Below are positions 1 through 64,000 of a stretch of DNA of 64,000 nt, piece by piece. Each line of letters begins with the position of its first letter. Position 1 is the stretch's first letter. The notes under the pieces were generated by a model. It was not told where the DNA came from and searched no databases. It worked only from the letters and a program-made list of their open reading frames with translations. The position numbers and the translations under genes were made by a program. Source of the stretch: Bifidobacterium dentium JCM 1195 = DSM 20436 (GTDB lineage Bacteria; Actinomycetota; Actinomycetes; Actinomycetales; Bifidobacteriaceae); NCBI RefSeq assembly GCF_001042595.1, contig NZ_AP012326.1, positions 744,001 to 808,000 on the forward strand. The letters are read 5' to 3'.

Positions 1-359
1 CCCAAGAGCAGTGCAAGGCCGACGGCAAGCAGGACATCCAGATCCTGTCCAACAAGCTGCAGACCGATGTGACCACCAACGTGGCCACCGGCAAGGCCGA
101 CGTGTTCTATGCGGACTCGCCGGTCGCCGGCTACGCCATCGCGCAGACCGAGGATACGCTGGAGGCCCTTGGCGAGGATGTCGGCGTGACCAAGGAGGCC
201 GTGGCCATCAAGAAGGGCGATTCCGACACTGCCAAGGCCGTGCAGGCCGCCCTGCAGAAGCTCATGGATGACGGCACCTACATGAAGATCCTCAAGCATT
301 GGGGCGTCGAATCCGGCGCCATCGACAAGGCCGAGATCAATCCGACCGATCTAAGCTGA
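1..359 (+). CDS. Polar amino-acid ABC transporter substrate-binding protein (C-terminal part, cut by window edge)
   Basis: The reading frame is open from the first bases (codons begin at position 3) to TGA at 357-359, so the start lies outside the window. The visible 118 residues match the C-terminal lobe of family-3 solute-binding proteins, which capture amino acids outside the membrane for an ABC importer. The segment VATGKADVFYADSPVAGYAI and the ending LMDDGTYMKILKHWGVES recur almost unchanged in the next gene. The two are therefore tandem paralogues, probably sharing the permease and ATPase downstream. The exact substrate cannot be read from the sequence. Confidence 0.88.
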   Translation, partial: QEQCKADGKQDIQILSNKLQTDVTTNVATGKADVFYADSPVAGYAIAQTEDTLEALGEDVGVTKEAVAIKKGDSDTAKAVQAALQKLMDDGTYMKILKHWGVESGAIDKAEINPTDLS

Positions 360-392
360 TTCCTCCGATTCCCGCCTCTGGCGGGGGAGGAA
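360..392 (+). terminator. Strong hairpin between the tandem binding-protein genes
   Basis: TTCCTCC (360-366) pairs with GGAGGAA (386-392), and CCCGCC (371-376) pairs with GGCGGG (380-385) around a TCT loop. The hairpin starts one base after the stop codon. No T-run follows, so it may be a partial terminator or an mRNA-stabilising stem that sets the ratio of binding protein to downstream genes rather than a full stop. Confidence 0.5.
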
Positions 393-510
393 ATACTCAC
401 GTAGCATTACTGCCTTATCGTACCCATTTGGGATACTGGGGATTCGTTGCTTCGGGAAGCGATGAATGTTCGGTAGAAGAAGAGAAGACAGAAGAAAGAA
501 GAATACGATA

Positions 511-1437
511 ATGGCAGTGAAATTCAAGTCCATGGCGGCCCTCGCGCTGAGCGCCGCCATGCTGCTCTCCATGGCCGCCTGCGGCACCACCGACAGCGCC
601 GATTCCAGCGCCTCGGCGAGTTCATCAAACACCACCACCGGCTATGACGTCTCCGGCGTCCAGAAGGATGACGAGCTGGCCAAGCTGGTCACCGAAGGCA
701 CCACCGTCAAGGACGGTGAGCTGTCCTCCGGTATGGAACTTTCCTACGCTCCGGCTGAATTCTATGCCGAAGATGGCAAGACCCCGGTCGGCTACGACGT
801 GGACATGACCAAGGCCATCGCCCAGGTGCTGGGCCTGAAACCGAAGATCGTCTCTTCCATGTTCGACACCATCATCCCGTCCATCGGAACCAAGTACGAT
901 CTGGGCATTACCTCCATGACCATCACCAAGGAACGTATGGAGTCCGTGGACTTCGTCAGTTATTACCGTGCCGGCTCCACCTGGGCCGTGCAGAAGGGCA
1001 ATCCGAAGAAGCTCGATGCCTCCGACATGTGCGGCGCGAAGATCGCCGTGCAGACCGGCACCACCCAGGAGGATGACGCCAACGACATCGCCAAGGGATG
1101 CAAGGCCGACAACAAGGCCGAGGTGCTCTCCTATAAGCGTCAGGCCGAAGCCGCCACCGCCGTGGCCACGGGCAAGGCCGATGCCTTCTACGCGGATTCG
1201 CCGGTTGCGGGCTATGCCATTTCGCAGACCGACGGCCTTGAAGCTCTCGGTGACGTGGAAGGCGTCGCCAAGCAGGGCATCGCCATCGAAAAAGGCAACG
1301 AAAAGCTGGATGAAGCCGTGCAGAAAGCCCTGCAGAAGCTTATGGATGATGGCACGTACATGAAGATCCTCAAGCATTGGGGCGTCGAATCCGGCGCTCT
1401 TGACAAGGCCGAGATCAATCCGACCAATCTCGACTGA
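511..1437 (+). CDS. Polar amino-acid ABC transporter substrate-binding lipoprotein
   Basis: 308 residues. Residues 1-25 form a lipoprotein signal with lipobox LSMAAC, so the mature protein should be tethered outside the membrane through Cys. After a Ser/Ala-rich linker follows a family-3 binding fold (GYDVDMTKAIAQVLG, then the duplicated end LMDDGTYMKILKHWG). I chose ATG 511 because the upstream in-frame codons encode only Arg/Lys-rich sequence and the signal peptide begins here, preceded by an AGAAAGAAG-type purine run. It is a close tandem copy of the truncated gene before it and sits 36 bases before its permease. It should feed one amino-acid importer; the ligand is unknown. Confidence 0.9.
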   Translation: MAVKFKSMAALALSAAMLLSMAACGTTDSADSSASASSSNTTTGYDVSGVQKDDELAKLVTEGTTVKDGELSSGMELSYAPAEFYAEDGKTPVGYDVDMTKAIAQVLGLKPKIVSSMFDTIIPSIGTKYDLGITSMTITKERMESVDFVSYYRAGSTWAVQKGNPKKLDASDMCGAKIAVQTGTTQEDDANDIAKGCKADNKAEVLSYKRQAEAATAVATGKADAFYADSPVAGYAISQTDGLEALGDVEGVAKQGIAIEKGNEKLDEAVQKALQKLMDDGTYMKILKHWGVESGALDKAEINPTNLD

Positions 1438-1473
1438 TTCCGGCGCAAGCGGAGACAAAAGGAAGTCAGCATC

Positions 1474-2455
1474 ATGGCGAAGAAACAAGTCGACGGCGAC
1501 GGCCTCGATATTCCGAATCGCATCAAGGCGTTGCCGGTCAGGCGCACCGGTCCGATCGTTGCGGCCGTCATCGTCGCGCTGTTCGCCGCGATGCTGGCGC
1601 AAGGCCTGATTACCAACCCGCGTTTCGAGTGGAACGTGGTCTGGAAGTATCTGTTCAACGAGAATGTGCTGGAAGGCATCAAGTACACGCTGTTGCTGAC
1701 GGTCATCTCAATGGTCATCGCCATTCCTTGCTGTGGTTCTGGCCGTGATGCGCAAATCCATCAACCCAGTGCTTCGTGGCGTGAGCTGGTTCTATATCTG
1801 GTTCTTCCGTGGCACCCCTGTGTACACACAGTTGGTGTTCTGGGGCCTGTTCGCCGTGCTGATTCCGCGTATCGGCATCGGTATTCCATTTACCTCCATC
1901 GAATTCTGGAGCGTCGACTCGCAGTCCGTCATCACCGCATTCAACGCGGCGTGGCTCGGTTTGGTGCTGAATGAGGCCGCCTATCTGGCCGAAATCGTGC
2001 GCGCGGGTCTGGAAGCCGTCGATCCGGGCCAGACGGAAGCCGCCAAGGCTTTGGGAATGAAGCGTTCTCTGATCATGCGCCGCATCGTGCTACCGCAGGC
2101 CATGCGCATCATCATCCCGCCGACGGGCAACGAATTCATCGGCATGCTCAAGACCACGTCGCTGGTCAATGCCGTGCCGTTCACGTTGGAATTGCAGTTC
2201 GCCACCACCGCCATCGCGACCCGCCTGTACAAGCCGATCCCGTTGCTGATCGTGGCCTGCATCTGGTATCTGGTGATCACCTCCATCCTGATGATCATCC
2301 AGTCCCGCCTTGAAAAGCACTTCGGCAAGGGCTTCGACGCACGCCCCGCCGGTGCCCGCGGCAAGCAGACCCCGCTTCCGGGCAAGACCGAAGGTGAGCC
2401 GCAGGATGACATCAACAAGCAGAACGAAGCCACGTTCGCTGGCATGAACGCGTGA
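1474..2455 (+). pseudogene. Amino-acid ABC transporter permease, split by a one-base insertion
   Basis: Two frames together encode one HisM/GlnP-type permease of about 326 residues. The N-terminal frame runs from ATG 1474 (MAKKQVDGDGLDIPNR) through the first two membrane segments. The remainder, from VVLAVMRKSINPVLRGVSWF to 2455, is in the next frame and holds the permease loop EAAKALGMKRSLIMRRIVLP. Dropping one C at 1726-1727 restores ATT CTT GCT GTG GTT CTG GCC GTG, which reads ILAVVLAV, so the break is a single inserted C. It sits between the binding protein and the ATPase (10 bases later). A real lesion would disable the importer; a base-calling error is equally possible because the rest is undamaged. 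Confidence 0.85.
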
Positions 2456-2465
2456 GGGAGTGGCA

Positions 2466-3260
2466 ATGACTGAAACAACGATTGATGGTGTCGTTCCTGC
2501 AGTGAAGGCCACGCAGGTACATAAGGCCTTCGGCAGCCTGCACGTGCTCAAAGGCGTTGACATGACCGTAATGCCGGGAACCGTGACCGTGATTCTGGGT
2601 CCTTCCGGTTCCGGCAAATCCACTTTCCTGCGCCTGATCAATCAGCTTGAGACGCTGACCGGCGGCGAAATCGACGTCGACGGCGAGATGATCGGCTACA
2701 AGTATGTCGACAAGGGCGGTCGGCAGGTGCTGCAGACCTTGAATGACAAGGAAGTGTCCGTGCAGCGTTCCAAGCTGGGCATGGTGTTCCAGCGGTTCAA
2801 TCTGTTTCCGCATATGACCGCGCTCGAAAACGTGATGGAGGCGCCGGTCCGCGTCAAGCACATGGGCAAGAAGGAGGCCCGCAAGCTGGCCATTCAGGAA
2901 CTGGAACGCGTCGGCATGGGGGAGCGTCTTGACCACTATCCGGCACAGCTTTCCGGCGGTCAGCAGCAGCGTGTGGCCATCGCCCGTGCCCTTGCCATGA
3001 AGCCGGAGATCATGCTGTTCGATGAGCCTACCTCCGCACTTGATCCGGAATTGGTGGGTGAAGTGCTCAACGTCATGCGGTCGTTGGCCAAAGCGGGTAT
3101 GACGATGGTGGTCGTGACCCACGAAATCGGCTTCGCTCGCGAAGTCGCCGATCAGGTCGTATTCATGGACGGCGGCGTGGTCGTGGAGCAGGGCGGCCCT
3201 GAAATCATCGACAACCCGCGGGAGCCGCGTTTCAAGGACTTCCTGCAGCACGTGCTGTAA
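2466..3260 (+). CDS. Amino-acid ABC transporter ATP-binding protein (GlnQ/HisP type)
   Basis: 264 residues. This is the motor subunit of the upstream importer. It has Walker A GPSGSGKS, the Q-loop in [13 protein letters not shown], signature LSGGQQQR, Walker [15 protein letters not shown] and the switch His in [14 protein letters not shown], all intact. A 20-residue insertion after the first beta-hairpin (around [20 protein letters not shown]) is longer than in typical GlnQ. ATG 2466 is preferred over GTG 2460 because GAGGGAG at 2454-2460 gives a sound Shine-Dalgarno spacing only for the ATG. It is the last gene of the operon, followed by a repeat/terminator block. Confidence 0.93.
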
Positions 3261-3288
3261 GACGGTTCGAAGGCTCAATCGCAACCTC

Positions 3289-3435
3289 CCAAACTGCCGA
3301 CGCTGACAGGCTGATAAGCGTCGGCAGTTTGGAAGGTTTCGCATTCTGCCGACGCTGACGGGCTGTCAGTGTCGGTGGTTTGGGTGATTCTCCAATCTGC
3401 CGATGCTGACGGGGCGGTCAGCGTCGGCAGATTGG
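3289..3435 (+). repeat. Block of three palindromic repeats acting as terminator (copy A)
   Basis: Three head-to-tail hairpins lie in the gap between the ABC operon and glmS. The first spans 3289-3332 (CCAAACTGCCGACGCT paired with AGCGTCGGCAGTTTGG), the second about 3346-3378 with G-T pairs, and the third 3392-3435 (CCAATCTGCCGATGCTGAC paired with GTCAGCGTCGGCAGATTGG). The third is followed by ATTTTTG, the layout of a Rho-independent terminator. The same arm sequence, built on CCGACGCTGA, recurs in blocks at about 14.85 kb and 43.72 kb, so this is a dispersed repeat family. Confidence 0.85.
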
Positions 3436-3489
3436 ATTTTTGCGTTCATATGGCAAAGGTTCGTGAGAACGAGGCGGTTCGTTTCGTGC

Positions 3490-3520
3490 TTGACACCATC
3501 AACCGATAGGCTAGGTATCT
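3490..3520 (+). promoter_or_regulatory. Likely glmS promoter, possibly giving a leaderless mRNA
   Basis: TTGACA at 3490-3495 is a consensus -35 box. TAGGTA (3512-3517) follows after 16 bases, or AGGTAT after 17. The glmS ATG is at 3521, only a few bases downstream, and no Shine-Dalgarno sequence precedes it. If this promoter is used, transcription would begin at or next to the start codon. Confidence 0.5.
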
Positions 3521-5413
3521 ATGTGTGGAATCGTAGGATATGCAGGAAACGTCAAGACCGCGTGCGGCAAGCCCTTGGAAGTATGCCTTCAAGGACTGCA
3601 ACGTTTGGAATACCGCGGTTATGATTCGGCCGGTGTGGCGCTGACCGCGCCCGGCATGGGCCACGTGGAAGTACGTAAGAAGGCCGGTCGTCTCGCCAAT
3701 CTGGTGGAAGACGTTGAACGCAATCCGATGCCGCTGGCCACCGTAGGCATCGGCCACACCCGTTGGGCCACCAACGGCGTGCCGAATGACGTCAATGCGC
3801 ACCCGCATACCTCCCGTGACGGTAAGGTCGCCATCATCCATAACGGCATCATCGAAAACGCCTCCCAATTGCGTCTCGACCTGCAGACCGAAGGCTACCA
3901 TTTCGCCTCTGAGACCGATACCGAAGTCGCAGCCAAGCTGCTTGGCAAGATCACCGACAAAATCATCGAGGAGGAAGGCGGGCCCGACCTGTTCAAGGCC
4001 GTGCGCCGTCTCGCACGGATGCTTGAAGGTGCGTTCACCATTCTGGCCACCGACTGCCGACAGCCGGATATCGTGGTCGGCGCACGCCATGATTCGCCAC
4101 TTGTGGTGGGGCTCGGTGAAGGAGAGAACTTCCTGGGTTCCGATGTGGCCGCATTCGTGGCCTACACCAAGCGAGCCATGGAAATCGATCAGGATCAGGC
4201 CGTCATGGTCTCCGCCAACAAGGTGGTCGTCTCCGATTTCATGGGCAATATCGTGCCTGATCCGAAGATCTACACCGTGGATTGGGATGCTTCCGCCGCC
4301 GAGAAGGGCGGATGGGACTCCTTCATGGACAAGGAGATCCATGAGGACCCGGCCGCAGTGCAGCGCACGTTGCTAGGTCGTCTCGACAAGGATGGCAACC
4401 TGAACCTCGATGAAGTGCGCATTGACGAACATGACTTCAAGGCCATCGACAAAATCATCGTCATCGCCTGCGGTACGGCGGCTTATGCCGGTATGGTGGC
4501 CAAGTACGCCATCGAACATTGGGTGCGCATCCCGGTCGAAGTGGAGCTCGCCCACGAATTCCGCTATCGTGACCCGATTCTTACCCCGCGCACGCTTGTG
4601 GTGGCCATCTCGCAGTCCGGTGAGACCATGGATACGCTGATGGCGTTGCGTCACGCCCGAGAACAAGGTTCCAAAGTGCTGGCCATCTGCAATACGCAGG
4701 GGGCATCCATCCCGCGTGAATCCGATGCGGTGCTCTATACGCACGCCGGTCCGGAAGTGGCCGTGGCCTCCACCAAGGCGTTCGTGGCGCAAATCACCGC
4801 AGCGTACGTGCTTGGCCTGTATCTGGCGCAGATCAAGGGTGCGATGTTCCGCGACGAAATTCAGCAGACGCTTGACTCCCTCAAGGACATGCCGCGTAAG
4901 ATTCAGTGGGTCCTCGACACGCAGACCAAGGCCGTACATGATGCGGCCGCACAAATGGTTGATGCGAAGTCCTTCCTGTTCCTCGGCCGTCACGTCGGCT
5001 ATCCGGTAGCCATGGAAGGCGCGTTGAAGCTCAAGGAGATCGCCTACACCTTCACCGAAGGCTTTGCGGCAGGTGAATTGAAGCATGGACCGATCGCGCT
5101 GGTCGACGAGGGCGAGCCGGTCGTGTTCATCGTGCCGCCGGCACGCGGACGCAACGTGCTGCACGCCAAGGTCATTTCCGGCATCGAAGAGGTCAAGGCG
5201 CGTGGCGCGTATATCATCGCCGTGGCCGAAGAGAACGATCCCGATGTGGAGCGATACGCCGACGTGGTGTTCTGGCGTCCGGCATGCCCGACGCTGATGA
5301 GCCCGCTTGTGGATGTGGTGCCATTGCAGCTGTTTGCCATGGATATGGCCAAACTTAAGAACTATGACGTGGACAAGCCACGCAATCTCGCCAAGTCCGT
5401 CACCGTCGAGTAG
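3521..5413 (+). CDS. glmS: Glutamine--fructose-6-phosphate aminotransferase (isomerizing)
   Basis: 630 residues, normal for GlmS. The enzyme makes glucosamine-6-phosphate from fructose-6-phosphate and glutamine, the first step toward UDP-GlcNAc for cell wall. The start MCGIVGYAG exposes Cys2, the glutaminase nucleophile, which fixes the start codon. GIGHTRWATNG and the glutaminase loop follow in the N-terminal half. Two SIS sugar-isomerase domains fill the C-terminal half (AISQSGETMDTL, then GRHVGYPVAMEGALKLKEI), and the chain ends in AKSVTVE, the conserved family tail. It is flanked by a terminator block upstream and the pseudouridine synthase 9 bases downstream. I see no glmS ribozyme ahead of it. 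Confidence 0.98.
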   Translation: MCGIVGYAGNVKTACGKPLEVCLQGLQRLEYRGYDSAGVALTAPGMGHVEVRKKAGRLANLVEDVERNPMPLATVGIGHTRWATNGVPNDVNAHPHTSRDGKVAIIHNGIIENASQLRLDLQTEGYHFASETDTEVAAKLLGKITDKIIEEEGGPDLFKAVRRLARMLEGAFTILATDCRQPDIVVGARHDSPLVVGLGEGENFLGSDVAAFVAYTKRAMEIDQDQAVMVSANKVVVSDFMGNIVPDPKIYTVDWDASAAEKGGWDSFMDKEIHEDPAAVQRTLLGRLDKDGNLNLDEVRIDEHDFKAIDKIIVIACGTAAYAGMVAKYAIEHWVRIPVEVELAHEFRYRDPILTPRTLVVAISQSGETMDTLMALRHAREQGSKVLAICNTQGASIPRESDAVLYTHAGPEVAVASTKAFVAQITAAYVLGLYLAQIKGAMFRDEIQQTLDSLKDMPRKIQWVLDTQTKAVHDAAAQMVDAKSFLFLGRHVGYPVAMEGALKLKEIAYTFTEGFAAGELKHGPIALVDEGEPVVFIVPPARGRNVLHAKVISGIEEVKARGAYIIAVAEENDPDVERYADVVFWRPACPTLMSPLVDVVPLQLFAMDMAKLKNYDVDKPRNLAKSVTVE

Positions 5414-5422
5414 TGGCGACGT

Positions 5423-6217
5423 ATGGTTCCGTCGGAACCCGGCAGGGCCTCGCAGGAAGAGGTCGTGTTGCGGCAGGAGCGCAGACATAGATATGTGATT
5501 GCGGAACCTCATATTCCTTTCGAATATGAGGTTCTGTATGAGGATGACGGCATCATCGTCATCGACAAGCCGCATTTCCTCGCGACCACGCCGCGCGGCA
5601 TGTGGTATCGCGAAACGGCGCTGATACGGTTGCGCGAGAGGTACGGCGAGCCGGATATCGTCCCGGCACATCGGCTGGATCGGTTGACCGCCGGTGTCGT
5701 CGTATTCGTACGCAAACCGGAATTACGCGGTGCCTATCAGATGCTGTTTCAGGAACATAGGACCGTCAAGACCTACGAATGTTTGGCGCCGCTCGCCCCT
5801 GTCGTACGACCGCGGTACGGCACCGTCACGAGAATCGATCGGAATCAGCCGTTCCCGCTGGTACGCAGATCGCATATCGCGAAAGACCGAGGTAGGTTGC
5901 AGGCATACGAAATACCGGCGGCCGTCAACGCGGAAAGCCTGATTGAGCGCGGCGACAATCCGCGCATCATCGATGGCAACGTGGTGATCAACTACGTCTT
6001 GCATCCCAAAACCGGCAAAACGCATCAGTTGCGCGTACATATGAATTCGCTGGGGCTGCCGATTCTCGGCGATGTTTTCTATCCAGATGTCATCCAGCGA
6101 CCGTATGACGATTTTTCACGGCCATTGGAGCTGGTGGCGCGCAGGCTGGAATTCGACGATCCGGTAACGGGAGAATCCCGCGCGTTCGTATCCAACGCAT
6201 TGCTCGGCGACGCGTGA
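5423..6217 (+). CDS. RluA-family RNA pseudouridine synthase
   Basis: 264 residues. The core motif AHRLDRLTAGVVVFV carries the catalytic Asp of the RluA/RluC family, which isomerises uridine to pseudouridine in rRNA or tRNA. YEVLYEDDGIIVIDKPHFLA before it and HPKTGKTHQLRVHMNSLGLPI after it are the usual flanking blocks. There is no S4 domain. The first 28 residues (MVPSEPGRASQEEVVLRQER) look unlike the family, and a GTG at 5494 behind CAGGAG is an alternative start. It follows glmS by 9 bases and is probably co-transcribed, with no functional link implied. The RNA target cannot be assigned. Confidence 0.88.
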   Translation: MVPSEPGRASQEEVVLRQERRHRYVIAEPHIPFEYEVLYEDDGIIVIDKPHFLATTPRGMWYRETALIRLRERYGEPDIVPAHRLDRLTAGVVVFVRKPELRGAYQMLFQEHRTVKTYECLAPLAPVVRPRYGTVTRIDRNQPFPLVRRSHIAKDRGRLQAYEIPAAVNAESLIERGDNPRIIDGNVVINYVLHPKTGKTHQLRVHMNSLGLPILGDVFYPDVIQRPYDDFSRPLELVARRLEFDDPVTGESRAFVSNALLGDA

Positions 6218-6340
6218 ATCTCATGGTGGGCGTGTCTTCCGTTGTGGACATGGCCTTTTCCCGACGCAAACGTGACGGTAGGATGATTTTCTGCTTGACG
6301 GTCGGGTGGAACACCGGCCGAGAACACGAGAGAGAAGACT

Positions 6341-7633
6341 ATGAAGCATATTTCAGGAGCGGCCAAAGCCGTCATCGACAAATATAATGGCACGGAGCTG
6401 ATCATCCGCATCATTGTCGGCCTGATTGCCGGCACCATCCTTGCCCTGATCATGCCGCACATGACATGGATCGGCGAATTCGGCACCTTGTTCGTCAATG
6501 CCCTGAAAGCCATCGCCCCGATTCTGGTGTTTGTGCTCGTGGCCAGCGCACTCGCCCAAGGCGCATCCAAGCTTGATCGCCGTTTCGGCACGGTGATTTT
6601 CCTGTACCTGTTCACCACCTTTCTGTCCGCGGTCGTAGCCGTGCTTACTTCCCGTGCCTTTCCGCAGACCCTGTCGTTAGGCAAGGCGGCCAAGGCCGAT
6701 GTGGTGCCGCAGGGCCTTGCCGAAGTGGTGCAGACGCTGTTGACCAACATCGTGTCCAATCCGATTCAGGCCATGATCGATGGCAACTACATCTGCATTC
6801 TCATGTGGGCCTGCCTGTTCGGCCTGGCCATGAAGGCCATCGCCACCGAAAGCTCCAAGGCGTTCATGGCCAACGTGGCTGACGGCGTATCCCAGGTGAT
6901 TCGTTGGGTCATCAACCTCGCTCCGTTCGGCATCATGGGCCTTGTGTTCACCAATGTGGCCGATAACGGTCTCGCAGCCTTCACCAAGTACGGCTCGCTG
7001 CTTCTTCTGCTTGTCGGCACCATGCTGCTCATGGTGCTTGTATTCGGACCGCTGGTCATCTTCATCTACCTGCGCCGCAATCCGTACCCACTGGTCTACC
7101 GTTGCTTCAAGGAATCCGGCGTGACCGCGTTCTTCACCCGTTCCTCCGCTGCGAACATTCCGGTCAATATGCAGCTGTGCGAAAAACTCGGCCTCGATAA
7201 GGACATATATTCCGTATCCATTCCGCTGGGCGCCACCATCAACATGAATGGTGCCGCCGTGACCATCACCGTCATGGCCATGGCCGCTGCGAACACGCTC
7301 GGCATCCAAATCTCTCTGCCGGCCGCCATCCTGCTGTCCGTGGTCTCCGCGCTTGGCGCATGCGGCGCTTCCGGTGTGGCCGGCGGTTCCTTGCTGCTCA
7401 TTCCGATGGCTTGCTCGCTGTTCGGCATCAACAACGACATCGCCATGCAGGTGGTGGGCGTCGGCTTCATCATCGGCGTCATTCAGGATTCCGTGGAAAC
7501 TTGCCTGAACTCCGCCTCCGACGTGGAATTCGCGGCTACCGCCGAATACCACTCCTGGCTCAGGCAGGGCCGCCAGTTGCCGGCCTTCATGTATTCCAAG
7601 AAGGAGCGTCAGCGGCTCGGCATCGAAGCCTGA
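6341..7633 (+). CDS. sstT: Serine/threonine:sodium symporter SstT
   Basis: 430 residues with the dicarboxylate/amino-acid:cation symporter architecture: about eight membrane helices and the two re-entrant loops. Diagnostic stretches are TAFFTRSSAANIPVNMQL (serine-rich loop) and SIPLGATINMNGAAVTI, both typical of SstT, which takes up L-serine and L-threonine with sodium. The start has GAGAGAAG eight bases upstream. The gene stands alone behind the pseudouridine synthase and ends before a long AT-richer intergenic region. Confidence 0.93.
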   Translation: MKHISGAAKAVIDKYNGTELIIRIIVGLIAGTILALIMPHMTWIGEFGTLFVNALKAIAPILVFVLVASALAQGASKLDRRFGTVIFLYLFTTFLSAVVAVLTSRAFPQTLSLGKAAKADVVPQGLAEVVQTLLTNIVSNPIQAMIDGNYICILMWACLFGLAMKAIATESSKAFMANVADGVSQVIRWVINLAPFGIMGLVFTNVADNGLAAFTKYGSLLLLLVGTMLLMVLVFGPLVIFIYLRRNPYPLVYRCFKESGVTAFFTRSSAANIPVNMQLCEKLGLDKDIYSVSIPLGATINMNGAAVTITVMAMAAANTLGIQISLPAAILLSVVSALGACGASGVAGGSLLLIPMACSLFGINNDIAMQVVGVGFIIGVIQDSVETCLNSASDVEFAATAEYHSWLRQGRQLPAFMYSKKERQRLGIEA

Positions 7634-8102
7634 GTCTTTCCTGTACGGATATCGTTGGTGTCACAAGAAACCGGTGTATTCCATTCGAGATGCAGATTGA
7701 TCGATATGCCATGCACTTTCTTCATGGCACATCGCGATTGTCTTACCTTGTAGATGTGGCAATCGTACCAGCTCTTTTAGAGTGTGTATTCGAATGGGAA
7801 TTATACCGGTCTTACATTTTGCCAACAGAGGAGCGTCGCTGACATGCTTGTGCGTACTGAGGTGGCCGCTAGAAGCAGCCATTGAAGTTGTTATTAATTT
7901 GAGATAACTCATTACAAATGTTTGCATGAGTGCTTCTAGAGAACGTTATATTTCAAAATTGCTGGAAGGGCATGTATGATAAATTTGTTTGCGCAAACAT
8001 TAATTTCAGCTATGCTCATAGCCAGCGAAAAAGGTGCTCAATGGTTGAGGGTTCCACGCTGGATGAGCCGGTGTGGGGCCGGATAAAAAGGAAGGAAGAA
8101 CG
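7634..8102. other. Intergenic region with the promoter of a decayed sugar-binding gene
   Basis: This 469-bp gap is AT-richer than its surroundings. Apart from the operator/promoter listed separately near 7986-8016 and the ribosome-binding sequence AAGGAAGGAAGAACG just before 8103, I see no gene. The open frames that cross it are short and lack recognisable content. Confidence 0.6.
7986..8016 (+). promoter_or_regulatory. LacI-type operator overlapping a promoter
   Basis: TGTTTGCGCAAACA (7986-7999) is a perfect 14-base palindrome of the form bound by LacI-family repressors. TATGCT at 8011-8016 is a plausible -10 box. The same arrangement (TGTTTGCGTAAACA, then TATGCT) stands before the intact binding-protein gene at 16837, so the promoter and its control were duplicated or kept together with the gene. 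Confidence 0.65.
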
Positions 8103-9429
8103 ATAAAGCTCAACAAGCGAATTATCGCTATGATTGGGGCAACCGCTATGGCTGTGCCGCTGGCTGTATGTGGAGATTCTGATTTGCTATCGAGCCAGCC
8201 AGCTCAGGAGAGTGATGTCAAAGAGATTACCGTCTGGGCATGGGATCCGACTCTTACGTAGGTTGCCAAGGATTATGAGAAGAAAACCGTCATCAAGGTG
8301 AACCTTAGGAACGTCGGTACCGATACCAAGGAATATTATGCACTCGATAATGCCGTGGAAGCCGGCTCCGGTGCCTCTGACGCGGCTCAGATTGAGTATT
8401 ATGCCGTTCCGCAGTATGCGATTAAGGACAATCTACTGGATATTACAGATAAGACTCCCGGATATAAAGATTTCTACACTCTAGGACCGTGGGCTTCTGT
8501 TCAGTTTGCCGGCAAAGTGTACGACTTGCCGATGGATTCCGGCCCGATGGCTTTTCATCGTAATAAGGAGGTCTTTGACAGGGCTGGTGTCGATGCCGAT
8601 TCTATTAAGACTTGGGATGATTACTATGAGGCTGCCAAGAAGATTCATGCGCTTGGAGACAGTTATTACATCACATCCGATTCAGATGATGGTGGATTCT
8701 ATGACTCCATGGTTTGGCTCGCTGACATACCATCAAAACCTCATCCGATAGTACCGAGGTGACTGCCAACCTGACAGGTGACGAAGGGGTCAGGAAGTTT
8801 GACACATTCTGGCAGAAGATGTTGGATGAGGGGCTACTTGATACCAAGACCACCGGTTGGACTGAAGGCTGGTTTAAGGCATGGTGGATGGCGTCATCGC
8901 TTCGTTATTTAGTGGTGCTTGGATGCCTGCCGACATTGCCAATTCCGCCGCAGATGGTGCTGGTAAGTGGCGTGTGGCCCAGATGCCGACTGCTGATGGT
9001 TCCTCTACCAACGTGGAAAATGGTGGTTCTTCTCTGGCAGTGCTGTCTTCATCCAAGAAAGCGCAGGCGGCTTATGATTTCATTGAATATGCCAACCATG
9101 GTGATGGTGTGGCCGCTCGTGTCGCTGGCGGCGCTTTCCCGCTGATAAGAAGTCTTAGGGGGATTCCTTCAAAAATGCCAACATTGTCAAGAATTCCGAT
9201 GGTGAGGAAGTGGGCTACTTCAGTGGGCAGAAATATAACGAAATTCTGGCTCATGCTGCTGAGAATGTGTCTTCCTATTATCGTTTCTGCCATTCGAAGT
9301 GAAGTGAAGGCCAGCAATGTGTTGGGTGACTACTTTGGTACACCGGTGATCAGAAGCTCTCTAATGGCGTTGCGGCTTGGCAGAAAGCCTTTGCAGGGTT
9401 ATAGCAGGGAGCAAGGCTTCACACTGAGC
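8103..9429 (+). pseudogene. Decayed sugar ABC transporter substrate-binding protein
   Basis: Pieces in several frames align end to end with the intact binding proteins at 16837 and 18384. The start codon reads ATA (8103-8105) behind AAGGAAGGAAGAACG, where the intact copy at 16837 has ATG behind the same sequence. An in-frame TAG lies at 8259-8261, and frameshifts occur near 8740, 8880 and 9150. Recognisable segments are KEITVWAWDPTL, VYDLPMDSGPMAF, FDTFWQKMLDEGLLDTKTT, GVIASLFSGAWMP, TADGSSTNVENGGSSLAVL and, near the end, YSREQGFTLS. The lipobox region is also altered (PLAVCG). The coding function is clearly lost, although the promoter and terminator remain. Confidence 0.9.
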
Positions 9430-9450
9430 AACCATCGCTGCTTTCATAAT

Positions 9451-9480
9451 GAAAAGGTTGCCGTGGCAACCTTTTCAATT
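9451..9480 (+). terminator. Rho-independent terminator after the pseudogene
   Basis: GAAAAGGTTGCC (9451-9462) and GGCAACCTTTTC (9465-9476) form a perfect 12-bp stem with a two-base spacer (GT). The arm ends in CTTTTC, giving a T-rich 3' side. It lies just behind the remnant of the binding-protein gene. Confidence 0.75.
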
Positions 9481-9537
9481 CGATACGTGCAATCGCGGGT
9501 GCGAAAAAGAGAGAGGGAGTGATGTTGTGATTAATGT

Positions 9538-10545
9538 CTAGTTGAGCTCTCGTACGGATCCTCGGTCGATGAATTCGGGAGGAATCACCGTTTTGATGCC
9601 CGAAGGCACTTTTTCACCGTTGCACTGTCGTTCGATCATCGAAAAGGCCTCGTTGCCAACGACTTTGAATTTCAGCCGTAATGTGGTCAACTCAAGGCGC
9701 GGGACAACGCCTTTAAGTGAATCATCCACTCCGATGATGCTGACATCCTCCGGAACGCGTTTACCGGCTGCCCTCAATCCGAGCATGGCACCATAAGCCA
9801 TTTGATCGTTGGCTGCGTAGACTGCAGTGCAGTCATGCTCGTGTGCGAGTGCCAAACCCGCCTGATATCCGCTATCGGCTTCCCAATCACCAACATACAT
9901 AGGGGGGGTGGGAATGCCGACTTGGGCCAAGGCATCACGCCATCCTCTGATACGGCTTTGTGCCGCGCGCGAAGTGGATGGGCCTGCGATGTGGTATACA
10001 GTTTTGTGCCCCTTCGATAGAAAATAATCGACAGCCGCAGTGGAGCATCCGTAGGAGTCGGAATCGATGGTGGGACAGTAATTTGCCGGTTCTTCGGAAA
10101 TAAGCACGACGGGCAAATCCCGTGACGGTTTAAACTGGTTGAAATCGGTGAAGTTGCGTTCCATGATGACGACTGCCCCGTCAAGGGGAAGCTGCTCCAC
10201 CAGCTTCAGGGCACCGGACAAGGAGCGGTCTTGTAGGTTGTCGAGGGTTCGAATGGTTGTAGAGTATCCGTTATCGGCCGCGGCGCTGACAATTCCTTCA
10301 AGGGTACGAGCATTACCATATGCTGACATATGCGATAGCAGTACGCCGACATTATTGAATTTTCCGCTTTTCAATGCGCGTGCAGCATAATTTGGGCGAT
10401 ATCCGAGACGTTCCATTGCAACCTCGACTTTCCGTCGTGTTCCCGGACGAACGGCTGCGCTGCCATTCGCGACGCGAGAAACAGTCTGCGAAGAGACGCC
10501 GGCTTCTTTGGCGACGTCCTGCAAGGAGACTGAGATTCGATCCAT
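9538..10545 (-). CDS. LacI-family transcriptional regulator of the sugar cluster
   Basis: 335 residues. Residues 5-50 are a LacI helix-turn-helix plus hinge helix (SLQDVAKEAGVSSQTVSRVA, then YRPNYAARAL). A periplasmic-binding-like effector domain follows, with GVLLSH, AVYAANDQMAYGAMLGLRA and ISIIGVDDS-type blocks. These proteins repress sugar-use operons until the inducer binds. ATG at 10545 is chosen over the longer frame because GGGGAGG lies eight bases upstream and the helix-turn-helix starts directly after it. The gene is transcribed away from the two permeases and beta-galactosidase, and similar TGTTTNC/GNAAACA palindromes occur across the cluster. It is the obvious candidate regulator; the inducer is unknown. 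Confidence 0.93.
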   Translation of the reverse strand: MDRISVSLQDVAKEAGVSSQTVSRVANGSAAVRPGTRRKVEVAMERLGYRPNYAARALKSGKFNNVGVLLSHMSAYGNARTLEGIVSAAADNGYSTTIRTLDNLQDRSLSGALKLVEQLPLDGAVVIMERNFTDFNQFKPSRDLPVVLISEEPANYCPTIDSDSYGCSTAAVDYFLSKGHKTVYHIAGPSTSRAAQSRIRGWRDALAQVGIPTPPMYVGDWEADSGYQAGLALAHEHDCTAVYAANDQMAYGAMLGLRAAGKRVPEDVSIIGVDDSLKGVVPRLELTTLRLKFKVVGNEAFSMIERQCNGEKVPSGIKTVIPPEFIDRGSVRELN

Positions 10546-10643
10546 GTCTTCTACCTCCCCTGATGAATGCGTGTAGTATCCATGGTACATGTATGTTGGA
10601 TATAATGTTTTCGTCATCATAGTGCTTGCGTTTCAGAAAAATA

Positions 10644-10710
10644 TAAAGTAGACAGAATTACGTTAAAGTAGACAAAATAGAGTTATAGTGTTATTCTGAT
10701 AACGTAAACA
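10644..10710 (+). promoter_or_regulatory. Control region of the permease/GH42 operon: direct repeats and operator
   Basis: TAAAGTAGACA occurs at 10644-10654 and again at 10664-10674, exactly 20 bases apart (two helical turns). TGATAACGTAAACA at 10697-10710 resembles the LacI-type operators at 7986 and 16716 with a degraded left half. The region separates the divergent regulator gene from the permease start at 10780. The promoter boxes themselves are not clear. Confidence 0.5.
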
Positions 10711-10779
10711 TTTTAAAGAGGTTACTTCGTATTTGCGATGTTGAAATATGAAGTGGCGTTACCTCGAAGGAGAGGCATA

Positions 10780-11709
10780 ATGTCCGCAATGGAAGTTGCT
10801 TCCGATGTGCCAGCGCGTTCGGCAATTGTCCGCGTCAATAGGCATCATGCGGATTGGCGTGGTTGGAAGTTCATGTGGCCGTTCGCGTTGGTGTTCGTGT
10901 TCGTGTTCGTCATCCCGATCATGTACGCGGTGTACATCAGTTTCTTCCAGAACAGGATGATCGGGGGCACGCGGTTCGTGGGATTCGACAATTACGTCCG
11001 TCTGCTGCACGACCGGCAGTTCTGGAGCGCGGTGGGCCGGGTGGCGCTGTTCACGGTGGTGCAGGTGCCGGTCATGCTGTTCCTGGCCGCGGCGATGGCG
11101 TTGGCCCTGGATTCCATGAAATTGCACGGCACCAGGTTCTTCCGTATCTCCACGTTCCTGCCGTACGCGGTGCCGGCCGTGGTCTCCACGCTGATCTGGG
11201 GGTTCATGTACGGCGCGAAGTACGGGCTGGTGGGCTCGTTCAACGGCTTCTTCGGCACGCATCTGGACGTGCTGGCCCCGGGCGTGCTGCTCGCCTCGAT
11301 CGGCAACATCGTAACCTGGGAGTTCACGGGCTACAACATGCTGATCTTCTACAGTTCGCTGTCCACGATCCCGCATTCGCTGTACGAGGCCGCGTCGATC
11401 GACGGCGCGAGCGAATGGCAGATCGTCAGGTCCATCAAGCTGCCCGAGCTGCGCGGCAGCCTGGCGATCACGGTGATCTTCTCGATCATCGGCTCGTTCC
11501 AGCTGTTCAACGAGCCGAGCATCATGCAGAACATGGTGCCGGGCAACGCGATCGGCACGTACTACACGCCGAACATGTACGCGTACAACCTGAGCTTCGC
11601 GGGCAACCAGAGCAACTACGCGGCCGCCCTGGCGATCACGATGGCGGTGATCACGATGGCGATCGCGTACGCGGTGCAGCTCAGGAGCATGAAAGAGCAG
11701 ATGAGGTAG
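10780..11709 (+). CDS. Sugar ABC transporter permease (MalF/UgpA type)
   Basis: 309 residues. The first of two integral-membrane subunits of a carbohydrate importer of the CUT1 class. It has six predicted membrane helices and the cytoplasmic coupling loop YEAASIDGASEWQIVRSIKLP (EAA motif), which contacts the ATPase. ATG 10780 has AAGGAGAG at good spacing; the in-frame ATG 42 bases earlier lacks one. The next permease and the beta-galactosidase follow within 50 and 11 bases. No ATPase is encoded nearby, which is usual in bifidobacteria, where a shared MsmK-like ATPase elsewhere serves many importers. The substrate is inferred to be a galactose- or arabinose-containing oligosaccharide. Confidence 0.93.
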   Translation: MSAMEVASDVPARSAIVRVNRHHADWRGWKFMWPFALVFVFVFVIPIMYAVYISFFQNRMIGGTRFVGFDNYVRLLHDRQFWSAVGRVALFTVVQVPVMLFLAAAMALALDSMKLHGTRFFRISTFLPYAVPAVVSTLIWGFMYGAKYGLVGSFNGFFGTHLDVLAPGVLLASIGNIVTWEFTGYNMLIFYSSLSTIPHSLYEAASIDGASEWQIVRSIKLPELRGSLAITVIFSIIGSFQLFNEPSIMQNMVPGNAIGTYYTPNMYAYNLSFAGNQSNYAAALAITMAVITMAIAYAVQLRSMKEQMR

Positions 11710-11758
11710 GCGCGCGGGCGCGTCGCCTCACGGGCATGAGGATTCAAGGAGCATCAAG

Positions 11759-14834
<3,076 letters not shown>

Positions 14835-14851
14835 CACAGGCCAATCACATA

Positions 14852-14997
14852 TAGCCGTCGGCAGGTTGGGTGTTTCCCAAGCCACCGACGGTTGGCCCTA
14901 TCCAACCGTCGGTAGATTGAGCAATCACCCAAGCCGCCGACGGCTGCATGCGTCTGAGCGTCGGTGGTTGGGGTGGTTCTTAGACTGCCGATGCTCA
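14852..14997. repeat. Block of palindromic repeats between convergent genes (copy B)
   Basis: The gap between the GH42 gene and the oppositely directed arabinofuranosidase holds several hairpins of the family seen at 3.3 kb. CCGACGGTTGG with CCAACCGTCGG (14884-14911) is perfect. CCAAGCCGCCGACG pairs with CGTCGGTGGTTGG further on, and a half copy, CTGCCGATGCTCAG, ends the block. It probably terminates both transcripts. The arms are partly rearranged compared with block A. Confidence 0.8.
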
Positions 14998-15003
14998 GAA
15001 GGT

Positions 15004-16563
15004 CTATGCGTGGAATTCCACGGCGGCCCAGCTGATTGCCGGCAGAGTGGATGAAATGGTACCGTCCGCGACGGTAACGGTCAGGCTCCGCGGCACGACG
15101 GCTGTCGGGTCGTAGGCGGTATTGCGGCGATGCGGATCGTCGTCATGCAGCATAATCGCCTTGTCCACACCGCAAGCGGCGATATCGAAGCCGGGCAGAC
15201 CGGCCAATGAGATGACGACGTCGTGCGCGTCGACCGCATCGCGGTTCACCATCAGCAGCAGGCCGGTGCGGGAATCGTCATCCCAGGTGATCACCGAATC
15301 AAGCGCACTGGTCGGACCGAACGATTCCGTCCCGACTTCCGGAGAGTCGATGGTTGGGCTATAGGCGGTGCCGCGGGCATGGCGCGCCGCCTCGGCGAAC
15401 GGATAGAACACGGTTTGACGCCACGCCGGTCCGTTCTCCTCGGCCATGATCGGCGCAATCACATTGACCAGCTGTGCACGTGAGGCGGAGCGCACGCGAT
15501 CGCAATGCTTGAGCAACATGATCATCAACGATCCCTCAACCACCGCATCGGCCGCATTGTAGATGTCTTCCAGCAGATGCGGTGCCTTTGGCCACGACTC
15601 ATGATGAAGATTCTTGCCGGACTGTGCCTTCCACTCGGCCTCCTGCCGGTTCCATACGTCGGAATACCAGGCGCCCCACTCGTCGAACGACAATGCGATG
15701 TCATGATCGCCATGGTGCGCGGCCTTGGCCTCGTCGGCGCATTCGGCGACCGTGGCGATGAATCGCTGCATGTCCTGCGCGCTGGCCAAGTAATCCTGCA
15801 GTGACTTCGCGCCACGCTCATAGTAGTAGGCGTGGCAGGAGATGAAGTCGAGGTTGTCGTATGCCTTGGTGAGCACATTGCGTTCCCATGAGCCGAAGGT
15901 CGGCATATGTGCACTGGAGGAGCCGCAGGCCACCAGCTCCAAGCCTGATTCCGCCAGCTTCATGGCATGTGCGACGCGGTCCACGGCGGCCGCATACTCG
16001 TCGGGGCTCATATGCCCAACCTGCCAGGGACCATCCATCTCGTTGCCGATGCACCACATCTTGATGTCCATTGGCTCGGCAATGCCATTGCCTACACGGC
16101 GGTCGGCCAATTCGGTGCCAGGTGCGCCGTTGACGTACTCCAGTTCTTCGAGTGCGGCCTTCAACCCACGGGTGCCCATGTTGACGGCCAGTATGATTTC
16201 GGTGCCGGCCTTCCTGCTCCAACGATAGAAATCATCGATGCCCACTTCGTTGGTTTCGGTGCTATGCCAAGCGAGGTCGCGCCGTACCGGGCGTAGTTCG
16301 CGCGGGCCGATGCCGTCCTCCCAGTTGTAGGCGGAGACGAAATTGCCGCCGGGATAGCGCACACAGGTCACGCCCAGTTCCCTGACCAGGTCGATGACGT
16401 CTTGCCTGAAGCCGTTCTCATCGGCGGTGGGGTGGCCGGGCTCGTAGATGCCGCCGTATACGCAGCGGCCGAGATGCTCCACGAAGGAGCCGAAGATGCG
16501 TGGGGGAATATCGGCGACGGCATCGTCCGCCTGTACCGTGATTCTTCCGGTTGTAGGGGTCAT
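15004..16563 (-). CDS. abfA: Alpha-L-arabinofuranosidase, glycoside hydrolase family 51
   Basis: 519 residues. It removes alpha-linked L-arabinofuranose side groups from arabino-oligosaccharides. The N-terminal block IFGSFVEHLGRCVYGGIYEP, the sequence GVTCVRYPGGNFVSAYNWED, the acid/base Glu175 in WCIGNEMDGPWQ and the nucleophile Glu295 in LSFDEWGAWY define GH51. A C-terminal beta-sandwich follows. No signal peptide, so it acts in the cytoplasm. It faces the GH42 gene tail to tail and is divergent from the binding protein at 16837; operators lie in the shared upstream region. Together with GH42 it would take apart imported arabinogalactan fragments. Confidence 0.96.
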   Translation of the reverse strand: MTPTTGRITVQADDAVADIPPRIFGSFVEHLGRCVYGGIYEPGHPTADENGFRQDVIDLVRELGVTCVRYPGGNFVSAYNWEDGIGPRELRPVRRDLAWHSTETNEVGIDDFYRWSRKAGTEIILAVNMGTRGLKAALEELEYVNGAPGTELADRRVGNGIAEPMDIKMWCIGNEMDGPWQVGHMSPDEYAAAVDRVAHAMKLAESGLELVACGSSSAHMPTFGSWERNVLTKAYDNLDFISCHAYYYERGAKSLQDYLASAQDMQRFIATVAECADEAKAAHHGDHDIALSFDEWGAWYSDVWNRQEAEWKAQSGKNLHHESWPKAPHLLEDIYNAADAVVEGSLMIMLLKHCDRVRSASRAQLVNVIAPIMAEENGPAWRQTVFYPFAEAARHARGTAYSPTIDSPEVGTESFGPTSALDSVITWDDDSRTGLLLMVNRDAVDAHDVVISLAGLPGFDIAACGVDKAIMLHDDDPHRRNTAYDPTAVVPRSLTVTVADGTISSTLPAISWAAVEFHA

Positions 16564-16604
16564 GGCGCAGTTCCTTCCAATGTTGTGAGAATAGAATGCC
16601 TACG

Positions 16605-16666
16605 TTGCGCGAACAACATTGTGCGCAACATTGTCTGTAATCATAACGTGTTTACGTGAGTAAACA
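16605..16666 (-). promoter_or_regulatory. Operator pair upstream of abfA
   Basis: Two dyads lie ahead of abfA. GTTGCGC and GCGCAAC (16605-16629) flank a 12-base centre. TGTTTACGTGAGTAAACA (16649-16666) has perfect TGTTTAC/GTAAACA arms around four bases, the same half-site as the other LacI-type operators in this cluster. They imply control of abfA by the cluster regulator and perhaps by a second one. Confidence 0.6.
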
Positions 16667-16715
16667 AAAAGTCATCTTCATCTCAATGTTGTTGAAAAAT
16701 AGGTGATTCACGTTT

Positions 16716-16742
16716 TGTTTGCGTAAACATATATTTTATGCT
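16716..16742 (+). promoter_or_regulatory. LacI-type operator and promoter of the sugar-binding gene
   Basis: TGTTTGCGTAAACA (16716-16729) is followed by TATGCT (16737-16742), a likely -10 box. Operator and box are seven bases apart, close to the arrangement before the pseudogene at 8103. A repressor bound here would block the polymerase. Confidence 0.65.
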
Positions 16743-16836
16743 ATCCTCGTTGCTATCGTAAGTGGGTCAATGACGGACCCGCAATCGATAATGCCGACCG
16801 ATGAAGGAAGCGGTCGTGTTTAAGGAAGGAAGAACG

Positions 16837-18192
16837 ATGAAGTTCACTGCACTTAAGAAAATCATTGCCCTGACCGGCACCGTAGCAATATTGGCAAGCG
16901 TTGCTGCCTGCGGCACCTCGTCGAATTCTTCAGGATCCTCGAAAGATGATGGTAAGACCGAGATTCTGGTATGGTCTTGGGACTCCACCCTAGCCCGTAC
17001 GGTCAAAGATTTTGAGGCGGCTAACCCGAATATCAAAGTCAAGGTGACTAATGCCGGTACGAATAAGACGGAATATACAGCCTTAAACAATGCCATTTCC
17101 GCAGGCAAGGGGGCGCCGGACTTGGTGCAGATTGAATATTATGCACTACCTGAATATCAGATTCGCGATGAAATAGAGGATTTGAGCCAGTTTGGTGCAG
17201 ATAAGTTCTCCGATTTCTATACGCCTGGAACCTGGGCCTCCGTGAACCTCGACGGTGGTGTCTATGCATTACCAATGGATTCCGGCCCTATGGCATGGTT
17301 CTATAACAAGGATGTGTTTGACAAGGCTGGAGTTGATCCAACTCAGGTGAAAACATGGGATGACTTCTATGATGCAGCCAAGAAAGTCCGTGCAACCGGA
17401 TCATATATCACTTCTGATTCCGGTGATGCTGGTTTCTTTGACTCCATGACTTGGTTGGCTGGTGCGAAGCCGTTCTCGACAGGGTCTGATGGACAGTCGG
17501 TCACTATCAACCTCAGCGGTGACTCCAAGGTCAAGTCCTTCATCGATTTCTGGCAAAAGATGATTGACGATGATCTTATCGATACGAAGACCGCTGGCTG
17601 GACTGACGATTGGAACAAGGGGTTGAACGACGGGTCCATCGCATCCTTGTTGACCGGTGCATGGATGCCATACAATTTGCTCTCTGGCGCGCCTGATGGG
17701 GAAGGAAAGTGGCGTATTACTCAAATGCCAACCGCCGATGGCTCCGAAACCAATGCGGAGAATGGTGGTTCCTCGCTAGCCCTAGTCAAAACCGATGATA
17801 AAGCGAAGGCTGAAGCGGCATACAAATTTGCTGAATATGCATGCCACAATGCCAAAGGCATCAAAACACGTGTAAATGGAGGCGCTTTCCCCGCGGATAA
17901 TGACACCCTTAAGTCCGATGATTTCCTAAATATGACTGCCCTGACTGATTCTGATGGTAAAGCTCACGAATACTTTGGAGGACAAAAGTTTAACGAAGAG
18001 CTAGCTAGGGCTGCGGCTAATGTCTCGACCGGCTATAAGTTCCTGCCGTTCGAAGTTTATGCACGCGGTGTATTCGGTGATGATGCAGGTGCGGCTTATA
18101 CTGACAAGTCCATTACTCTTGCCAAAGGCGTGCAAGCTTGGGAGAAGAATCTTAAGGATTATGCATCGCAGCAAGGATATACGGTAAAGTAA
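16837..18192 (+). CDS. Sugar ABC transporter substrate-binding lipoprotein (first intact copy)
   Basis: 451 residues. A lipoprotein signal with lipobox LASVAACG is followed by a family-1 (MalE-like) sugar-binding fold. ATG 16837 is the start: AAGGAAGGAAGAACG precedes it, and the longer upstream frame is not signal-like. Blocks ILVWSWDSTLARTVKDF, DLVQIEYYALPEYQI, LPMDSGPMAWFYNKDVFDKA and TADGSETNAENGGSSLALV are shared with the pseudogene at 8103 and the gene at 18384. It would deliver an oligosaccharide to the permeases at 10780 and 11759. Its base composition is visibly less GC-rich than that of the permeases and of the next copy, hinting at a different history. Confidence 0.93.
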   Translation: MKFTALKKIIALTGTVAILASVAACGTSSNSSGSSKDDGKTEILVWSWDSTLARTVKDFEAANPNIKVKVTNAGTNKTEYTALNNAISAGKGAPDLVQIEYYALPEYQIRDEIEDLSQFGADKFSDFYTPGTWASVNLDGGVYALPMDSGPMAWFYNKDVFDKAGVDPTQVKTWDDFYDAAKKVRATGSYITSDSGDAGFFDSMTWLAGAKPFSTGSDGQSVTINLSGDSKVKSFIDFWQKMIDDDLIDTKTAGWTDDWNKGLNDGSIASLLTGAWMPYNLLSGAPDGEGKWRITQMPTADGSETNAENGGSSLALVKTDDKAKAEAAYKFAEYACHNAKGIKTRVNGGAFPADNDTLKSDDFLNMTALTDSDGKAHEYFGGQKFNEELARAAANVSTGYKFLPFEVYARGVFGDDAGAAYTDKSITLAKGVQAWEKNLKDYASQQGYTVK

Positions 18193-18233
18193 CTGAATTG
18201 TATTCGTAAAAGCCGATTACAGTATATTGGTGT

Positions 18234-18283
18234 GTGGGGCGTTACGACATATGGATATGTTGTAACGCCCCACGTTGTTTTTT
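18234..18283 (+). terminator. Rho-independent terminator
   Basis: GTGGGGCGTTAC (from 18234) pairs with GTAACGCCCCAC (to 18273), with ACATAT/ATATGT continuing the stem inside, and TTGTTTTTTG follows. It closes the transcript of the first binding protein and separates it from the second. Confidence 0.88.
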
Positions 18284-18383
18284 GTGAACTTCTGTCATCT
18301 GCGAGTGTGGATTCGACTGTCTGACGTACACTCGAAACGTATTGCGAATGAGGACGTCACAACACAGGATGAGGGGAGCGGGC

Positions 18384-19799
18384 GTGAGGCTGAAGCTGGT
18401 GAAACGACTGGTCGCCGTCTGCTGCGCCGGCATTATGGCGGCGAGCGCCGCGGCCTGCGGAGCCAGCCAGGATACCCGTACCGAAATCACCGTATGGTCG
18501 TGGGAGCCCAGCATGAAGTCGGTGATCGCCGGTTTTGAAAGGGAGAACCCCGACATCCATGTGATTTGGAAGAACACCAGCGGGTATGACAAGCTCAACA
18601 ATGCCATTCAGGATGGTTACGGCACTCCCGATGTGGTGCAGCTCGAGTACTATGCGCTACGGCAGTATGCGGTGAGCAGCCAGTTGGTCGACATTACCGA
18701 TCGGGCCGATAACTATCAGGATTTCTTCACGCCTGGCACTTGGTCATCGGTGCAGCTCAACGGCCGCATCTACGGACTGCCGATGGATTCCGGTCCGATG
18801 GCGTTCTTCTACAATGAGGATGTGTTCGAGCAGGCCGGAGTGGACGCTTCCAAGATTCGTACGTGGGACGATTATTATGAGGCGGCCAAGAAGCTCAAGG
18901 AAATCGGCGTATACATCACGGCGGATTCCGGTGACGCCAGTTTCTATGATGCGATGATCTGGCTGGCTGGTGGCCGTCCGTTTTCCGCGTCCAACGATGG
19001 CAAGAACGTGAGCATCAACCTGACCGATGATTCGGGCACGAGAAGATTCACCGAATTCTGGCAGAAAATGATCGATGAGGGGCTGGTCAACACCAGTCTG
19101 AGCACTTGGTCCGACGGATGGAAGGAAGCCGTGGGCAACGGCACCGTTGCATCCATGTTCTCCGGAGCGTGGATGCCGTCATTGCTGATGTCGGATTTGC
19201 CCGGTACCGCGGGCCTATGGCGTGTATCCCAGATGCCGACCCCGGATGGCAAGGCCGCCACGGCGGAAAATGGCGGATCGGCGCTCGCCGTGCTGCAGCG
19301 TTCTCGTAAGCCCGAAGCGTCCTATCGGTTCATCGAATACGCATGTCATGAAGCCGATGGCATCAAGACGCGCGTGGATGGTGGAGCGTTTCCGGCCGAC
19401 AACGATACCCTGTCCGATGCGGAATTCCTCAGCAAGACCACGGTGACCGATGACCGGGGCATCGAAGTGCCGTATTTCGGCGGGCAGGAATATAACAGGG
19501 TGCTTTCCCAAGCCGCCGAGAATGTGACGACGGGCTACCAGTATCTGCCTTTTGAAGTGTATGCGCGAAGCGACTTCCGCTCCACCGTGGGCAAGGCCTA
19601 CAAGTGGGCCACGTTGCTGCGTCGCGAACAGGATAGGCTGAACATCATTGCCGCCGGTGGTGAAACCGACGCGTCCGGCATCGGCGACGCCTTGAAGAAC
19701 ACCGATTCCTCCGACCGGCTTAAGCTGAAAAGCGGCATTGCGCTGTGGCAGAAGGATCTGAAGGAGTACGGCAACAATCAGGGCTTTACCATTCAGTAG
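18384..19799 (+). CDS. Sugar ABC transporter substrate-binding lipoprotein (second intact copy)
   Basis: 471 residues if started at GTG 18384, which has GAGGGGAG five bases upstream and begins a clean lipoprotein signal (RLKLVKRLVAV, lipobox ASAAAC). ATG 18348 is an alternative that adds 12 residues. It is the same MalE-like family as the gene before it (EITVWSWEPSMKSVIAGFER, LPMDSGPMAFFYNEDVFEQA). Near the C-terminus it carries an insertion of about 40 residues (KWATLLRREQDRLNIIAAGG onward) absent from the other copies. It has its own upstream region behind a terminator, with the dyad CGAGTGT/ACACTCG at 18302-18334. It probably binds a related but different oligosaccharide. Confidence 0.9.
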   Translation: MRLKLVKRLVAVCCAGIMAASAAACGASQDTRTEITVWSWEPSMKSVIAGFERENPDIHVIWKNTSGYDKLNNAIQDGYGTPDVVQLEYYALRQYAVSSQLVDITDRADNYQDFFTPGTWSSVQLNGRIYGLPMDSGPMAFFYNEDVFEQAGVDASKIRTWDDYYEAAKKLKEIGVYITADSGDASFYDAMIWLAGGRPFSASNDGKNVSINLTDDSGTRRFTEFWQKMIDEGLVNTSLSTWSDGWKEAVGNGTVASMFSGAWMPSLLMSDLPGTAGLWRVSQMPTPDGKAATAENGGSALAVLQRSRKPEASYRFIEYACHEADGIKTRVDGGAFPADNDTLSDAEFLSKTTVTDDRGIEVPYFGGQEYNRVLSQAAENVTTGYQYLPFEVYARSDFRSTVGKAYKWATLLRREQDRLNIIAAGGETDASGIGDALKNTDSSDRLKLKSGIALWQKDLKEYGNNQGFTIQ

Positions 19800-19874
19800 G
19801 CTCAGTAGGCCGAGCATGCGGCCGCATGTATGGGAGGCGGCGGATCGGTCGCTCCGGTCAGGGCCGATCCGTGC

Positions 19875-20645
19875 TTATCGTACGTTGCGTTCGTAGATGT
19901 GCAGCATGCCTTTGAAGATGAGTTCCGGATCGTAGATGTCAATCATATCGGTGTCATCGGCGAACACGCGGCTTAATCCGCCGGTCGCCACCACGCGGAA
20001 GTCCTCGTCGATCTCACGATGGAACTGCATGATGGTGCGTTCGATACCGCCCAGGAAGTTATAGTACAGGCCCGCCTGCATGGCAGGTTTCGTGCTTGTG
20101 GCGAGAATCGACTTCGGGCGCGTGATCTCCACCTCGGGCAGCTGTGCGGTCGCATCCCATAACGCCGCCGCGCCGGTTCGGATGCCCGTGGTGATGAGCC
20201 CGCAGATCACCGACGCGTCGGCCGTCACATAGTTGAACGTGGTGGCCGTGCCGAAATCCGCCACCAGAATCGGTCCGCCATACTCGTAATATGCTCCCGC
20301 GCAGTCGGCGATGCAGTCGGCACCCATGCTTTTCGGATTGTCTATGCGGATATTGATGCCGGTTTTGACGCCCGGACCCACGATCATCGGATCGATGTCA
20401 AGGAACTTCACGATGCTCGCGCGGAACGAATGCATGACCTTCGGCACCACGGAGGAGATGATCACGTCATCTACATCCCCCGGCGCGAAACCGCTCAGTT
20501 TAAGGAATTGCGTGATCATCAGACCATACTCGTCGGAGGTATGGTTCGCCTTCGTGGTGATGCGGTACGTGCCTGCGATCCTGCCATCGTGGATGAATCC
20601 GAGCACGACGTTGGTGTTGCCGATGTCCACTGCGATCAAAAGCAT
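19875..20645 (-). CDS. coaX: Type III pantothenate kinase
   Basis: 256 residues. It phosphorylates pantothenate in the first step of coenzyme A synthesis. The opening MLLIAVDIGNTNVVLGFIHD is the phosphate-1 motif of the ASKHA fold. NPKSMGADCIADCAGAY, then ILVADFGTATTFNYV (phosphate-2), and VVATGGLSRVFA near the end complete the family pattern. ATG at 20645 has AAGGAG seven bases ahead. The longer frame upstream overlaps coaBC and is unlike the family. It directly follows coaBC on the same strand (11-base gap), so two steps of CoA synthesis are co-transcribed. Confidence 0.95.
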   Translation of the reverse strand: MLLIAVDIGNTNVVLGFIHDGRIAGTYRITTKANHTSDEYGLMITQFLKLSGFAPGDVDDVIISSVVPKVMHSFRASIVKFLDIDPMIVGPGVKTGINIRIDNPKSMGADCIADCAGAYYEYGGPILVADFGTATTFNYVTADASVICGLITTGIRTGAAALWDATAQLPEVEITRPKSILATSTKPAMQAGLYYNFLGGIERTIMQFHREIDEDFRVVATGGLSRVFADDTDMIDIYDPELIFKGMLHIYERNVR

Positions 20646-20656
20646 GCCAAACTCCT

Positions 20657-21952
20657 TTACGATTCCTGGGAACCCTGTTCGCCGGCCACGTCGACATGCA
20701 GTCCGGCAAGTTCCGTGAGCATACGTTCGGCCAGGTTCCGTTTGCTCATCTTCTGCCAATGTTCGATATGAGGCCGCTCCGGGATCGATCCCGGCCGAAG
20801 CACGGTCACCACATTCGTGTCGGCGGCAAAACCGGCGCCCGGCGTGCGCAGATCGTTCGCGACCAGCATGTCGCAATGCTTGGAAGCGAGCTTTTTCGCC
20901 GCGTTGCCTTCAAGATCCTGCGTTTCCATGGCGAAGCCGCACAACGTCTGCCCGTCGCGTTTGTTGGTGCCCGCCCAAGCGAGAATGTCGGGATTCGACA
21001 CCAGTTCAAGCGTAATGCGCTCGCGTCCGTTTTTCTTGATTTTCTCGGCGGACCGCTCGGCCGGACGGAAGTCGCCGACGGCCGCGGCCATGATGGTGAT
21101 GTCGGCATTCGCAAACGCATCCTGCACGGCCCGGAACATCTCCTGGGCGCTCCGCACGTTGACGACATCGACGCCATGCGGCGCCTGAAGCGAAACCGGT
21201 CCGGACACCAGCGTCACCTTCGCGCCCATGTCCCGCGCCCGTTCGGCGATGGCATAGCCCATCTTGCCCGTCGAATGATTCGTCAGATAGCGTACCGGAT
21301 CGAGCGGTTCCTGCGTAGGACCGGCGGTGACCAGTACGTTGCGTCCCTTCAACGGCAGCGAATTGTCCGGAAGATCGCCGTGCAACAGATCCGCCACGGC
21401 CGCTTCGATGCCGGCCGGCTCCTCCATACGTCCCTTGCCGATGTCGCGACAGGCAAGCATGCCGGATTCCGGCTCCACGATCGTCCAGCCAAGTTCCCGG
21501 CACGTCTGCAGATTGCGTTGCGTCACGGCATTGGCATACATGTGCACGTTCATGGCGGGGCATAGCACCTTCGGGCCCTCGTCATAGGCGAGAATCGTGC
21601 TCGTCAGCTGATCGTCGGCGATGCCGCATGCGATTTTCGCAATCGAATCGGCGCTCGCCGGCGCCACCACCAAAATGTCGGCCCACTTCGCGTCATCCAC
21701 ATGATTGATCTGCGTGGAGTGCATAGCCGTTGCGGAAACATCGCCGTCAGTACGCTGGGCGGCGAACATCGCCGTGCGTGTCGGCGTATGCGTCAGTGAC
21801 GTGAACGTCAATGGAGTGACGAACTCCTGCGCGGCCGCGGTCATCACCACACGCACCTCATGGCCCTGCTTGCTCCAGTCGGAGGCGAGATGGCAGGCCT
21901 TGAAGGCGGCGATGCTACCGGTGACCCCAAGAAGAATATGCGCAGTGGTCAT
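20657..21952 (-). CDS. coaBC: Bifunctional phosphopantothenoylcysteine decarboxylase / phosphopantothenate--cysteine ligase
   Basis: 431 residues. The N-terminal flavoprotein decarboxylase (CoaC) begins ILLGVTGSIAAFKACHLASD and contains the PXMNXXM-type segment CPAMNVHMYANAV and the Cys-bearing GMLACRDIGKGRM. The C-terminal ligase (CoaB) begins NVLVTAGPTQEPLDPVRYLT and includes NHSTGKMGYAIAE and MAAAVGDFRP. The two domains convert 4'-phosphopantothenate with cysteine to 4'-phosphopantetheine. It pairs with coaX downstream. CoA synthesis uses cysteine, which connects it loosely to the sulfur genes in this window. Confidence 0.95.
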   Translation of the reverse strand: MTTAHILLGVTGSIAAFKACHLASDWSKQGHEVRVVMTAAAQEFVTPLTFTSLTHTPTRTAMFAAQRTDGDVSATAMHSTQINHVDDAKWADILVVAPASADSIAKIACGIADDQLTSTILAYDEGPKVLCPAMNVHMYANAVTQRNLQTCRELGWTIVEPESGMLACRDIGKGRMEEPAGIEAAVADLLHGDLPDNSLPLKGRNVLVTAGPTQEPLDPVRYLTNHSTGKMGYAIAERARDMGAKVTLVSGPVSLQAPHGVDVVNVRSAQEMFRAVQDAFANADITIMAAAVGDFRPAERSAEKIKKNGRERITLELVSNPDILAWAGTNKRDGQTLCGFAMETQDLEGNAAKKLASKHCDMLVANDLRTPGAGFAADTNVVTVLRPGSIPERPHIEHWQKMSKRNLAERMLTELAGLHVDVAGEQGSQES

Positions 21953-22107
21953 GGCTTCACAGGTCCTTCCATAGAGCGAGCCGACGACGAGGTCAAGTAT
22001 ATATCGAAGCGGATGCGGCCGCGGGTACGCCGAGCGGTAGAATCAGACAGTGGTGATCGACCCGGTATGGGCGGTCAACCATGCATCGCAATCACATAGG
22101 AGCAAAC

Positions 22108-23742
22108 ATGTCGCAACCTTCAGGTGCGCACGGCGAAACCGGCGCAACCGAAACGAAGACCAATGCGGCGAGCACCGACGCGACGCTCAACGCGCGCGTC
22201 AAATCGCCGAAACCCAGCGGATTCAACAAGTGGATCCCCATCATCATCGCAGCCGTCGTCACACTCGCCGTCATCATCGGCATCGCGGTGGTGCGCAACG
22301 GCGGCAAAACCGACGGATCCGCCAACACTGCGAATACCGCCGATACCGTGACCATCGGGCTCAAACTCGCGCCCGTCAGCCTCGACATCCGCCACCAATC
22401 CGGTTCCGCCATCGAGCAGGTGCTCATCGGCAACGTCTACGAGGCGCTGCTGTCGCGCGATTCCGACAATCAGGTGCAGCCGGGGCTCGCCAAAAGCTGG
22501 GACATTTCCGAAGACGGCAAGACCTATACCTTCCATCTCAACAAGAACATGAGCTTCTCCAACGGCGACAAGCTCGACGCCGAAGACGTGGCATGGTCCA
22601 TCAATCAGCTCAAGGAACAGCAGTACTACAACGCCAATCAGGTGGCGAGCCTCGAAAAAGCCATAGCCGTCGACGCCGACACCGTGCAACTCACGCTGTC
22701 GAGTCCCGACTCCAACCTGCTATGGTACCTGACCGGCCGCCCGGGTCTCGTATTCGACAAGCAGGCCAAGTATGACGCGAAAACCGAGGCCATCGGCTCC
22801 GGGCCGTATACGGTCGAATCCTTCGACTCCAGCAGCAAGATGGTGCTCAAGGCCAATCCGAAGTATTGGGGCACCGCACACAAGGCCGTCACGCAGAACG
22901 TGATCCTGCGGTTCCTGACCGATGACAATGCGGCGGTCAACGCCCTGAAAAGCGGTGACGTGGACGTGCTCTCCCCGGTCAACGCCACGCTTGCGAAATC
23001 GCTGGACGCCAAAACCTACAAGGTTTCCGCGGCCGACGGCAGCGACAAATACGTGCTCGCCTTCAATTGCACCAACGCCAAGCTTTCCGACAAGCGCGTA
23101 CGGCAGGCCATCCGCTACGCCATCAACCATAAGGAAATCATCGCCTCCAGAGGAGACGTCGACTATGCGCTCGGCGGTCCGATCCCATCCGTCGACCCCG
23201 GCTACGAGGACCTGACCGACCTGTACCCGTACGACCTCGACAAGGCCAAGTCCCTTATGGCCGAAGCCGGCTACTCCACCGACAAGCCGCTTACGCTCAC
23301 CCTTACCTACGCCAATACGTACGGCACCGAACTCGGCGACCAGCTACGCAGCCAACTTGCCGACATCGGCATCGAACTGAACATCAACTATGTGGAATTC
23401 TCCACATGGCTGCAGGATGTGCACGCCAACGGCGACTACGAACTGTCGCTGGTGGACCATGCCGAAAGCCATGATTTCTACAAGTGGACCACGCCGGACT
23501 ACTACTACCATTACGACAACAAGGAAGTGCAATCGCTGTATGCCAAGGCGTTGGCCGCGACCGACGATGCCTCCCGCGACGACTACCTCAGACAGGCGGC
23601 GAAGATCGTCAGCGAGGATGCGCCGGCGGACTGGCTGTTCGGATACCGCGTGAGCGTGGCCTATAGCAGGAACATCTCCGGATTCCCGGAGAAACTCAGC
23701 CAGACGGTACTGCCGCTGTGGCAGATATCCAAGGCGCAATAG
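22108..23742 (+). CDS. Peptide ABC transporter substrate-binding protein, membrane-anchored
   Basis: 544 residues of the family-5 (Dpp/Opp) binding-protein fold: PVSLDIRHQSGSAIEQVLIG, YEALLSRDSDNQVQPGLAKS, and FHLNKNMSFSNGDKLDAEDV are diagnostic. The N-terminus is unusual. A hydrophilic stretch of about 40 residues precedes a single hydrophobic helix (WIPIIIAAVVTLAVIIGIAV) with no Cys lipobox, so it seems to be held by a transmembrane anchor rather than by lipid. ATG 22108 has AGGAG at good distance. It heads a complete five-gene dipeptide/oligopeptide-type importer. Confidence 0.93.
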   Translation: MSQPSGAHGETGATETKTNAASTDATLNARVKSPKPSGFNKWIPIIIAAVVTLAVIIGIAVVRNGGKTDGSANTANTADTVTIGLKLAPVSLDIRHQSGSAIEQVLIGNVYEALLSRDSDNQVQPGLAKSWDISEDGKTYTFHLNKNMSFSNGDKLDAEDVAWSINQLKEQQYYNANQVASLEKAIAVDADTVQLTLSSPDSNLLWYLTGRPGLVFDKQAKYDAKTEAIGSGPYTVESFDSSSKMVLKANPKYWGTAHKAVTQNVILRFLTDDNAAVNALKSGDVDVLSPVNATLAKSLDAKTYKVSAADGSDKYVLAFNCTNAKLSDKRVRQAIRYAINHKEIIASRGDVDYALGGPIPSVDPGYEDLTDLYPYDLDKAKSLMAEAGYSTDKPLTLTLTYANTYGTELGDQLRSQLADIGIELNINYVEFSTWLQDVHANGDYELSLVDHAESHDFYKWTTPDYYYHYDNKEVQSLYAKALAATDDASRDDYLRQAAKIVSEDAPADWLFGYRVSVAYSRNISGFPEKLSQTVLPLWQISKAQ

Positions 23743-23825
23743 CCTCTCGGCCACGAGTGGCGCATACTGGCCTTCCGTTCGTGACGCTGACACGTTGCGA
23801 TTTGAAATGGTGAAAGAGACATATC

Positions 23826-24806
23826 ATGAGATTCCTCGGTAAGCGGCTTCTGCTGTTTGTGGGGGCGTTGGTAGGGTTATCGCTGCTGGTGTTTGCGCTG
23901 CTGCGAATCCTGCCGGGCGATGTGGCGGCCGTGGTGGCCGGCACCAATGCGACGGCGGAACGGTTGACGTCGCTGCGCGCGCAGATGGGGCTGGATAAGT
24001 CGTATGCGGCGCAGTATGGCGATTGGGTGCTCGGCTTGCTGCACGGTGATCTCGGCACTTCCGTGGTCAGCGGCAAGGCGGTGTCCGCACAGGTGTCCTC
24101 GCGCGCTTCCGTCACCTTCCCGCTGATCGTGCTGAGCCTGCTGATTGCGCTGGCGATCGGACTGCCACTCGGATGCGCGGCGGTGTTGACCCGCAATGTG
24201 CGGCTGCGCGGGGTGTTCCATGCGGCTGCGATCGTAGCCGGTGCGATTCCGGCGCTGTGGGGCGGCTTGCTGTTGATTCTGCTGTTCTCGAAGGGCATTG
24301 GACTGATGGGATTGCTGCCTTCGCAGGGATTCCCGGACGCGGGATGGGCCGCTCCGCTGAGCGCGATGGCCGCGCTGGTTTTGCCGGCTTTGGCCACAGG
24401 CATTACCGCAGGTGCTTCGATTATGCGTTACACGCGTGCCGCGGTGGGGGACATGGCTTCCTCCCAGGCGGTCGCCATGGCCATGGCGTGCGGCATGACA
24501 CGCAGGCAGGCCGTGTTGCGTGTGGCTTTGCGTCTGGCGATTCCGCAGCTGGTGTCGGTGATTGGCCTGACCTTCGCGCAGATGGTCACCGGGGTGATGG
24601 TGGTGGAGAACCTGTTCGCGCTTCCTGGCCTCGGTTCGATGCTGGTCACCGACGTCGGCAATCGGGATCTGACCGCGGTGCAGAGCGAACTGTTCCTGCT
24701 GGCGGCGTTTTTCCTGTTTCTGGGACTGCTGGTCGACCTGCTGCATCGCATGCTCGATCCGCGACTGAAGAATGCGACCATTGGTTCGGGTGAGGTGCTT
24801 TCATGA
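23826..24806 (+). CDS. Peptide ABC transporter permease (DppB type)
   Basis: 326 residues. The opening MRFLGKRLLLFVGALVGLSL with LRILPGDVAA is the DppB/OppB N-terminus. Six membrane helices follow, with the coupling loop AMACGMTRRQAVLRVALRLA and the late block MVTGVMVVENLFALPGLGSM. It begins 83 bases after the binding protein, behind GGTGAAAGAGA, and its stop overlaps the start of the next permease (ATGA), showing translational coupling. It forms the channel of the importer with the next gene. Confidence 0.94.
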   Translation: MRFLGKRLLLFVGALVGLSLLVFALLRILPGDVAAVVAGTNATAERLTSLRAQMGLDKSYAAQYGDWVLGLLHGDLGTSVVSGKAVSAQVSSRASVTFPLIVLSLLIALAIGLPLGCAAVLTRNVRLRGVFHAAAIVAGAIPALWGGLLLILLFSKGIGLMGLLPSQGFPDAGWAAPLSAMAALVLPALATGITAGASIMRYTRAAVGDMASSQAVAMAMACGMTRRQAVLRVALRLAIPQLVSVIGLTFAQMVTGVMVVENLFALPGLGSMLVTDVGNRDLTAVQSELFLLAAFFLFLGLLVDLLHRMLDPRLKNATIGSGEVLS

Positions 24807-25672
24807 ACGATCGTATGCATGCCCTGCGAGTCGTGCTGCAATCCATGTGGAACCGTGCGGGCGGCCGCTATGCGCTTATCGTGATGGGTCTGTGGCTGCT
24901 GGTGTCGGCGATTTCATTGGCATGGACGCCGTATTCGCTGTTGGCCACCGACGGTTTCAACACATGGGGCTCGCCGTCCTCTGCGCACCTGTTGGGTACC
25001 GATGGTGTGGGTGCGGACGTACTGAGCTGGCTGATGGCCGGTTCTCGTACGAATCTCATGATCGCCGTGCTTACGGTGGCGGTCTCGGCCGCGTTCGGCC
25101 TGCTGCTCGTCGCCGCCATGGTGTCGCGTCATGGCGCGTTCTCATCGGTTTCCGTGGTCGTCGTGGATGCGTTGATTTCGATTCCGACGGTACTCGTCGC
25201 ACTGATTCTGTCCGTACCGTTCGGCGCGTCCGTGGTGGTGATCGTCGCCGCCTGCGGATTCGCGTACGGGCTGAATCTGGCGCGAATCCTAAGACCTTCC
25301 GCTCTGCTGGCCGCACGTTCGGCATACGTGGAATCGGCCATATGGTCGGGAGCCGGCCCGATTCGCGTGTTCTTCACGCATATTGTGCCGAACACGTTGC
25401 CGGTACTGTCGGTGCAGCTGTCGATGAGCGCCGGAACCTCGCTGCTCGCGGAGGCCGGCCTGACCTATCTCGGCGTCGGCGTCGGCGCGGGCGTCCCCAG
25501 CTGGGGACATTCCCTTGCCACATCCGTGCGGTTCATCAGCATCCACCCGTTGGCCGTGGTATGGCCGGGCCTGGTCGTGACGCTTGTGGTCATAGCGTTG
25601 AATCTGTTCGGCGATGCCCTGCGTGACGCCATCGATCCGCTGGTCAATCCGGCATTGAGGGAGGTCGCATGA
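24803..25672 (+). CDS. Peptide ABC transporter permease (DppC type)
   Basis: 289 residues. It has the DppC/OppC features HLLGTDGVGADVLSWLMAGS near residue 70 and, in the coupling region, SAIWSGAGPIRVFFTHIVPN, followed by AGTSLLAEAGLTYLGVGVGA and PSWGH. About six membrane helices. It overlaps the preceding and following genes by four bases at each end (ATGA), so the four downstream genes should be translated as one unit. It pairs with the DppB-like subunit. Confidence 0.94.
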   Translation: MNDRMHALRVVLQSMWNRAGGRYALIVMGLWLLVSAISLAWTPYSLLATDGFNTWGSPSSAHLLGTDGVGADVLSWLMAGSRTNLMIAVLTVAVSAAFGLLLVAAMVSRHGAFSSVSVVVVDALISIPTVLVALILSVPFGASVVVIVAACGFAYGLNLARILRPSALLAARSAYVESAIWSGAGPIRVFFTHIVPNTLPVLSVQLSMSAGTSLLAEAGLTYLGVGVGAGVPSWGHSLATSVRFISIHPLAVVWPGLVVTLVVIALNLFGDALRDAIDPLVNPALREVA

Positions 25673-26457
25673 GCGTAACCATCCGCAATCTCACCATCGT
25701 CATCGGCGGCAAAGCGATCGTCAGCCATGTCGATCTGGATATCGCCGACGGCGAGCGCGTCGGACTGATCGGCTCGTCGGGTTCCGGCAAATCCATGATT
25801 GCCAAGGCCATGATGGGGCTGCTGCCAGCCACTGCGCAGGTGAGTGGCTCCATCGAAATGGGTGGCAGGCGGATCGTCGGCGCTACCGACGCCGATATCG
25901 CCGATTTGCGTGGACGTTATGTGGGCATGGTGTTCCAGAATCCGGCTGCGGCGCTGAATCCGGTGATGACCGTGGCACAGCAGATCGGCCTTCCCCTGTA
26001 TCTGCATTACGATCTGACGGCGGCGGAACGTGCGGAGCGCATCAGGGTCATGCTTGCCAAGGTGGGGCTTGACGAGGATGTGTTGCGCAAATATCCGCAT
26101 GAACTGTCCGGCGGCCAGCAGCAACGCGTCGGCATCGCGACCGCGCTGGTCTCCTCCCCTCATCTGATCATTGCGGACGAGCCGACCACGGCGCTGGATT
26201 CCATCACCCAGCGGCAGATCGTCGGCTTGTTGACTTCGCTGGTGGACGATGCCGGAGCCTCCATGCTGTTCATCACGCATGATTTTGCGGTATTGCATCA
26301 TGCGACCACACGATGCTATGTGCTTGAGCGCGGCGGCATCATCGAATCGGGGGCAACGGCGGATCTACTGGCTTCGCCGCATACCGGGCAGGCCATACGG
26401 CTGGTTGAGGCGGCTCGGGAACTGTCGCTTACGACGAAGGAGTCCGATCGTGTCTGA
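25669..26457 (+). CDS. Peptide ABC transporter ATP-binding protein (DppD type)
   Basis: 262 residues. Walker A is GSSGSGKSM, the Q-loop is MVFQNPAAALNPVMT, the signature [15 protein letters not shown], Walker B LIIADEPTTALD and the switch His lies in MLFITHDFAVLHH. The start overlaps the permease stop (ATGA). The chain is shorter than typical DppD (about 330) and lacks the C-terminal Fe-S-like Cys motif seen in many members. Together with the next ATPase it drives the importer. Confidence 0.93.
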   Translation: MSVTIRNLTIVIGGKAIVSHVDLDIADGERVGLIGSSGSGKSMIAKAMMGLLPATAQVSGSIEMGGRRIVGATDADIADLRGRYVGMVFQNPAAALNPVMTVAQQIGLPLYLHYDLTAAERAERIRVMLAKVGLDEDVLRKYPHELSGGQQQRVGIATALVSSPHLIIADEPTTALDSITQRQIVGLLTSLVDDAGASMLFITHDFAVLHHATTRCYVLERGGIIESGATADLLASPHTGQAIRLVEAARELSLTTKESDRV

Positions 26458-27211
26458 CATCGTGTTGCAGGGGCGTGGCATCGACAGGTATTTCGGTTCG
26501 GGAAAGCACCGCAGGCAGGTGTTGTTCGGTGTCGATATCGATGTCTATGCGGGTGAGTGCCTGGCGGTGATCGGCGGTTCCGGTTCCGGTAAAACCACGC
26601 TTACGCGGGTGTTGCTCGGACTGGAATCCTCGGATGGCGGCGACATCACCTATCAGGGGGTTGGCATCGTTGGTGGCGCGGAACGATTGCGCCGGCAGTC
26701 TGGTCTGGTGTTCCAGGACCCGTTCGGCTCCCTTGACCCACGTTGGCGTATTGAACGTTCCATCGCCGAGCCGTTGCGTCTGCATCATCCCGACTGGTCG
26801 GACGAGCGCGTGGGCGCCCGCGTGGCCGAGTCGTTGCGTATGGTCGATTTGGATCCGAAGGATTTCCTCAACCGTTTTCCCATGGATCTTTCCGGCGGGC
26901 AGGCGCAACGGGCGGCGATAGCGCGCGCCATCGTGGATCATCCGCGGATTCTGCTTGCCGACGAGCCGATGAGCGCCATTGACGTGGCCGCAAGAATCCG
27001 AATTCTTGATTCCTTCCGGCGAATTCGACAGGCGGAGCCGGACATGGCGTTGATTATGGTCTCGCATGATCTTGGCGTGGTACGGCATATCGCCGACCGC
27101 ATCATGGTACTGCATGACGGACGGGTGGAGGAGAGCGGCCTGACCGGTGAGGTGCTGGACGCTCCGCGGCGCGACTACACCCGTGAGCTGATTCGGGCAG
27201 CCTCGCTGTAA
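26450..27211 (+). CDS. Peptide ABC transporter ATP-binding protein (DppF type)
   Basis: 253 residues starting at GTG 26450, which has AAGGAG seven bases ahead and overlaps the DppD-like gene by eight bases. The longer frame upstream is only a shadow of that gene. It has Walker A GGSGSGKTTL, a Q-loop in LVFQDPFGSLDPRW (the pattern typical of DppF/OppF), signature LSGGQAQRAAIARAI, Walker B ILLADEPMSAID and the switch His in MVSHDLGVVRHI. The last 37 bases overlap the 3' end of the oppositely transcribed sensor gene. Confidence 0.93.
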   Translation: MSDIVLQGRGIDRYFGSGKHRRQVLFGVDIDVYAGECLAVIGGSGSGKTTLTRVLLGLESSDGGDITYQGVGIVGGAERLRRQSGLVFQDPFGSLDPRWRIERSIAEPLRLHHPDWSDERVGARVAESLRMVDLDPKDFLNRFPMDLSGGQAQRAAIARAIVDHPRILLADEPMSAIDVAARIRILDSFRRIRQAEPDMALIMVSHDLGVVRHIADRIMVLHDGRVEESGLTGEVLDAPRRDYTRELIRAASL

Positions 27212-27981
27212 CCGGTGCGATTTGGCTGGCCCGTCCGTTGCGCGATGGTCAACATGAGCATTGCGTGATCGGCATCCCGTTGTACGACCAGATCGCCGCC
27301 GCATAGCATCCGCATCCGTTCGCGGACGTTGCTGAGATCGATGATCGCCTGCCGGTCGTCCTTCAGACGGGTGCATGGCGCGTCGGACATGACCTGTACG
27401 TACCAGTATTGCCGTTCCTTCCATGAGCTGACCGTCAGATGAAGGCCGCTTTTGGAAGTTCTGCCATAGAGCAGCATGTATTCGATGACCGTCTGCAAGG
27501 ACATGGGAGGAATCCGGAACGCTTGCTCCTCGAGTCGCCAATCGACGTGGATGGTTTCCGTCGGATCGAGTTGCTCCAACTTGATGTATGACTTGCAGAA
27601 AGCGACCTCGTCGATGAGCGGTACGGTCTGGTCGTTGCCGAATACCGACAGATTGCCACGCAGATATGCGGAGAAGTCGGCGATGATGCGGCGGGCCTTG
27701 GAGGGATCCTCATCGCATAGCTCCTCAATGGCGGTCAGTGAGTTGAAGATGACATGCGGCTGCCCGGCGAGTGTGATGGTTTTGCTGATGGCCAGATCGA
27801 TTTCGTGCTGCAGTGCGCGTTGCGCGTTGCGACGTTCATGCAGCACGTACAGGAGTACCAGCGCCATCAATGTCCCGATGATGAGGGTGATGACGGCCAG
27901 ATGCCGCAATTCGATGACGTACGTTGAATCCGCGGACGCGAATGCCCATGCGAATGGGTTTCGTACGTGTGTCGGATTCAT
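27175..27981 (-). CDS. LytS-like sensor kinase homologue, probably degenerate
   Basis: 268 residues from ATG 27981, which has GGGGGG close upstream. One membrane helix lies at residues 24-47 (HLAVITLIIGTLMALVLLYV), then a coiled linker, then a His_kinase-type box QPHVIFNSLTAIEEL with His76. The ATP-binding half is weak: the expected ENAIKHG N-box reads IEYMLLYG, and the G-box before NVRERM is missing (IIDLSNVRERMRML). No response-regulator gene is adjacent. It may have lost kinase activity or act as a partner or phosphatase. Its 3' end overlaps the peptide-transport ATPase by 37 bases. Confidence 0.72.
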   Translation of the reverse strand: MNPTHVRNPFAWAFASADSTYVIELRHLAVITLIIGTLMALVLLYVLHERRNAQRALQHEIDLAISKTITLAGQPHVIFNSLTAIEELCDEDPSKARRIIADFSAYLRGNLSVFGNDQTVPLIDEVAFCKSYIKLEQLDPTETIHVDWRLEEQAFRIPPMSLQTVIEYMLLYGRTSKSGLHLTVSSWKERQYWYVQVMSDAPCTRLKDDRQAIIDLSNVRERMRMLCGGDLVVQRDADHAMLMLTIAQRTGQPNRTGYSEAARISSRV

Positions 27982-28261
27982 GTTCCCCCCTGATGCCCGA
28001 GTACGCGGGTTCCTTCTCTTGTGCACCATAGCGGATGAACCGTATCAGAAGCGTATCTGACGACCCTGTAAGGCGGCGTCAAGTCCAAGATGCCGTTTGT
28101 GCGGAAACGATGGGGAGAGGTTGGTGGGCTCATCGGTAAGGTCATTCATGCCGGTCTTTGCGAAATCGGTTAAGCGTCGAGCGTTCACGTGTCGCAGCTG
28201 TTGCCGGTGTGGTGGTGACCGTGTTGCGCAGGGGGTGACACGCCGATGTCCGAGGGTGTGG

Positions 28262-28332
28262 TATTGTTTGAGCCATGTTCAATTTCTCATGTTGTTGCTG
28301 TCGCTGACCAACCGCCCGAGGGGCGCGCGGTT
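28262..28332 (+). promoter_or_regulatory. Putative cysteine-responsive leader of the cbs-metB operon
   Basis: TATTGT (28263-28268) could be a -10 box placing the transcript start at the ATG of the Cys-rich peptide (28275). Three bases after its stop, AACC-GCCC-GAG-GGGC...GGTT (28310-28332) forms a hairpin that a paused or terminating ribosome would partly cover. This is the layout of ribosome-mediated attenuation. The promoter call is weak and the mechanism is inferred. Confidence 0.4.
28275..28307 (+). CDS. Candidate Cys-rich leader peptide (MFNFSCCCCR)
   Basis: ATG 28275 to TGA 28305-28307 encodes ten residues, MFNFSCCCCR, with four consecutive Cys codons (TGT TGT TGC TGT). It lies 312 bases upstream of cbs-metB, whose products make cysteine from homocysteine. 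Runs of codons for the end product are the signature of attenuator leaders, and Cys-rich leader peptides upstream of sulfur genes are known in other actinobacteria. No clear Shine-Dalgarno precedes the ATG, so it would have to be leaderless or weakly translated. A competing frame overlaps it. Confidence 0.45.
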   Translation: MFNFSCCCCR

Positions 28333-28618
28333 CATCGACGCATAACTTGAGATAGGACATTCTTCAGCGTCTGCATGCTGCAGACGGTTGTGAATCGTCA
28401 GCCTTTCGTTCTTCCGACGGCATGAGTGCCGCGGTTGGAAAACATGCGCAACGCAACGAATCCCATAACCATGTACGGTGCGGACGAGCGAAGAACATAC
28501 GACATCACAACGAGTCCCGTTTCAACACTGCACGTGACATCGCGAGCTTCTCGAACACAACGAACACGACGCTTGAATATCGAAAGCCCCCGAAACCACA
28601 CTGCACAAAGGAAACGCC

Positions 28619-29629
28619 ATGACCATCCACGATTCCCTGGCCGAACTCATCGGCAACACCCCGCTCGTCAAACTCAACCATGTGACCGACGGCATCAAGG
28701 CCACCATCGCGGTCAAGGTCGAATACTTCAATCCGGGCGGTTCGTCCAAGGACCGCATCGCCGAACGCATCATCGATGCGGCCGAGCGAAGCGGCGAACT
28801 AAAGCCCGGCGGGGTGATTGTGGAACCGACCTCCGGCAACACCGGCGTAGGTCTGGCTCTGGTGGCGCAGCAGCGCGGTTACCGTACCATCTTCACCCTG
28901 CCCGACAAGGTCTCCGAAGCCAAGCGCGCCGTACTGCGCGCCTATGGGGCCGAAGTGGTCGTGACCCCCACCGACGCCGGTCCGGACGACCCGCGTTCCT
29001 ATTATCAGGTGGCCGAACGCCTCGCCAAGGCGATTCCCGGCGGCTATCGCCCGAACCAGTACGACAATCCGAACGGCCCGGAAAGCCACTACCACACCAC
29101 CGGCCCGGAAATCTGGCAGGCCACCGACCATAAAATCACGCATTTCGTGGCCGGCATCGGCACCGGCGGCACCATCTCCGGCACCGGCCGATACCTGAAG
29201 GACGTTTCCGACGGAGCCGTGCAGGTCATCGGAGCCGATCCGGAAGGCTCCATCTATTCCAATCCCGACGACGTGCACCAGTACAAGATCGAAGGCGTCG
29301 GCGAGGACTTCTATCCCAAGGCCTTCGACCGTGGGCTGCCTGACGAGATCGTGCAGGTGAACGATGCCGAAGCCTTCGAAATGACCCGTCGACTCGCAGG
29401 CGAGGAAGGCCTGCTGGTCGGCGGCTCGTCCGGCATGGCCGTCGTGGCAGCCATCAAGTACGCCCGCGAGCACGATTTGGATGAGCGCCAGACCGTCGTA
29501 GTGCTATTGCCGGATTCCGGTCGTGGATACATGGAGAAGATCTTCGACGACGACTGGATGCGCGCCAACGGCTTCGCCGACATCGTGGAACGCACCACCA
29601 AACCAAGCTTGGCCGAGCAGTACCTGTAA
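28619..29629 (+). CDS. cbs: Cystathionine beta-synthase (CBS-type, without regulatory CBS domains)
   Basis: 336 residues of the fold-type II PLP family. The PLP Lys lies in NPGGSSKDRIAER, the cofactor-binding stretch is EPTSGNTGVGLALVAQQRGY, and the glycine loop is VAGIGTGGTISGTGRYL. Features separating actinobacterial Cbs from CysK are the segment DDPRSYYQVAERLAK, the SHYHTTGPEIW block and the late LLPDSGRGYMEKIFDDDWM. It would join serine and homocysteine into cystathionine. It is followed 72 bases later by metB, together forming a transsulfuration route to cysteine. Many annotations call this cysK, and O-acetylserine use cannot be excluded. Confidence 0.88.
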   Translation: MTIHDSLAELIGNTPLVKLNHVTDGIKATIAVKVEYFNPGGSSKDRIAERIIDAAERSGELKPGGVIVEPTSGNTGVGLALVAQQRGYRTIFTLPDKVSEAKRAVLRAYGAEVVVTPTDAGPDDPRSYYQVAERLAKAIPGGYRPNQYDNPNGPESHYHTTGPEIWQATDHKITHFVAGIGTGGTISGTGRYLKDVSDGAVQVIGADPEGSIYSNPDDVHQYKIEGVGEDFYPKAFDRGLPDEIVQVNDAEAFEMTRRLAGEEGLLVGGSSGMAVVAAIKYAREHDLDERQTVVVLLPDSGRGYMEKIFDDDWMRANGFADIVERTTKPSLAEQYL

Positions 29630-29701
29630 TACCGGCCATCCATCATCATGTCAATCATCCGTTCAACCCAGACCATACGCTACTTCCAAGGAGTTCCCAT
29701 C

Positions 29702-30881
29702 ATGACCATCTCGACCAACACCGCAGCCCTGAACGCCACCGCACTCGCCACCCGTGCCATCCACGCCGGACAGGAACCCGACCCGACCACCGGAGCCGTG
29801 GTCACGCCGATCTACATGACCTCCACGTTCAAGCAGGACGGCGTCGGCGGGCTACGCGGAGGCTACGATTACAGCCGTTCCGTCAACCCGACCCGCAACT
29901 CCTTCGACGAGCAGCTCGCCGCAGTGGAAGGTGCCAGGTATGCGCTGAGCTTCTCCTCGGGCCTGGCCGCCATCGATGTACTGCTGCGTTCCACCATCAG
30001 GCCGGGCGACAACATTCTGCTCGGCAACGACGTGTACGGCGGCACCTATCGATTGCTGTCCAAGGTGTTCGTGCCGTGGGGCATCGGCCTCGATGTGGTC
30101 GACATCACCGACACTGCGGCCGTCTCCGCCGCGCTGGGCAAGAAGCAGTACAAGTACATCTGGGTCGAAACCCCCTCCAACCCGTTGCTGAACATCACCG
30201 ACATCGCCGCCACCTCCGCAGTGGCGCATGCGCACGGCACCAAGGTGGTCGTGGACAACGTTCGCCTCGCCGGTATTGCAGCATCCATTGGCCGACGGTG
30301 CCGACGTGGTCGTCTACTCCACCACCAAGTACATCGGCGGCCACTCCGACGTGGTCGGCGGCGCCGTGGTTCTCAACGACAAGGAGACCCGAGACGAGGT
30401 GGCCTTCCTGCAGAACGCAGCCGGTGCCGTGCCGTCCCCGTTCGACTCCTGGCTCGACATCCGAGGCCTGAAGACCCTTGACTTGCGTGTCAAACAGCAC
30501 AGCCGCAATGCGCTCAAGGTGGCGCAGTGGCTCGAAACCCGTCCGGAAGTGGAACGTGTATGGTATCCGGGTCTTGAATCCCATCCGGGACACGAGATCG
30601 CCGCACGTCAGATGCACGGCGGCTTCGGCGGCATGATCTCCGTGCAGATCGCGGCCGGTTTCGAAGCGGCCAAGAAGTTCGCTGGCGCCACCGAAGTGTT
30701 CACGTTGGCCGAATCCCTGGGCGGTGTGGAATCGCTGATCGAACATCCGGGTGCCATGACCCACGCCTCCGTGGCCGGTACCACCCTTGAAGTGCCTGCC
30801 AATCTGGTTCGCCTGTCCGTCGGGCTCGAAGACGCCGACGACCTGATCGCCGACCTCGAGCAGGCGTTCCGCCAAATCTGA
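29702..30881 (+). pseudogene. metB: Cystathionine gamma-synthase/lyase, broken by a two-base deletion
   Basis: Two frames encode one Cys/Met-metabolism PLP enzyme of about 393 residues. The first, from ATG 29702 behind AAGGAG, runs through ATRAIHAGQEPDPTTGAVVT, YDYSRSVNPTRNSFDEQLAA and KVVVDN. The second continues FASPVLQHPLADGADVVVYS, the PLP Lys in STTKYIGGHSD, and ends at 30881. The family needs DNTFASP; here GACAAC is followed by GTTCGCC, so two bases (AC) are missing at 30259/30260. If real, the cell cannot complete transsulfuration here, although the related gene at 57761 might compensate. A sequencing error is possible because no other damage is visible. Confidence 0.88.
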
Positions 30882-30898
30882 TTGCTACACTAAGGGGC

Positions 30899-32860
30899 AT
30901 GACGGCAATAACGGATTCCCGGGCACTGGACGCACTGAAACAATACTTCGGCTATGAAGCGTTCCGTCCCGGGCAATCCGGCATCGTCGGCTCCATCATC
31001 GCCGGACGCGACGTGCTCGGCGTCATGCCGACCGGTGCGGGCAAGTCCGTCTGCTACCAGATTCCAGCCACAATCCTGCCGGGCGTCGCCATCGTCATCT
31101 CACCGCTGATCTCGCTGATGCGCGATCAGGTCGATGCCTTGAACGACGCCGGCATTCCGGCCGCGTTCATCAACACCACGCAAACGCCGGACGAACAGTC
31201 GTCCGTATTCGCACAGGCCTCGGCAGGCTTCATCAAACTGCTGTACGTCGCCCCGGAACGTTTGGAAACCGAACGTTTCCGCAACTTCGCAAGCCGTACG
31301 CCAATCTCATTGGTCGCCGTCGATGAGGCACACTGCGTATCCCAGTGGGGACAGGATTTCCGCTCGTCCTACCTCGGCATCGGCGAATTCATCGCAAACC
31401 TGCCGGCACGTCCGACCGTAGCCGCATTCACCGCGACCGCAACGGAACGTGTACGTCACGACATCGTCTCCATGCTGGGATTGCGCGACCCGGATGTGAC
31501 CGTCACCGGCTTCGACCGACCGAACCTGTATTTCGACGTCATCAAGCTGGAAACTAGGCATAAAGCCTTCTGGGTGGCAAAATACGTTGCCGAACATGCC
31601 GACGAATCCGGCATCGTCTACTGCGCGACACGCAAGGAAACGGAGGCGCTCGCGGCCTCGCTCAACCATGCCGTGGCGGAATTGCGCGCGGCGGACGGTG
31701 CCGATCCGGGGCAGGCGGGTCCCATCGCGGTCGCCTATCATGGCGGCATGTCCCCGGACGTGCGTGAGCGGGCGCAACGCGACTTCGTGACTGACCGTGT
31801 GCCTGTGGTCGTGGCCACCAACGCATTCGGCATGGGCATCGACAAATCGAATGTGCGCTACGTGATCCACCACAACATGCCTGAATCCATTGAAGCCTAC
31901 TATCAGGAGGCGGGCCGTGCCGGCCGTGACGGCGAACCCAGCCGCTGCACGCTACTGTGGAACGAATCCGACATCGTTACGCGTCGTCGACTGCTTGACT
32001 CTGACTATGAGAACGAACGACTGACGCCCGACGAGCAAGAAGTCGTACGTAGGGCCAAGCGCCGTCTGCTCGACGCCATGGTCGGATACTGCCGTACCAC
32101 CGACTGCCTGCATATCTATATGACCCGTTATTTCGGCGAGAACGATACGGTCGGCGGCACGTCTGACGGCAAGTGCGCAGGTGGCTGCACCAACTGCGAG
32201 CACACCTTCGAAACCGTGGACGTCACCGAAACGGCACGAGCCATCAGCCGATGCGTGCACGATGTGAATCAGAACGTCGGTATGGGCAAGATCGTCAAGA
32301 TTCTGCGTGGTTCGAAAGCGCAGGATCTGAGCTATCTCAATCCGGAGAGCATGCCTACGTTCGGTATGCTCGAAGGTGTGTCGGAGGCGCGCATACGTGA
32401 TGTGCTCAGTCAGATGGCAACCGACGGATTTCTGTTCATCTCAGAAGGACGTCTGCCGATCGTGAAATTCGGAACGCGCGCGGCGGAGACGGTCGCACCG
32501 GGATTCCATTACGAAATCAAGAAAATCGAGCGCACAAGCCCCACGAAACGTGGAGGAGCGGCACATGGAACGTCTTATGAGGCAGGCGATGAGATAAGCT
32601 CCACGGCGGTTGGCTCCTATATTCCCGATGATGATGCCGAGGCGTTGTTCCAGAGGCTACGCGAACTGCGCCTCGACATCGCACGCGAAATCGGCAAACC
32701 GCCGTACATCGTGTTTTCCGACAGGACGTTGCGCGACATGGCACGGATACGCCCGGTCACCAATGCGCAATTCCTGGCCGTCAATGGCGTGGGCGACAAC
32801 AAGCTCAGACTGTATGGCGAGCGGTTCATGAATCTGATCCGTTCGATCAATGCCGGCTGA
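30899..32860 (+). CDS. recQ: ATP-dependent DNA helicase RecQ
   Basis: 653 residues. Superfamily-2 helicase unwinding DNA during recombination and fork repair. Motif I is MPTGAGKSVCYQ, motif II VDEAHCVSQWGQDFR (DEAH plus the aromatic-rich loop), motif III AFTATAT, and motif VI YYQEAGRAGRDG. The RecQ-C-terminal zinc-binding segment has Cys residues in YCRTTDCLH and KCAGGCTNCEH. An HRDC domain closes the chain (ALFQRLRELRLDIAREIGKP, NAQFLAVNGVGDNKLRLYGE). ATG 30899 sits close after AAGGGG. It starts 17 bases after metB. Confidence 0.96.
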   Translation: MTAITDSRALDALKQYFGYEAFRPGQSGIVGSIIAGRDVLGVMPTGAGKSVCYQIPATILPGVAIVISPLISLMRDQVDALNDAGIPAAFINTTQTPDEQSSVFAQASAGFIKLLYVAPERLETERFRNFASRTPISLVAVDEAHCVSQWGQDFRSSYLGIGEFIANLPARPTVAAFTATATERVRHDIVSMLGLRDPDVTVTGFDRPNLYFDVIKLETRHKAFWVAKYVAEHADESGIVYCATRKETEALAASLNHAVAELRAADGADPGQAGPIAVAYHGGMSPDVRERAQRDFVTDRVPVVVATNAFGMGIDKSNVRYVIHHNMPESIEAYYQEAGRAGRDGEPSRCTLLWNESDIVTRRRLLDSDYENERLTPDEQEVVRRAKRRLLDAMVGYCRTTDCLHIYMTRYFGENDTVGGTSDGKCAGGCTNCEHTFETVDVTETARAISRCVHDVNQNVGMGKIVKILRGSKAQDLSYLNPESMPTFGMLEGVSEARIRDVLSQMATDGFLFISEGRLPIVKFGTRAAETVAPGFHYEIKKIERTSPTKRGGAAHGTSYEAGDEISSTAVGSYIPDDDAEALFQRLRELRLDIAREIGKPPYIVFSDRTLRDMARIRPVTNAQFLAVNGVGDNKLRLYGERFMNLIRSINAG

Positions 32861-32995
32861 GCGTGGCCTTTCCGCCGGATTGCAGCGCGTTATCGGCAAA
32901 ACGCATGACGCTTCGGTTGACTGCGCCCCATGAAACGACAACAGTAGGAACGAACATCGCTTATGCGGGACAGTTCGCAGGAAAGGACAACAGCA

Positions 32996-33481
32996 ATGGC
33001 AGACGACAAGCCGGTCGTGGAAAGCTTCCAATTGGACCACACCAAGGTGAAGGCGCCGTATGTGCGTTACATCGATACCGAAAAAGGACCGAACGGCGAC
33101 GTGGTGTCCAACTATGACCTGCGTTTGGTGCAGCCGAACGAGAACGCCATCCCCACCGGCGGATTGCACACCATCGAACACACCATCGCGGTACTGTTGC
33201 GCGAACGCATTCCGGGCTACATCGACTGCTCGCCCTTCGGATGCCGTACTGGCTTCCATCTGCTGACCTGGGGCGAACACTCCACCGAGGATGTGGCCAA
33301 GGCTCTGAAGGAGGCGCTGGAATTCATCGCTTTCGAAGCCACTTGGGATGATGTGCCGGCCACCACCATCGAAAGTTGTGGCAATTATCGCGATCACAGC
33401 CTGTTCACGGCGAAGGAATGGTGCAGAGACATTCTCTCCAAGGGCATCAGCTCTGATCCGTTTGAGCGCAAGCTGGTATGA
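32996..33481 (+). CDS. luxS: S-ribosylhomocysteine lyase (autoinducer-2 synthase)
   Basis: 161 residues. It splits S-ribosylhomocysteine into homocysteine and DPD, the precursor of autoinducer-2, as part of the activated-methyl cycle. The zinc ligands are His58 and His62 in GLHTIEHT and Cys128 in IESCGNY; Cys83 in SPFGCRTGF is the catalytic thiol. ATG 32996 follows GGAAAGGA; the in-frame ATG 33 bases earlier lacks support. The homocysteine it releases could feed Cbs, encoded 3.4 kb upstream. A long inverted repeat begins four bases after the stop. Confidence 0.97.
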
Positions 33482-33485
33482 GAAG

Positions 33486-33599
33486 GCTATCTGCCTTATA
33501 GATGGCACGTATTCGTCGCATATCAGGCGAAAAGCCCGGGAAAGATACCCCCTAAGTGGCAATTTGCCCTAGGTATCTGCCATCTATAAGGCAGATAGC
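33486..33599. repeat. 114-bp nested inverted repeat behind luxS
   Basis: A perfect 21-base inverted repeat bounds the element: 33486-33506 is the exact reverse complement of 33579-33599 (outer ends GCTATCTGCC...GGCAGATAGC). Inside, GATACC and GGTATC (about 33544-33577) frame a second dyad containing TGGCAATTTGCC. There is no encoded protein and no obvious target-site duplication. It could be a long terminator/mRNA stem for luxS or a small non-autonomous mobile element. Confidence 0.8.
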
Positions 33600-33676
33600 T
33601 GGATGTGTGCGGCCTGTGCAGTGAGCATGGTATTTTTGACGCTCGGAATACGAGAGAACGAATCAGAGGTGAACAG

Positions 33677-34204
33677 GTGAGCGAGACCATTCCTGAACGG
33701 CGCTTCCGCCGCGCCACGATGGCTGATCTTCCGATCATGTTGGAGATTTACCGGCATGCGCGTGAACTCATGGCCGCCAACGGTAATCCCACGCAATGGG
33801 GCAGCACATTCCCGCGCGAGGAAGTGGTTCGTGAGGACATCGAGATGCAGCGTACCATACTGCTGGTCGACACCGTTGACGGCAAGGAGCGTGTGCTCGC
33901 CCAATTCGCCCTGTGCCTAGGCATTGATCCGACCTATGTGAACATTGACGGTGCCTGGTTGGATGACGACCCATATGTGACCATCCACCGCATCGCCTCG
34001 TCCGGGCTCGGTAAAGGTGCCGCCAAGGACTGCATCAATTGGGCCCTTGAACATTACGGCAACGTGCGTGCGGATACGCATCCGAACAACAAGGCCATGC
34101 AGCACATCTTCGAATCCAATGGATTCGCGCGCTGTGGTCTGATCCAGCTGCTGGATCGATCCACCGATACCACACGTATCGCCTATCAGCGCCACGAGTG
34201 GTGA
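33677..34204 (+). CDS. GNAT-family N-acetyltransferase
   Basis: 175 residues from GTG 33677, preceded by AGAGGTGAA. The opening RRFRRATMADLPIMLEIYRH and the late block ALEHYGNVRADTHPNNKAMQ with HIFESNGFARCGLI are the GNAT beginning and end. In the middle, IASSGLGKGAAKDCINWAL stands where the acetyl-CoA-binding Q/RxxGxG/A loop lies. It transfers an acetyl group from acetyl-CoA to an unknown amine. It is not clearly linked to its neighbours and ends at a strong bidirectional terminator. Confidence 0.85.
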   Translation: MSETIPERRFRRATMADLPIMLEIYRHARELMAANGNPTQWGSTFPREEVVREDIEMQRTILLVDTVDGKERVLAQFALCLGIDPTYVNIDGAWLDDDPYVTIHRIASSGLGKGAAKDCINWALEHYGNVRADTHPNNKAMQHIFESNGFARCGLIQLLDRSTDTTRIAYQRHEW

Positions 34205-34205
34205 T

Positions 34206-34239
34206 AAAAAAATGCTCCCCATCGGGGAGCATTTTTTTT
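34206..34239. terminator. Bidirectional Rho-independent terminator
   Basis: AATGCTCCCC and GGGGAGCATT form the stem (about 34211-34233) with an A-run before and a T-run of eight after, so it can end both the acetyltransferase (+) and the amino-acid permease (-), whose genes converge here. Confidence 0.92.
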
Positions 34240-34241
34240 AT

Positions 34242-35669
34242 TTAGAACAGGCCCGGTTCGTTCAGCTTGGAACGCTTGCGGCTATACGCGAAGTACACAA
34301 TCAGGCCGAGTCCGAACCACACGGCGAAACGCACCCAGGTTTCCCAGTTGAGGCCGAGAATCAGCACGAAGCAGAACACGATGGCCAGAATCGGCGTGAA
34401 CGGTACGCCGGGAGCCCTGAATCCACGGTGCGCATCCGGCTGGGTCTTGCGCATCCACAGAATGCCCGCCGATACGATGATGAACGCGGACAGCGTGCCG
34501 ATGTTCACCAGTTCGAACAGTACGTTGATGTTGATGAAACCGCCGGCGACAGCCGTCAGAATGCCGAAGAACCAAGTACCCTTGAACGGGGTGCGATACT
34601 TCGGGTGCACTTCGCCGAAGAACTTCGGGAACAGGCCGTCACGGCTCATGGCGTAGCAGATACGGGACTGGCCGTACAACTGGACCAGCATCACGGTGGT
34701 CATGCCGAGCAACGCGCCCAGGTTCACGATGAATGCCAGCCAGTTGAGACCCGTTTCGAGAATCACGCCTGCGACCGGTGCGTCGATGAACTTCGCGAAT
34801 TCCTTGTACGGTACCACGCCGGTCATGATGAGCGTCATGATGATGTACAGCACGGTCGACAGCGCCAACGAGATGAGAATGCCGCGCGGCAGCGTCTTGT
34901 TCGGATTGATGGTCTCCTCGGCGGAGGATGACACCGCGTCGAAGCCGATGAAGCTGAAGAACACAATCGATGCGGCCGGCACGATGCCGTATGGCTGCGT
35001 CGAACCCGGCTGGAACGTGTAGATGCCGTAGGGGGAGAACGGCTTCCAGTTGGCGGGGTTCACATACCAGACGGTGCACACGATGAACAGTACGATGATG
35101 GCCAGTTTGATCAACACCATGATGTCATTGGCCTTCTTCGTCTGGTTGATGCCGATCGACAGCAGCCATGTGATGACGAGCACGATCACGAAGCCCGGCA
35201 GATTGAAGTAGGTGGTGACTCCCGGCGTGGTACCGTAGGCGGCGGTCAGCTCGACCGGCAGATGCAGTCCGAAGCCTTCCAGCAGCTTGTTGAAATAACC
35301 GGACCAGCCGGCGGAGACGGTGGCTGCCTGCAACGCATATTCCAGAATCAGATCCCAGCCGATCACGAAAGCGATCAGTTCGCCGAACGCGAGATACGCA
35401 TACGAGTAGGCGGAACCGGAGACCGGTGCCATCGCGGCGAATTCCGCATAGCACAGGCCGGCAAAACCACAGCAGATGGCCGCCAACAGAAAGGAGATGC
35501 ACAGTGCCGGGCCTGCGGTGAGAGCGCCCTTACCGGTGAGCACGAAGATGCCGGTGCCGATGATGGCGCCGATGCCCAACATGGTAAGGTCAAAAGTTTT
35601 CATTGTTCGCTTGAGCGGGGTCGACTCGGAGACGAGTTGATCCACAGATTTCTTGCGAAATAGATCCAT
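34242..35669 (-). CDS. APC-family amino-acid permease
   Basis: 475 residues with 12 or more membrane helices. TMLGIGAIIGTGIFVLTG in the first helix is the substrate-binding unwound segment of the APC superfamily, and GFAGLCYAEFAAMAPVSGSA with YSYAYLAFGELIAFVIGWDL are the consensus amphipathic region and helix 3. It is most like cationic/neutral amino-acid transporters of the YfnA/CAT group. The substrate is not certain. It is a single gene; its start region faces alr across a 234-bp gap that holds no other gene I can see. Confidence 0.9.
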   Translation of the reverse strand: MDLFRKKSVDQLVSESTPLKRTMKTFDLTMLGIGAIIGTGIFVLTGKGALTAGPALCISFLLAAICCGFAGLCYAEFAAMAPVSGSAYSYAYLAFGELIAFVIGWDLILEYALQAATVSAGWSGYFNKLLEGFGLHLPVELTAAYGTTPGVTTYFNLPGFVIVLVITWLLSIGINQTKKANDIMVLIKLAIIVLFIVCTVWYVNPANWKPFSPYGIYTFQPGSTQPYGIVPAASIVFFSFIGFDAVSSSAEETINPNKTLPRGILISLALSTVLYIIMTLIMTGVVPYKEFAKFIDAPVAGVILETGLNWLAFIVNLGALLGMTTVMLVQLYGQSRICYAMSRDGLFPKFFGEVHPKYRTPFKGTWFFGILTAVAGGFININVLFELVNIGTLSAFIIVSAGILWMRKTQPDAHRGFRAPGVPFTPILAIVFCFVLILGLNWETWVRFAVWFGLGLIVYFAYSRKRSKLNEPGLF

Positions 35670-35903
35670 GGTCTTCTTTTCCCTTTAAATGGATTCCTTA
35701 TGGGCTGAACCGGACGGATTTCCGGGACTCTGGCACGCCTCAACGCCAGAAATCAAATGGGTCTTCCTAACAGCATCGAAAGACCTCGTGTATGGAGAGT
35801 GTAAAGACCGGCCGCGGACAAAATCGTGGAAACCGCGTGAAATGTCTCATAATCCGCGTGTGCGCAACATGGCACGTCACACAACGGCGTAACAATAGGA
35901 GCC

Positions 35904-37262
35904 ATGACTTTGAGCGCTACACGTGAATGGCAATTCTCATCCGACCAGGGCAAGGCGAATTATGAGGCGGCCCGTCGGCGGTATCCGGCGCAGGCGATCG
36001 TCGATCTGGCCGCGTTGCGTGACAACATGCGCCACTTGGTGAGCGTGGTCGGCGGACCGAATTCGGGTACGGCCGTGATGGGCGTGGTCAAAGCCGACGC
36101 CTATGGCCATGGCCTGATTCCTGCAGCCTTGGCTGCCTTGGCGGGCGGCGCGACTTGGCTCGGCACCGCACAATCGCATGAGGCGCTCTTGCTGCGCAAG
36201 GCCGGTATCGGCTTGGACCGCTGCCATATTCTGACATGGGTCTACAACGGCACCGCGGTGCCGTTCGCTGAGCTGGTTGCCAACGATATCGACGTTTCCG
36301 TCGGTTCGCTTGGTGGTATCGACGGCGTGGCCGAGGCCGCGCGTCGTCTCGGCAAAACCGCCCGTGTACATGTGAAGGTCGATTCCGGTTTCGGACGTAA
36401 CGGCTTCACTCCGGCCGGTTTCGACGCGGCACTCGCCAAGTTGGTGCCGCTCGTCAAGGAGGGCGTGTTGCATGTCGTCGGCCAGTGGAGCCATCTGGCT
36501 GTCGCGGATGCGCCGGACGTGCCGGAATTCGTAGCCTCCACCGACCGTCAGATTGAGAATTTCAAGGATTTCACCCGCCGTATGGAAGCGGCCGGCATCG
36601 CCCCGGAGATTCGTCATCTTGCCAATACCGCCGCCACGTTGAGCCGTCCGGAAATCCATTTCGAGCTGACCCGTCCGGGCATCGGCCTGTACGGTTACGA
36701 GGCGGATCCGGCCATGGGCACGCCCGGTACGTATGGTCTGAAGCCGGCCATGACCTTGCAGGCGCAGCTCGGCACCGTCAAGGATGTCGAGGCGGGACAT
36801 GGCATCTCCTATGGCCGCACCTATCTGACCCCGACCGACACTTCCACGGCGATCGTACCAATCGGGTATGCGGACGGCATTCACCGTTCCGCTTCCGGCT
36901 TCGATATGGAAGGTGCCAAGCATGTGGTCAAGGCTGGCGGCCCGGTGCGTGTGATGACCGCTGAAGGTCCGCGTCTGTACCGTGTGTCCGGCCGGGTATG
37001 CATGGACCAGTTCATTCTTGACCTGCATGGCTCCGCGGATGCGCTCGGCATCCACGAGGGAGATACGGTGGAACTGTTCGGTCCGGGTCGCGGCGAGGAT
37101 TACGCCGAACCCACCGCCGACGATTGGGGCCGTGCCGCCGACACCATCAGCTATGAGATCTTCACCTGCCTGCGCAATCGCATCCCGCGCCTGTACGAGC
37201 ATGCCACGGAGGTGCTGTCCGCCGAAGATCTCGCCAAACTCGATTCGAACAGTATTCTGTAA
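35904..37262 (+). CDS. alr: Alanine racemase
   Basis: 452 residues. It makes D-alanine for peptidoglycan. The PLP Lys lies in VMGVVKADAYGHGLIPAALA. HVKVDSGFGRNGF and HLANTAATLSRPEIHFELTR are internal blocks. The catalytic Tyr region is GHGISYGRTYLT and the late motif is VCMDQFILDL. It is longer than the common 370-380 residues, with about 25 extra N-terminal residues and a C-terminal extension. AGGAG is only two bases from ATG 35904. A TTG six bases later has better spacing and could be the true start. Confidence 0.95.
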   Translation: MTLSATREWQFSSDQGKANYEAARRRYPAQAIVDLAALRDNMRHLVSVVGGPNSGTAVMGVVKADAYGHGLIPAALAALAGGATWLGTAQSHEALLLRKAGIGLDRCHILTWVYNGTAVPFAELVANDIDVSVGSLGGIDGVAEAARRLGKTARVHVKVDSGFGRNGFTPAGFDAALAKLVPLVKEGVLHVVGQWSHLAVADAPDVPEFVASTDRQIENFKDFTRRMEAAGIAPEIRHLANTAATLSRPEIHFELTRPGIGLYGYEADPAMGTPGTYGLKPAMTLQAQLGTVKDVEAGHGISYGRTYLTPTDTSTAIVPIGYADGIHRSASGFDMEGAKHVVKAGGPVRVMTAEGPRLYRVSGRVCMDQFILDLHGSADALGIHEGDTVELFGPGRGEDYAEPTADDWGRAADTISYEIFTCLRNRIPRLYEHATEVLSAEDLAKLDSNSIL

Positions 37263-37360
37263 AGTACCTGATTCGTCGGAACGATGGGTGCCAGTCGAGC
37301 GCCTGCCGGCGGGAGCGGTTGGCCTTCAGGTCGACCGGGGTGTGCTGAGCGGAGGTGCCC

Positions 37361-38614
37361 ATGACGGTTGGTTACACGTCTTTCGATGAAGAACGGTGGG
37401 CCCCGGAACCGCCGAAATCCAGTACGCGCACCGCCTTCCAGCGTGATCGGGCCCGGCTGATTCACTCGTCGGCACTCCGTAGGCTCGGCGCGAAAAGTCA
37501 GGTGTTGGTGGCCGGTACCGACGATTTCGTACGAACCCGACTCACGCACACGTTGGAGGTTGCGCAGATTGGCCGTCAGATTGGCGCCTCCCTCGGCTGT
37601 GATCCGGATGTGGTCGACTGCGCCTGTCTCGCGCACGATCTCGGCCACCCGCCGTTCGGACACAACGGAGAGCGTGTGCTTGCTGAAATCGCGGAACATA
37701 TCGGCGGTTTCGAAGGCAATGCGCAAACCTTGAGATTGCTCACCCGGCTCGAACCGAAAATACTGTTTCCCGATGGGCGCCCCGCCGGAGTGAATCTGAC
37801 ACGTGCGGCGCTTGACGCCACCGTCAAATACCCGTGGACCTACGCCGAGGCCGCCGAGCATCCCAAAGGGGAACGCAGCGCGAAATTCTGCGTCTACCCG
37901 GATGACGGGGGAGTGTTCGAATGGCTCAAGCAAGGCGCTCCCAAGGCTGCGAGGCCGGTTGAGTGCCAGGTCATGGATCTGTCTGACGACATCGCCTACA
38001 GCGTGCATGACGTGGAGGACGCCATCGCCACCGGATCGTTCAATCCGGACGTACTGCACGAAAGCAGTGTGATCGACGCCGTCATTGAGGATTCACGTAG
38101 CTGGTACGGCCGGCAGTGGGATCCCGACCAACTTGTGGCGGCATTTCATCGTATGCATCATCGTGGCACTTTTCCCGGCTACTTTGACGGATCTCGCCAT
38201 TCGCTGGCAGCCCTGAAGAATATGACCAGCGACCTGATCGGACGGTTCGCGAACTCCGTCGAAGCCGCGACGCGGGACGTGTACGGCAGCGATCCGCTCA
38301 CCCGCTACCATGGCAATCTCATCATCCCTGAGGAAACCAGCTACGAAATCGTGGCGTTGAAAGGCATCACCGTGCATTTCGTGATGGCCCCGGGCGAACG
38401 TGAACCGATGCATGATGCGGAACGACGGATTGTCGCCGATCTGGTCGAAGTGTTCATGGCCGACGATCCGCGCCCCTCCAGCGCGCTCGAAAGCGTGTTT
38501 CTCGACGATTGGAATGAGGCCGCCGACGACAACGCCCGCCTGCGCGTCGCAATCGACCAGGTCGCCAGCCTCACCGACACCTCCGCACTGGCCCTTCACT
38601 CCTTGCTTTGCTGA
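37361..38614 (+). CDS. dgt: Deoxyguanosinetriphosphate triphosphohydrolase-like protein
   Basis: 417 residues, HD-domain phosphohydrolase. Metal-binding residues are visible in TRLTHTLEVAQIGRQIGASL (His) and ACLAHDLGHPPFGHNGE (HD pair), with a later Asp in MDLSDDIAYSVHDVEDAI. The family cleaves dNTPs to the nucleoside and triphosphate, controlling dNTP pools. ATG 37361 has GGAGG at good spacing. It lies between alr and dnaG, the order I expect in bifidobacteria. Confidence 0.93.
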   Translation: MTVGYTSFDEERWAPEPPKSSTRTAFQRDRARLIHSSALRRLGAKSQVLVAGTDDFVRTRLTHTLEVAQIGRQIGASLGCDPDVVDCACLAHDLGHPPFGHNGERVLAEIAEHIGGFEGNAQTLRLLTRLEPKILFPDGRPAGVNLTRAALDATVKYPWTYAEAAEHPKGERSAKFCVYPDDGGVFEWLKQGAPKAARPVECQVMDLSDDIAYSVHDVEDAIATGSFNPDVLHESSVIDAVIEDSRSWYGRQWDPDQLVAAFHRMHHRGTFPGYFDGSRHSLAALKNMTSDLIGRFANSVEAATRDVYGSDPLTRYHGNLIIPEETSYEIVALKGITVHFVMAPGEREPMHDAERRIVADLVEVFMADDPRPSSALESVFLDDWNEAADDNARLRVAIDQVASLTDTSALALHSLLC

Positions 38615-38780
38615 CGGGCGGACAAACGACAACCCCAAGCAATCCCAGTTCTTTCCCGCTTCCTGGCGCAGCGGCGGATGCGATGCGCGATCGCGGTCTT
38701 GGCCGAACGGCCTTGATCGTGCCGTGCGTTGCATGCGCCGCGTAGTCATAACCTGTGGGCACGCTGGTACTCTGGAACGT

Positions 38781-40862
38781 ATGCCGGGAATGATTCTGAA
38801 GGAAGATGTCGAAAAAGTACGTGCCGCAGCCGATCTGTATGACATCGTGTCCGCAACGGTCACGCTCAAACCTTCCGGAACCGGCACTTACGTAGGCCTA
38901 TGTCCCTTCCATGACGAGAAGACCCCGAGTTTTTCGGTGCGTCCCGCGCTCGGCGTGTGGCATTGTTTCGGCTGTGGCCTCGGCGGCGACGTGTTCGGCT
39001 ATGTGGAGCAGCAGGAAAACATCGACTTCCGTGATGCGGTGGAATTGCTGGCCGACAGGTACCATATCGAGTTGCGTTACGATCAGGCGAACGCCAAGCC
39101 CGAGCATGCCGGTTCGAAGCGTGCCCGTCTGCTCGAAGCGAACGAAGCGGCGCAGGAGTTCTTCGTATCGCAGTTGATGACCAGAGAGGCGCTTGCCGCC
39201 CGCAAACTGCTCGATGGCCGTAATTTCAGCCAGGCTGACTGCCAGCGATTCGGCTGCGGATACGCGCCGCAGGGTTGGGACAATCTCGTACGCCATCTGG
39301 CGGGCAAGGGCTTCACGCAGAAGGAGATGCTCGATGCGGGCCTTGCACGTCAGGGTCAGCACGGCGTCTACGATTATTTTCGCGGGCGTGTGACCTGGCC
39401 GATTCGCGATTCGACAGGCCGTACGCTTGGTTTCGGCGCGCGCAAGCTGTATGAGGATGACGCGATCAACGCGAAGTACATCAATACCCCCGATACGCAG
39501 TTGTATCGCAAGAACCAGGTGCTGTACGGCATCGATATGGCAAAATCCGCGATCGTGAAGAAGCGTCAGGTGGTGATCGTCGAAGGCTACACCGATGTGA
39601 TGGCCATGCATCTGGCCGGCATCGATACCGCCATAGCCACTTGCGGTACTGCGTTCGGTGCCGAACATGCCAAGATCGTGCGGCGTCTGATTGCCGATGA
39701 TTCGCTGGGAGCCGTACAGTTGGTCGGACCTTTGAAGGTCGAAGGTCAGGCATTGAGCTCGCGCATCGTATTCACTTTCGATGGCGATGCGGCCGGGCAG
39801 AAGGCCGCCATCCATGCGTTTGGCTTGGACTCGGCGTTTCTGTCGCAGACCTTCGTGGCCGTGGCCGATGACAACCTCGATCCATGCGACCTGCGCATCA
39901 AACGGGGCAACGAGGCGGTGCGTTCTCTGATTGAGCAGGCGAAACCGCTGTATGACTTTGTGATCGAGGCGGCGATCGGCCGGTTCGACACCACCTATAC
40001 GACCGGTCAGATGGGGGCGGTCAAGGCGGTCGCGCCACTGATCGCGCAGATTCGGGATCGTTCGCTGTTGGACCTGTACACCCGCAAGGCGGTTCGTCGT
40101 ATCGGCATCGATCTGGACATCATGCAACGTGAAGTGCGCGATGCCCGTCGTAAGCTCAACGTACGCGATGACGATGCCTACGCGCCGAAACGACGCTACG
40201 TCGGTGGCAACGCCGTGGAACAGCGCGTGGAACAAGGTGCCAACCCGTATGAGAATCGCTCCGTGCGGAAGGCCTTGGAGCATCGTGACGCCACCGAGCA
40301 GACCTACTACCGTATCGATGATGCCGTGTTCATCTGCGAACAGCAGTTCATGGCCACGCTGATTCAGGTGCCGCGTGCCGTGGAGCCGAGCATGTTCGCA
40401 GGGCTCACATTGTCGAACTTCATTACGCCGGTGTTCCGTTCGTTGTTCCAGGCCGTGGCCGCGGCAGGTGGCTTGCCGAGCGAGGATACGCCGCAAGGTC
40501 TGTGGATGCATAATCTGACCAAGGCCGGCGGGCCGATGCTCGAATCGGTAATCAACGAGCTGGCGGTCATGCCATTGCCGCTGCCGCCGAGCGAAGACGA
40601 CATGAACATGGGCCGGGCGTCGCGGGAGCAGGAAGGTGCCGTGCAGCTGCGCAAACCGACGGATGCCGAACGGCGTTATGCCTCCGAGCTGCTGGCCCGC
40701 CTGCTAGACATGGGTCTTATGCGTAAGATCGGTGCGGCCAAGCGTCGTATGGCGCAGTTGCCGGATGGCGGTGAGAAGATCGAGTTGCTCGGTCAGGTCA
40801 CGAACATGGAGGCCCTGCGCAAGGATCTGCAGGCGAAGGTGTACGGCAACAACATCGCCTGA
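38781..40862 (+). CDS. dnaG: DNA primase
   Basis: 693 residues from ATG 38781 (ATG 38790 is possible). It synthesises RNA primers for replication. The N-terminal zinc-binding domain has Cys41 and His44 in CPFHDEKTPSFSV and Cys62 and Cys65 in WHCFGCGLGG. The RNA-polymerase core includes YFRGRVTWPIRDSTGRTLGF and KYINTPDTQLYRKNQVLYGI. The Toprim acidic residues lie in VIVEGYTDVMAMH and in VFTFDGDAAGQKAA. The last third is the helicase-interaction region. The segment of roughly 20 residues between the two Toprim motifs (DDSLGAVQLVGPLKVEGQAL) looks longer than usual. The much longer open frame upstream is a shadow of dgt. Confidence 0.95.
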   Translation: MPGMILKEDVEKVRAAADLYDIVSATVTLKPSGTGTYVGLCPFHDEKTPSFSVRPALGVWHCFGCGLGGDVFGYVEQQENIDFRDAVELLADRYHIELRYDQANAKPEHAGSKRARLLEANEAAQEFFVSQLMTREALAARKLLDGRNFSQADCQRFGCGYAPQGWDNLVRHLAGKGFTQKEMLDAGLARQGQHGVYDYFRGRVTWPIRDSTGRTLGFGARKLYEDDAINAKYINTPDTQLYRKNQVLYGIDMAKSAIVKKRQVVIVEGYTDVMAMHLAGIDTAIATCGTAFGAEHAKIVRRLIADDSLGAVQLVGPLKVEGQALSSRIVFTFDGDAAGQKAAIHAFGLDSAFLSQTFVAVADDNLDPCDLRIKRGNEAVRSLIEQAKPLYDFVIEAAIGRFDTTYTTGQMGAVKAVAPLIAQIRDRSLLDLYTRKAVRRIGIDLDIMQREVRDARRKLNVRDDDAYAPKRRYVGGNAVEQRVEQGANPYENRSVRKALEHRDATEQTYYRIDDAVFICEQQFMATLIQVPRAVEPSMFAGLTLSNFITPVFRSLFQAVAAAGGLPSEDTPQGLWMHNLTKAGGPMLESVINELAVMPLPLPPSEDDMNMGRASREQEGAVQLRKPTDAERRYASELLARLLDMGLMRKIGAAKRRMAQLPDGGEKIELLGQVTNMEALRKDLQAKVYGNNIA

Positions 40863-41234
40863 CGAAGGTTCGCCGAATGATCCACCCACTTAGGTAGGAG
40901 CCCGTCATGGGCGTCTTCGTGCATGTCGACGTGTCGTTTGGCGAACGGAAGGTGACGAAAGCGAACCGGTGCTGAACGCTATCCGAACAATAGACGAAAT
41001 CCTTGTTGAAGACTTTATCAATAACAGGTCCATGGCAATGCTTTTGGGTGTTTTGCCGGTTTGCAATGGCATAAGGCAGTAAGGCGGAGTGGTCGAAAAA
41101 CGTTGGAATGGTCGGAATTTCAGCACGCCGAGGCCTTATGATAGGCGGAGTTTCGGGTAAAGTGGGTACGGCATTTGATGAACATAGCTCACTGTTGCAG
41201 ACGATGTTGCAGGTGAGGATTCCTGGAGGAATGG
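40863..41234. other. Intergenic region between dnaG and the transporter
   Basis: 372 bases with no gene that I can support. The only clear element is CTGGAGGA just before 41235, the ribosome-binding site of the next gene. No convincing terminator hairpin with a T-run is visible. Confidence 0.5.
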
Positions 41235-42431
41235 ATGCGACGTTTGGTGGTCAAGGTCCTGAAGAACGAGACCATTCTCGTAGTGGCTTCCATACTCGCC
41301 GTGATCTCGTGCTTCATCGTTCCGCCGGATAAGGAGTATGCCGGCTATATTCATGCCAGCACCATCTCGCAGCTCATCTGCCTGATGTTGGTGGTGTGCG
41401 GGTTCCAACGCATCGGTGTGTTCCGTATCATCGGCTCGCGTCTGCTGCATCATGTCAGCACCGCACGCGGTCTGGTGATCACGCTGATTTCGCTCACCTA
41501 TTTCTCCGGCATGCTGATCACCAACGACGTGGCATTGGTCACGTTCATCCCATTCGCGTTGGCCGTGCTCACCATGGCTCATATGGAGGAGCATGCGGTG
41601 CTCGTCGGCACGCTGATGACGGTCGGTGCGAACGTCGGCAGCATGCTCACCCCGATCGGCAATGCGCACAACCTGTATCTGAAGGCGCTTACCGGCATGC
41701 CATCATCTGAAATGATCGGCATCATGGCACCATATTCGGCGACCGCGGCGGTGCTACTGGTACTCATCACTTGCGTGGTATTCGGCAAGAAGCCGGTTTC
41801 CGAATTCTCTTCGATCGACGGTGTCGGCATCGAACAGAACGTGCTCGCTCCTCGCGCCGACCAGCCGCAGCCGGATGAGATCCGCGTGACCGGCTATGGT
41901 GCCGGTTATGGCGGCTGGCGCACGCTGGTATATTGTGCGCTGTTCGTGGTCTGCCTGCTCGCGGTGAGTGATTTCATTCCGCTGTGGGTCATGTGCGTGA
42001 TCGTGGTGGCGGCTTTTCTGCTGTGCGATCGCCGCGTATTCCGCAATGTCGATTGGGGACTGCCGCTTACGTTCTGCATGTTCTTCATCTTCATCGGCAA
42101 CATGAAGCGTGTGCCGGAATTCTATGAGCTGGCGGCCTCGCTGGTGGGCGCGCACCCGCTGGAGGTGTCCGTAGTCTCCAGCCAGTTCATCTCCAACGTG
42201 CCGACCACGCTGTTGCTCTCCGGTTTCTGCGACCAGTGGCGTGAGCTGATCATCGGCACCAATCTGGGTGGCATGGGTACGCTGATCGCATCCATGGCCT
42301 CGCTGATTGGCTACAAGAATGTGGTGCGCAAGTATCCGAACAAGAAGGGCCGCTATCTGGCCGTCTACTCCGCGGTGAACGTGCTGTTTCTCATCGTGCT
42401 CGTAGGATTGAGCTGGATTATCGAGCCGTGA
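41235..42431 (+). CDS. SLC13/ArsB-type anion permease
   Basis: 398 residues, about 11 membrane helices. GMLITNDVALVTFIPFALAV and MLTPIGNAHNLYL in the first half and SQFISNVPTTLLLSGF with LGGMGTLIASMASLIGYKN in the second are the paired helical-hairpin motifs of the ion-transporter superfamily (SLC13, ArsB, NhaD). Members move dicarboxylates, sulfate, arsenite or sodium. Nothing adjacent narrows the substrate. ATG 41235 has GGAGGA four bases upstream; ATG 41231 in another frame is not used. Confidence 0.85.
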   Translation: MRRLVVKVLKNETILVVASILAVISCFIVPPDKEYAGYIHASTISQLICLMLVVCGFQRIGVFRIIGSRLLHHVSTARGLVITLISLTYFSGMLITNDVALVTFIPFALAVLTMAHMEEHAVLVGTLMTVGANVGSMLTPIGNAHNLYLKALTGMPSSEMIGIMAPYSATAAVLLVLITCVVFGKKPVSEFSSIDGVGIEQNVLAPRADQPQPDEIRVTGYGAGYGGWRTLVYCALFVVCLLAVSDFIPLWVMCVIVVAAFLLCDRRVFRNVDWGLPLTFCMFFIFIGNMKRVPEFYELAASLVGAHPLEVSVVSSQFISNVPTTLLLSGFCDQWRELIIGTNLGGMGTLIASMASLIGYKNVVRKYPNKKGRYLAVYSAVNVLFLIVLVGLSWIIEP

Positions 42432-42498
42432 GCCGGTTGTGACTGGGCGATTCGATGGATTGTCCGCGGTGTCGGACATATCGTCGAATTCAAGGGCG

Positions 42499-43134
42499 TC
42501 ATCGTTTGCTGATGATGACGAAGTTCCCTTGTCTCTGCATGCTCCATCCGCGGGAATCGGTATGGTTTTGCGCAAGAAAGCCAAGGGCGAAGCCAAAGGT
42601 GTTGAGCAGGATGTCATCAACGTCGAAAATACCCAGATGCAAGATGCTTTGGATGAGTTCGCAAATCGTAATGAATGCGAGGAAAAGCAGGATTGTGACT
42701 TTGGGGGACTGACACTTCCATGCCAGCATAAAGCCTATTGGCATGAATGCAAGCATGTTGAACAGAACTGTGAGAGGTGCTTGAAGGAGTTCTTGGACAA
42801 TCAATAATGGGTTAACATTAAAGCCGGATATTCCTCTACTTTTAAGCATTATTATTGCAAAAATTAATAAAAGATATAATGCAGTGATGAAATATAGCAA
42901 TAGAACATGAATTTTACCTATGCAGATTTGATATGTAAGCAGTGCCGTGATTAATGAGCAACAGGTAAGCAAGGCGATGATGCATACGTGGGATTGCATG
43001 AAAGGATGGAGCGATCCCAGTATGGATTCAATGGTTTGCCATATTTCGATGCAATCCACAAGCGCAAAACGAAATAGGAAAAAGGATAGCACGCCAATGC
43101 AGACGGCGACAAGCAAAGATTCTCTGCGTTTCAT
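42499..43134 (-). CDS. VanZ-family membrane protein
   Basis: 211 residues from ATG 43134, preceded by GAAAGAG. About five membrane helices. The VanZ core is visible: FNMLAFMPIGFMLAWKCQSP, then ICELIQSILHLGIFDVDDIL with LLNTFGFALGFL. VanZ homologues are common small membrane proteins; the original confers low-level teicoplanin resistance, but most have no known role. The coding stretch is clearly more AT-rich than its neighbours (for example TATATAATGC-like runs around 42.85-42.95 kb), suggesting acquisition from another source. Confidence 0.85.
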   Translation of the reverse strand: MKRRESLLVAVCIGVLSFFLFRFALVDCIEIWQTIESILGSLHPFMQSHVCIIALLTCCSLITALLTYQICIGKIHVLLLYFITALYLLLIFAIIMLKSRGISGFNVNPLLIVQELLQAPLTVLFNMLAFMPIGFMLAWKCQSPKVTILLFLAFITICELIQSILHLGIFDVDDILLNTFGFALGFLAQNHTDSRGWSMQRQGNFVIISKR

Positions 43135-43557
43135 TCGTTGACTCTTTCGCCGCTGTGAATGATAAGGCATTATCTGTCGCGCGGCCGGTATGCGGTACTT
43201 TCAAATCCTTATGCGGGTAATTCTACTCCGGTCGCCAATGGTGTGACAATTACCGTGAATTACGGGCAGACTCGTAATTATAGGGCGAACTGCGGCATAG
43301 CGGTCTGTGCGGTAAAGAGGGGCGTAGGGATGTGGTCCCATTGTCTTGCGGGGCGTTCGAGTAAGATGCATCTGGGTTTTCACTGTAAAAACACCGGGTG
43401 AGGGAGCGTATAAACTTCGTTGCATCTCCTCTGCTGCCCTAATGGTATGGGTTCGCAACGAGCGACATGTTATCGATGATTGAGCTCAGGGATGCCGGAT
43501 TGCGCTTGTTGATGAGGGGAATGTGACGGGGTGGGGCAGAATTGTTGATGTGTCAAG
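43135..43557. other. Intergenic region without recognisable genes
   Basis: About 420 bases between the VanZ-like gene and the tRNA-Arg promoter. I see only short frames with no family-like content and no clear repeats. Confidence 0.45.
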
Positions 43558-43586
43558 TTGGCAACCGCGTGTGAACTGACTATACT
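43558..43586 (+). promoter_or_regulatory. Promoter of tRNA-Arg
   Basis: TTGGCA (43558-43563) and TATACT (43581-43586) are separated by 17 bases, and the tRNA starts 11 bases after the -10 box. Both boxes are near consensus, as expected for a stable-RNA gene. Confidence 0.7.
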
Positions 43587-43597
43587 GAATCAGGTTT

Positions 43598-43671
43598 GGC
43601 CCTGTAGCTCAGCTGGATAGAGCATGTGACTTCTAATCTCAAGGTCGGGAGTTCGAGTCTCCCCGGGGTCA
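43598..43671 (+). tRNA. tRNA-Arg (anticodon TCT)
   Basis: A 74-base cloverleaf begins GGCCCTGTAGCTCAG. The anticodon loop CTTCTAA carries TCT, reading the Arg codon AGA, and the T arm is GGGAG-TTCGAGT-CTCCC. No CCA is encoded. The acceptor has a G-T pair at 2:71, and the anticodon stem TGTGA/TCTCA has one T-T mismatch, both unusual. A hairpin terminator follows after a few bases. Confidence 0.9.
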
Positions 43672-43676
43672 CGATC

Positions 43677-43711
43677 AAGTCCTCGCCCCCATACGGAGCG
43701 GGGACTTTTCC
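43677..43711 (+). terminator. Terminator of tRNA-Arg
   Basis: AAGTCCTCGC and GCGGGGACTT pair with one mismatch around CCCCATACGGA, and ACTTTTCC supplies the T-run. It lies five bases after the tRNA. Confidence 0.7.
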
Positions 43712-43720
43712 ATAGTTCCC

Positions 43721-43868
43721 CCCAATCTACCGACGCTAAGATACGCCTCACCATCGGTGGATTGGGAGAACATTCAATCCACCGACGCTGACATGCCATC
43801 TACCGTCGGTGGATTAGGATCTTTCCCAATCCACCGACGCTGACGGGTTCTTAGCGTCGGTAGTTTGG
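43721..43868. repeat. Block of three palindromic repeats (copy C)
   Basis: Three hairpins stand in a row: CCAATCTACCGACGCT... with ...CATCGGTGGATTGG, CAATCCACCGACGCTGAC... with ...CCGTCGGTGGATTAGG, and CCAATCCACCGACGCTGAC... with ...AGCGTCGGTAGTTTGG. The arms match blocks at 3.3 kb and 14.85 kb. Here the block separates tRNA-Arg from the next gene rather than ending a protein operon. Confidence 0.85.
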
Positions 43869-43917
43869 AAATTGCATCCTACTATAGTGACGTGCTGGAG
43901 GAAGAAGGAGTCAAGGC

Positions 43918-44883
43918 ATGCTGCAGTTGCTGTTGGGTGTTTTTTCGGGTTCCATTACGCCGGTGCAAACAGCGGTGAACGCGCGTCTGGGCCGTTCTGT
44001 CGGTTCGCCCTTGCGTGCCTCAATGGTGTCGTTCAGTGTGGGGTTGCTGTCGATGCTGGCCATTGTGTTGGCGACGGGGCCTTATCCGTTGTTGTCGGCT
44101 ACGGCGGCGGACGGCCCATGGTGGATGTGGCTCGCCGGTGTGTTCGGCGTGACGTTCCTGACCGGCAACGTGTTGCTATTGCCGAAATTAGGTAGTTTGA
44201 GGACCGTGATCATGACGGTCGCGGGGCAGATCGTCATGGGATTGCTGATCGACGCTTTTGGCTGGTTCGGCGCACAACAGCGGGCGATTTCACCGTTGCG
44301 TGTATGCGGCACGGTTCTTGCAATGGCGGGTTTCCTGCTTGCCGTCATGGGGGCCGGTCTGCAGCTGGGTCATCGAGATGCGGCGGATGATGCAGGAGTG
44401 AGACGACATGTCAATCCGGGAGCTTCGCACGATGTGCTTGCGATGGCGCTATGGAGTTTGGCAGGGGTATCCTTCGGCATGTGTTCGGCTGTTCAAACGG
44501 CCTTGCTCGGCAGACTTGGCGTCTCGTTGGGATCTCCCGCCAAGGCTTCGTTGGCCTCCTTTGTCGTCGGGCTGGCTGCTCTGACGATTGTGGTGGGTCT
44601 GGTCGACCATACCTACAGTCTCGGCGATGCGTTGGAAAAAGGCAACCCATGGTGGATGTGGGTAGGCGGATTACTGGGGGCGACTCTGGTGATGTGCAAT
44701 GCATATCTGTCCTCGGAAATCGGCACCGGTATGACGGTCATGCTCATATTGCTCGGGCAGGTTGGCGGAGGGCTTGTGGTCGACCGATTCGGCCTGTTGG
44801 GAGTACCTCGCAAACATGTACGAGCCGCCCAATACATCGGGGTGATTCTCGCCGCAATGGGTATTGTTCTCAAAGCCTTGTGA
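43918..44883 (+). CDS. DMT-superfamily transporter of the DUF606 (YdcZ) family, two-domain
   Basis: 321 residues with about ten membrane helices arranged as two related halves. The first has GVFSGSITPVQTAVNARLGR and WMWLAGVFGVTFLTGNVLLL; the second repeats this as GVSFGMCSAVQTALLGRLGV and WMWVGGLLGATLVMCNAYLS. Such internal duplication is typical of DUF606 proteins, whose single-domain forms pair as dimers. The substrate is unknown. ATG 43918 has AAGGAG nine bases ahead. Confidence 0.85.
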   Translation: MLQLLLGVFSGSITPVQTAVNARLGRSVGSPLRASMVSFSVGLLSMLAIVLATGPYPLLSATAADGPWWMWLAGVFGVTFLTGNVLLLPKLGSLRTVIMTVAGQIVMGLLIDAFGWFGAQQRAISPLRVCGTVLAMAGFLLAVMGAGLQLGHRDAADDAGVRRHVNPGASHDVLAMALWSLAGVSFGMCSAVQTALLGRLGVSLGSPAKASLASFVVGLAALTIVVGLVDHTYSLGDALEKGNPWWMWVGGLLGATLVMCNAYLSSEIGTGMTVMLILLGQVGGGLVVDRFGLLGVPRKHVRAAQYIGVILAAMGIVLKAL

Positions 44884-44991
44884 ACACCGTGGCTATGAGT
44901 TTGCATGGTGCAAACCCTTTCGCGTGTGTTCGGTCGATGCGACGATGAGGGGTTCCCGTAATGATGCCAACATCCTGTTTGATTGGTTGAG

Positions 44992-45312
44992 GGGATAAAT
45001 AATCCAGTGGGTGGATGATGTATCCCATTCACAAACCCTGCAGCGGGATGATTGCGCCAGTCACTGGAGAAATCGGGACGTTGAGAAGCCATTTGCAGGG
45101 GTGATTGTTCCAGTGACTGGATGATTTGGTGCATTGCGGGAGCGCCCAGCGGGATGATTCATCCACAGGCCGGATGATTTGGGACGCTGAGAAGTCTGTG
45201 AACGGGGTGATTGTTCCAGTGTCTGGATGTTTCGGGATTCTGAGTGGCTTGCGAGCGAGGTGATTCACCCACAAGCTGGAATAATTTGGACGCTGAGCCA
45301 TCCGAGATCGTT
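44992..45312. repeat. Degenerate tandem repeat, six units of 52-54 bp
   Basis: Units start near 44992, 45045, 45099, 45151, 45205 and 45258. Each begins GGGTGATT or GGGATGATT, then holds CCAGTnnCTGG followed by ATGATTTGGGACGCTGAGAAG or a variant. The steps are 53, 54, 52, 54 and 53 bases. Copies have diverged but the period is regular. The core CCAGTGACTGG is a small palindrome. The region is non-coding and lies upstream of the GTPase gene. Confidence 0.75.
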
Positions 45313-45427
45313 GGCACATGGCCAAGGATGGCGGCATTGCACGTGCCCTTCGCGACGACGATTGCGATTGTTGAGACAGGGGCGGTGTGTATGTTGTTGA
45401 TAGGTTAGTCGGCCTGTGGGAGGGATT

Positions 45428-47461
45428 ATGAAACGAATCGTCACCGGCATTCTGGCACATGTGGATGCGGGTAAGACCACATTGTCGGAGGCGTTGCTCT
45501 ATGCCACCGGTCAGGTGCGCAGGCTTGGCCGTGTGGATCATGGCGATGCGTTTCTCGACACGAATGCAATGGAGCGTCAGCGCGGCATCACCATCTTCAC
45601 CGAACCGGCCATCATCAAAGCGGACGGTCTTACGCTGACCCTGCTTGACACTCCAGGCCACGTCGATTTCTCCGCCGAAACGGAACGCACCCTGCGTGTA
45701 CTCGACTATGCGATTCTGGTGATCTCCGGCACCGACGGCATTCAGGGTCATACCGAGACGCTGTGGCGATTGCTGGCACGTTACCAGGTGCCCACTTTCG
45801 TCTTCATCAATAAGATGGATGCGCCCGGTGCCGATAAGGCGACATTGTTGAACCAACTCAAGCAACGTTTTTCCGATGGCTGCATCGACTTTACAGGTTT
45901 CACCGGTGCAGGGGAGCGGGGCGCAGACAATCCCGCATTTGCGGATGCCATGGAAGCAATCGCCATGCAGGACGAATCCGCCATGAACGCCTACCTCGAA
46001 GCCGGAACCGTTTCGGATGAAACCATCCGTACCATGATCGTGCATCGCGAGATCTTCCCTTGCTTCTTCGGTTCGGCTCTGAAAATGGAAGGCGTCGAAG
46101 CATTCATGTCAGGCTTCGAACGATACGTTGAAGAGCCTTGCTACGGCAACGAACTCGGAGCGCGTATATATAAGGTGTCACATGATGCGCAAGGCAATCG
46201 CCTGACTTGGTTGAAAGTGACGGGCGGCGACTTCGCGGCGAAGGCATTGCTGACCGGCACGGTGCGGGTCGGTTCCGCCACGGCAGGCGACGGTTCGTGC
46301 GGTGAAGACGGTACATGGCATGAAAAGGCCGATCAGGTGCGTGTCTACTCCGGTGCGAAATTCACCACGGTTGACACGGTTCCGGCCGGTACGGTGTGTG
46401 CGGTGACGGGCTTGACACGGACATTCCCCGGCGCAGGCCTGGGCTTTGAACGCAACGGTGAGAGTCCGATACTGCAGCCGGTGCTCACCTACACGCTGCT
46501 GCCAGGAGAGTGTGACATCCACAAATGCCTCGTGGCGTTGCGCGAGTTGGAGGATGAGGATCCGCTACTGCATGTCGTGTGGCAGACGCGTCTCGAAGAA
46601 GTGCACTTGCAGTTGATGGGTGCCGTACAGCTGGAGATTATCCAGCAGATGATGCACGACCGTTTCGGATTGGACGTTTCGTTCGGTCCGGGCAGCATTC
46701 TCTACAAGGAGACGATTGCCAAACCGATTGAAGGCGTGGGCCATTTCGAACCGTTACGTCACTATGCGGAGACCCATGTGCTGCTTGAGCCGTTGCCGGC
46801 CGGAAGCGGCATGCGGTATGCGACCGTGTGCAGCGAGGACGTGCTTGACCGTAACTGGCAGAGACTGATTTTGCAACATTGTCAGGAACGTGAACATCTG
46901 GGTGTGCTTACCGGCTCGCCTATCACCGATATGAGGATTACGTTGTTGGTCGGCCGTGCGCATCTGAAACATACGGAGGGCGGTGATTTCCGCCAGGCCA
47001 CATATCGTGCGATCAGGCAGGGCCTGATGGAGGCGAAGAAGCAGGGCGATTGCCGTCTGTTGGAACCGTGGTATGGCTTCCGTCTGGAAGTACCGCAGGA
47101 CATGGTCGGTCATGCCATGGCTGACGTGCAGCGGATGGGTGGCACATTCGAGACTCCGAGTCCCGATGGTGAGTACATGGTATTGGATGGCACCGCTCCG
47201 GTGGCCGAAATGCAGGACTACGCGATGGATGTGAACGCCTACACGCATGGCCGCGGACATTTAAGTTGCGTCTTCGCCGGATACCGTCCTTGCCATAATG
47301 CCGATGAGGTGATTGAGAACGCGGCATACGATCCGGAAGCCGATCTGGAAAACACGCCGGATTCGGTGTTTTGCGCGCATGGTGCGGGCTATCCGGTCAA
47401 ATGGTACAAGGTGCCGGAATTCATGCATCTCGGCTATGCATGGAGTGGCGTGGGGGAGTAG
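45428..47461 (+). CDS. TetM/TetW-like translational GTPase (ribosomal protection type)
   Basis: 677 residues, EF-G-like. The GTP-binding motifs are intact: GILAHVDAGKTTLSEALLYA (G1), RQRGITI (G2), LLDTPGHVDFSAE (G3) and FINKMDAPG (G4). Domains II-V follow, ending with YRPC in a TetM-like C-terminus (SCVFAGYRPCHNADEVIENA). Proteins of this type push tetracycline off the ribosome, but many chromosomal relatives in actinobacteria do not give resistance. It is longer than TetM (639). ATG 45428 follows GGGAGGG. No mobile-element genes are nearby, so it looks like a resident gene. Confidence 0.85.
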   Translation: MKRIVTGILAHVDAGKTTLSEALLYATGQVRRLGRVDHGDAFLDTNAMERQRGITIFTEPAIIKADGLTLTLLDTPGHVDFSAETERTLRVLDYAILVISGTDGIQGHTETLWRLLARYQVPTFVFINKMDAPGADKATLLNQLKQRFSDGCIDFTGFTGAGERGADNPAFADAMEAIAMQDESAMNAYLEAGTVSDETIRTMIVHREIFPCFFGSALKMEGVEAFMSGFERYVEEPCYGNELGARIYKVSHDAQGNRLTWLKVTGGDFAAKALLTGTVRVGSATAGDGSCGEDGTWHEKADQVRVYSGAKFTTVDTVPAGTVCAVTGLTRTFPGAGLGFERNGESPILQPVLTYTLLPGECDIHKCLVALRELEDEDPLLHVVWQTRLEEVHLQLMGAVQLEIIQQMMHDRFGLDVSFGPGSILYKETIAKPIEGVGHFEPLRHYAETHVLLEPLPAGSGMRYATVCSEDVLDRNWQRLILQHCQEREHLGVLTGSPITDMRITLLVGRAHLKHTEGGDFRQATYRAIRQGLMEAKKQGDCRLLEPWYGFRLEVPQDMVGHAMADVQRMGGTFETPSPDGEYMVLDGTAPVAEMQDYAMDVNAYTHGRGHLSCVFAGYRPCHNADEVIENAAYDPEADLENTPDSVFCAHGAGYPVKWYKVPEFMHLGYAWSGVGE

Positions 47462-47468
47462 GAAGCAT

Positions 47469-47517
47469 CGTCGGGTTGTCCCGATTATCGTCGGCGCATG
47501 ATGGGGACAACCCGACG
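47469..47517. terminator. Long hairpin after the GTPase gene
   Basis: CGTCGGGTTGTCCC (47469-47482) and GGGACAACCCGACG (47504-47517) form a perfect 14-bp stem with a 21-base loop. No T-run follows on the + strand. It lies between the GTPase gene and the converging tRNA cluster. Confidence 0.65.
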
Positions 47518-47536
47518 GTAGTCTGATGCGGTGAAA

Positions 47537-47572
47537 AGAAAAAACCCCAGTATCGAATGATGCTGAGGTTTT
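47537..47572 (-). terminator. Terminator of the tRNA cluster
   Basis: Read on the minus strand, AAACCTCAG pairs with CTGGGGTTT and is followed by TTTTTTC. It lies 17 bases beyond the tRNA-Gly 3' end and should end the three-tRNA transcript. Confidence 0.75.
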
Positions 47573-47588
47573 GCCGAATGAGATTTAC

Positions 47589-47664
47589 TGGAGCGGACAA
47601 CGGGACTCGAACCCGCGGTCTCAACCTTGGCAAGGTTGCGCTTTACCAACTAAGCTATGTCCGC
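47589..47664 (-). tRNA. tRNA-Gly (anticodon GCC), CCA encoded
   Basis: Minus-strand cloverleaf GCGGACATAGCTTAGTTGGT..., with anticodon loop TTGCCAA (GCC, reading GGC/GGT), T arm GCGGG-TTCGAGT-CCCGT and acceptor GCGGACA/TGTCCGC. The 3' CCA is encoded at 47589-47591. First of three tRNAs in a row on this strand (last in transcription order). Confidence 0.95.
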
Positions 47665-47697
47665 AAAGAATTTCTGCCGTGAGAAGCAGAAATTCAG

Positions 47698-47770
47698 TGG
47701 GTGATATAGGAATCGAACCTATGACCCCTTCCGTGTGAAGGAAGTGCGCTAGCCGCTGCGCCAATCACCC
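47698..47770 (-). tRNA. tRNA-Val (anticodon CAC)
   Basis: Minus-strand cloverleaf GGGTGATTGGCGCAGCGGCT..., anticodon loop TTCACAC (CAC, reading GTG), T arm ATAGG-TTCGATT-CCTAT and acceptor GGGTGAT/ATCACCC. CCA is not encoded. Confidence 0.95.
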
Positions 47771-47814
47771 GTGGATGTCTCCACCGGCTTGCCGGCTTCG
47801 TCATCCGCTTCGCG

Positions 47815-47886
47815 TGGGCGATACAAGATTCGAACTTGTGACCCCTTCCGTGTCAGGGAAGTGCGCTACCTCTGCGCCAACCGCCC
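47815..47886 (-). tRNA. tRNA-Val (anticodon GAC)
   Basis: Minus-strand cloverleaf GGGCGGTTGGCGCAGAGGTA..., anticodon loop CTGACAC (GAC, reading GTC/GTT), T arm ACAAG-TTCGAAT-CTTGT and acceptor GGGCGGT/ATCGCCC. It is first in the transcript; the palindrome CGTGGATAATCCACG (47905-47919) lies just upstream in the promoter region. Confidence 0.95.
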
Positions 47887-47961
47887 GAAGCGAGTGCTAA
47901 CTTACGTGGATAATCCACGAAATGCAAATCATCGGCGTGTCGTAGGGTGTGCGGCGAAACG

Positions 47962-48840
47962 TCAGCTCTGTGCGGTCACCGCTGGAAACTCCGTGGTCTC
48001 GGGAACCTCGCGATCCATGGTGGCGGTGGCCTCGCTCATGGCCACACGAATGCTTTTCGCGGTCGCCATCGCGGCAATTTTGGCGGGAAGCGTGGCATGG
48101 CTGCTGGTATTCAGCGTGTCGGCTGAGGCAGGGGCGTACTGCGGGAGGGTGGCGGATTCGGTCGCAGCACCGATCGCATCGCCTATGCCGGGCTCGGCGG
48201 CCTCCACTGGCCTGGTCGGCGAGCCGGAAGGCATGCCCGCCTTGACCACGGCGATGGCCGCGGTGACCTCGCCAGGTCCTTCGGCGGCGCGATCGGCCTG
48301 CTCGGTGGTGGCATGCGTGAGTTTTAATCGCATCTGATGCCAGACCACATTGCCATGGGTGGATGAGGAAACGCCCTCATCCACGAATCCCAAGCGGGCG
48401 TAGAATCCAATCAGACGTTCCTTGCAGGTGAGCACGATGCCGTTACGTCCGGCGAGCACCGAATCCAATATCACGCGACGCAGCAGATAGCTGGCGCAAC
48501 CACGATGCTGATACACGGGAGCCGTATCCACGCCGAAGATCATCTGCCATGCCCCGTTCTCGTCATGCATGGAGGCGTCATCGTACATGGCGTCGCTGAG
48601 ATCCGGTTCGTCGGTGGTCATGCCGTTGACGAAGCCTACGAGCGTGCCATCCTGGACGGAAGCGGGGAAGCAGGCGTCATCGTCGCTTTCGGTGTTGACC
48701 AACAGCCAGAAATGGTCGGGGTACGCGGCGACGCGAGCGGTGAGGCTTTCGTTGCTCGCCGCCTCCGCAGGAGGGAAGCACGCGGCTTCGACCGCCACAA
48801 TCGCGTCAAGGTCATCCATGGTTGCATGTCGAATGAGCAT
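47962..48840 (-). CDS. GNAT-family acetyltransferase with long low-complexity C-terminal tail
   Basis: 292 residues from ATG 48840, preceded by GAGAGAGTAGG. Residues 1-180 are a GNAT domain: MLIRHATMDDLDAIVAVEAA at the start, the acetyl-CoA loop region VYQHRGCASYLLRRVILDSV, and GFYARLGFVDEGVS near its end; the overall look is of arylalkylamine-type acetyltransferases. From about residue 185 on, the chain is a roughly 105-residue tail rich in Ala, Thr, Glu, Pro and Ser with no recognisable domain. The tail keeps its frame open, so it seems to be real coding sequence. The substrate is unknown. Confidence 0.82.
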   Translation of the reverse strand: MLIRHATMDDLDAIVAVEAACFPPAEAASNESLTARVAAYPDHFWLLVNTESDDDACFPASVQDGTLVGFVNGMTTDEPDLSDAMYDDASMHDENGAWQMIFGVDTAPVYQHRGCASYLLRRVILDSVLAGRNGIVLTCKERLIGFYARLGFVDEGVSSSTHGNVVWHQMRLKLTHATTEQADRAAEGPGEVTAAIAVVKAGMPSGSPTRPVEAAEPGIGDAIGAATESATLPQYAPASADTLNTSSHATLPAKIAAMATAKSIRVAMSEATATMDREVPETTEFPAVTAQS

Positions 48841-49106
48841 GTGCCTACTCTCTCGCGAGGTGTACCCAATCTTCACATTCGGTCATCGGCTTACAGCAGA
48901 AACGCATGCTGTGCGATACTGTGAAAGGATTGCCGGGAGGCCGGTTCGCGGGTTCCTGATAAGTCCCTATATGAAAATCCGATAACGCCATGGCCTGTTG
49001 CCGGTCCGTTCCGCGCTACGATGGGCCGCGCCTGTCAAACAGGTCGTACGACAGTGCGCATCGGATATGGACACGCGAATAGCGATGAGAGGCGAGGAGG
49101 TGACAC

Positions 49107-49763
49107 GTGCTCGACTGGACGTTTATCACGCATTATGCGCCGTTTTTTGTCACAGGCTCTGAAATGACGCTGTTCATCTCGGTGTTCGGCATCGCCCTCG
49201 CGATTGCCGTCGGTCTGGTCTGCGCGGGCGTTGAAATCGCACGTATCCCCGTCCTGCGGCAGATCGTGCGCGTTTACATCGAACTGAGCCGCAACACCCC
49301 GTTGCTGGTGCAGCTGTACTTTCTGTACTTCGGTCTGCCGAAGCTCGGCGTGGTTTGGTCGGCCGAACAATGCGCCATCGTGGGACTCGGTTTTCTCGGC
49401 GGCTCCTACATGGCCGAGGCGATGCGCGGCGGACTTGAGACCATACCCAACGTACAACGCGAATCCGCCTACGTACTGGGATTCAATACATGGCAGACCC
49501 TGAGCCGTGTGGTTATTCCGCAGGCCGTCAGCACGTCCATTCCCGGCGTGGTGGCCAATGTGATCTTTCTGATCAAGGAGTCTTCCGTGGTTTCCGCCAT
49601 CGCGCTCGCCGACGTGATGTATATGGCCAAGGATCTGATCGGCATGTATTACAGCACGTATGAGTCGCTGTTCATGTTGGTGGTCGCATACTTGATTATT
49701 CTGCTGCCGATTTCGCTGTTCGGCACATGGCTGGAGCGGAGGTTCGACTATGAACGGCGCTGA
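49107..49763 (+). CDS. Amino-acid ABC transporter permease (first subunit)
   Basis: 218 residues from GTG 49107, which has GAGGAGG at good spacing. A HisQ/GlnP-type permease with about five membrane helices. ARIPVLRQIVRVYIELSRNT and PLLVQLYFLYFGLPKLG form the N-terminal family signature, and ESAYVLGFNTWQTLSRVVIP is the loop that contacts the ATPase. It overlaps the second permease by 14 bases, showing a tightly packed operon of two permeases, ATPase and binding protein. Confidence 0.94.
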   Translation: MLDWTFITHYAPFFVTGSEMTLFISVFGIALAIAVGLVCAGVEIARIPVLRQIVRVYIELSRNTPLLVQLYFLYFGLPKLGVVWSAEQCAIVGLGFLGGSYMAEAMRGGLETIPNVQRESAYVLGFNTWQTLSRVVIPQAVSTSIPGVVANVIFLIKESSVVSAIALADVMYMAKDLIGMYYSTYESLFMLVVAYLIILLPISLFGTWLERRFDYERR

Positions 49764-50424
49764 GATTCTGCTCCAGCCGGGCGTCTTTCCACGCTTGCTG
49801 CAGGGACTGTGGGTCACGGTGTGGATTGCCGGCGTGTCCGTCGTGCTTTCCGTTCCGGTCGGACTGATCGTCGGTTGGCTGATGACGATGAACAATCCCG
49901 TCATCCGATTGCTGACCCGCATCTATCTTGATTTCATTCGCATCATGCCGCAGCTGGCATTGCTGTTCATTGCGTTCTACGGTTTTGCCCGCGCCTGGAA
50001 CTGGAACCTGGATGCGACCGGTGCCTGCGTGTTCGTATTCGTGCTGTGGGGCGGCGCCGAGCTGGGCGATCTTGTGCGTGGTGCGCTCGAATCGATTCCC
50101 GACGCGCAATATGAGTCCGCTTACGTACTGGGACTTGGTCCCTGGCAGACCTTCACCCGGGTGATTCTGCCGCAGGCGTTGCGCAGGCTTCTTCCGGCTT
50201 CGGTGAATCTCGCCACCAGAATCGTCAAGACCACTTCGCTGGCAGTACTGCTCGGTGTGGTCGAGGTGATCAAGGTGGGCCAGCAGATTATCGATGCGAA
50301 CCGTTTTCAATACCCGACCGGAACCTTGTGGATTTACGGGGTGATCTTCTTCATGTACTTCATCGTGTGCTGGCCGCTGTCCATCGTGGCCCGCCGACTG
50401 GAAAAGAGGTGGTCGCATGACTGA
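49750..50424 (+). CDS. Amino-acid ABC transporter permease (second subunit)
   Basis: 224 residues. It has the same family pattern as its partner: LLTRIYLDFIRIMPQLALLF near the N-terminus and ESAYVLGLGPWQTFTRVILP in the coupling loop. The start lies within the last codons of the first permease and the end overlaps the ATPase start by eight bases, so translation is coupled. The pair should form a heterodimeric channel for a polar amino acid. Confidence 0.93.
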   Translation: MNGAEILLQPGVFPRLLQGLWVTVWIAGVSVVLSVPVGLIVGWLMTMNNPVIRLLTRIYLDFIRIMPQLALLFIAFYGFARAWNWNLDATGACVFVFVLWGGAELGDLVRGALESIPDAQYESAYVLGLGPWQTFTRVILPQALRRLLPASVNLATRIVKTTSLAVLLGVVEVIKVGQQIIDANRFQYPTGTLWIYGVIFFMYFIVCWPLSIVARRLEKRWSHD

Positions 50425-51235
50425 CATGCAGCAGCCAAGCCTTCAGGTCGCGCATCTGGTCAAGCAGTACGCCAACGCCGACAGGCCGGTGCTGAACGAT
50501 ATTTCCTTCGAGGTACCGCACGGCAAGGTGTTCGTGATCGTCGGACCTTCCGGTTCCGGCAAATCGACGCTGTTGCGCACCATCGCGGGACTCGAGCCGA
50601 TCCAGGGCGGTACCATATCGCTCAATGGCGAGGTCATCGAAACCGGCAGGCCGGGCACCGAATCCGCAGGTCGCAGCAAGCGCAGCAGTGAGTTGCGCAC
50701 GCGTATCGGCATGGTGTTTCAAAGCTATGACCTGTTTCCGAACAAAACCGTACTCGGCAACATCACGCTTGCGCCGACCCTCGTGCAGAAGCGTGACAAG
50801 GCCGAGGTCGAAGAGGAGGCCGTCGCGCTGCTGGAACGTGTTGGACTGGCTGATCGCAAGGATGCCTGGCCACATGAGCTTTCCGGCGGTCAGCGTCAGC
50901 GTGTGGCCATCTGCCGAGCGTTGATTCTGCATCCGGAAGTGCTGCTGTTCGACGAGGTCACCGCCGCGCTTGACCCGGAAATGGTGCGTGAGGTGCTCGA
51001 CGTGATGCTCGAACTCGCCGATCGCGGCCAGACCATGCTCATCGTCACGCATGAGATGCAGTTCGCGCGGGCTATCGCCGACCAGGTCATCCTGCTTGAA
51101 GACGGTGGCATCGTGGAGCAGTCCGATGATGCCGAGAGATTCTTCACCCACCCGCAGACCGAACGTGCGCAGCAGTTCCTGCACACCTTCGAATTCGACA
51201 GGCATCGCACATCAGGCGATGCCGTCGACCAATAG
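50417..51235 (+). CDS. Amino-acid ABC transporter ATP-binding protein
   Basis: 272 residues. Walker [14 protein letters not shown]-loop MVFQSYDLFPNKT, signature LSGGQRQRVAICRAL, Walker B VLLFDEVTAALDPE and the switch His in IVTHEMQFARAIADQ are all present. Walker B reads DEV rather than the usual DEP, as in some GlnQ-type ATPases. It is placed between the permeases and the binding protein, 36 bases before the latter. Confidence 0.94.
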   Translation: MTDMQQPSLQVAHLVKQYANADRPVLNDISFEVPHGKVFVIVGPSGSGKSTLLRTIAGLEPIQGGTISLNGEVIETGRPGTESAGRSKRSSELRTRIGMVFQSYDLFPNKTVLGNITLAPTLVQKRDKAEVEEEAVALLERVGLADRKDAWPHELSGGQRQRVAICRALILHPEVLLFDEVTAALDPEMVREVLDVMLELADRGQTMLIVTHEMQFARAIADQVILLEDGGIVEQSDDAERFFTHPQTERAQQFLHTFEFDRHRTSGDAVDQ

Positions 51236-51271
51236 ATTGTGATGGCAGTCATCTTGAAGAGAGGAGAAACC

Positions 51272-52177
51272 ATGACCGCATCAATCATCAGCAAAACCGT
51301 AAAGAACATCGTGGCCGCATCGGCCGCGTTGATCATGGCGGCCTCCGTGGCTGCATGCGGCCCGTCCGCAGCGACCCCGAGTGACGAGGGTTCCACTGCG
51401 AGCGGCTCCAGTTCGAGCAAGACCACCGCCCGTACCCTGGACGAAATCAAAAAGTCCGGTGAGCTCAAGGTGGCCGTGTTCTCCGACAAGGCCCCGTTCG
51501 GCTATGTCGACAAGGACGGCAACTACGCCGGCTACGACGTGTACTTCGCCGAGCGTCTCGCCAAGGATCTGGGCGTGAAGGCGGCCTACACCTCCGTCGA
51601 TCCCGCTGCCCGTGTGGACGTGCTCACCTCCAACAAGGTCGACGTCACCCTCGCCAACTTCACTGTGACCGACGAACGCAAGGAGAAGGTCGACTTCGCC
51701 AAGCCGTACATGAAGGTCGCGCTCGGCGTCGTTTCCCCGGAAGGCGCTGAAATCACCGATGTAAGCCAGCTCAAGGGCAAGACCCTGATCGTGGCCAAGG
51801 GCACCACCGCGGAAACCTACTTCGAGAAGAACGAGCCCGACATCAAGCTGCAGAAGTATGACCAGTACGCCGATGCCTATAATGCGTTGCTCGATGGTCG
51901 TGGCGACGCATTCTCCACCGATAACACCGAGGTGCTTGCCTGGGCCAAGTCCAACAAGGGCTTCAAGGTCGGCATCACCAAGCTCGGTGACGAAGATACC
52001 ATCGCTCCGGCCGTGCAGAAGGGCAACAAGGAGTTGCTCGACTGGATCAACGAGGAAATCGACAAGCTCGGTGACGAGAACTTCTTCCACAAGGATTACG
52101 AGGAGACTCTGAAGCCGGTGTACGGCTCCGACGTCGACCCGGACGACATCGTCGTGGAAAAGGGCGTCGTCGACTGA
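51272..52177 (+). CDS. Amino-acid ABC transporter substrate-binding lipoprotein
   Basis: 301 residues from ATG 51272 behind GAGGAGAAA. The lipoprotein signal ends in MAASVAACG. A family-3 binding fold follows (LKVAVFSDKAPFGYVDKDGN, GYDVYFAERLAKDLGVKAAY, SNKVDVTLANFTVTDERKEK). The last part (EDTIAPAVQKGNKELLDWIN) is typical of Glu/Asp/Gln- or cystine-type binding proteins. It ends in an acidic tail before a clear terminator. It serves the importer encoded just upstream. Confidence 0.94.
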   Translation: MTASIISKTVKNIVAASAALIMAASVAACGPSAATPSDEGSTASGSSSSKTTARTLDEIKKSGELKVAVFSDKAPFGYVDKDGNYAGYDVYFAERLAKDLGVKAAYTSVDPAARVDVLTSNKVDVTLANFTVTDERKEKVDFAKPYMKVALGVVSPEGAEITDVSQLKGKTLIVAKGTTAETYFEKNEPDIKLQKYDQYADAYNALLDGRGDAFSTDNTEVLAWAKSNKGFKVGITKLGDEDTIAPAVQKGNKELLDWINEEIDKLGDENFFHKDYEETLKPVYGSDVDPDDIVVEKGVVD

Positions 52178-52220
52178 CGATAGCCGTCGACCTGCGATTT
52201 GCAAGACGACACCCATGGGA

Positions 52221-52252
52221 AAGGCCTTTCGCTTTCGCGGAAGGTCTTTTTT
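52221..52252 (+). terminator. Rho-independent terminator of the ABC operon
   Basis: AGGCCTTTCGC and GCGGAAGGTCT pair (with G-T pairs) around a TTTC loop, followed by TTTTTT. It closes the four-gene importer operon 44 bases after the last stop. Confidence 0.88.
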
Positions 52253-52445
52253 GTTGGGATCCCGGTCGCGCCCCTGTTGATGCCGACATCCTGATAACGC
52301 TCCATAAATATTGATTATTACGATTTGCGCCTTCCATAAGAAGTGCGTATAGCCACGCCGGTATCCGGCTTGATTATTTCCGATATCTTGTGATTGTCCG
52401 TTTGAAAAGACGGTGAAAAGCACTGACGAGAGAGGAGATCGGGGC

Positions 52446-53456
52446 ATGAAGTACGCAGTGATCGGTGCCGGCGGAATGGGCATTCAGTATGGTGTTCTGT
52501 TGCAGGAGTTCGCGCATAAGGACGTTGATTTCATCGATACGTGGAAGCCGAACGTCGAGAAGATTCGCGAACAGGGCGGCGCCTATGTGTCGCAGGATGG
52601 CGAAGACCGCCATCTGGTGCCGATCGACGTCTACTATCCGGAAGAATACACCGGCGAGCCGGACGTGTGGATCGTATTCGTCAAGCAGATGCAGCTCGAC
52701 GCCGTGCTCAAGCGCTGCGCCCACCTGTTCAACGACCGCCAGATCGTGTTCTCCGCGATGAACGGGTACGGCCATTTCGAAAAACTCAACGAATACTTCT
52801 CCAAAGACCGTATCTACGGCGGTACGGCACTGATCGGCGCCTACGTATATGGTCCGGGCGACTTCAACTTCACCGGTGGCGCCCATGCCAAGGCCATGAA
52901 CCTGTGCTCCTACGCCGACGATCCGAGCGAGGGGGTGAAGGCGGCCGAACAGGTGCTGTTCGAGGATTTCACGGCGGCCACGCTGAACCCGACTATCGTG
53001 GAGAACTTCATCGGCATGTGCATGGCCAAGATCGTGTTCAATGCCGTGCTCAACACGCTGTGCACCATGTATCAGATTCGCTTCGGCGAATTTCACGCAC
53101 ATCCCGACGCGCGCTGGCTCACCGAACAGCTCGTGGACGAGGCCTACGGCGCGGCCGAGGCGGCGGGATACGAACTGCTCGGCACACGTGAGACGGAGGT
53201 CGAGACCATTCTGCACACCGCCGGAGTGGCTCATCCGCTGCACTACCCGTCCATGTATCAGGATCTGACCAAGGGACGTCCCACGGAAGTCGACTACATC
53301 AACGGATACATCGCCAAGGTGGGCCGCGAAAACGGCTACGTATGCAAGCTGCATGAATTCCTCACCCGAGAGGTGCATCTTGCGGAACGTGCCTTCGCCA
53401 TCCACAATCCGGATATCGTAGCCCAGGCCGAAGCCGACGCCGAGGCAAGCAAGTGA
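52446..53456 (+). CDS. Ketopantoate reductase-family (PanE/ApbA) oxidoreductase
   Basis: 336 residues. The N-terminal Rossmann motif MKYAVIGAGGMGIQYGVLLQ binds NADPH, and the C-terminal helical domain has AKIVFNAVLNTLCTMYQIRF, with the Lys and Asn spaced as in PanE, and YPSMYQDLTKGRPTEVDYIN. The family reduces 2-oxo acids such as ketopantoate. ATG 52446 lies behind GAGAGAGGAG. It sits ahead of the methionine-importer genes and far from coaX and coaBC, so a role on another keto acid is possible. The call is the family, not the substrate. Confidence 0.83.
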   Translation: MKYAVIGAGGMGIQYGVLLQEFAHKDVDFIDTWKPNVEKIREQGGAYVSQDGEDRHLVPIDVYYPEEYTGEPDVWIVFVKQMQLDAVLKRCAHLFNDRQIVFSAMNGYGHFEKLNEYFSKDRIYGGTALIGAYVYGPGDFNFTGGAHAKAMNLCSYADDPSEGVKAAEQVLFEDFTAATLNPTIVENFIGMCMAKIVFNAVLNTLCTMYQIRFGEFHAHPDARWLTEQLVDEAYGAAEAAGYELLGTRETEVETILHTAGVAHPLHYPSMYQDLTKGRPTEVDYINGYIAKVGRENGYVCKLHEFLTREVHLAERAFAIHNPDIVAQAEADAEASK

Positions 53457-53514
53457 CCGTATAAGTAACCATATATCTTCGTTTTTTCTGACACACATAC
53501 GAGAGAGGAAACCC

Positions 53515-54381
53515 ATGACCATCAACATCCTGAAGAAAGCGAACGACGTCAAGCGCGTGTTCGCAGCCGTACTCGCCGTCACGACGCTCGTCTCCGTCGC
53601 CGCCTGCGGCTCCGACAGCACCTCGGCCAGCCTCGACTCCAATAGCGGCAAGACCACCAAGATCACCGTGGGCGTGTGCCCCGGACCATATGGTGACATG
53701 GTCGAAAAGGTCATCGGCCCGCTCCTCAAAGACGACGGCTTCGAACTCAAGACCAAGCTGTTCAACGATTACGTGCAGCCCGACAAGGCGCTCGCCTCCG
53801 GCTCCATTCAGGCCAACCTGATGCAGCACATCAACTATCTGAACAAATTCACGAAGGACAACAACCTCGATCTGACCTCGCTGGGCCAGGTACCGACGCT
53901 GGGCCTGGGCATCTACTCCAAGAAGTACCAGTCCATCGACGATATCGAAGACGGCTCCACCGTGTCCATTGCGGCCGATGGCTCCAATCTGGCACGCTCG
54001 CTTGGAGTGCTTGAACAGCAGGGCCTCGTGACCCTCAAGGGAGACATCGACTCCACCAAGGCTTCCGTCAACGACATCGCTTCGAATCCGAAGAACCTCA
54101 AGATCAAGACCCTTGACGCGGCCCAGCTGGCCCGTTCCGTCGATACGGTCGATGTGGCGCTCGTTCCGGGCAATTTCGCCTGGGCTGCGGGACTCAAGCC
54201 AGCCGAGGCGCTTGCCACGGAACAGCAGGACGAAGGCGTGATCAATGTGTTCGTGGTCAACACCAAGGACGTCGACTCCGACTTCGGTAAGGCCGTCAAG
54301 AAGTTGCTGACCAGCCAGGAATTCAAGGACGCCATCGCCAAGAGCGATTTCAAGGATTTCGGCAAGCCGACCACTTGGTGA
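53515..54381 (+). CDS. metQ: Methionine-type ABC transporter substrate-binding lipoprotein (NlpA/MetQ family)
   Basis: 288 residues behind GAGAGAGG. A lipoprotein signal ends in LVSVAACG. The NlpA/MetQ fold follows: ITVGVCPGPYGDMVEKVIGP, KLFNDYVQPDKALASGSIQA with NLMQHINYLNKF, VSIAADGSNLARSLGVLEQQ, VDVALVPGNFAWAAGL, and a C-terminal FKDAIAKSDFKDFGKP. Such proteins bind L- or D-methionine. It precedes MetN and MetI in the usual transporter set. The family also includes members for other ligands, so methionine is likely but not proven. Confidence 0.92.
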   Translation: MTINILKKANDVKRVFAAVLAVTTLVSVAACGSDSTSASLDSNSGKTTKITVGVCPGPYGDMVEKVIGPLLKDDGFELKTKLFNDYVQPDKALASGSIQANLMQHINYLNKFTKDNNLDLTSLGQVPTLGLGIYSKKYQSIDDIEDGSTVSIAADGSNLARSLGVLEQQGLVTLKGDIDSTKASVNDIASNPKNLKIKTLDAAQLARSVDTVDVALVPGNFAWAAGLKPAEALATEQQDEGVINVFVVNTKDVDSDFGKAVKKLLTSQEFKDAIAKSDFKDFGKPTTW

Positions 54382-54489
54382 ACCGTCGACTGGCCTGATC
54401 GGTGGGTTTCCCGTGTGAGATGCGTTGAGCGGGAAAGCCCACCGATTCGTCAATCGAGTTACCGAGCCAATCGAAACAACGAGGGAACA

Positions 54490-55568
54490 ATGAGCGTCAT
54501 CGAACTGAAGGATGTATCCGTCACCTTCCATGAAGGCGGCCGAACCGTCGAAGCCGTCAAACATGTGACTTTGAACGTCGACAAAGGCGAGATCTTCGGC
54601 ATCGTCGGTTTTTCCGGTGCCGGCAAATCCACGCTGGTACGTACCATCAACCTGCTGGAACGCCCCACCGGCGGACAAGTCGTCATTGACGGCAATGACA
54701 TCACCGGGCTGAGAGGTGCGGATCTGCGCGGGCTGCGCAAGAAAATAGGCTTCATCTTCCAGGGCTTCAACCTGATCGGCAACGTCACGGTCGGCAAGAA
54801 CATCGAATTCGCGCTTAAAGCGGGCGGATATCCGAAGCCGCAATGGCAGGAGCGCATCCGCGAACTGCTTACGCTCGTCGGACTGGAAAACAAGATCGAC
54901 AGCTATCCGTCCAGCCTTTCAGGTGGGCAGAAGCAACGTGTATCGATTGCCCGTGCGCTTGCCAACGAGCCGGAGATCCTCCTGTGCGACGAGGCCACCA
55001 GCGCGCTGGATCTTGAAACCACGGAAGGCATTCTGGCGCTATTGCAACGCATCAATCGCGAGCTTGGCATCACCATCGTATTCATCACGCATCAATTGGA
55101 TGTGGCCAAGCAGATCTTCGACCGCGTGGCCGTGATGGAAAACGGTGTGGTAGTGGAACAGGGCAACACCTTCGACGTGTTCAGTGCGCCGAATCATCCG
55201 ACCACCAAGGCGTTGGTGGAACCTACCTTGGCATCGCCGTACCGCCGCAGTTGGTGCCGTCGCTACCGGTCGGCACCATCGTGGAGCTGCGATACAAGGG
55301 CGATGCGGCGCTTGAGCCGCTCATCAGCCAAGTGGCACAGGATTACGGCGTAAGCATCAACGTGTTGCATGCCAACGTGGAATACTTCGGTTCGCAGGCC
55401 ATCGGCATTCTCATCGTGTTGGTGGGCGGAGCGGGCGAGCCGCTGGTACAGGCGCTGAATCAGTTGAAAACGCACGTGTTCAGCTACCGGGAACTTGATC
55501 GCGGACAGCTGGCGATCGCTCCTGAAACCGCCGATTCCGTTGCATCCGCTCAAGCTCAGGAGGTGTGA
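54490..55568 (+). pseudogene. metN: Methionine ABC transporter ATP-binding protein, frameshifted in the NIL domain linker
   Basis: Two frames encode one MetN of about 359 residues. From ATG 54490 (behind AACGAGGGAA) the ATPase is intact: Walker A GFSGAGKSTLVRT, signature LSGGQKQRVSIARAL, Walker B ILLCDEATSALD and THQLDVAKQIFDR. After KALVEPTL the frame breaks. Restoring one G in TTG-GCATC at about 55229-55231 gives GIAVPPQLVPSLPVG and continues into the C-terminal NIL domain (ELRYKGDAALEPLISQVAQD), ending at 55568. The loss is in a G-run, so a homopolymer sequencing error is plausible. Read as is, the protein would keep its ATPase and lose the regulatory domain. Confidence 0.87.
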
Positions 55569-55573
55569 GAGAT

Positions 55574-56233
55574 ATGGAAGAAACCCTTGAGATCCTTCAG
55601 GAAAATCTTGCTCAGGCGCTATTGGATACGGCGTATATGGTTGTCATTTCCGCCATCATCGGCGTGGTGCTCGGCACTCTGATCGCGCTGTTGCTGTATT
55701 TGACTGAAAGCCGCCTGTTCAAGCCGAATCGTGTGGTCAACACCATCGTCGGATTCATCGTCAACGCCATTCGATCGCTACCGTTCCTGATTCTCATGGT
55801 CGTGCTCATCCCGGTTGCGCAGCTCTTGCTCGGCGACCCGTACACGCCGACCGGCGGCGCGATCTCCCTGTCGATCGCCGCAGTGCCGTTCTTCGCCCGA
55901 ATCGCGGAAAGCGCGTTTTCCGAAGTCGATCCGGGCCTTTTGGAGGCGGCCATCTCCACCGGTGCCACCACCAGGCAGATCATCTGCGAAGCGGTGTTCC
56001 CACAGGCGTTGCCGTCGTTCATCCGCGGCGTGGTGCTCACCATCATCTCGCTGATCGGCTACTCCGCGATGGTCGGCACCATCGGCGCGGGCGGCATCGG
56101 CGACATGGCCATCCAGTACGGCTATAACCGGTACGAAACCGGCGTGCTCGTGGCGATCGTGATCATTCTGATCGTCATCGTGCAGATCATCCAATGGATC
56201 GGCGATGCCATCGCACGCAAGGTGACTCACTGA
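55574..56233 (+). CDS. metI: Methionine ABC transporter permease (MetI)
   Basis: 219 residues from ATG 55574 behind AGGAGGTG. Five membrane helices, with VVNTIVGFIVNAIRSLPFLI and SIAAVPFFARIAESAFSEVD characteristic of MetI, and the coupling loop EAAISTGATTRQIICEAVFP. It begins six bases after the MetN frame, as expected for the metNIQ set in which the binding protein comes first here. The transporter imports methionine across the membrane. Confidence 0.93.
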   Translation: MEETLEILQENLAQALLDTAYMVVISAIIGVVLGTLIALLLYLTESRLFKPNRVVNTIVGFIVNAIRSLPFLILMVVLIPVAQLLLGDPYTPTGGAISLSIAAVPFFARIAESAFSEVDPGLLEAAISTGATTRQIICEAVFPQALPSFIRGVVLTIISLIGYSAMVGTIGAGGIGDMAIQYGYNRYETGVLVAIVIILIVIVQIIQWIGDAIARKVTH

Positions 56234-56338
56234 GCTTGACGGTGTCGTAACAAAGGTTGACGGCGTACGTGGCAAGCTGAGGCTGTTTTCGGTCCCGGCT
56301 CCACGTACGCGGTTGCTTTCAGCAAGGCAGGTGTTTTC

Positions 56339-57514
56339 ATGACTTCATACGTTTCCCCGGTCGCGTTCACTACGGTCGCGCAGTCGATTCCGCCGAATGT
56401 CTTCGCCGACATGGACCGCAAGGTCGCTGCCGCCGTCGCGGGCGGCGCCGACGTGATCGATCTGGCGAAAGGCAATCCGGACGCCTTTCCGGCGGATTTC
56501 ATCCGTGACGTCGCCAAGCAGGCCGTCGATGACCCCGCGAACGCGCGGTATTCGCCGTTCGACGGCAAACCGAGTTTTCTGCAGGCGGCCGAGCATTGGT
56601 ATCGCAATACGTACGACGTCGACTTGGATTGGAGGACGCAGTTGTTTGCGGTGGAGGGCGCCGTCGATGGATTGGCGGCGCTGTTTGCGGTGCTGGTGTC
56701 TGAGGGAGACGCCGTTGCATACGCGGATCCGTATTATCCGTCGTACCATTGCATGACACTGATGAGCCGCGCTGAGGAGATTCTGCTGCCATCGCTTGCC
56801 GAGCGCGGATTCCTTCCCGATCTGGATGCGGTGCCGGGGGAGACCTGGGATCGCGTCAAGGTGCTGATTCTGAACTATCCCAACAATCCGACCGGCGCGC
56901 AGGCGCCGCGTGAGTTCCTGGAACGCGCCATCGAGCTGGCTCATGAGCACCGCTTCGTGATCGTACAGGATTTCGCCTATGCCGGTTTGGGTGTGCGCAA
57001 TCAGCAGATCAGCATCCTATCGTTGCCGGATGCGTTCGATGTGACCGTCGAGGTATGCTCACTCTCGAAGATGTACGCGATGGCCGGTTGGAGGGCCGGA
57101 TTCATCGCCGGTAACGACGACATCGTCAGCCACGTCAAACAGTATCACTATCAGATGGGTTCCATGGTGACCGGCAACGTGCAGGATGCCGGTACCGTGG
57201 CCTTGCAGTCCGATCAGGAATGCGTGGCCGAGTTGGCTTCACGCTATGCGTTGCGTCGGCAGATCGTCGCCGACGGTCTGCGCGATGCCGGCTTGGACGT
57301 GTTCGATTCGGACGGTGGCATATACGCTTGGGTGCATGCTCCGGAAGGGCTGACCGGCGAGCGGTTCGCCGATCTGCTGCTGGAACGTGCCGCCGTAGCC
57401 GCGCTGCCGGGTACCTGTTTCGGCAAAGTCGGCGTCGACTATGTGCGATTCAGCCTATTGAAGTCAGAGGATCAACTGCGGGAGGCGGTGCGCCGCATAG
57501 CCGCCGTGCTGTAG
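56339..57514 (+). CDS. Class I/II PLP-dependent aminotransferase
   Basis: 391 residues of the aspartate-aminotransferase fold. VKVLILNYPNNPTGAQAPRE is the classic NPTG block, DFAYAG carries the Asp and Tyr facing the cofactor, SLSKMYAMAGWRAGFIAGND holds the PLP Lys, and VRFSLLKSEDQLREAV near the end holds the substrate-carboxylate Arg. It swaps an amino group between an amino acid and a 2-oxo acid; which one is not decidable. It follows the methionine importer, so a part in methionine or aspartate metabolism is possible. Confidence 0.88.
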   Translation: MTSYVSPVAFTTVAQSIPPNVFADMDRKVAAAVAGGADVIDLAKGNPDAFPADFIRDVAKQAVDDPANARYSPFDGKPSFLQAAEHWYRNTYDVDLDWRTQLFAVEGAVDGLAALFAVLVSEGDAVAYADPYYPSYHCMTLMSRAEEILLPSLAERGFLPDLDAVPGETWDRVKVLILNYPNNPTGAQAPREFLERAIELAHEHRFVIVQDFAYAGLGVRNQQISILSLPDAFDVTVEVCSLSKMYAMAGWRAGFIAGNDDIVSHVKQYHYQMGSMVTGNVQDAGTVALQSDQECVAELASRYALRRQIVADGLRDAGLDVFDSDGGIYAWVHAPEGLTGERFADLLLERAAVAALPGTCFGKVGVDYVRFSLLKSEDQLREAVRRIAAVL

Positions 57515-57522
57515 TTGCTAAT

Positions 57523-57571
57523 GGTCGGGCGGTCGTTCTCTGGATGAGAATCGGCCGCCCGGCCATTGTTT
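57523..57571 (+). terminator. Terminator after the aminotransferase
   Basis: GGTCGGGCGG (57523-57532) pairs with CCGCCCGGCC (57555-57564), TTCTC and GAGAA extend it inside, and ATTGTTTTG follows. It ends the MetQNI-aminotransferase transcript. Confidence 0.75.
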
Positions 57572-57760
57572 TGTCGGTATGTGCCGGTATATGAAAAATC
57601 GATAGTGCCTTCAAGAACCCCGAGGTCGCGCGGGAGCGTCAAAAGACCATAAGCAAAGCCTATAAGAAGAGCCGTGTTTCACGGTTTTCGATGGTGTTCA
57701 ATGACGAATGTCGCCGCATGAAAGATATGCGGCCTGATTGAACCCGAGGGGGTGCGCATC

Positions 57761-58972
57761 ATGGCCAGATTCAATACCCAGCTTGTCCACGGGCTACCGG
57801 TCAACGACAACAACACCGGAGCCGTGAACCCGCCGATCTACAACTCGTCCACCTATGCTTTCGAATCGGTCGAGTCCATGCCTCGCTGGGATTATGCGCG
57901 CAGTGGCAATCCAACCCGCGAGTTCCTAGAAAAGCAGATCGCGCAACTTGAGCATGGCACACGTGGTTTCGCTTTTGGTTCCGGCCTTGCCGCCATCCAT
58001 GCGGTGTTGTCGATCTTCCAGCCCGGCGACCGTATCATCGCTGGAGATAATGTATATGGCGGGTCATATTCGCAGTTGAACGAACACTTCAACCGCTGGG
58101 GTCTTCTCGTTGATTCCGTCGACACCTGCAATCTGACAGATGTCGAGCGGGCCGTCGCAGGACATGATGCAAATGGTAGATTTCCGGCAAAGGCAATCTA
58201 CTTTGAAACCATCACCAATCCCTTGCTGAAGGTGAACGATGTGTATGCGATTGCTGAAATCGCACATCGTTACGGGGCGATAGTAATCGTCGATAATACG
58301 TTCGTTACGCCGTATCTGCAGAATCCGCTTGATCTCGGGGCGGACATCGTACTGCATTCGGCTACGAAGTACTTGGCCGGACATTCCGATGTGATTGCGG
58401 GTTTGGTCGTGACGAAGGATGATCGGCTTGGACAGCGTGTATACTTTGCACAAAATCGTCTTGGTGGAGTGCTCGCTCCGACGGAGTGTGATTCGGTGCG
58501 TCGGGGCATTCAGACGTTAGCGTTGCGATTGGAACGGCAGCAGGAGAACGCGATTTCGGTGGCGAAGTACTTGTTGAACCATCCGCTAGTGAGGAACGTC
58601 TATTATCCAGGACTCACTGATGGTGAGAATCTGGTTGCTAAGGGGCTTCGTGGCGCCGGTGGCGTCCTGAGCTTTGAGGTCGTCAAGGGAATCGACCCAT
58701 CTGACGTGTTGAACAACCTGAGGCTATTCCGTTTGGCGGTTTCCTTGGGCGCTGTTGAGAGTCTCGCCGAACTACCGTGCCGTATGACGCATTTCGAACT
58801 TCCGCGTGACGAGCGTTTAAAAGTCGGCATCACTGATGAGCTGATTCGCCTATCCATCGGCATTGAAGATGCTCGTGATTTGACGGAAGATCTGGCTCAG
58901 GCATTTGAGAAGGCTGCAGAAGCTTGTTTGATTGCGAGGGAGAAACCGCTTGACGAGAGTGCGCTGGTCTGA
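57761..58972 (+). CDS. Cys/Met-metabolism PLP-dependent lyase or synthase (MetB/MetC/MegL family)
   Basis: 403 residues from ATG 57761 (GTG 57752 is possible; GAGGGGG fits the ATG). Fold-type I enzyme: NPPIYNSSTYAF, RSGNPTREFLEKQIAQLE, GFAFGSGLAAIHAVLSIFQP, DNTFVTPYLQNPLDLGADIV and the PLP Lys in HSATKYLAGHSD. It is distinct from metB at 29702, and the family covers cystathionine synthases and lyases and methionine gamma-lyase. Given the amino-acid importer that follows within 40 bases, a lyase acting on an imported sulfur amino acid (for example cystathionine or cystine) is likely. Confidence 0.9.
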   Translation: MARFNTQLVHGLPVNDNNTGAVNPPIYNSSTYAFESVESMPRWDYARSGNPTREFLEKQIAQLEHGTRGFAFGSGLAAIHAVLSIFQPGDRIIAGDNVYGGSYSQLNEHFNRWGLLVDSVDTCNLTDVERAVAGHDANGRFPAKAIYFETITNPLLKVNDVYAIAEIAHRYGAIVIVDNTFVTPYLQNPLDLGADIVLHSATKYLAGHSDVIAGLVVTKDDRLGQRVYFAQNRLGGVLAPTECDSVRRGIQTLALRLERQQENAISVAKYLLNHPLVRNVYYPGLTDGENLVAKGLRGAGGVLSFEVVKGIDPSDVLNNLRLFRLAVSLGAVESLAELPCRMTHFELPRDERLKVGITDELIRLSIGIEDARDLTEDLAQAFEKAAEACLIAREKPLDESALV

Positions 58973-59006
58973 GAGTCAGCTATCACGTGACGATTGAGGT
59001 GTAAGC

Positions 59007-59759
59007 ATGATAAAGATTCGAGGCGTACGAAAATCGTTCGGGACGCAAGCGGTACTTAATGGCATCGATTTGGATATTCCGCAGGGCAACGTCGTTTCAA
59101 TCATCGGGCCGAGCGGGTCTGGAAAATCGACGCTATTGCGTGTGATTGACTATCTGGAGTCTGCCAATGATGGGACGATTGACTTCGGTCAAGGCATTGT
59201 TTCTTTGGCCAGTGCCAGGCCTAAGGATATCTTTTCGGTTCGTTCGAAGATTGGATTCGTGTTCCAGAATTACAACCTTTTTCTGAATAGAACCGCTTTA
59301 GATAATGTTGCGCTTGGCTTGATGCATGTCAAGGGACAGAGCCGCAAGGAGGCTGAACGTACTGCGCTTGATGAGCTTGAACGGGTGAAAATGGCTGATT
59401 TTGCCGACAGATATCCGAGCAGGTTGTCCGGAGGCCAGCAGCAGCGTATCGCCATAGCTAGGGCGATCGCCTTGGAGCCGGAGCTGTTGGTGTTGGATGA
59501 ACCTACGTCTGCTTTGGATCCGGAAATGGTGGGCGGAGTGCTTGCCGTTATCAGGTCTTTGGTTGATTCCGGAATGACCATGCTTATGGTTACGCATGAG
59601 ATGCGTTTCGCTCGTAATGCATCTGATCATGTCGTGTTCTTCGAAAGCGGCAAAATCGTGGAGCAGGGTAGTCCGGAACGAATCTTCAATCACCCGACTG
59701 AAGTGCGTACTGCGCGGTTTCTGGCTTCGATACACGATTCTAGTTTAATTTATAGCTAG
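59007..59759 (+). CDS. Amino-acid ABC transporter ATP-binding protein
   Basis: 250 residues. All ABC motifs are present: Walker [20 protein letters not shown]-loop FVFQNYNLFLNRTALDN, signature [15 protein letters not shown], Walker [19 protein letters not shown] and switch VTHEMRFARNASDHV. It starts behind TGAGGTG, 34 bases after the PLP enzyme gene, so enzyme and transporter are probably one unit. Pairing with the binding protein at 59865 and the permease at 60759 gives a complete polar amino-acid importer. Confidence 0.94.
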   Translation: MIKIRGVRKSFGTQAVLNGIDLDIPQGNVVSIIGPSGSGKSTLLRVIDYLESANDGTIDFGQGIVSLASARPKDIFSVRSKIGFVFQNYNLFLNRTALDNVALGLMHVKGQSRKEAERTALDELERVKMADFADRYPSRLSGGQQQRIAIARAIALEPELLVLDEPTSALDPEMVGGVLAVIRSLVDSGMTMLMVTHEMRFARNASDHVVFFESGKIVEQGSPERIFNHPTEVRTARFLASIHDSSLIYS

Positions 59760-59864
59760 AAATCTGGAGACATTATCTTAGTGGAATCCGGGGAATCGCG
59801 AACATCATCTGCTTGTAATTTTTAGTGAAATTGACTGAATGGTAATCATTGGAAGTAGGAAATA

Positions 59865-60677
59865 ATGTCTAGGAATATTTCAGTGTGGAAGAAATTTGTG
59901 ACTGTGACAATTGCAGCAATCTCGATTATCGGTTTTGGTGCATGTGGTTCATCTAATAATTCCTCATCAGTCGGTGAGCTTGATCAAATTAAGGAGAATG
60001 GAGAAATTGTTTTCGGAACAGAAGGCACATATGCTCCATTTTCCTATCATGATGCTGATGATAAGCTGACTGGTTACGACGTTGAAGTTGCAACGGCCGT
60101 TGCCAAGGAACTTGGCGTTAAGGCCAAGTTCGTAGAAGCCAATTGGGACTCTCTTCTTGCTGGAGTGGATGCAAAGAAGTTTGATACCGTAGCGGATCAG
60201 GTGGCGCCGAGTGATGAGCGCAAACAGAAATATGATTTCACTGATCTCTACACCTATTCGCAGGGTGTTGCGGTGACGAAAAAGGGAAATGATGACATCA
60301 AGACCTTCGCTGATATCAAAGGTAAGAACGCAGCCGAAACCAAAACCAGCAACTGGAACCAGACCGCCCAGGAAAATGGCGCCAATATCGTGTCCGTCAA
60401 TGATTTCGCCCAAGCCGTTGATGCCATCACATCTGGTCGTGCAGAGGTGACGCTCAATGACAAGTTGGCGGTTCTTGACTATCTTAAGCAAAAGCCGGAT
60501 GCGGAAGTTCAGATTTCCGCAAAGTCCGAAGTCAGTCCTGCTGCGGCCTTCCCCATTCGTAAGGGTGAGGACGATCTGGTGAAAGCCGTCAATGATGCTC
60601 TTGCCAAGCTACGGAAGAAGGGTGTCTTGGAGAAGCTTTCCGTTAAGTACTTCGGTGAGGATGTCTCTGTCAAGTAA
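59865..60677 (+). CDS. Amino-acid ABC transporter substrate-binding lipoprotein
   Basis: 270 residues. Lipoprotein signal with lipobox IIGFGACG. The family-3 fold opens with ENGEIVFGTEGTYAPFSYHD, then GYDVEVATAVAKELGVKAKF, DTVADQVAPSDERKQKYDFT and a C-terminal AKLRKKGVLEKLSVKYFGED. These features resemble TcyA-like cystine-binding proteins, but the ligand is not certain. The gene is less GC-rich than most of the window. It follows the ATPase after 105 AT-rich bases. Confidence 0.92.
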   Translation: MSRNISVWKKFVTVTIAAISIIGFGACGSSNNSSSVGELDQIKENGEIVFGTEGTYAPFSYHDADDKLTGYDVEVATAVAKELGVKAKFVEANWDSLLAGVDAKKFDTVADQVAPSDERKQKYDFTDLYTYSQGVAVTKKGNDDIKTFADIKGKNAAETKTSNWNQTAQENGANIVSVNDFAQAVDAITSGRAEVTLNDKLAVLDYLKQKPDAEVQISAKSEVSPAAAFPIRKGEDDLVKAVNDALAKLRKKGVLEKLSVKYFGEDVSVK

Positions 60678-60758
60678 ATCCGTATTCGTGATTTCACGGT
60701 GGTTGCGGGACTGTGATTCGTGGCCGCCGTGGAATGTGATGTAGAGACAGGAGGAATC

Positions 60759-61421
60759 ATGGACGGCAGGCTTTGGGGAGTCATTGTTGACTCCTTTGAC
60801 AAATTGTTGATTCCGGGGTTGACGGTGACCATCCCGTTGACTCTCATATCTTTTGTCGTCGGATTGGCGTTGGCCATTGCAGTTGCGCTTGTCCGTGTGG
60901 CGAAAGTGCCGGTAATTCAACGGATTGCCCAATTCTATGTGTGGGTGTTCCGAGGAACTCCCCTGTTGGTTCAATTGTTCGTGATTTTCTTTGGTTTGCC
61001 ATCGGTGGGCATTGTCGTTCCTGCTTTCCCGTCTGCGATCATCGCGTTCTCTCTCAACGTTGGCGCTTATGCTTCGGAGACGTTGCGCGGGGCTATCCTT
61101 GCAGTGCCTAAGGGTCAGATTGAAGCCGGCCTGACCACTAACTTGAATTATCTGACCATCATGCGGCTTATCGTGTTGCCGCAGGCGTTCAAATCTGCAT
61201 TCCCCGCATTGTTCAACACTTTCATCTCGTTGGTGAAGGACACCTCGCTTGCTGCAAACATCACAGTGGCCGAGATGTTCATGGCCGCGCAGCGTATCGT
61301 CGCGACTACGTATGAGCCTTTGGTGCTGTATTGCGAAGTCGGTCTTATCTATCTGGCGTTTTGTACGGTATTGACTTGGCTGCAGGGGATATGCGAAAGG
61401 CAGCTTGCCAAACGTTTCTGA
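60759..61421 (+). CDS. Amino-acid ABC transporter permease
   Basis: 220 residues from ATG 60759 behind AGGAGGAA. A single HisM/TcyB-type permease with about five helices: LLIPGLTVTIPLTLISFVVG, FYVWVFRGTPLLVQLFVIFF, GLPSVGIVVPAFPS, and the coupling loop AGLTTNLNYLTIMRLIVLPQ. It would work as a homodimer with the ATPase and binding protein just upstream. Together with the lyase upstream this makes an import-and-cleave module. Confidence 0.93.
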   Translation: MDGRLWGVIVDSFDKLLIPGLTVTIPLTLISFVVGLALAIAVALVRVAKVPVIQRIAQFYVWVFRGTPLLVQLFVIFFGLPSVGIVVPAFPSAIIAFSLNVGAYASETLRGAILAVPKGQIEAGLTTNLNYLTIMRLIVLPQAFKSAFPALFNTFISLVKDTSLAANITVAEMFMAAQRIVATTYEPLVLYCEVGLIYLAFCTVLTWLQGICERQLAKRF

Positions 61422-61848
61422 TTTTGCCGTATTGGCGGATCATCGATTGACGGCAATGACATCGAAGTTGCGAATCGGCTCATCTCATGCTTCCGGGTCG
61501 GTCGAGTCGATACCCTGATGGGACGGGTTTTGGATTTGTTGGTTGTCTCTTTGCCCATATGCCTGTAAATAGTTAACATCGGCGTGGCTGTATTGCTGGC
61601 ATTTACAAGATAGTGCTTGGTGTATTTTGCTGATAAGTAAGGAAGCGAATACCGTTAAAGCATTAATCTAGTGTGATGTTATTAATAATATTGATGATTC
61701 TTTATTAAGATAATATTATTCTTTGCGTAGTCGGAAAGCTATAGATTATACATATATCGCAAGTCGCGTGGAGCACGCTTTTATGTGCTTTACTGTGGTT
61801 TAGTGCAAACAATAATTAATTTTTTGAGAATATAAAAGGAAATGTATT
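61422..61848. other. AT-rich intergenic region upstream of the alcohol dehydrogenase
   Basis: 427 bases, markedly AT-rich, with no coding frame I can support. AATAATATT and AATATTATT form an inverted repeat at about 61.685-61.723 kb, AGCAC/GTGCT flanks a short loop near 61.79 kb, and AAAAGGAAATG precedes the start at 61849. Promoter and operator elements for the next gene are likely here but cannot be assigned. Confidence 0.5.
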
Positions 61849-63015
61849 ATGTCTTTTATCTACTATACGCAAAGCAAATTGGTTTTTGGCGTTGGTTCCC
61901 AAAATCAATTGGAGGCATTATTGCGAGAGAATGCGGCAACCTCCATTTTGCTGATATACAGCGGTGATTATGTATTCGACCTCGGCATCCATGATGTCAT
62001 CAATCAGGCTGCACGCAACATAGGGGCGAATCTGATTGAGAATGGCGACGTTGTGCCAAACCCGCATATCGACCTGGTTCGGAATCTGATTGATCAGGCT
62101 CGGGCGGCAGATGTCGACTTCATCTTGGCGGTAGGCGGCGCAAGTTCGTTCGATACGGCCAAGGCGGTGGGTGTTGGTCTTGAGTACGATGGGGACGTCT
62201 GGGATTTATTCACTGGAGTTGCCGAACCACAGAGCAGTGTTTCGGTCGGCGTGATTTCCACGATTCCCGGGAGCGGTTCCGAGGTATCGGATTGCGCGGT
62301 GCTTCAACAAGGACATGACAAACGCGCCTTAGAGAACCGTATTGTGATTCCGAAATTCGCCATAGTCAATCCGGAGTATTCCCGTACCGCTCCTTATCGA
62401 TATCAGGCGGCTGCGGTAGCGGATCTCGCAGTTGGCTTCCTAGAACCGTATTTCACGGCGAAAGATCATTTGGAATCCGAGGACAGATTACTCGAAGGGG
62501 GCCTGAAGGCGGCACTGGTGGCAGGCAGGCGATTCGTGGAGGATCCTCAGGATTTGAAGAATCGCACCGAACTGCATTGGCTGTCAGCAACCATGTTCAA
62601 TCATTGCTTTCTGGCCACAGGTTCGGAGAATGACTGGACCACTCACCGGATCGAACATGAGCTGGGTGGTGAGTTTGATGTTATTCATGGTGAGGGAATT
62701 TCGGCAATTCTGCCATCGATCATCCGTTATGTGGCTCGACGCCAACCGAAGAGGTATGCCCAGCTCGCCGTTCGGGTATTCGATGCCGATCCCTACGACA
62801 ATGACGCGGAACAGCTTGCCAACTACTTCGCCAATCGAATCGAAGAGCATTTCAAGGCTTTTGGACTTGCCACGAGCCTGCATGAACTGGGGATTGCGGA
62901 GAGCTCCATTGAACATGTGGCTGATCGATTGACTCTTAATGGAAGCAAAACAGTCGGCAATTATTCACCGCTCGACCGGAATGATGTCATAGCGGTACTT
63001 CGCCTCGCTTACTGA
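61849..63015 (+). CDS. Iron-type alcohol dehydrogenase homologue with one metal ligand missing
   Basis: 388 residues of the Fe-ADH/YqhD family. The nucleotide-binding stretch is FILAVGGASSFDTAKAVGVG and STIPGSGSEVSDCAVL follows. Of the four metal ligands, Asp192 (VADLAVG), His270 (RIEHELGG) and His280 (VIHGEGISAI) are present, but the position four after the Asp, usually His, is Gly196. Activity may therefore be changed or lost. AAGGAAATG precedes the start. It lies between an amino-acid importer and a second MetN gene. Family membership is clear; the substrate is not. Confidence 0.9.
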   Translation: MSFIYYTQSKLVFGVGSQNQLEALLRENAATSILLIYSGDYVFDLGIHDVINQAARNIGANLIENGDVVPNPHIDLVRNLIDQARAADVDFILAVGGASSFDTAKAVGVGLEYDGDVWDLFTGVAEPQSSVSVGVISTIPGSGSEVSDCAVLQQGHDKRALENRIVIPKFAIVNPEYSRTAPYRYQAAAVADLAVGFLEPYFTAKDHLESEDRLLEGGLKAALVAGRRFVEDPQDLKNRTELHWLSATMFNHCFLATGSENDWTTHRIEHELGGEFDVIHGEGISAILPSIIRYVARRQPKRYAQLAVRVFDADPYDNDAEQLANYFANRIEEHFKAFGLATSLHELGIAESSIEHVADRLTLNGSKTVGNYSPLDRNDVIAVLRLAY

Positions 63016-63054
63016 ACATGGCTGTGAATTGTCACGAAACCGTAAGGAATGGAT

Positions 63055-64000
63055 ATGACGGATGAAACGACAATATCGTATCAGCGAAATCTGGTGACGA
63101 TAAGGAATCTCAAAAAAATATACCGCACCGAAGATGGTGAGAAGGTGGCTTTGCATGATGTGAACCTGAATATCACCAAAAGAGACATTTACGGCATCAT
63201 AGGATTGAGTGGTGCCGGAAAATCCACACTGGTACGGTGCATTAATGGCCTGGAACGATATGATGGCGGCTCCATGGTCGTTGATGGACACGAAATCACA
63301 GATCTGTCCAAAAAAGACCTCAGGGCGGTACGCCGCTCCATCGGCATGATTTTCCAATCATTCAATCTCATGCCTTCCAGAACGGTGGCGGGTAACGTTG
63401 AGCTGGCATTGCTTGATTCAGGTCTTGGCAAGGGTGAGCGGGAATCCCGTGTCAAGGAACTGCTTGAACTAGTGGATTTGTCCGAAAAGGCCGATAATTA
63501 TCCGAACGAACTATCTGGTGGTCAGAAGCAACGCGTTGCCATCGCACGGGCATTGGCCAACAATCCTAGCATCTTGCTCAGTGATGAGGCCACCAGTGCA
63601 CTTGATCCCAACACTACGAAGTCCATTCTGAGACTGCTCAAGCATCTACATGACACTTTGGGGCTGACGATTGTCATCATCACGCATCAGATGTCGGTGA
63701 TCAAGCAGATTTGCAATCGCGTCGCGGTGATGGATCGCGGCACCGTTGTGGAGGAAGGCAAGGTATTCGATATCTTTGCCAATCCGAGGGCTCCTCTGAC
63801 GCAGGCTTTCGTAGCGACGACTTCGAACCTTGGAAAAATCAGTGATCTGCTTGAGGACGGCTCGAACTTGGTTGATCTCAATCCGGGTCAGGTGCTGCTA
63901 CGTATGAAATACATATCGAAGGAAGTGTCCGAAGCACTCGTCTCGCATATCTCTCGCTCATTTAATATCGACGTCAACATCATTTTCGGTGACATCGACA
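63055..64000 (+). CDS. metN: Methionine-type ABC transporter ATP-binding protein (second MetN, cut by window end)
   Basis: The frame is open from ATG 63055 (behind TAAGGAATGG) to the last base, 315 codons. Walker A is GLSGAGKSTLVRC, Q-loop MIFQSFNLMPSRT, signature [15 protein letters not shown], Walker B ILLSDEATSALDPN and the switch THQMSVIKQICNR. After residue 250 a NIL-type ligand-sensing domain begins (VLLRMKYISKEVSEALVSHI). It is a paralogue of the MetN at 54490 and has an intact frame. MetI and MetQ partners would lie beyond the window. Confidence 0.92.
   Translation, partial: MTDETTISYQRNLVTIRNLKKIYRTEDGEKVALHDVNLNITKRDIYGIIGLSGAGKSTLVRCINGLERYDGGSMVVDGHEITDLSKKDLRAVRRSIGMIFQSFNLMPSRTVAGNVELALLDSGLGKGERESRVKELLELVDLSEKADNYPNELSGGQKQRVAIARALANNPSILLSDEATSALDPNTTKSILRLLKHLHDTLGLTIVIITHQMSVIKQICNRVAVMDRGTVVEEGKVFDIFANPRAPLTQAFVATTSNLGKISDLLEDGSNLVDLNPGQVLLRMKYISKEVSEALVSHISRSFNIDVNIIFGDID

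Follow-up and report, generated by a model that had tools for sequence, protein, structure and literature searches.

How is cbs controlled in bifidobacteria, and what part might be played by a short ORF rich in Cys codons that precedes the gene? Bifidobacteria are major gut commensals which, according to excerpts of a 2024 paper on Cys and Met in B. longum (PMC11540073), do not directly utilize sulfur and whose Cys/Met pathway is poorly understood; the main text of that paper mentions neither a leader, a promoter, an operon nor an upstream region. Seliverstov et al. (2005) predicted a candidate Cys leader peptide before B. longum cbs (PMC1262725); in the excerpted text no further attenuator parts are reported, the mode of regulation is called unknown and Rho is suggested, and the control of cbs is thus left without a mechanism. 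For the Bifidobacterium dentium locus, which lies in a stretch of 64,000 nucleotides (the window), an original prediction had proposed that a Cys-codon ORF and a hairpin just downstream of it form an attenuator of cbs-metB, in which the downstream fold would change once a ribosome pauses on the Cys run. Here, we analyzed the window together with related cbs loci; the features considered are compiled in Table 1.

Table 1. Elements of the cbs leader region and downstream genes, in window positions
Feature	Position	Strand	Basis
-35-like or operator-like candidate, GACACGC (28237-28243) then TGTC (28247-28250)	28237..28250	+	column counts, 57 leaders
Extended -10-like element TG-G-TATTGT	28259..28267	+	column counts, 57 leaders
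Segment 1, probably leaderless uORF for the peptide MFNFSCCCCR	28275..28307	+	sequence, relatives, shuffles
Long predicted hairpin with the whole uORF as 5' arm ('off' helix 1:2)	28275..28360	+	predicted folds, pair counts
Segment 2, hairpin 3' arm (arm2), core GCATAACTTGAGATAGGAC at 28340-28358	28332..28360	+	conserved block; predicted to pair with segment 1 or 3
Segment 3, putative switch element, core GTCCCGTTTCAA at 28514-28525	28514..28553	+	predicted to pair with segment 2 or 4
Segment 4, cbs Shine-Dalgarno (SD) region AAAGGAAACG	28607..28616	+	complementarity, fold
cbs (PALP family, cystathionine beta-synthase-like), the regulated gene in the proposal	28619..29629	+	profile, translation
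metB-like Cys/Met PLP gene, two frames, frameshifted in the window genome	29702..30881	+	Pfam

A conserved polycysteine uORF and its promoter-like surroundings

Translation of ATG 28275 to TGA 28307 (codons ATG TTC AAT TTC TCA TGT TGT TGC TGT CGC TGA) confirmed the predicted decapeptide with its four consecutive Cys codons. On both strands of the window this uORF is the sole ORF of up to 20 codons with at least three Cys codons in a row, and when the intergenic region was shuffled 2000 times with dinucleotides preserved, a short ORF with a 4-Cys run appeared in no shuffle and one with a 3-Cys run in 16. Genome-wide, (TGY)4 gave 29 matches versus 28 for the reversed control, so that the Cys run by itself is ordinary, and it is the placement and the conservation of the uORF that are unusual.

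For the comparison with relatives, we took the best 80 of 160 loci encoding Cbs relatives, 60 of them from 59 genomes of Bifidobacteriaceae, with L044 and L046 identical to each other. A Cys-rich uORF is present at all 60 Bifidobacteriaceae cbs loci examined: within 900 nt upstream of cbs, 59 of these 60 loci (among the best 80 of 160) match the strict pattern M-4aa-C(3-5)-R-stop, and the 60th, L027, carries an interrupted run (CCRCC-R-stop). The original prediction had staked itself on conservation of the Cys codons, and conserved they are, with the one interruption just mentioned. Among the other 20 loci, the strict pattern was found in three (two Aurantimicrobium, one Actinomycetales MAG) and was absent from 17. 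The uORF was likewise seen in 30/30 of the best loci from further same-genus genomes, a set that includes the window's own locus and overlaps the species of the 60. Its N-terminal residues vary among leaders (MFNFS, MQIFS, MTYLM, MINRS, MTFFS). The strict uORF match comprised 62 loci plus the window, of which 57 leaders were kept for most counts; the six dropped (L041, L064, L066, L072, L073, L077) had no arm2 by pattern, although L041 visibly has a variant arm. The 57-leader set contains identical leaders, L044 and L046 being the same letter for letter, and because species that are related do not count as independent, the P values given below overstate significance.

In 57/57 leaders the ATG lies exactly 15 nt 5' of the first Cys codon. 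The competing frame from ATG 28289, which had been listed as a weak point of the original prediction, lost its weight in the comparison: it starts with ATG in 34/57 leaders and has the same TAA stop in 30/57 only; what is conserved is the Cys frame. Codon choice in the uORFs is strongly biased, with TGT accounting for 202 of 213 Cys codons in 63 uORFs (TGC, 11) versus 40 of 183 (TGC, 143) in the 43 long window ORFs, which were chosen by length alone.

The promoter-like signals are conserved in their spacing. In the window, TATTGT (28262-28267) ends 7 nt 5' of the uORF ATG, and over the 57 leaders the distance from the end of the TANNNT box to the ATG is 7 nt in 50, 6 or 8 nt in six and 2 nt in one; column counts over the same leaders also reveal the upstream TG of an extended -10 element. 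That the uORF has no clear Shine-Dalgarno motif, a further weak point raised before, is true: AGGA, GGAG or GAGG at -18 to -4 occurs at 0/57 uORF starts versus 36/57 cbs starts. The lack of an SD fits a leaderless start behind a box ending 7 nt before the ATG, and this geometry would place the start of transcription at or adjoining the uORF AUG, making the uORF, as judged from sequence, probably leaderless. In B. pseudolongum, leaderless starts make up 15% of 174 mapped TSS, according to the excerpted mapping study (PMC4782308). A consensus scan for a full sigma-70 promoter at the leader found none. Farther upstream, GACACGC is positioned about 32-38 nt before the uORF ATG, with 40-50 of the 57 leaders agreeing per column; its arrangement in the window, GACA-N6-TGTC, may represent an operator or an unusual -35 element.

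Complementary segments and their predicted effect on the cbs SD

The GC-rich hairpin at 28310-28332 in the original prediction is present as roughly the tip of a predicted stem that is considerably longer and engages the entire uORF; its 3' arm holds the conserved block GACGCATAACTTGAGATAGGAC. In alignment A2 (18 leaders with a shorter Cys run), 94.1% of helix 1:2 cells are paired versus 30-43% when the arms are slid, and the covariation score as well as the count of cells changed on both sides exceeded all 500 shuffles, whereas the number of pairs having such a change, three, did not (78/500 shuffles reach it). In A3 (14 leaders with a longer, 4-Cys run), the main helix is 91.7% paired and covariation was not above shuffles, the helix being conserved and covariation therefore uninformative. 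A2 and A3 replaced a mixed MAFFT alignment of 45 leaders (A1), on which RNAalifold predicted no pair and which was abandoned because 3-Cys and 4-Cys uORFs were out of register; the pair counts for helix 1:2 thus cover 32 of the 57 leaders. Cognate 1:2 duplexes are more stable than species-swapped ones (-11.7 versus -10.0 kcal/mol; 14/20 representatives, P <=5e-5). One clade has a hairpin loop larger by tens of bases and retains the stem. A search of Rfam 15 with window positions 27500-29000 returned no match at E up to 5.

A further weak point of the original prediction was how far the uORF lies from cbs. This distance is real, 311 nt lying between the uORF stop and the cbs ATG at 28619, but the stretch houses a putative second switch element, segment 3. 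Across leaders, the segment 3 block is found about 90-170 nt upstream of cbs; in the window, it complements the 3' arm sequence TTGAGATAGGAC, and its CGTTTC (28518-28523) is complementary to GAAACG (28611-28616) in segment 4. For helix 2:3, 260 of 308 cells are paired in 22 main-type leaders versus 68-169 when slid, a count from which L043, L044, L047 and L063 were left out for register shifts and to which L027 was added. At variable positions C-G is exchanged for T-A and T-A for G-C; the inner position p+14 pairs in only 3/22 leaders.

Both complementarities of segment 3 proved specific for the cognate leader. Duplexes 2:3 reached -14.2 kcal/mol versus -10.7 after swapping between species (19/20 representatives; 0/20000 permutations) and duplexes 3:4 -11.4 versus -9.6 kcal/mol (14/20 representatives; P <=5e-5); over all 25 leaders the test gave P <=1e-4 for these two helices and for 1:2, these leaders having been selected by the motif seen in them, except for L020 and L063, which were picked by their own best match and are thereby favored. 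Among the controls, arm2:SD (P 0.20), uORF:SD (P 0.997), arm2:reversed element 3 (P 0.13) and element 3:reversed SD (P 0.63) showed no preference for cognate partners, and a borderline one was seen for uORF:reversed arm2 (P 0.046). A search in which the stretch from -180 to -60 before cbs was fixed and element 3 left unpicked gave cognate versus swapped scores of 19.6 versus 16.7 for arm2 and 19.6 versus 15.6 for the SD in 42 representatives (P <5e-5 in both cases). The reversed SD showed no such difference (P 0.50); the reversed arm2 was significant too, albeit with a smaller gap (15.9 versus 15.1; P 0.004).

Segment 3 is not uniform. The main motif is absent in 24/57 leaders, and in six more the motif match was judged to be another form; clade-specific versions pair GTCTCATTTC with GGAATGAGAC (L050), TCTCGTTTC with GAAACGAGA (L039, L040, L081) and TCGTCACTTTCCTT with AAGGAAAGAGACGA (L031, L033). 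The 3:4 core of the window comprises only 6 bp and is not unusual by itself (ungapped shuffle P 0.35). Whole-leader RNAduplex with unlimited loops gave weak shuffle values (window, 0.23) and was set aside in favor of ungapped scoring, cognate swaps and accessibility folding; in 28/57 leaders it placed the best target of arm2 and that of the SD on sites sharing at least 4 nt, a count with no null computed.

Each leader was folded in three ways that approximate its states: free, with the uORF removed (equivalent to a ribosome residing there), and with the 3' arm shuffled on top of this removal. Predicted pairing of the SD region in the 57 leaders averaged 0.598 in the free state, 0.494 with the uORF blocked and 0.600 when arm2 was shuffled in addition (Wilcoxon 8e-7 and 3e-8 for the differences); the 42 representatives, 19 of which showed a drop, had corresponding values of 0.616, 0.477 and 0.611. 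Blocking the uORF decreased SD pairing by more than 0.1 in 20/57 leaders and increased it by more than 0.1 in 0/57, the change remaining at or below 0.1 in the other 37, among them L009 (0.63 to 0.61), the nearest of the named relatives. For the wider region from the SD to the ATG, 21 of all 63 leaders opened by more than 0.1 and two closed by more than 0.1 (L025, L033). A hold-out set consisted of those eight of 30 loci (L089-L118) that were less than 80% identical to known leaders, the other 22 being skipped as too similar; here, three leaders opened by more than 0.1, one closed by 0.1 and four were unchanged, and the best arm2 target was at -92 to -104 in 5/8, although some of the eight may be close relatives with indels, as identity was measured without gaps. 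In the predicted minimum-energy folds of the window, 28518-28523 pairs with 28611-28616 when the leader is free, and 28317-28358 pairs with 28514-28553 when the uORF is blocked, so that the two folds use 28514-28553 in a mutually exclusive manner. Masking and freeing of the SD depending on uORF occupancy is thus predicted on average and is in line with the cognate specificity of the helices, and the folding predicts SD opening in part of the leaders, with a clear switch in 20/57 only and a mixed outcome in the hold-out set.

We consider it likely that these elements constitute a cysteine-sensing translational attenuator of cbs-metB made of four segments, with the pairings 1:2 and 3:4 representing the off state and 2:3 the on state. 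Transcription would probably start at the uORF AUG or right beside it, and we propose that the ribosome begins at this 5' end without an SD. When Cys-tRNA is plentiful, the ribosome would pass the three to five Cys codons and depart at the stop, after which segment 1 could pair with segment 2; segment 3 would then be available to bind segment 4, the cbs SD region, and cbs translation would stay low. When Cys-tRNA is scarce, the ribosome would stall on the Cys run and cover segment 1; segment 2 would be released and capture segment 3, whereby the cbs SD would be uncovered and cysteine-free Cbs made. Sequence and computation show the conservation of the uORF, the promoter-like spacing, the three complementarities with their cognate specificity and, in part of the leaders, a predicted opening of the SD. 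We infer where the transcript starts, that ribosomes stall, in which direction and how strongly cbs responds, and that the controlled step is probably translation and not transcription. Ribosome pausing on the Cys run that changes the downstream fold is consistent with the predicted anatomy, and the original prediction seems right in kind, given the conserved Cys codons, yet incomplete regarding the probably leaderless start, the length of the hairpin and the second element. With somewhat less assurance, we favor the broader notion of a genus-wide Cys switch in Bifidobacterium made purely of RNA and ribosome, in which a leaderless mini-gene of Cys codons would govern cbs translation from some 300 nt away by means of three mutually exclusive, co-evolving helices.

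Alternative explanations

Rho-dependent attenuation, the proposal made by the 2005 authors for B. longum cbs in the excerpted text (PMC1262725), would have the ribosome leave the uORF when Cys is plentiful, upon which Rho loads on the untranslated C-rich leader, with ribosome stalling preventing this. In its favor, 205-662 nt separate the uORF stop from cbs in the 59 strict-pattern Bifidobacteriaceae loci, and C exceeds G in 55/57 leaders. This excess, though real, is mild (0.31 versus 0.24), and only 19/57 leaders pass the mark of C=2G in the final 72 nt ahead of the SD. Rho needs no complementarity between segments 3 and 4, yet these segments are complementary with cognate specificity. We regard Rho as an unlikely sole explanation; since masked translation could secondarily admit Rho, it may also coexist with SD masking as an extra layer.

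Considerably less probable is that the uORF works without any RNA switch, be it by coupling, by re-initiation, by protection of the mRNA through the stalled ribosome or by the peptide itself. Such a reading would accommodate the conservation of the uORF in leaders whose segment 3 is not readily recognised, as in the 24/57 leaders without the main motif, but the gap between uORF and cbs exceeds 200 nt, which makes direct coupling unlikely, and the peptide N-terminus varies while Cys codons and RNA pairing persist, the Cys codons moreover being biased to TGT, the form used in the pairing.

A classical transcription attenuator with an intrinsic terminator in the style of the trp leader would share the mutually exclusive helices 3' of a regulatory codon run, and six T in eight positions occur somewhere past the start of the hairpin 3' arm in 21/57 leaders. 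However, a conserved U-run after the hairpin is not visible in the leaders inspected, and no GC stem followed by a U-run stands out before cbs in the window, the one weak 5-bp terminator-like match (0.5 expected) lying away from the conserved helices; we deem this possibility very improbable.

That the uORF is a chance ORF without function, as the ordinary genome-wide frequency of (TGY)4 might suggest, can, as far as sequence permits, be discounted almost entirely in view of its conservation in the loci examined and its 4-Cys run not recurring in 2000 shuffles.

Relation to known leaders and the genes downstream

The translational attenuator that we favor has several relatives in the literature. 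The B. longum candidate concerns the same gene in the same genus and, in the excerpted 2005 text, is a uORF with a Cys run near its stop codon (PMC1262725); the window uORF and those of its relatives are probably the same element, the fetched loci including none labelled B. longum. Beyond what that excerpt contains, we describe a promoter-like geometry suited to leaderless starts, the long uORF hairpin, a candidate switch element, predicted SD masking and an occurrence in many species. In mycobacteria, poly-Cys uORFs are known by experiment: the leaderless polycysteine sORFs of Canestrari et al. (2020), cited here through excerpts of PMC9031893, PMC9094748 and PMC13236596, are described there as mediating Cys-responsive attenuation at the level of translation. 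As in that type, a short ORF with consecutive Cys codons precedes a Cys-biosynthesis operon in the present case, and a sequence signature that would suit a leaderless start is present, with a -10-like box 6-8 nt before the ATG in 56/57 leaders and an SD-like motif in 0/57; the bacterial family and the operons differ, and we liken the two by description only. The uORFC-8-2 motif of Rhodobacterales cysS, described in the excerpted PMC8632094, shares the Cys-codon uORF within the first stem. Its own features are two Cys codons, cysS as the gene, an alphaproteobacterial distribution and an intrinsic terminator with a U-run, whereas the leader studied here precedes a PALP-family cbs and has no U-run terminator at the hairpin, which places it outside uORFC-8-2.

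Among open-licence literature, no paper on this cbs switch was recognised from titles and abstract openings of the matches listed. As the peptide has been known since 2005 and the principle from mycobacteria, only the anatomy of the switch appears to be new. If correct, it would supply the missing half of the 2005 leader peptide and a structural template for other actinobacterial leaderless poly-Cys attenuators, including what to seek in mycobacterial leaders; the predicted anatomy makes control of cbs directly testable by a few point mutations. In the classical trp and his attenuators, the position of the ribosome decides between two mutually exclusive pairings among four segments. The same logic would apply to the cbs leader; unlike in trp and his, its final helix would not end transcription but mask an SD some 300 nt further downstream, and its sensor ORF is probably leaderless.

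Cbs itself is devoid of Cys residues in 57/57 of the leaders' species, window included, and can therefore be made during Cys shortage; of the metB products of relatives, five of six checked are likewise without Cys. In the window, the Pfam profile Cys_Met_Meta_PP matches one metB-like frame over its positions 2-169 and the other over 175-380, with the break at 30245-30262, while metB is intact (393-411 aa) in the five closest relatives checked (L009-L012, L079). The split may mean that this step has truly been lost, or it may be a sequencing error.

A second cluster is located at 55565-59759 of the window and includes ORF 57752-58972. By translation, we take its ORFs to encode an ABC permease, an aminotransferase-like protein, a Cys/Met PLP-like protein (57752-58972) and an ABC ATPase. 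The second poly-Cys match of the window, at 57801-57815 on the minus strand, lies antisense within ORF 57752-58972 and was rejected as a leader. In B. saimiriisciurei, the two letter-for-letter identical 6-kb cbs loci (L044 and L046) reside about 270 kb apart on one contig. Finally, the cbs genes of Aurantimicrobium (Microbacteriaceae; L073 and L077) are preceded by a GTG-started poly-Cys uORF in a much shorter leader, the Cys codons of which are predicted to pair with a downstream CAACATCGAGA-type arm; the design of a hairpin built on a poly-Cys uORF may thus reach beyond Bifidobacteriaceae.
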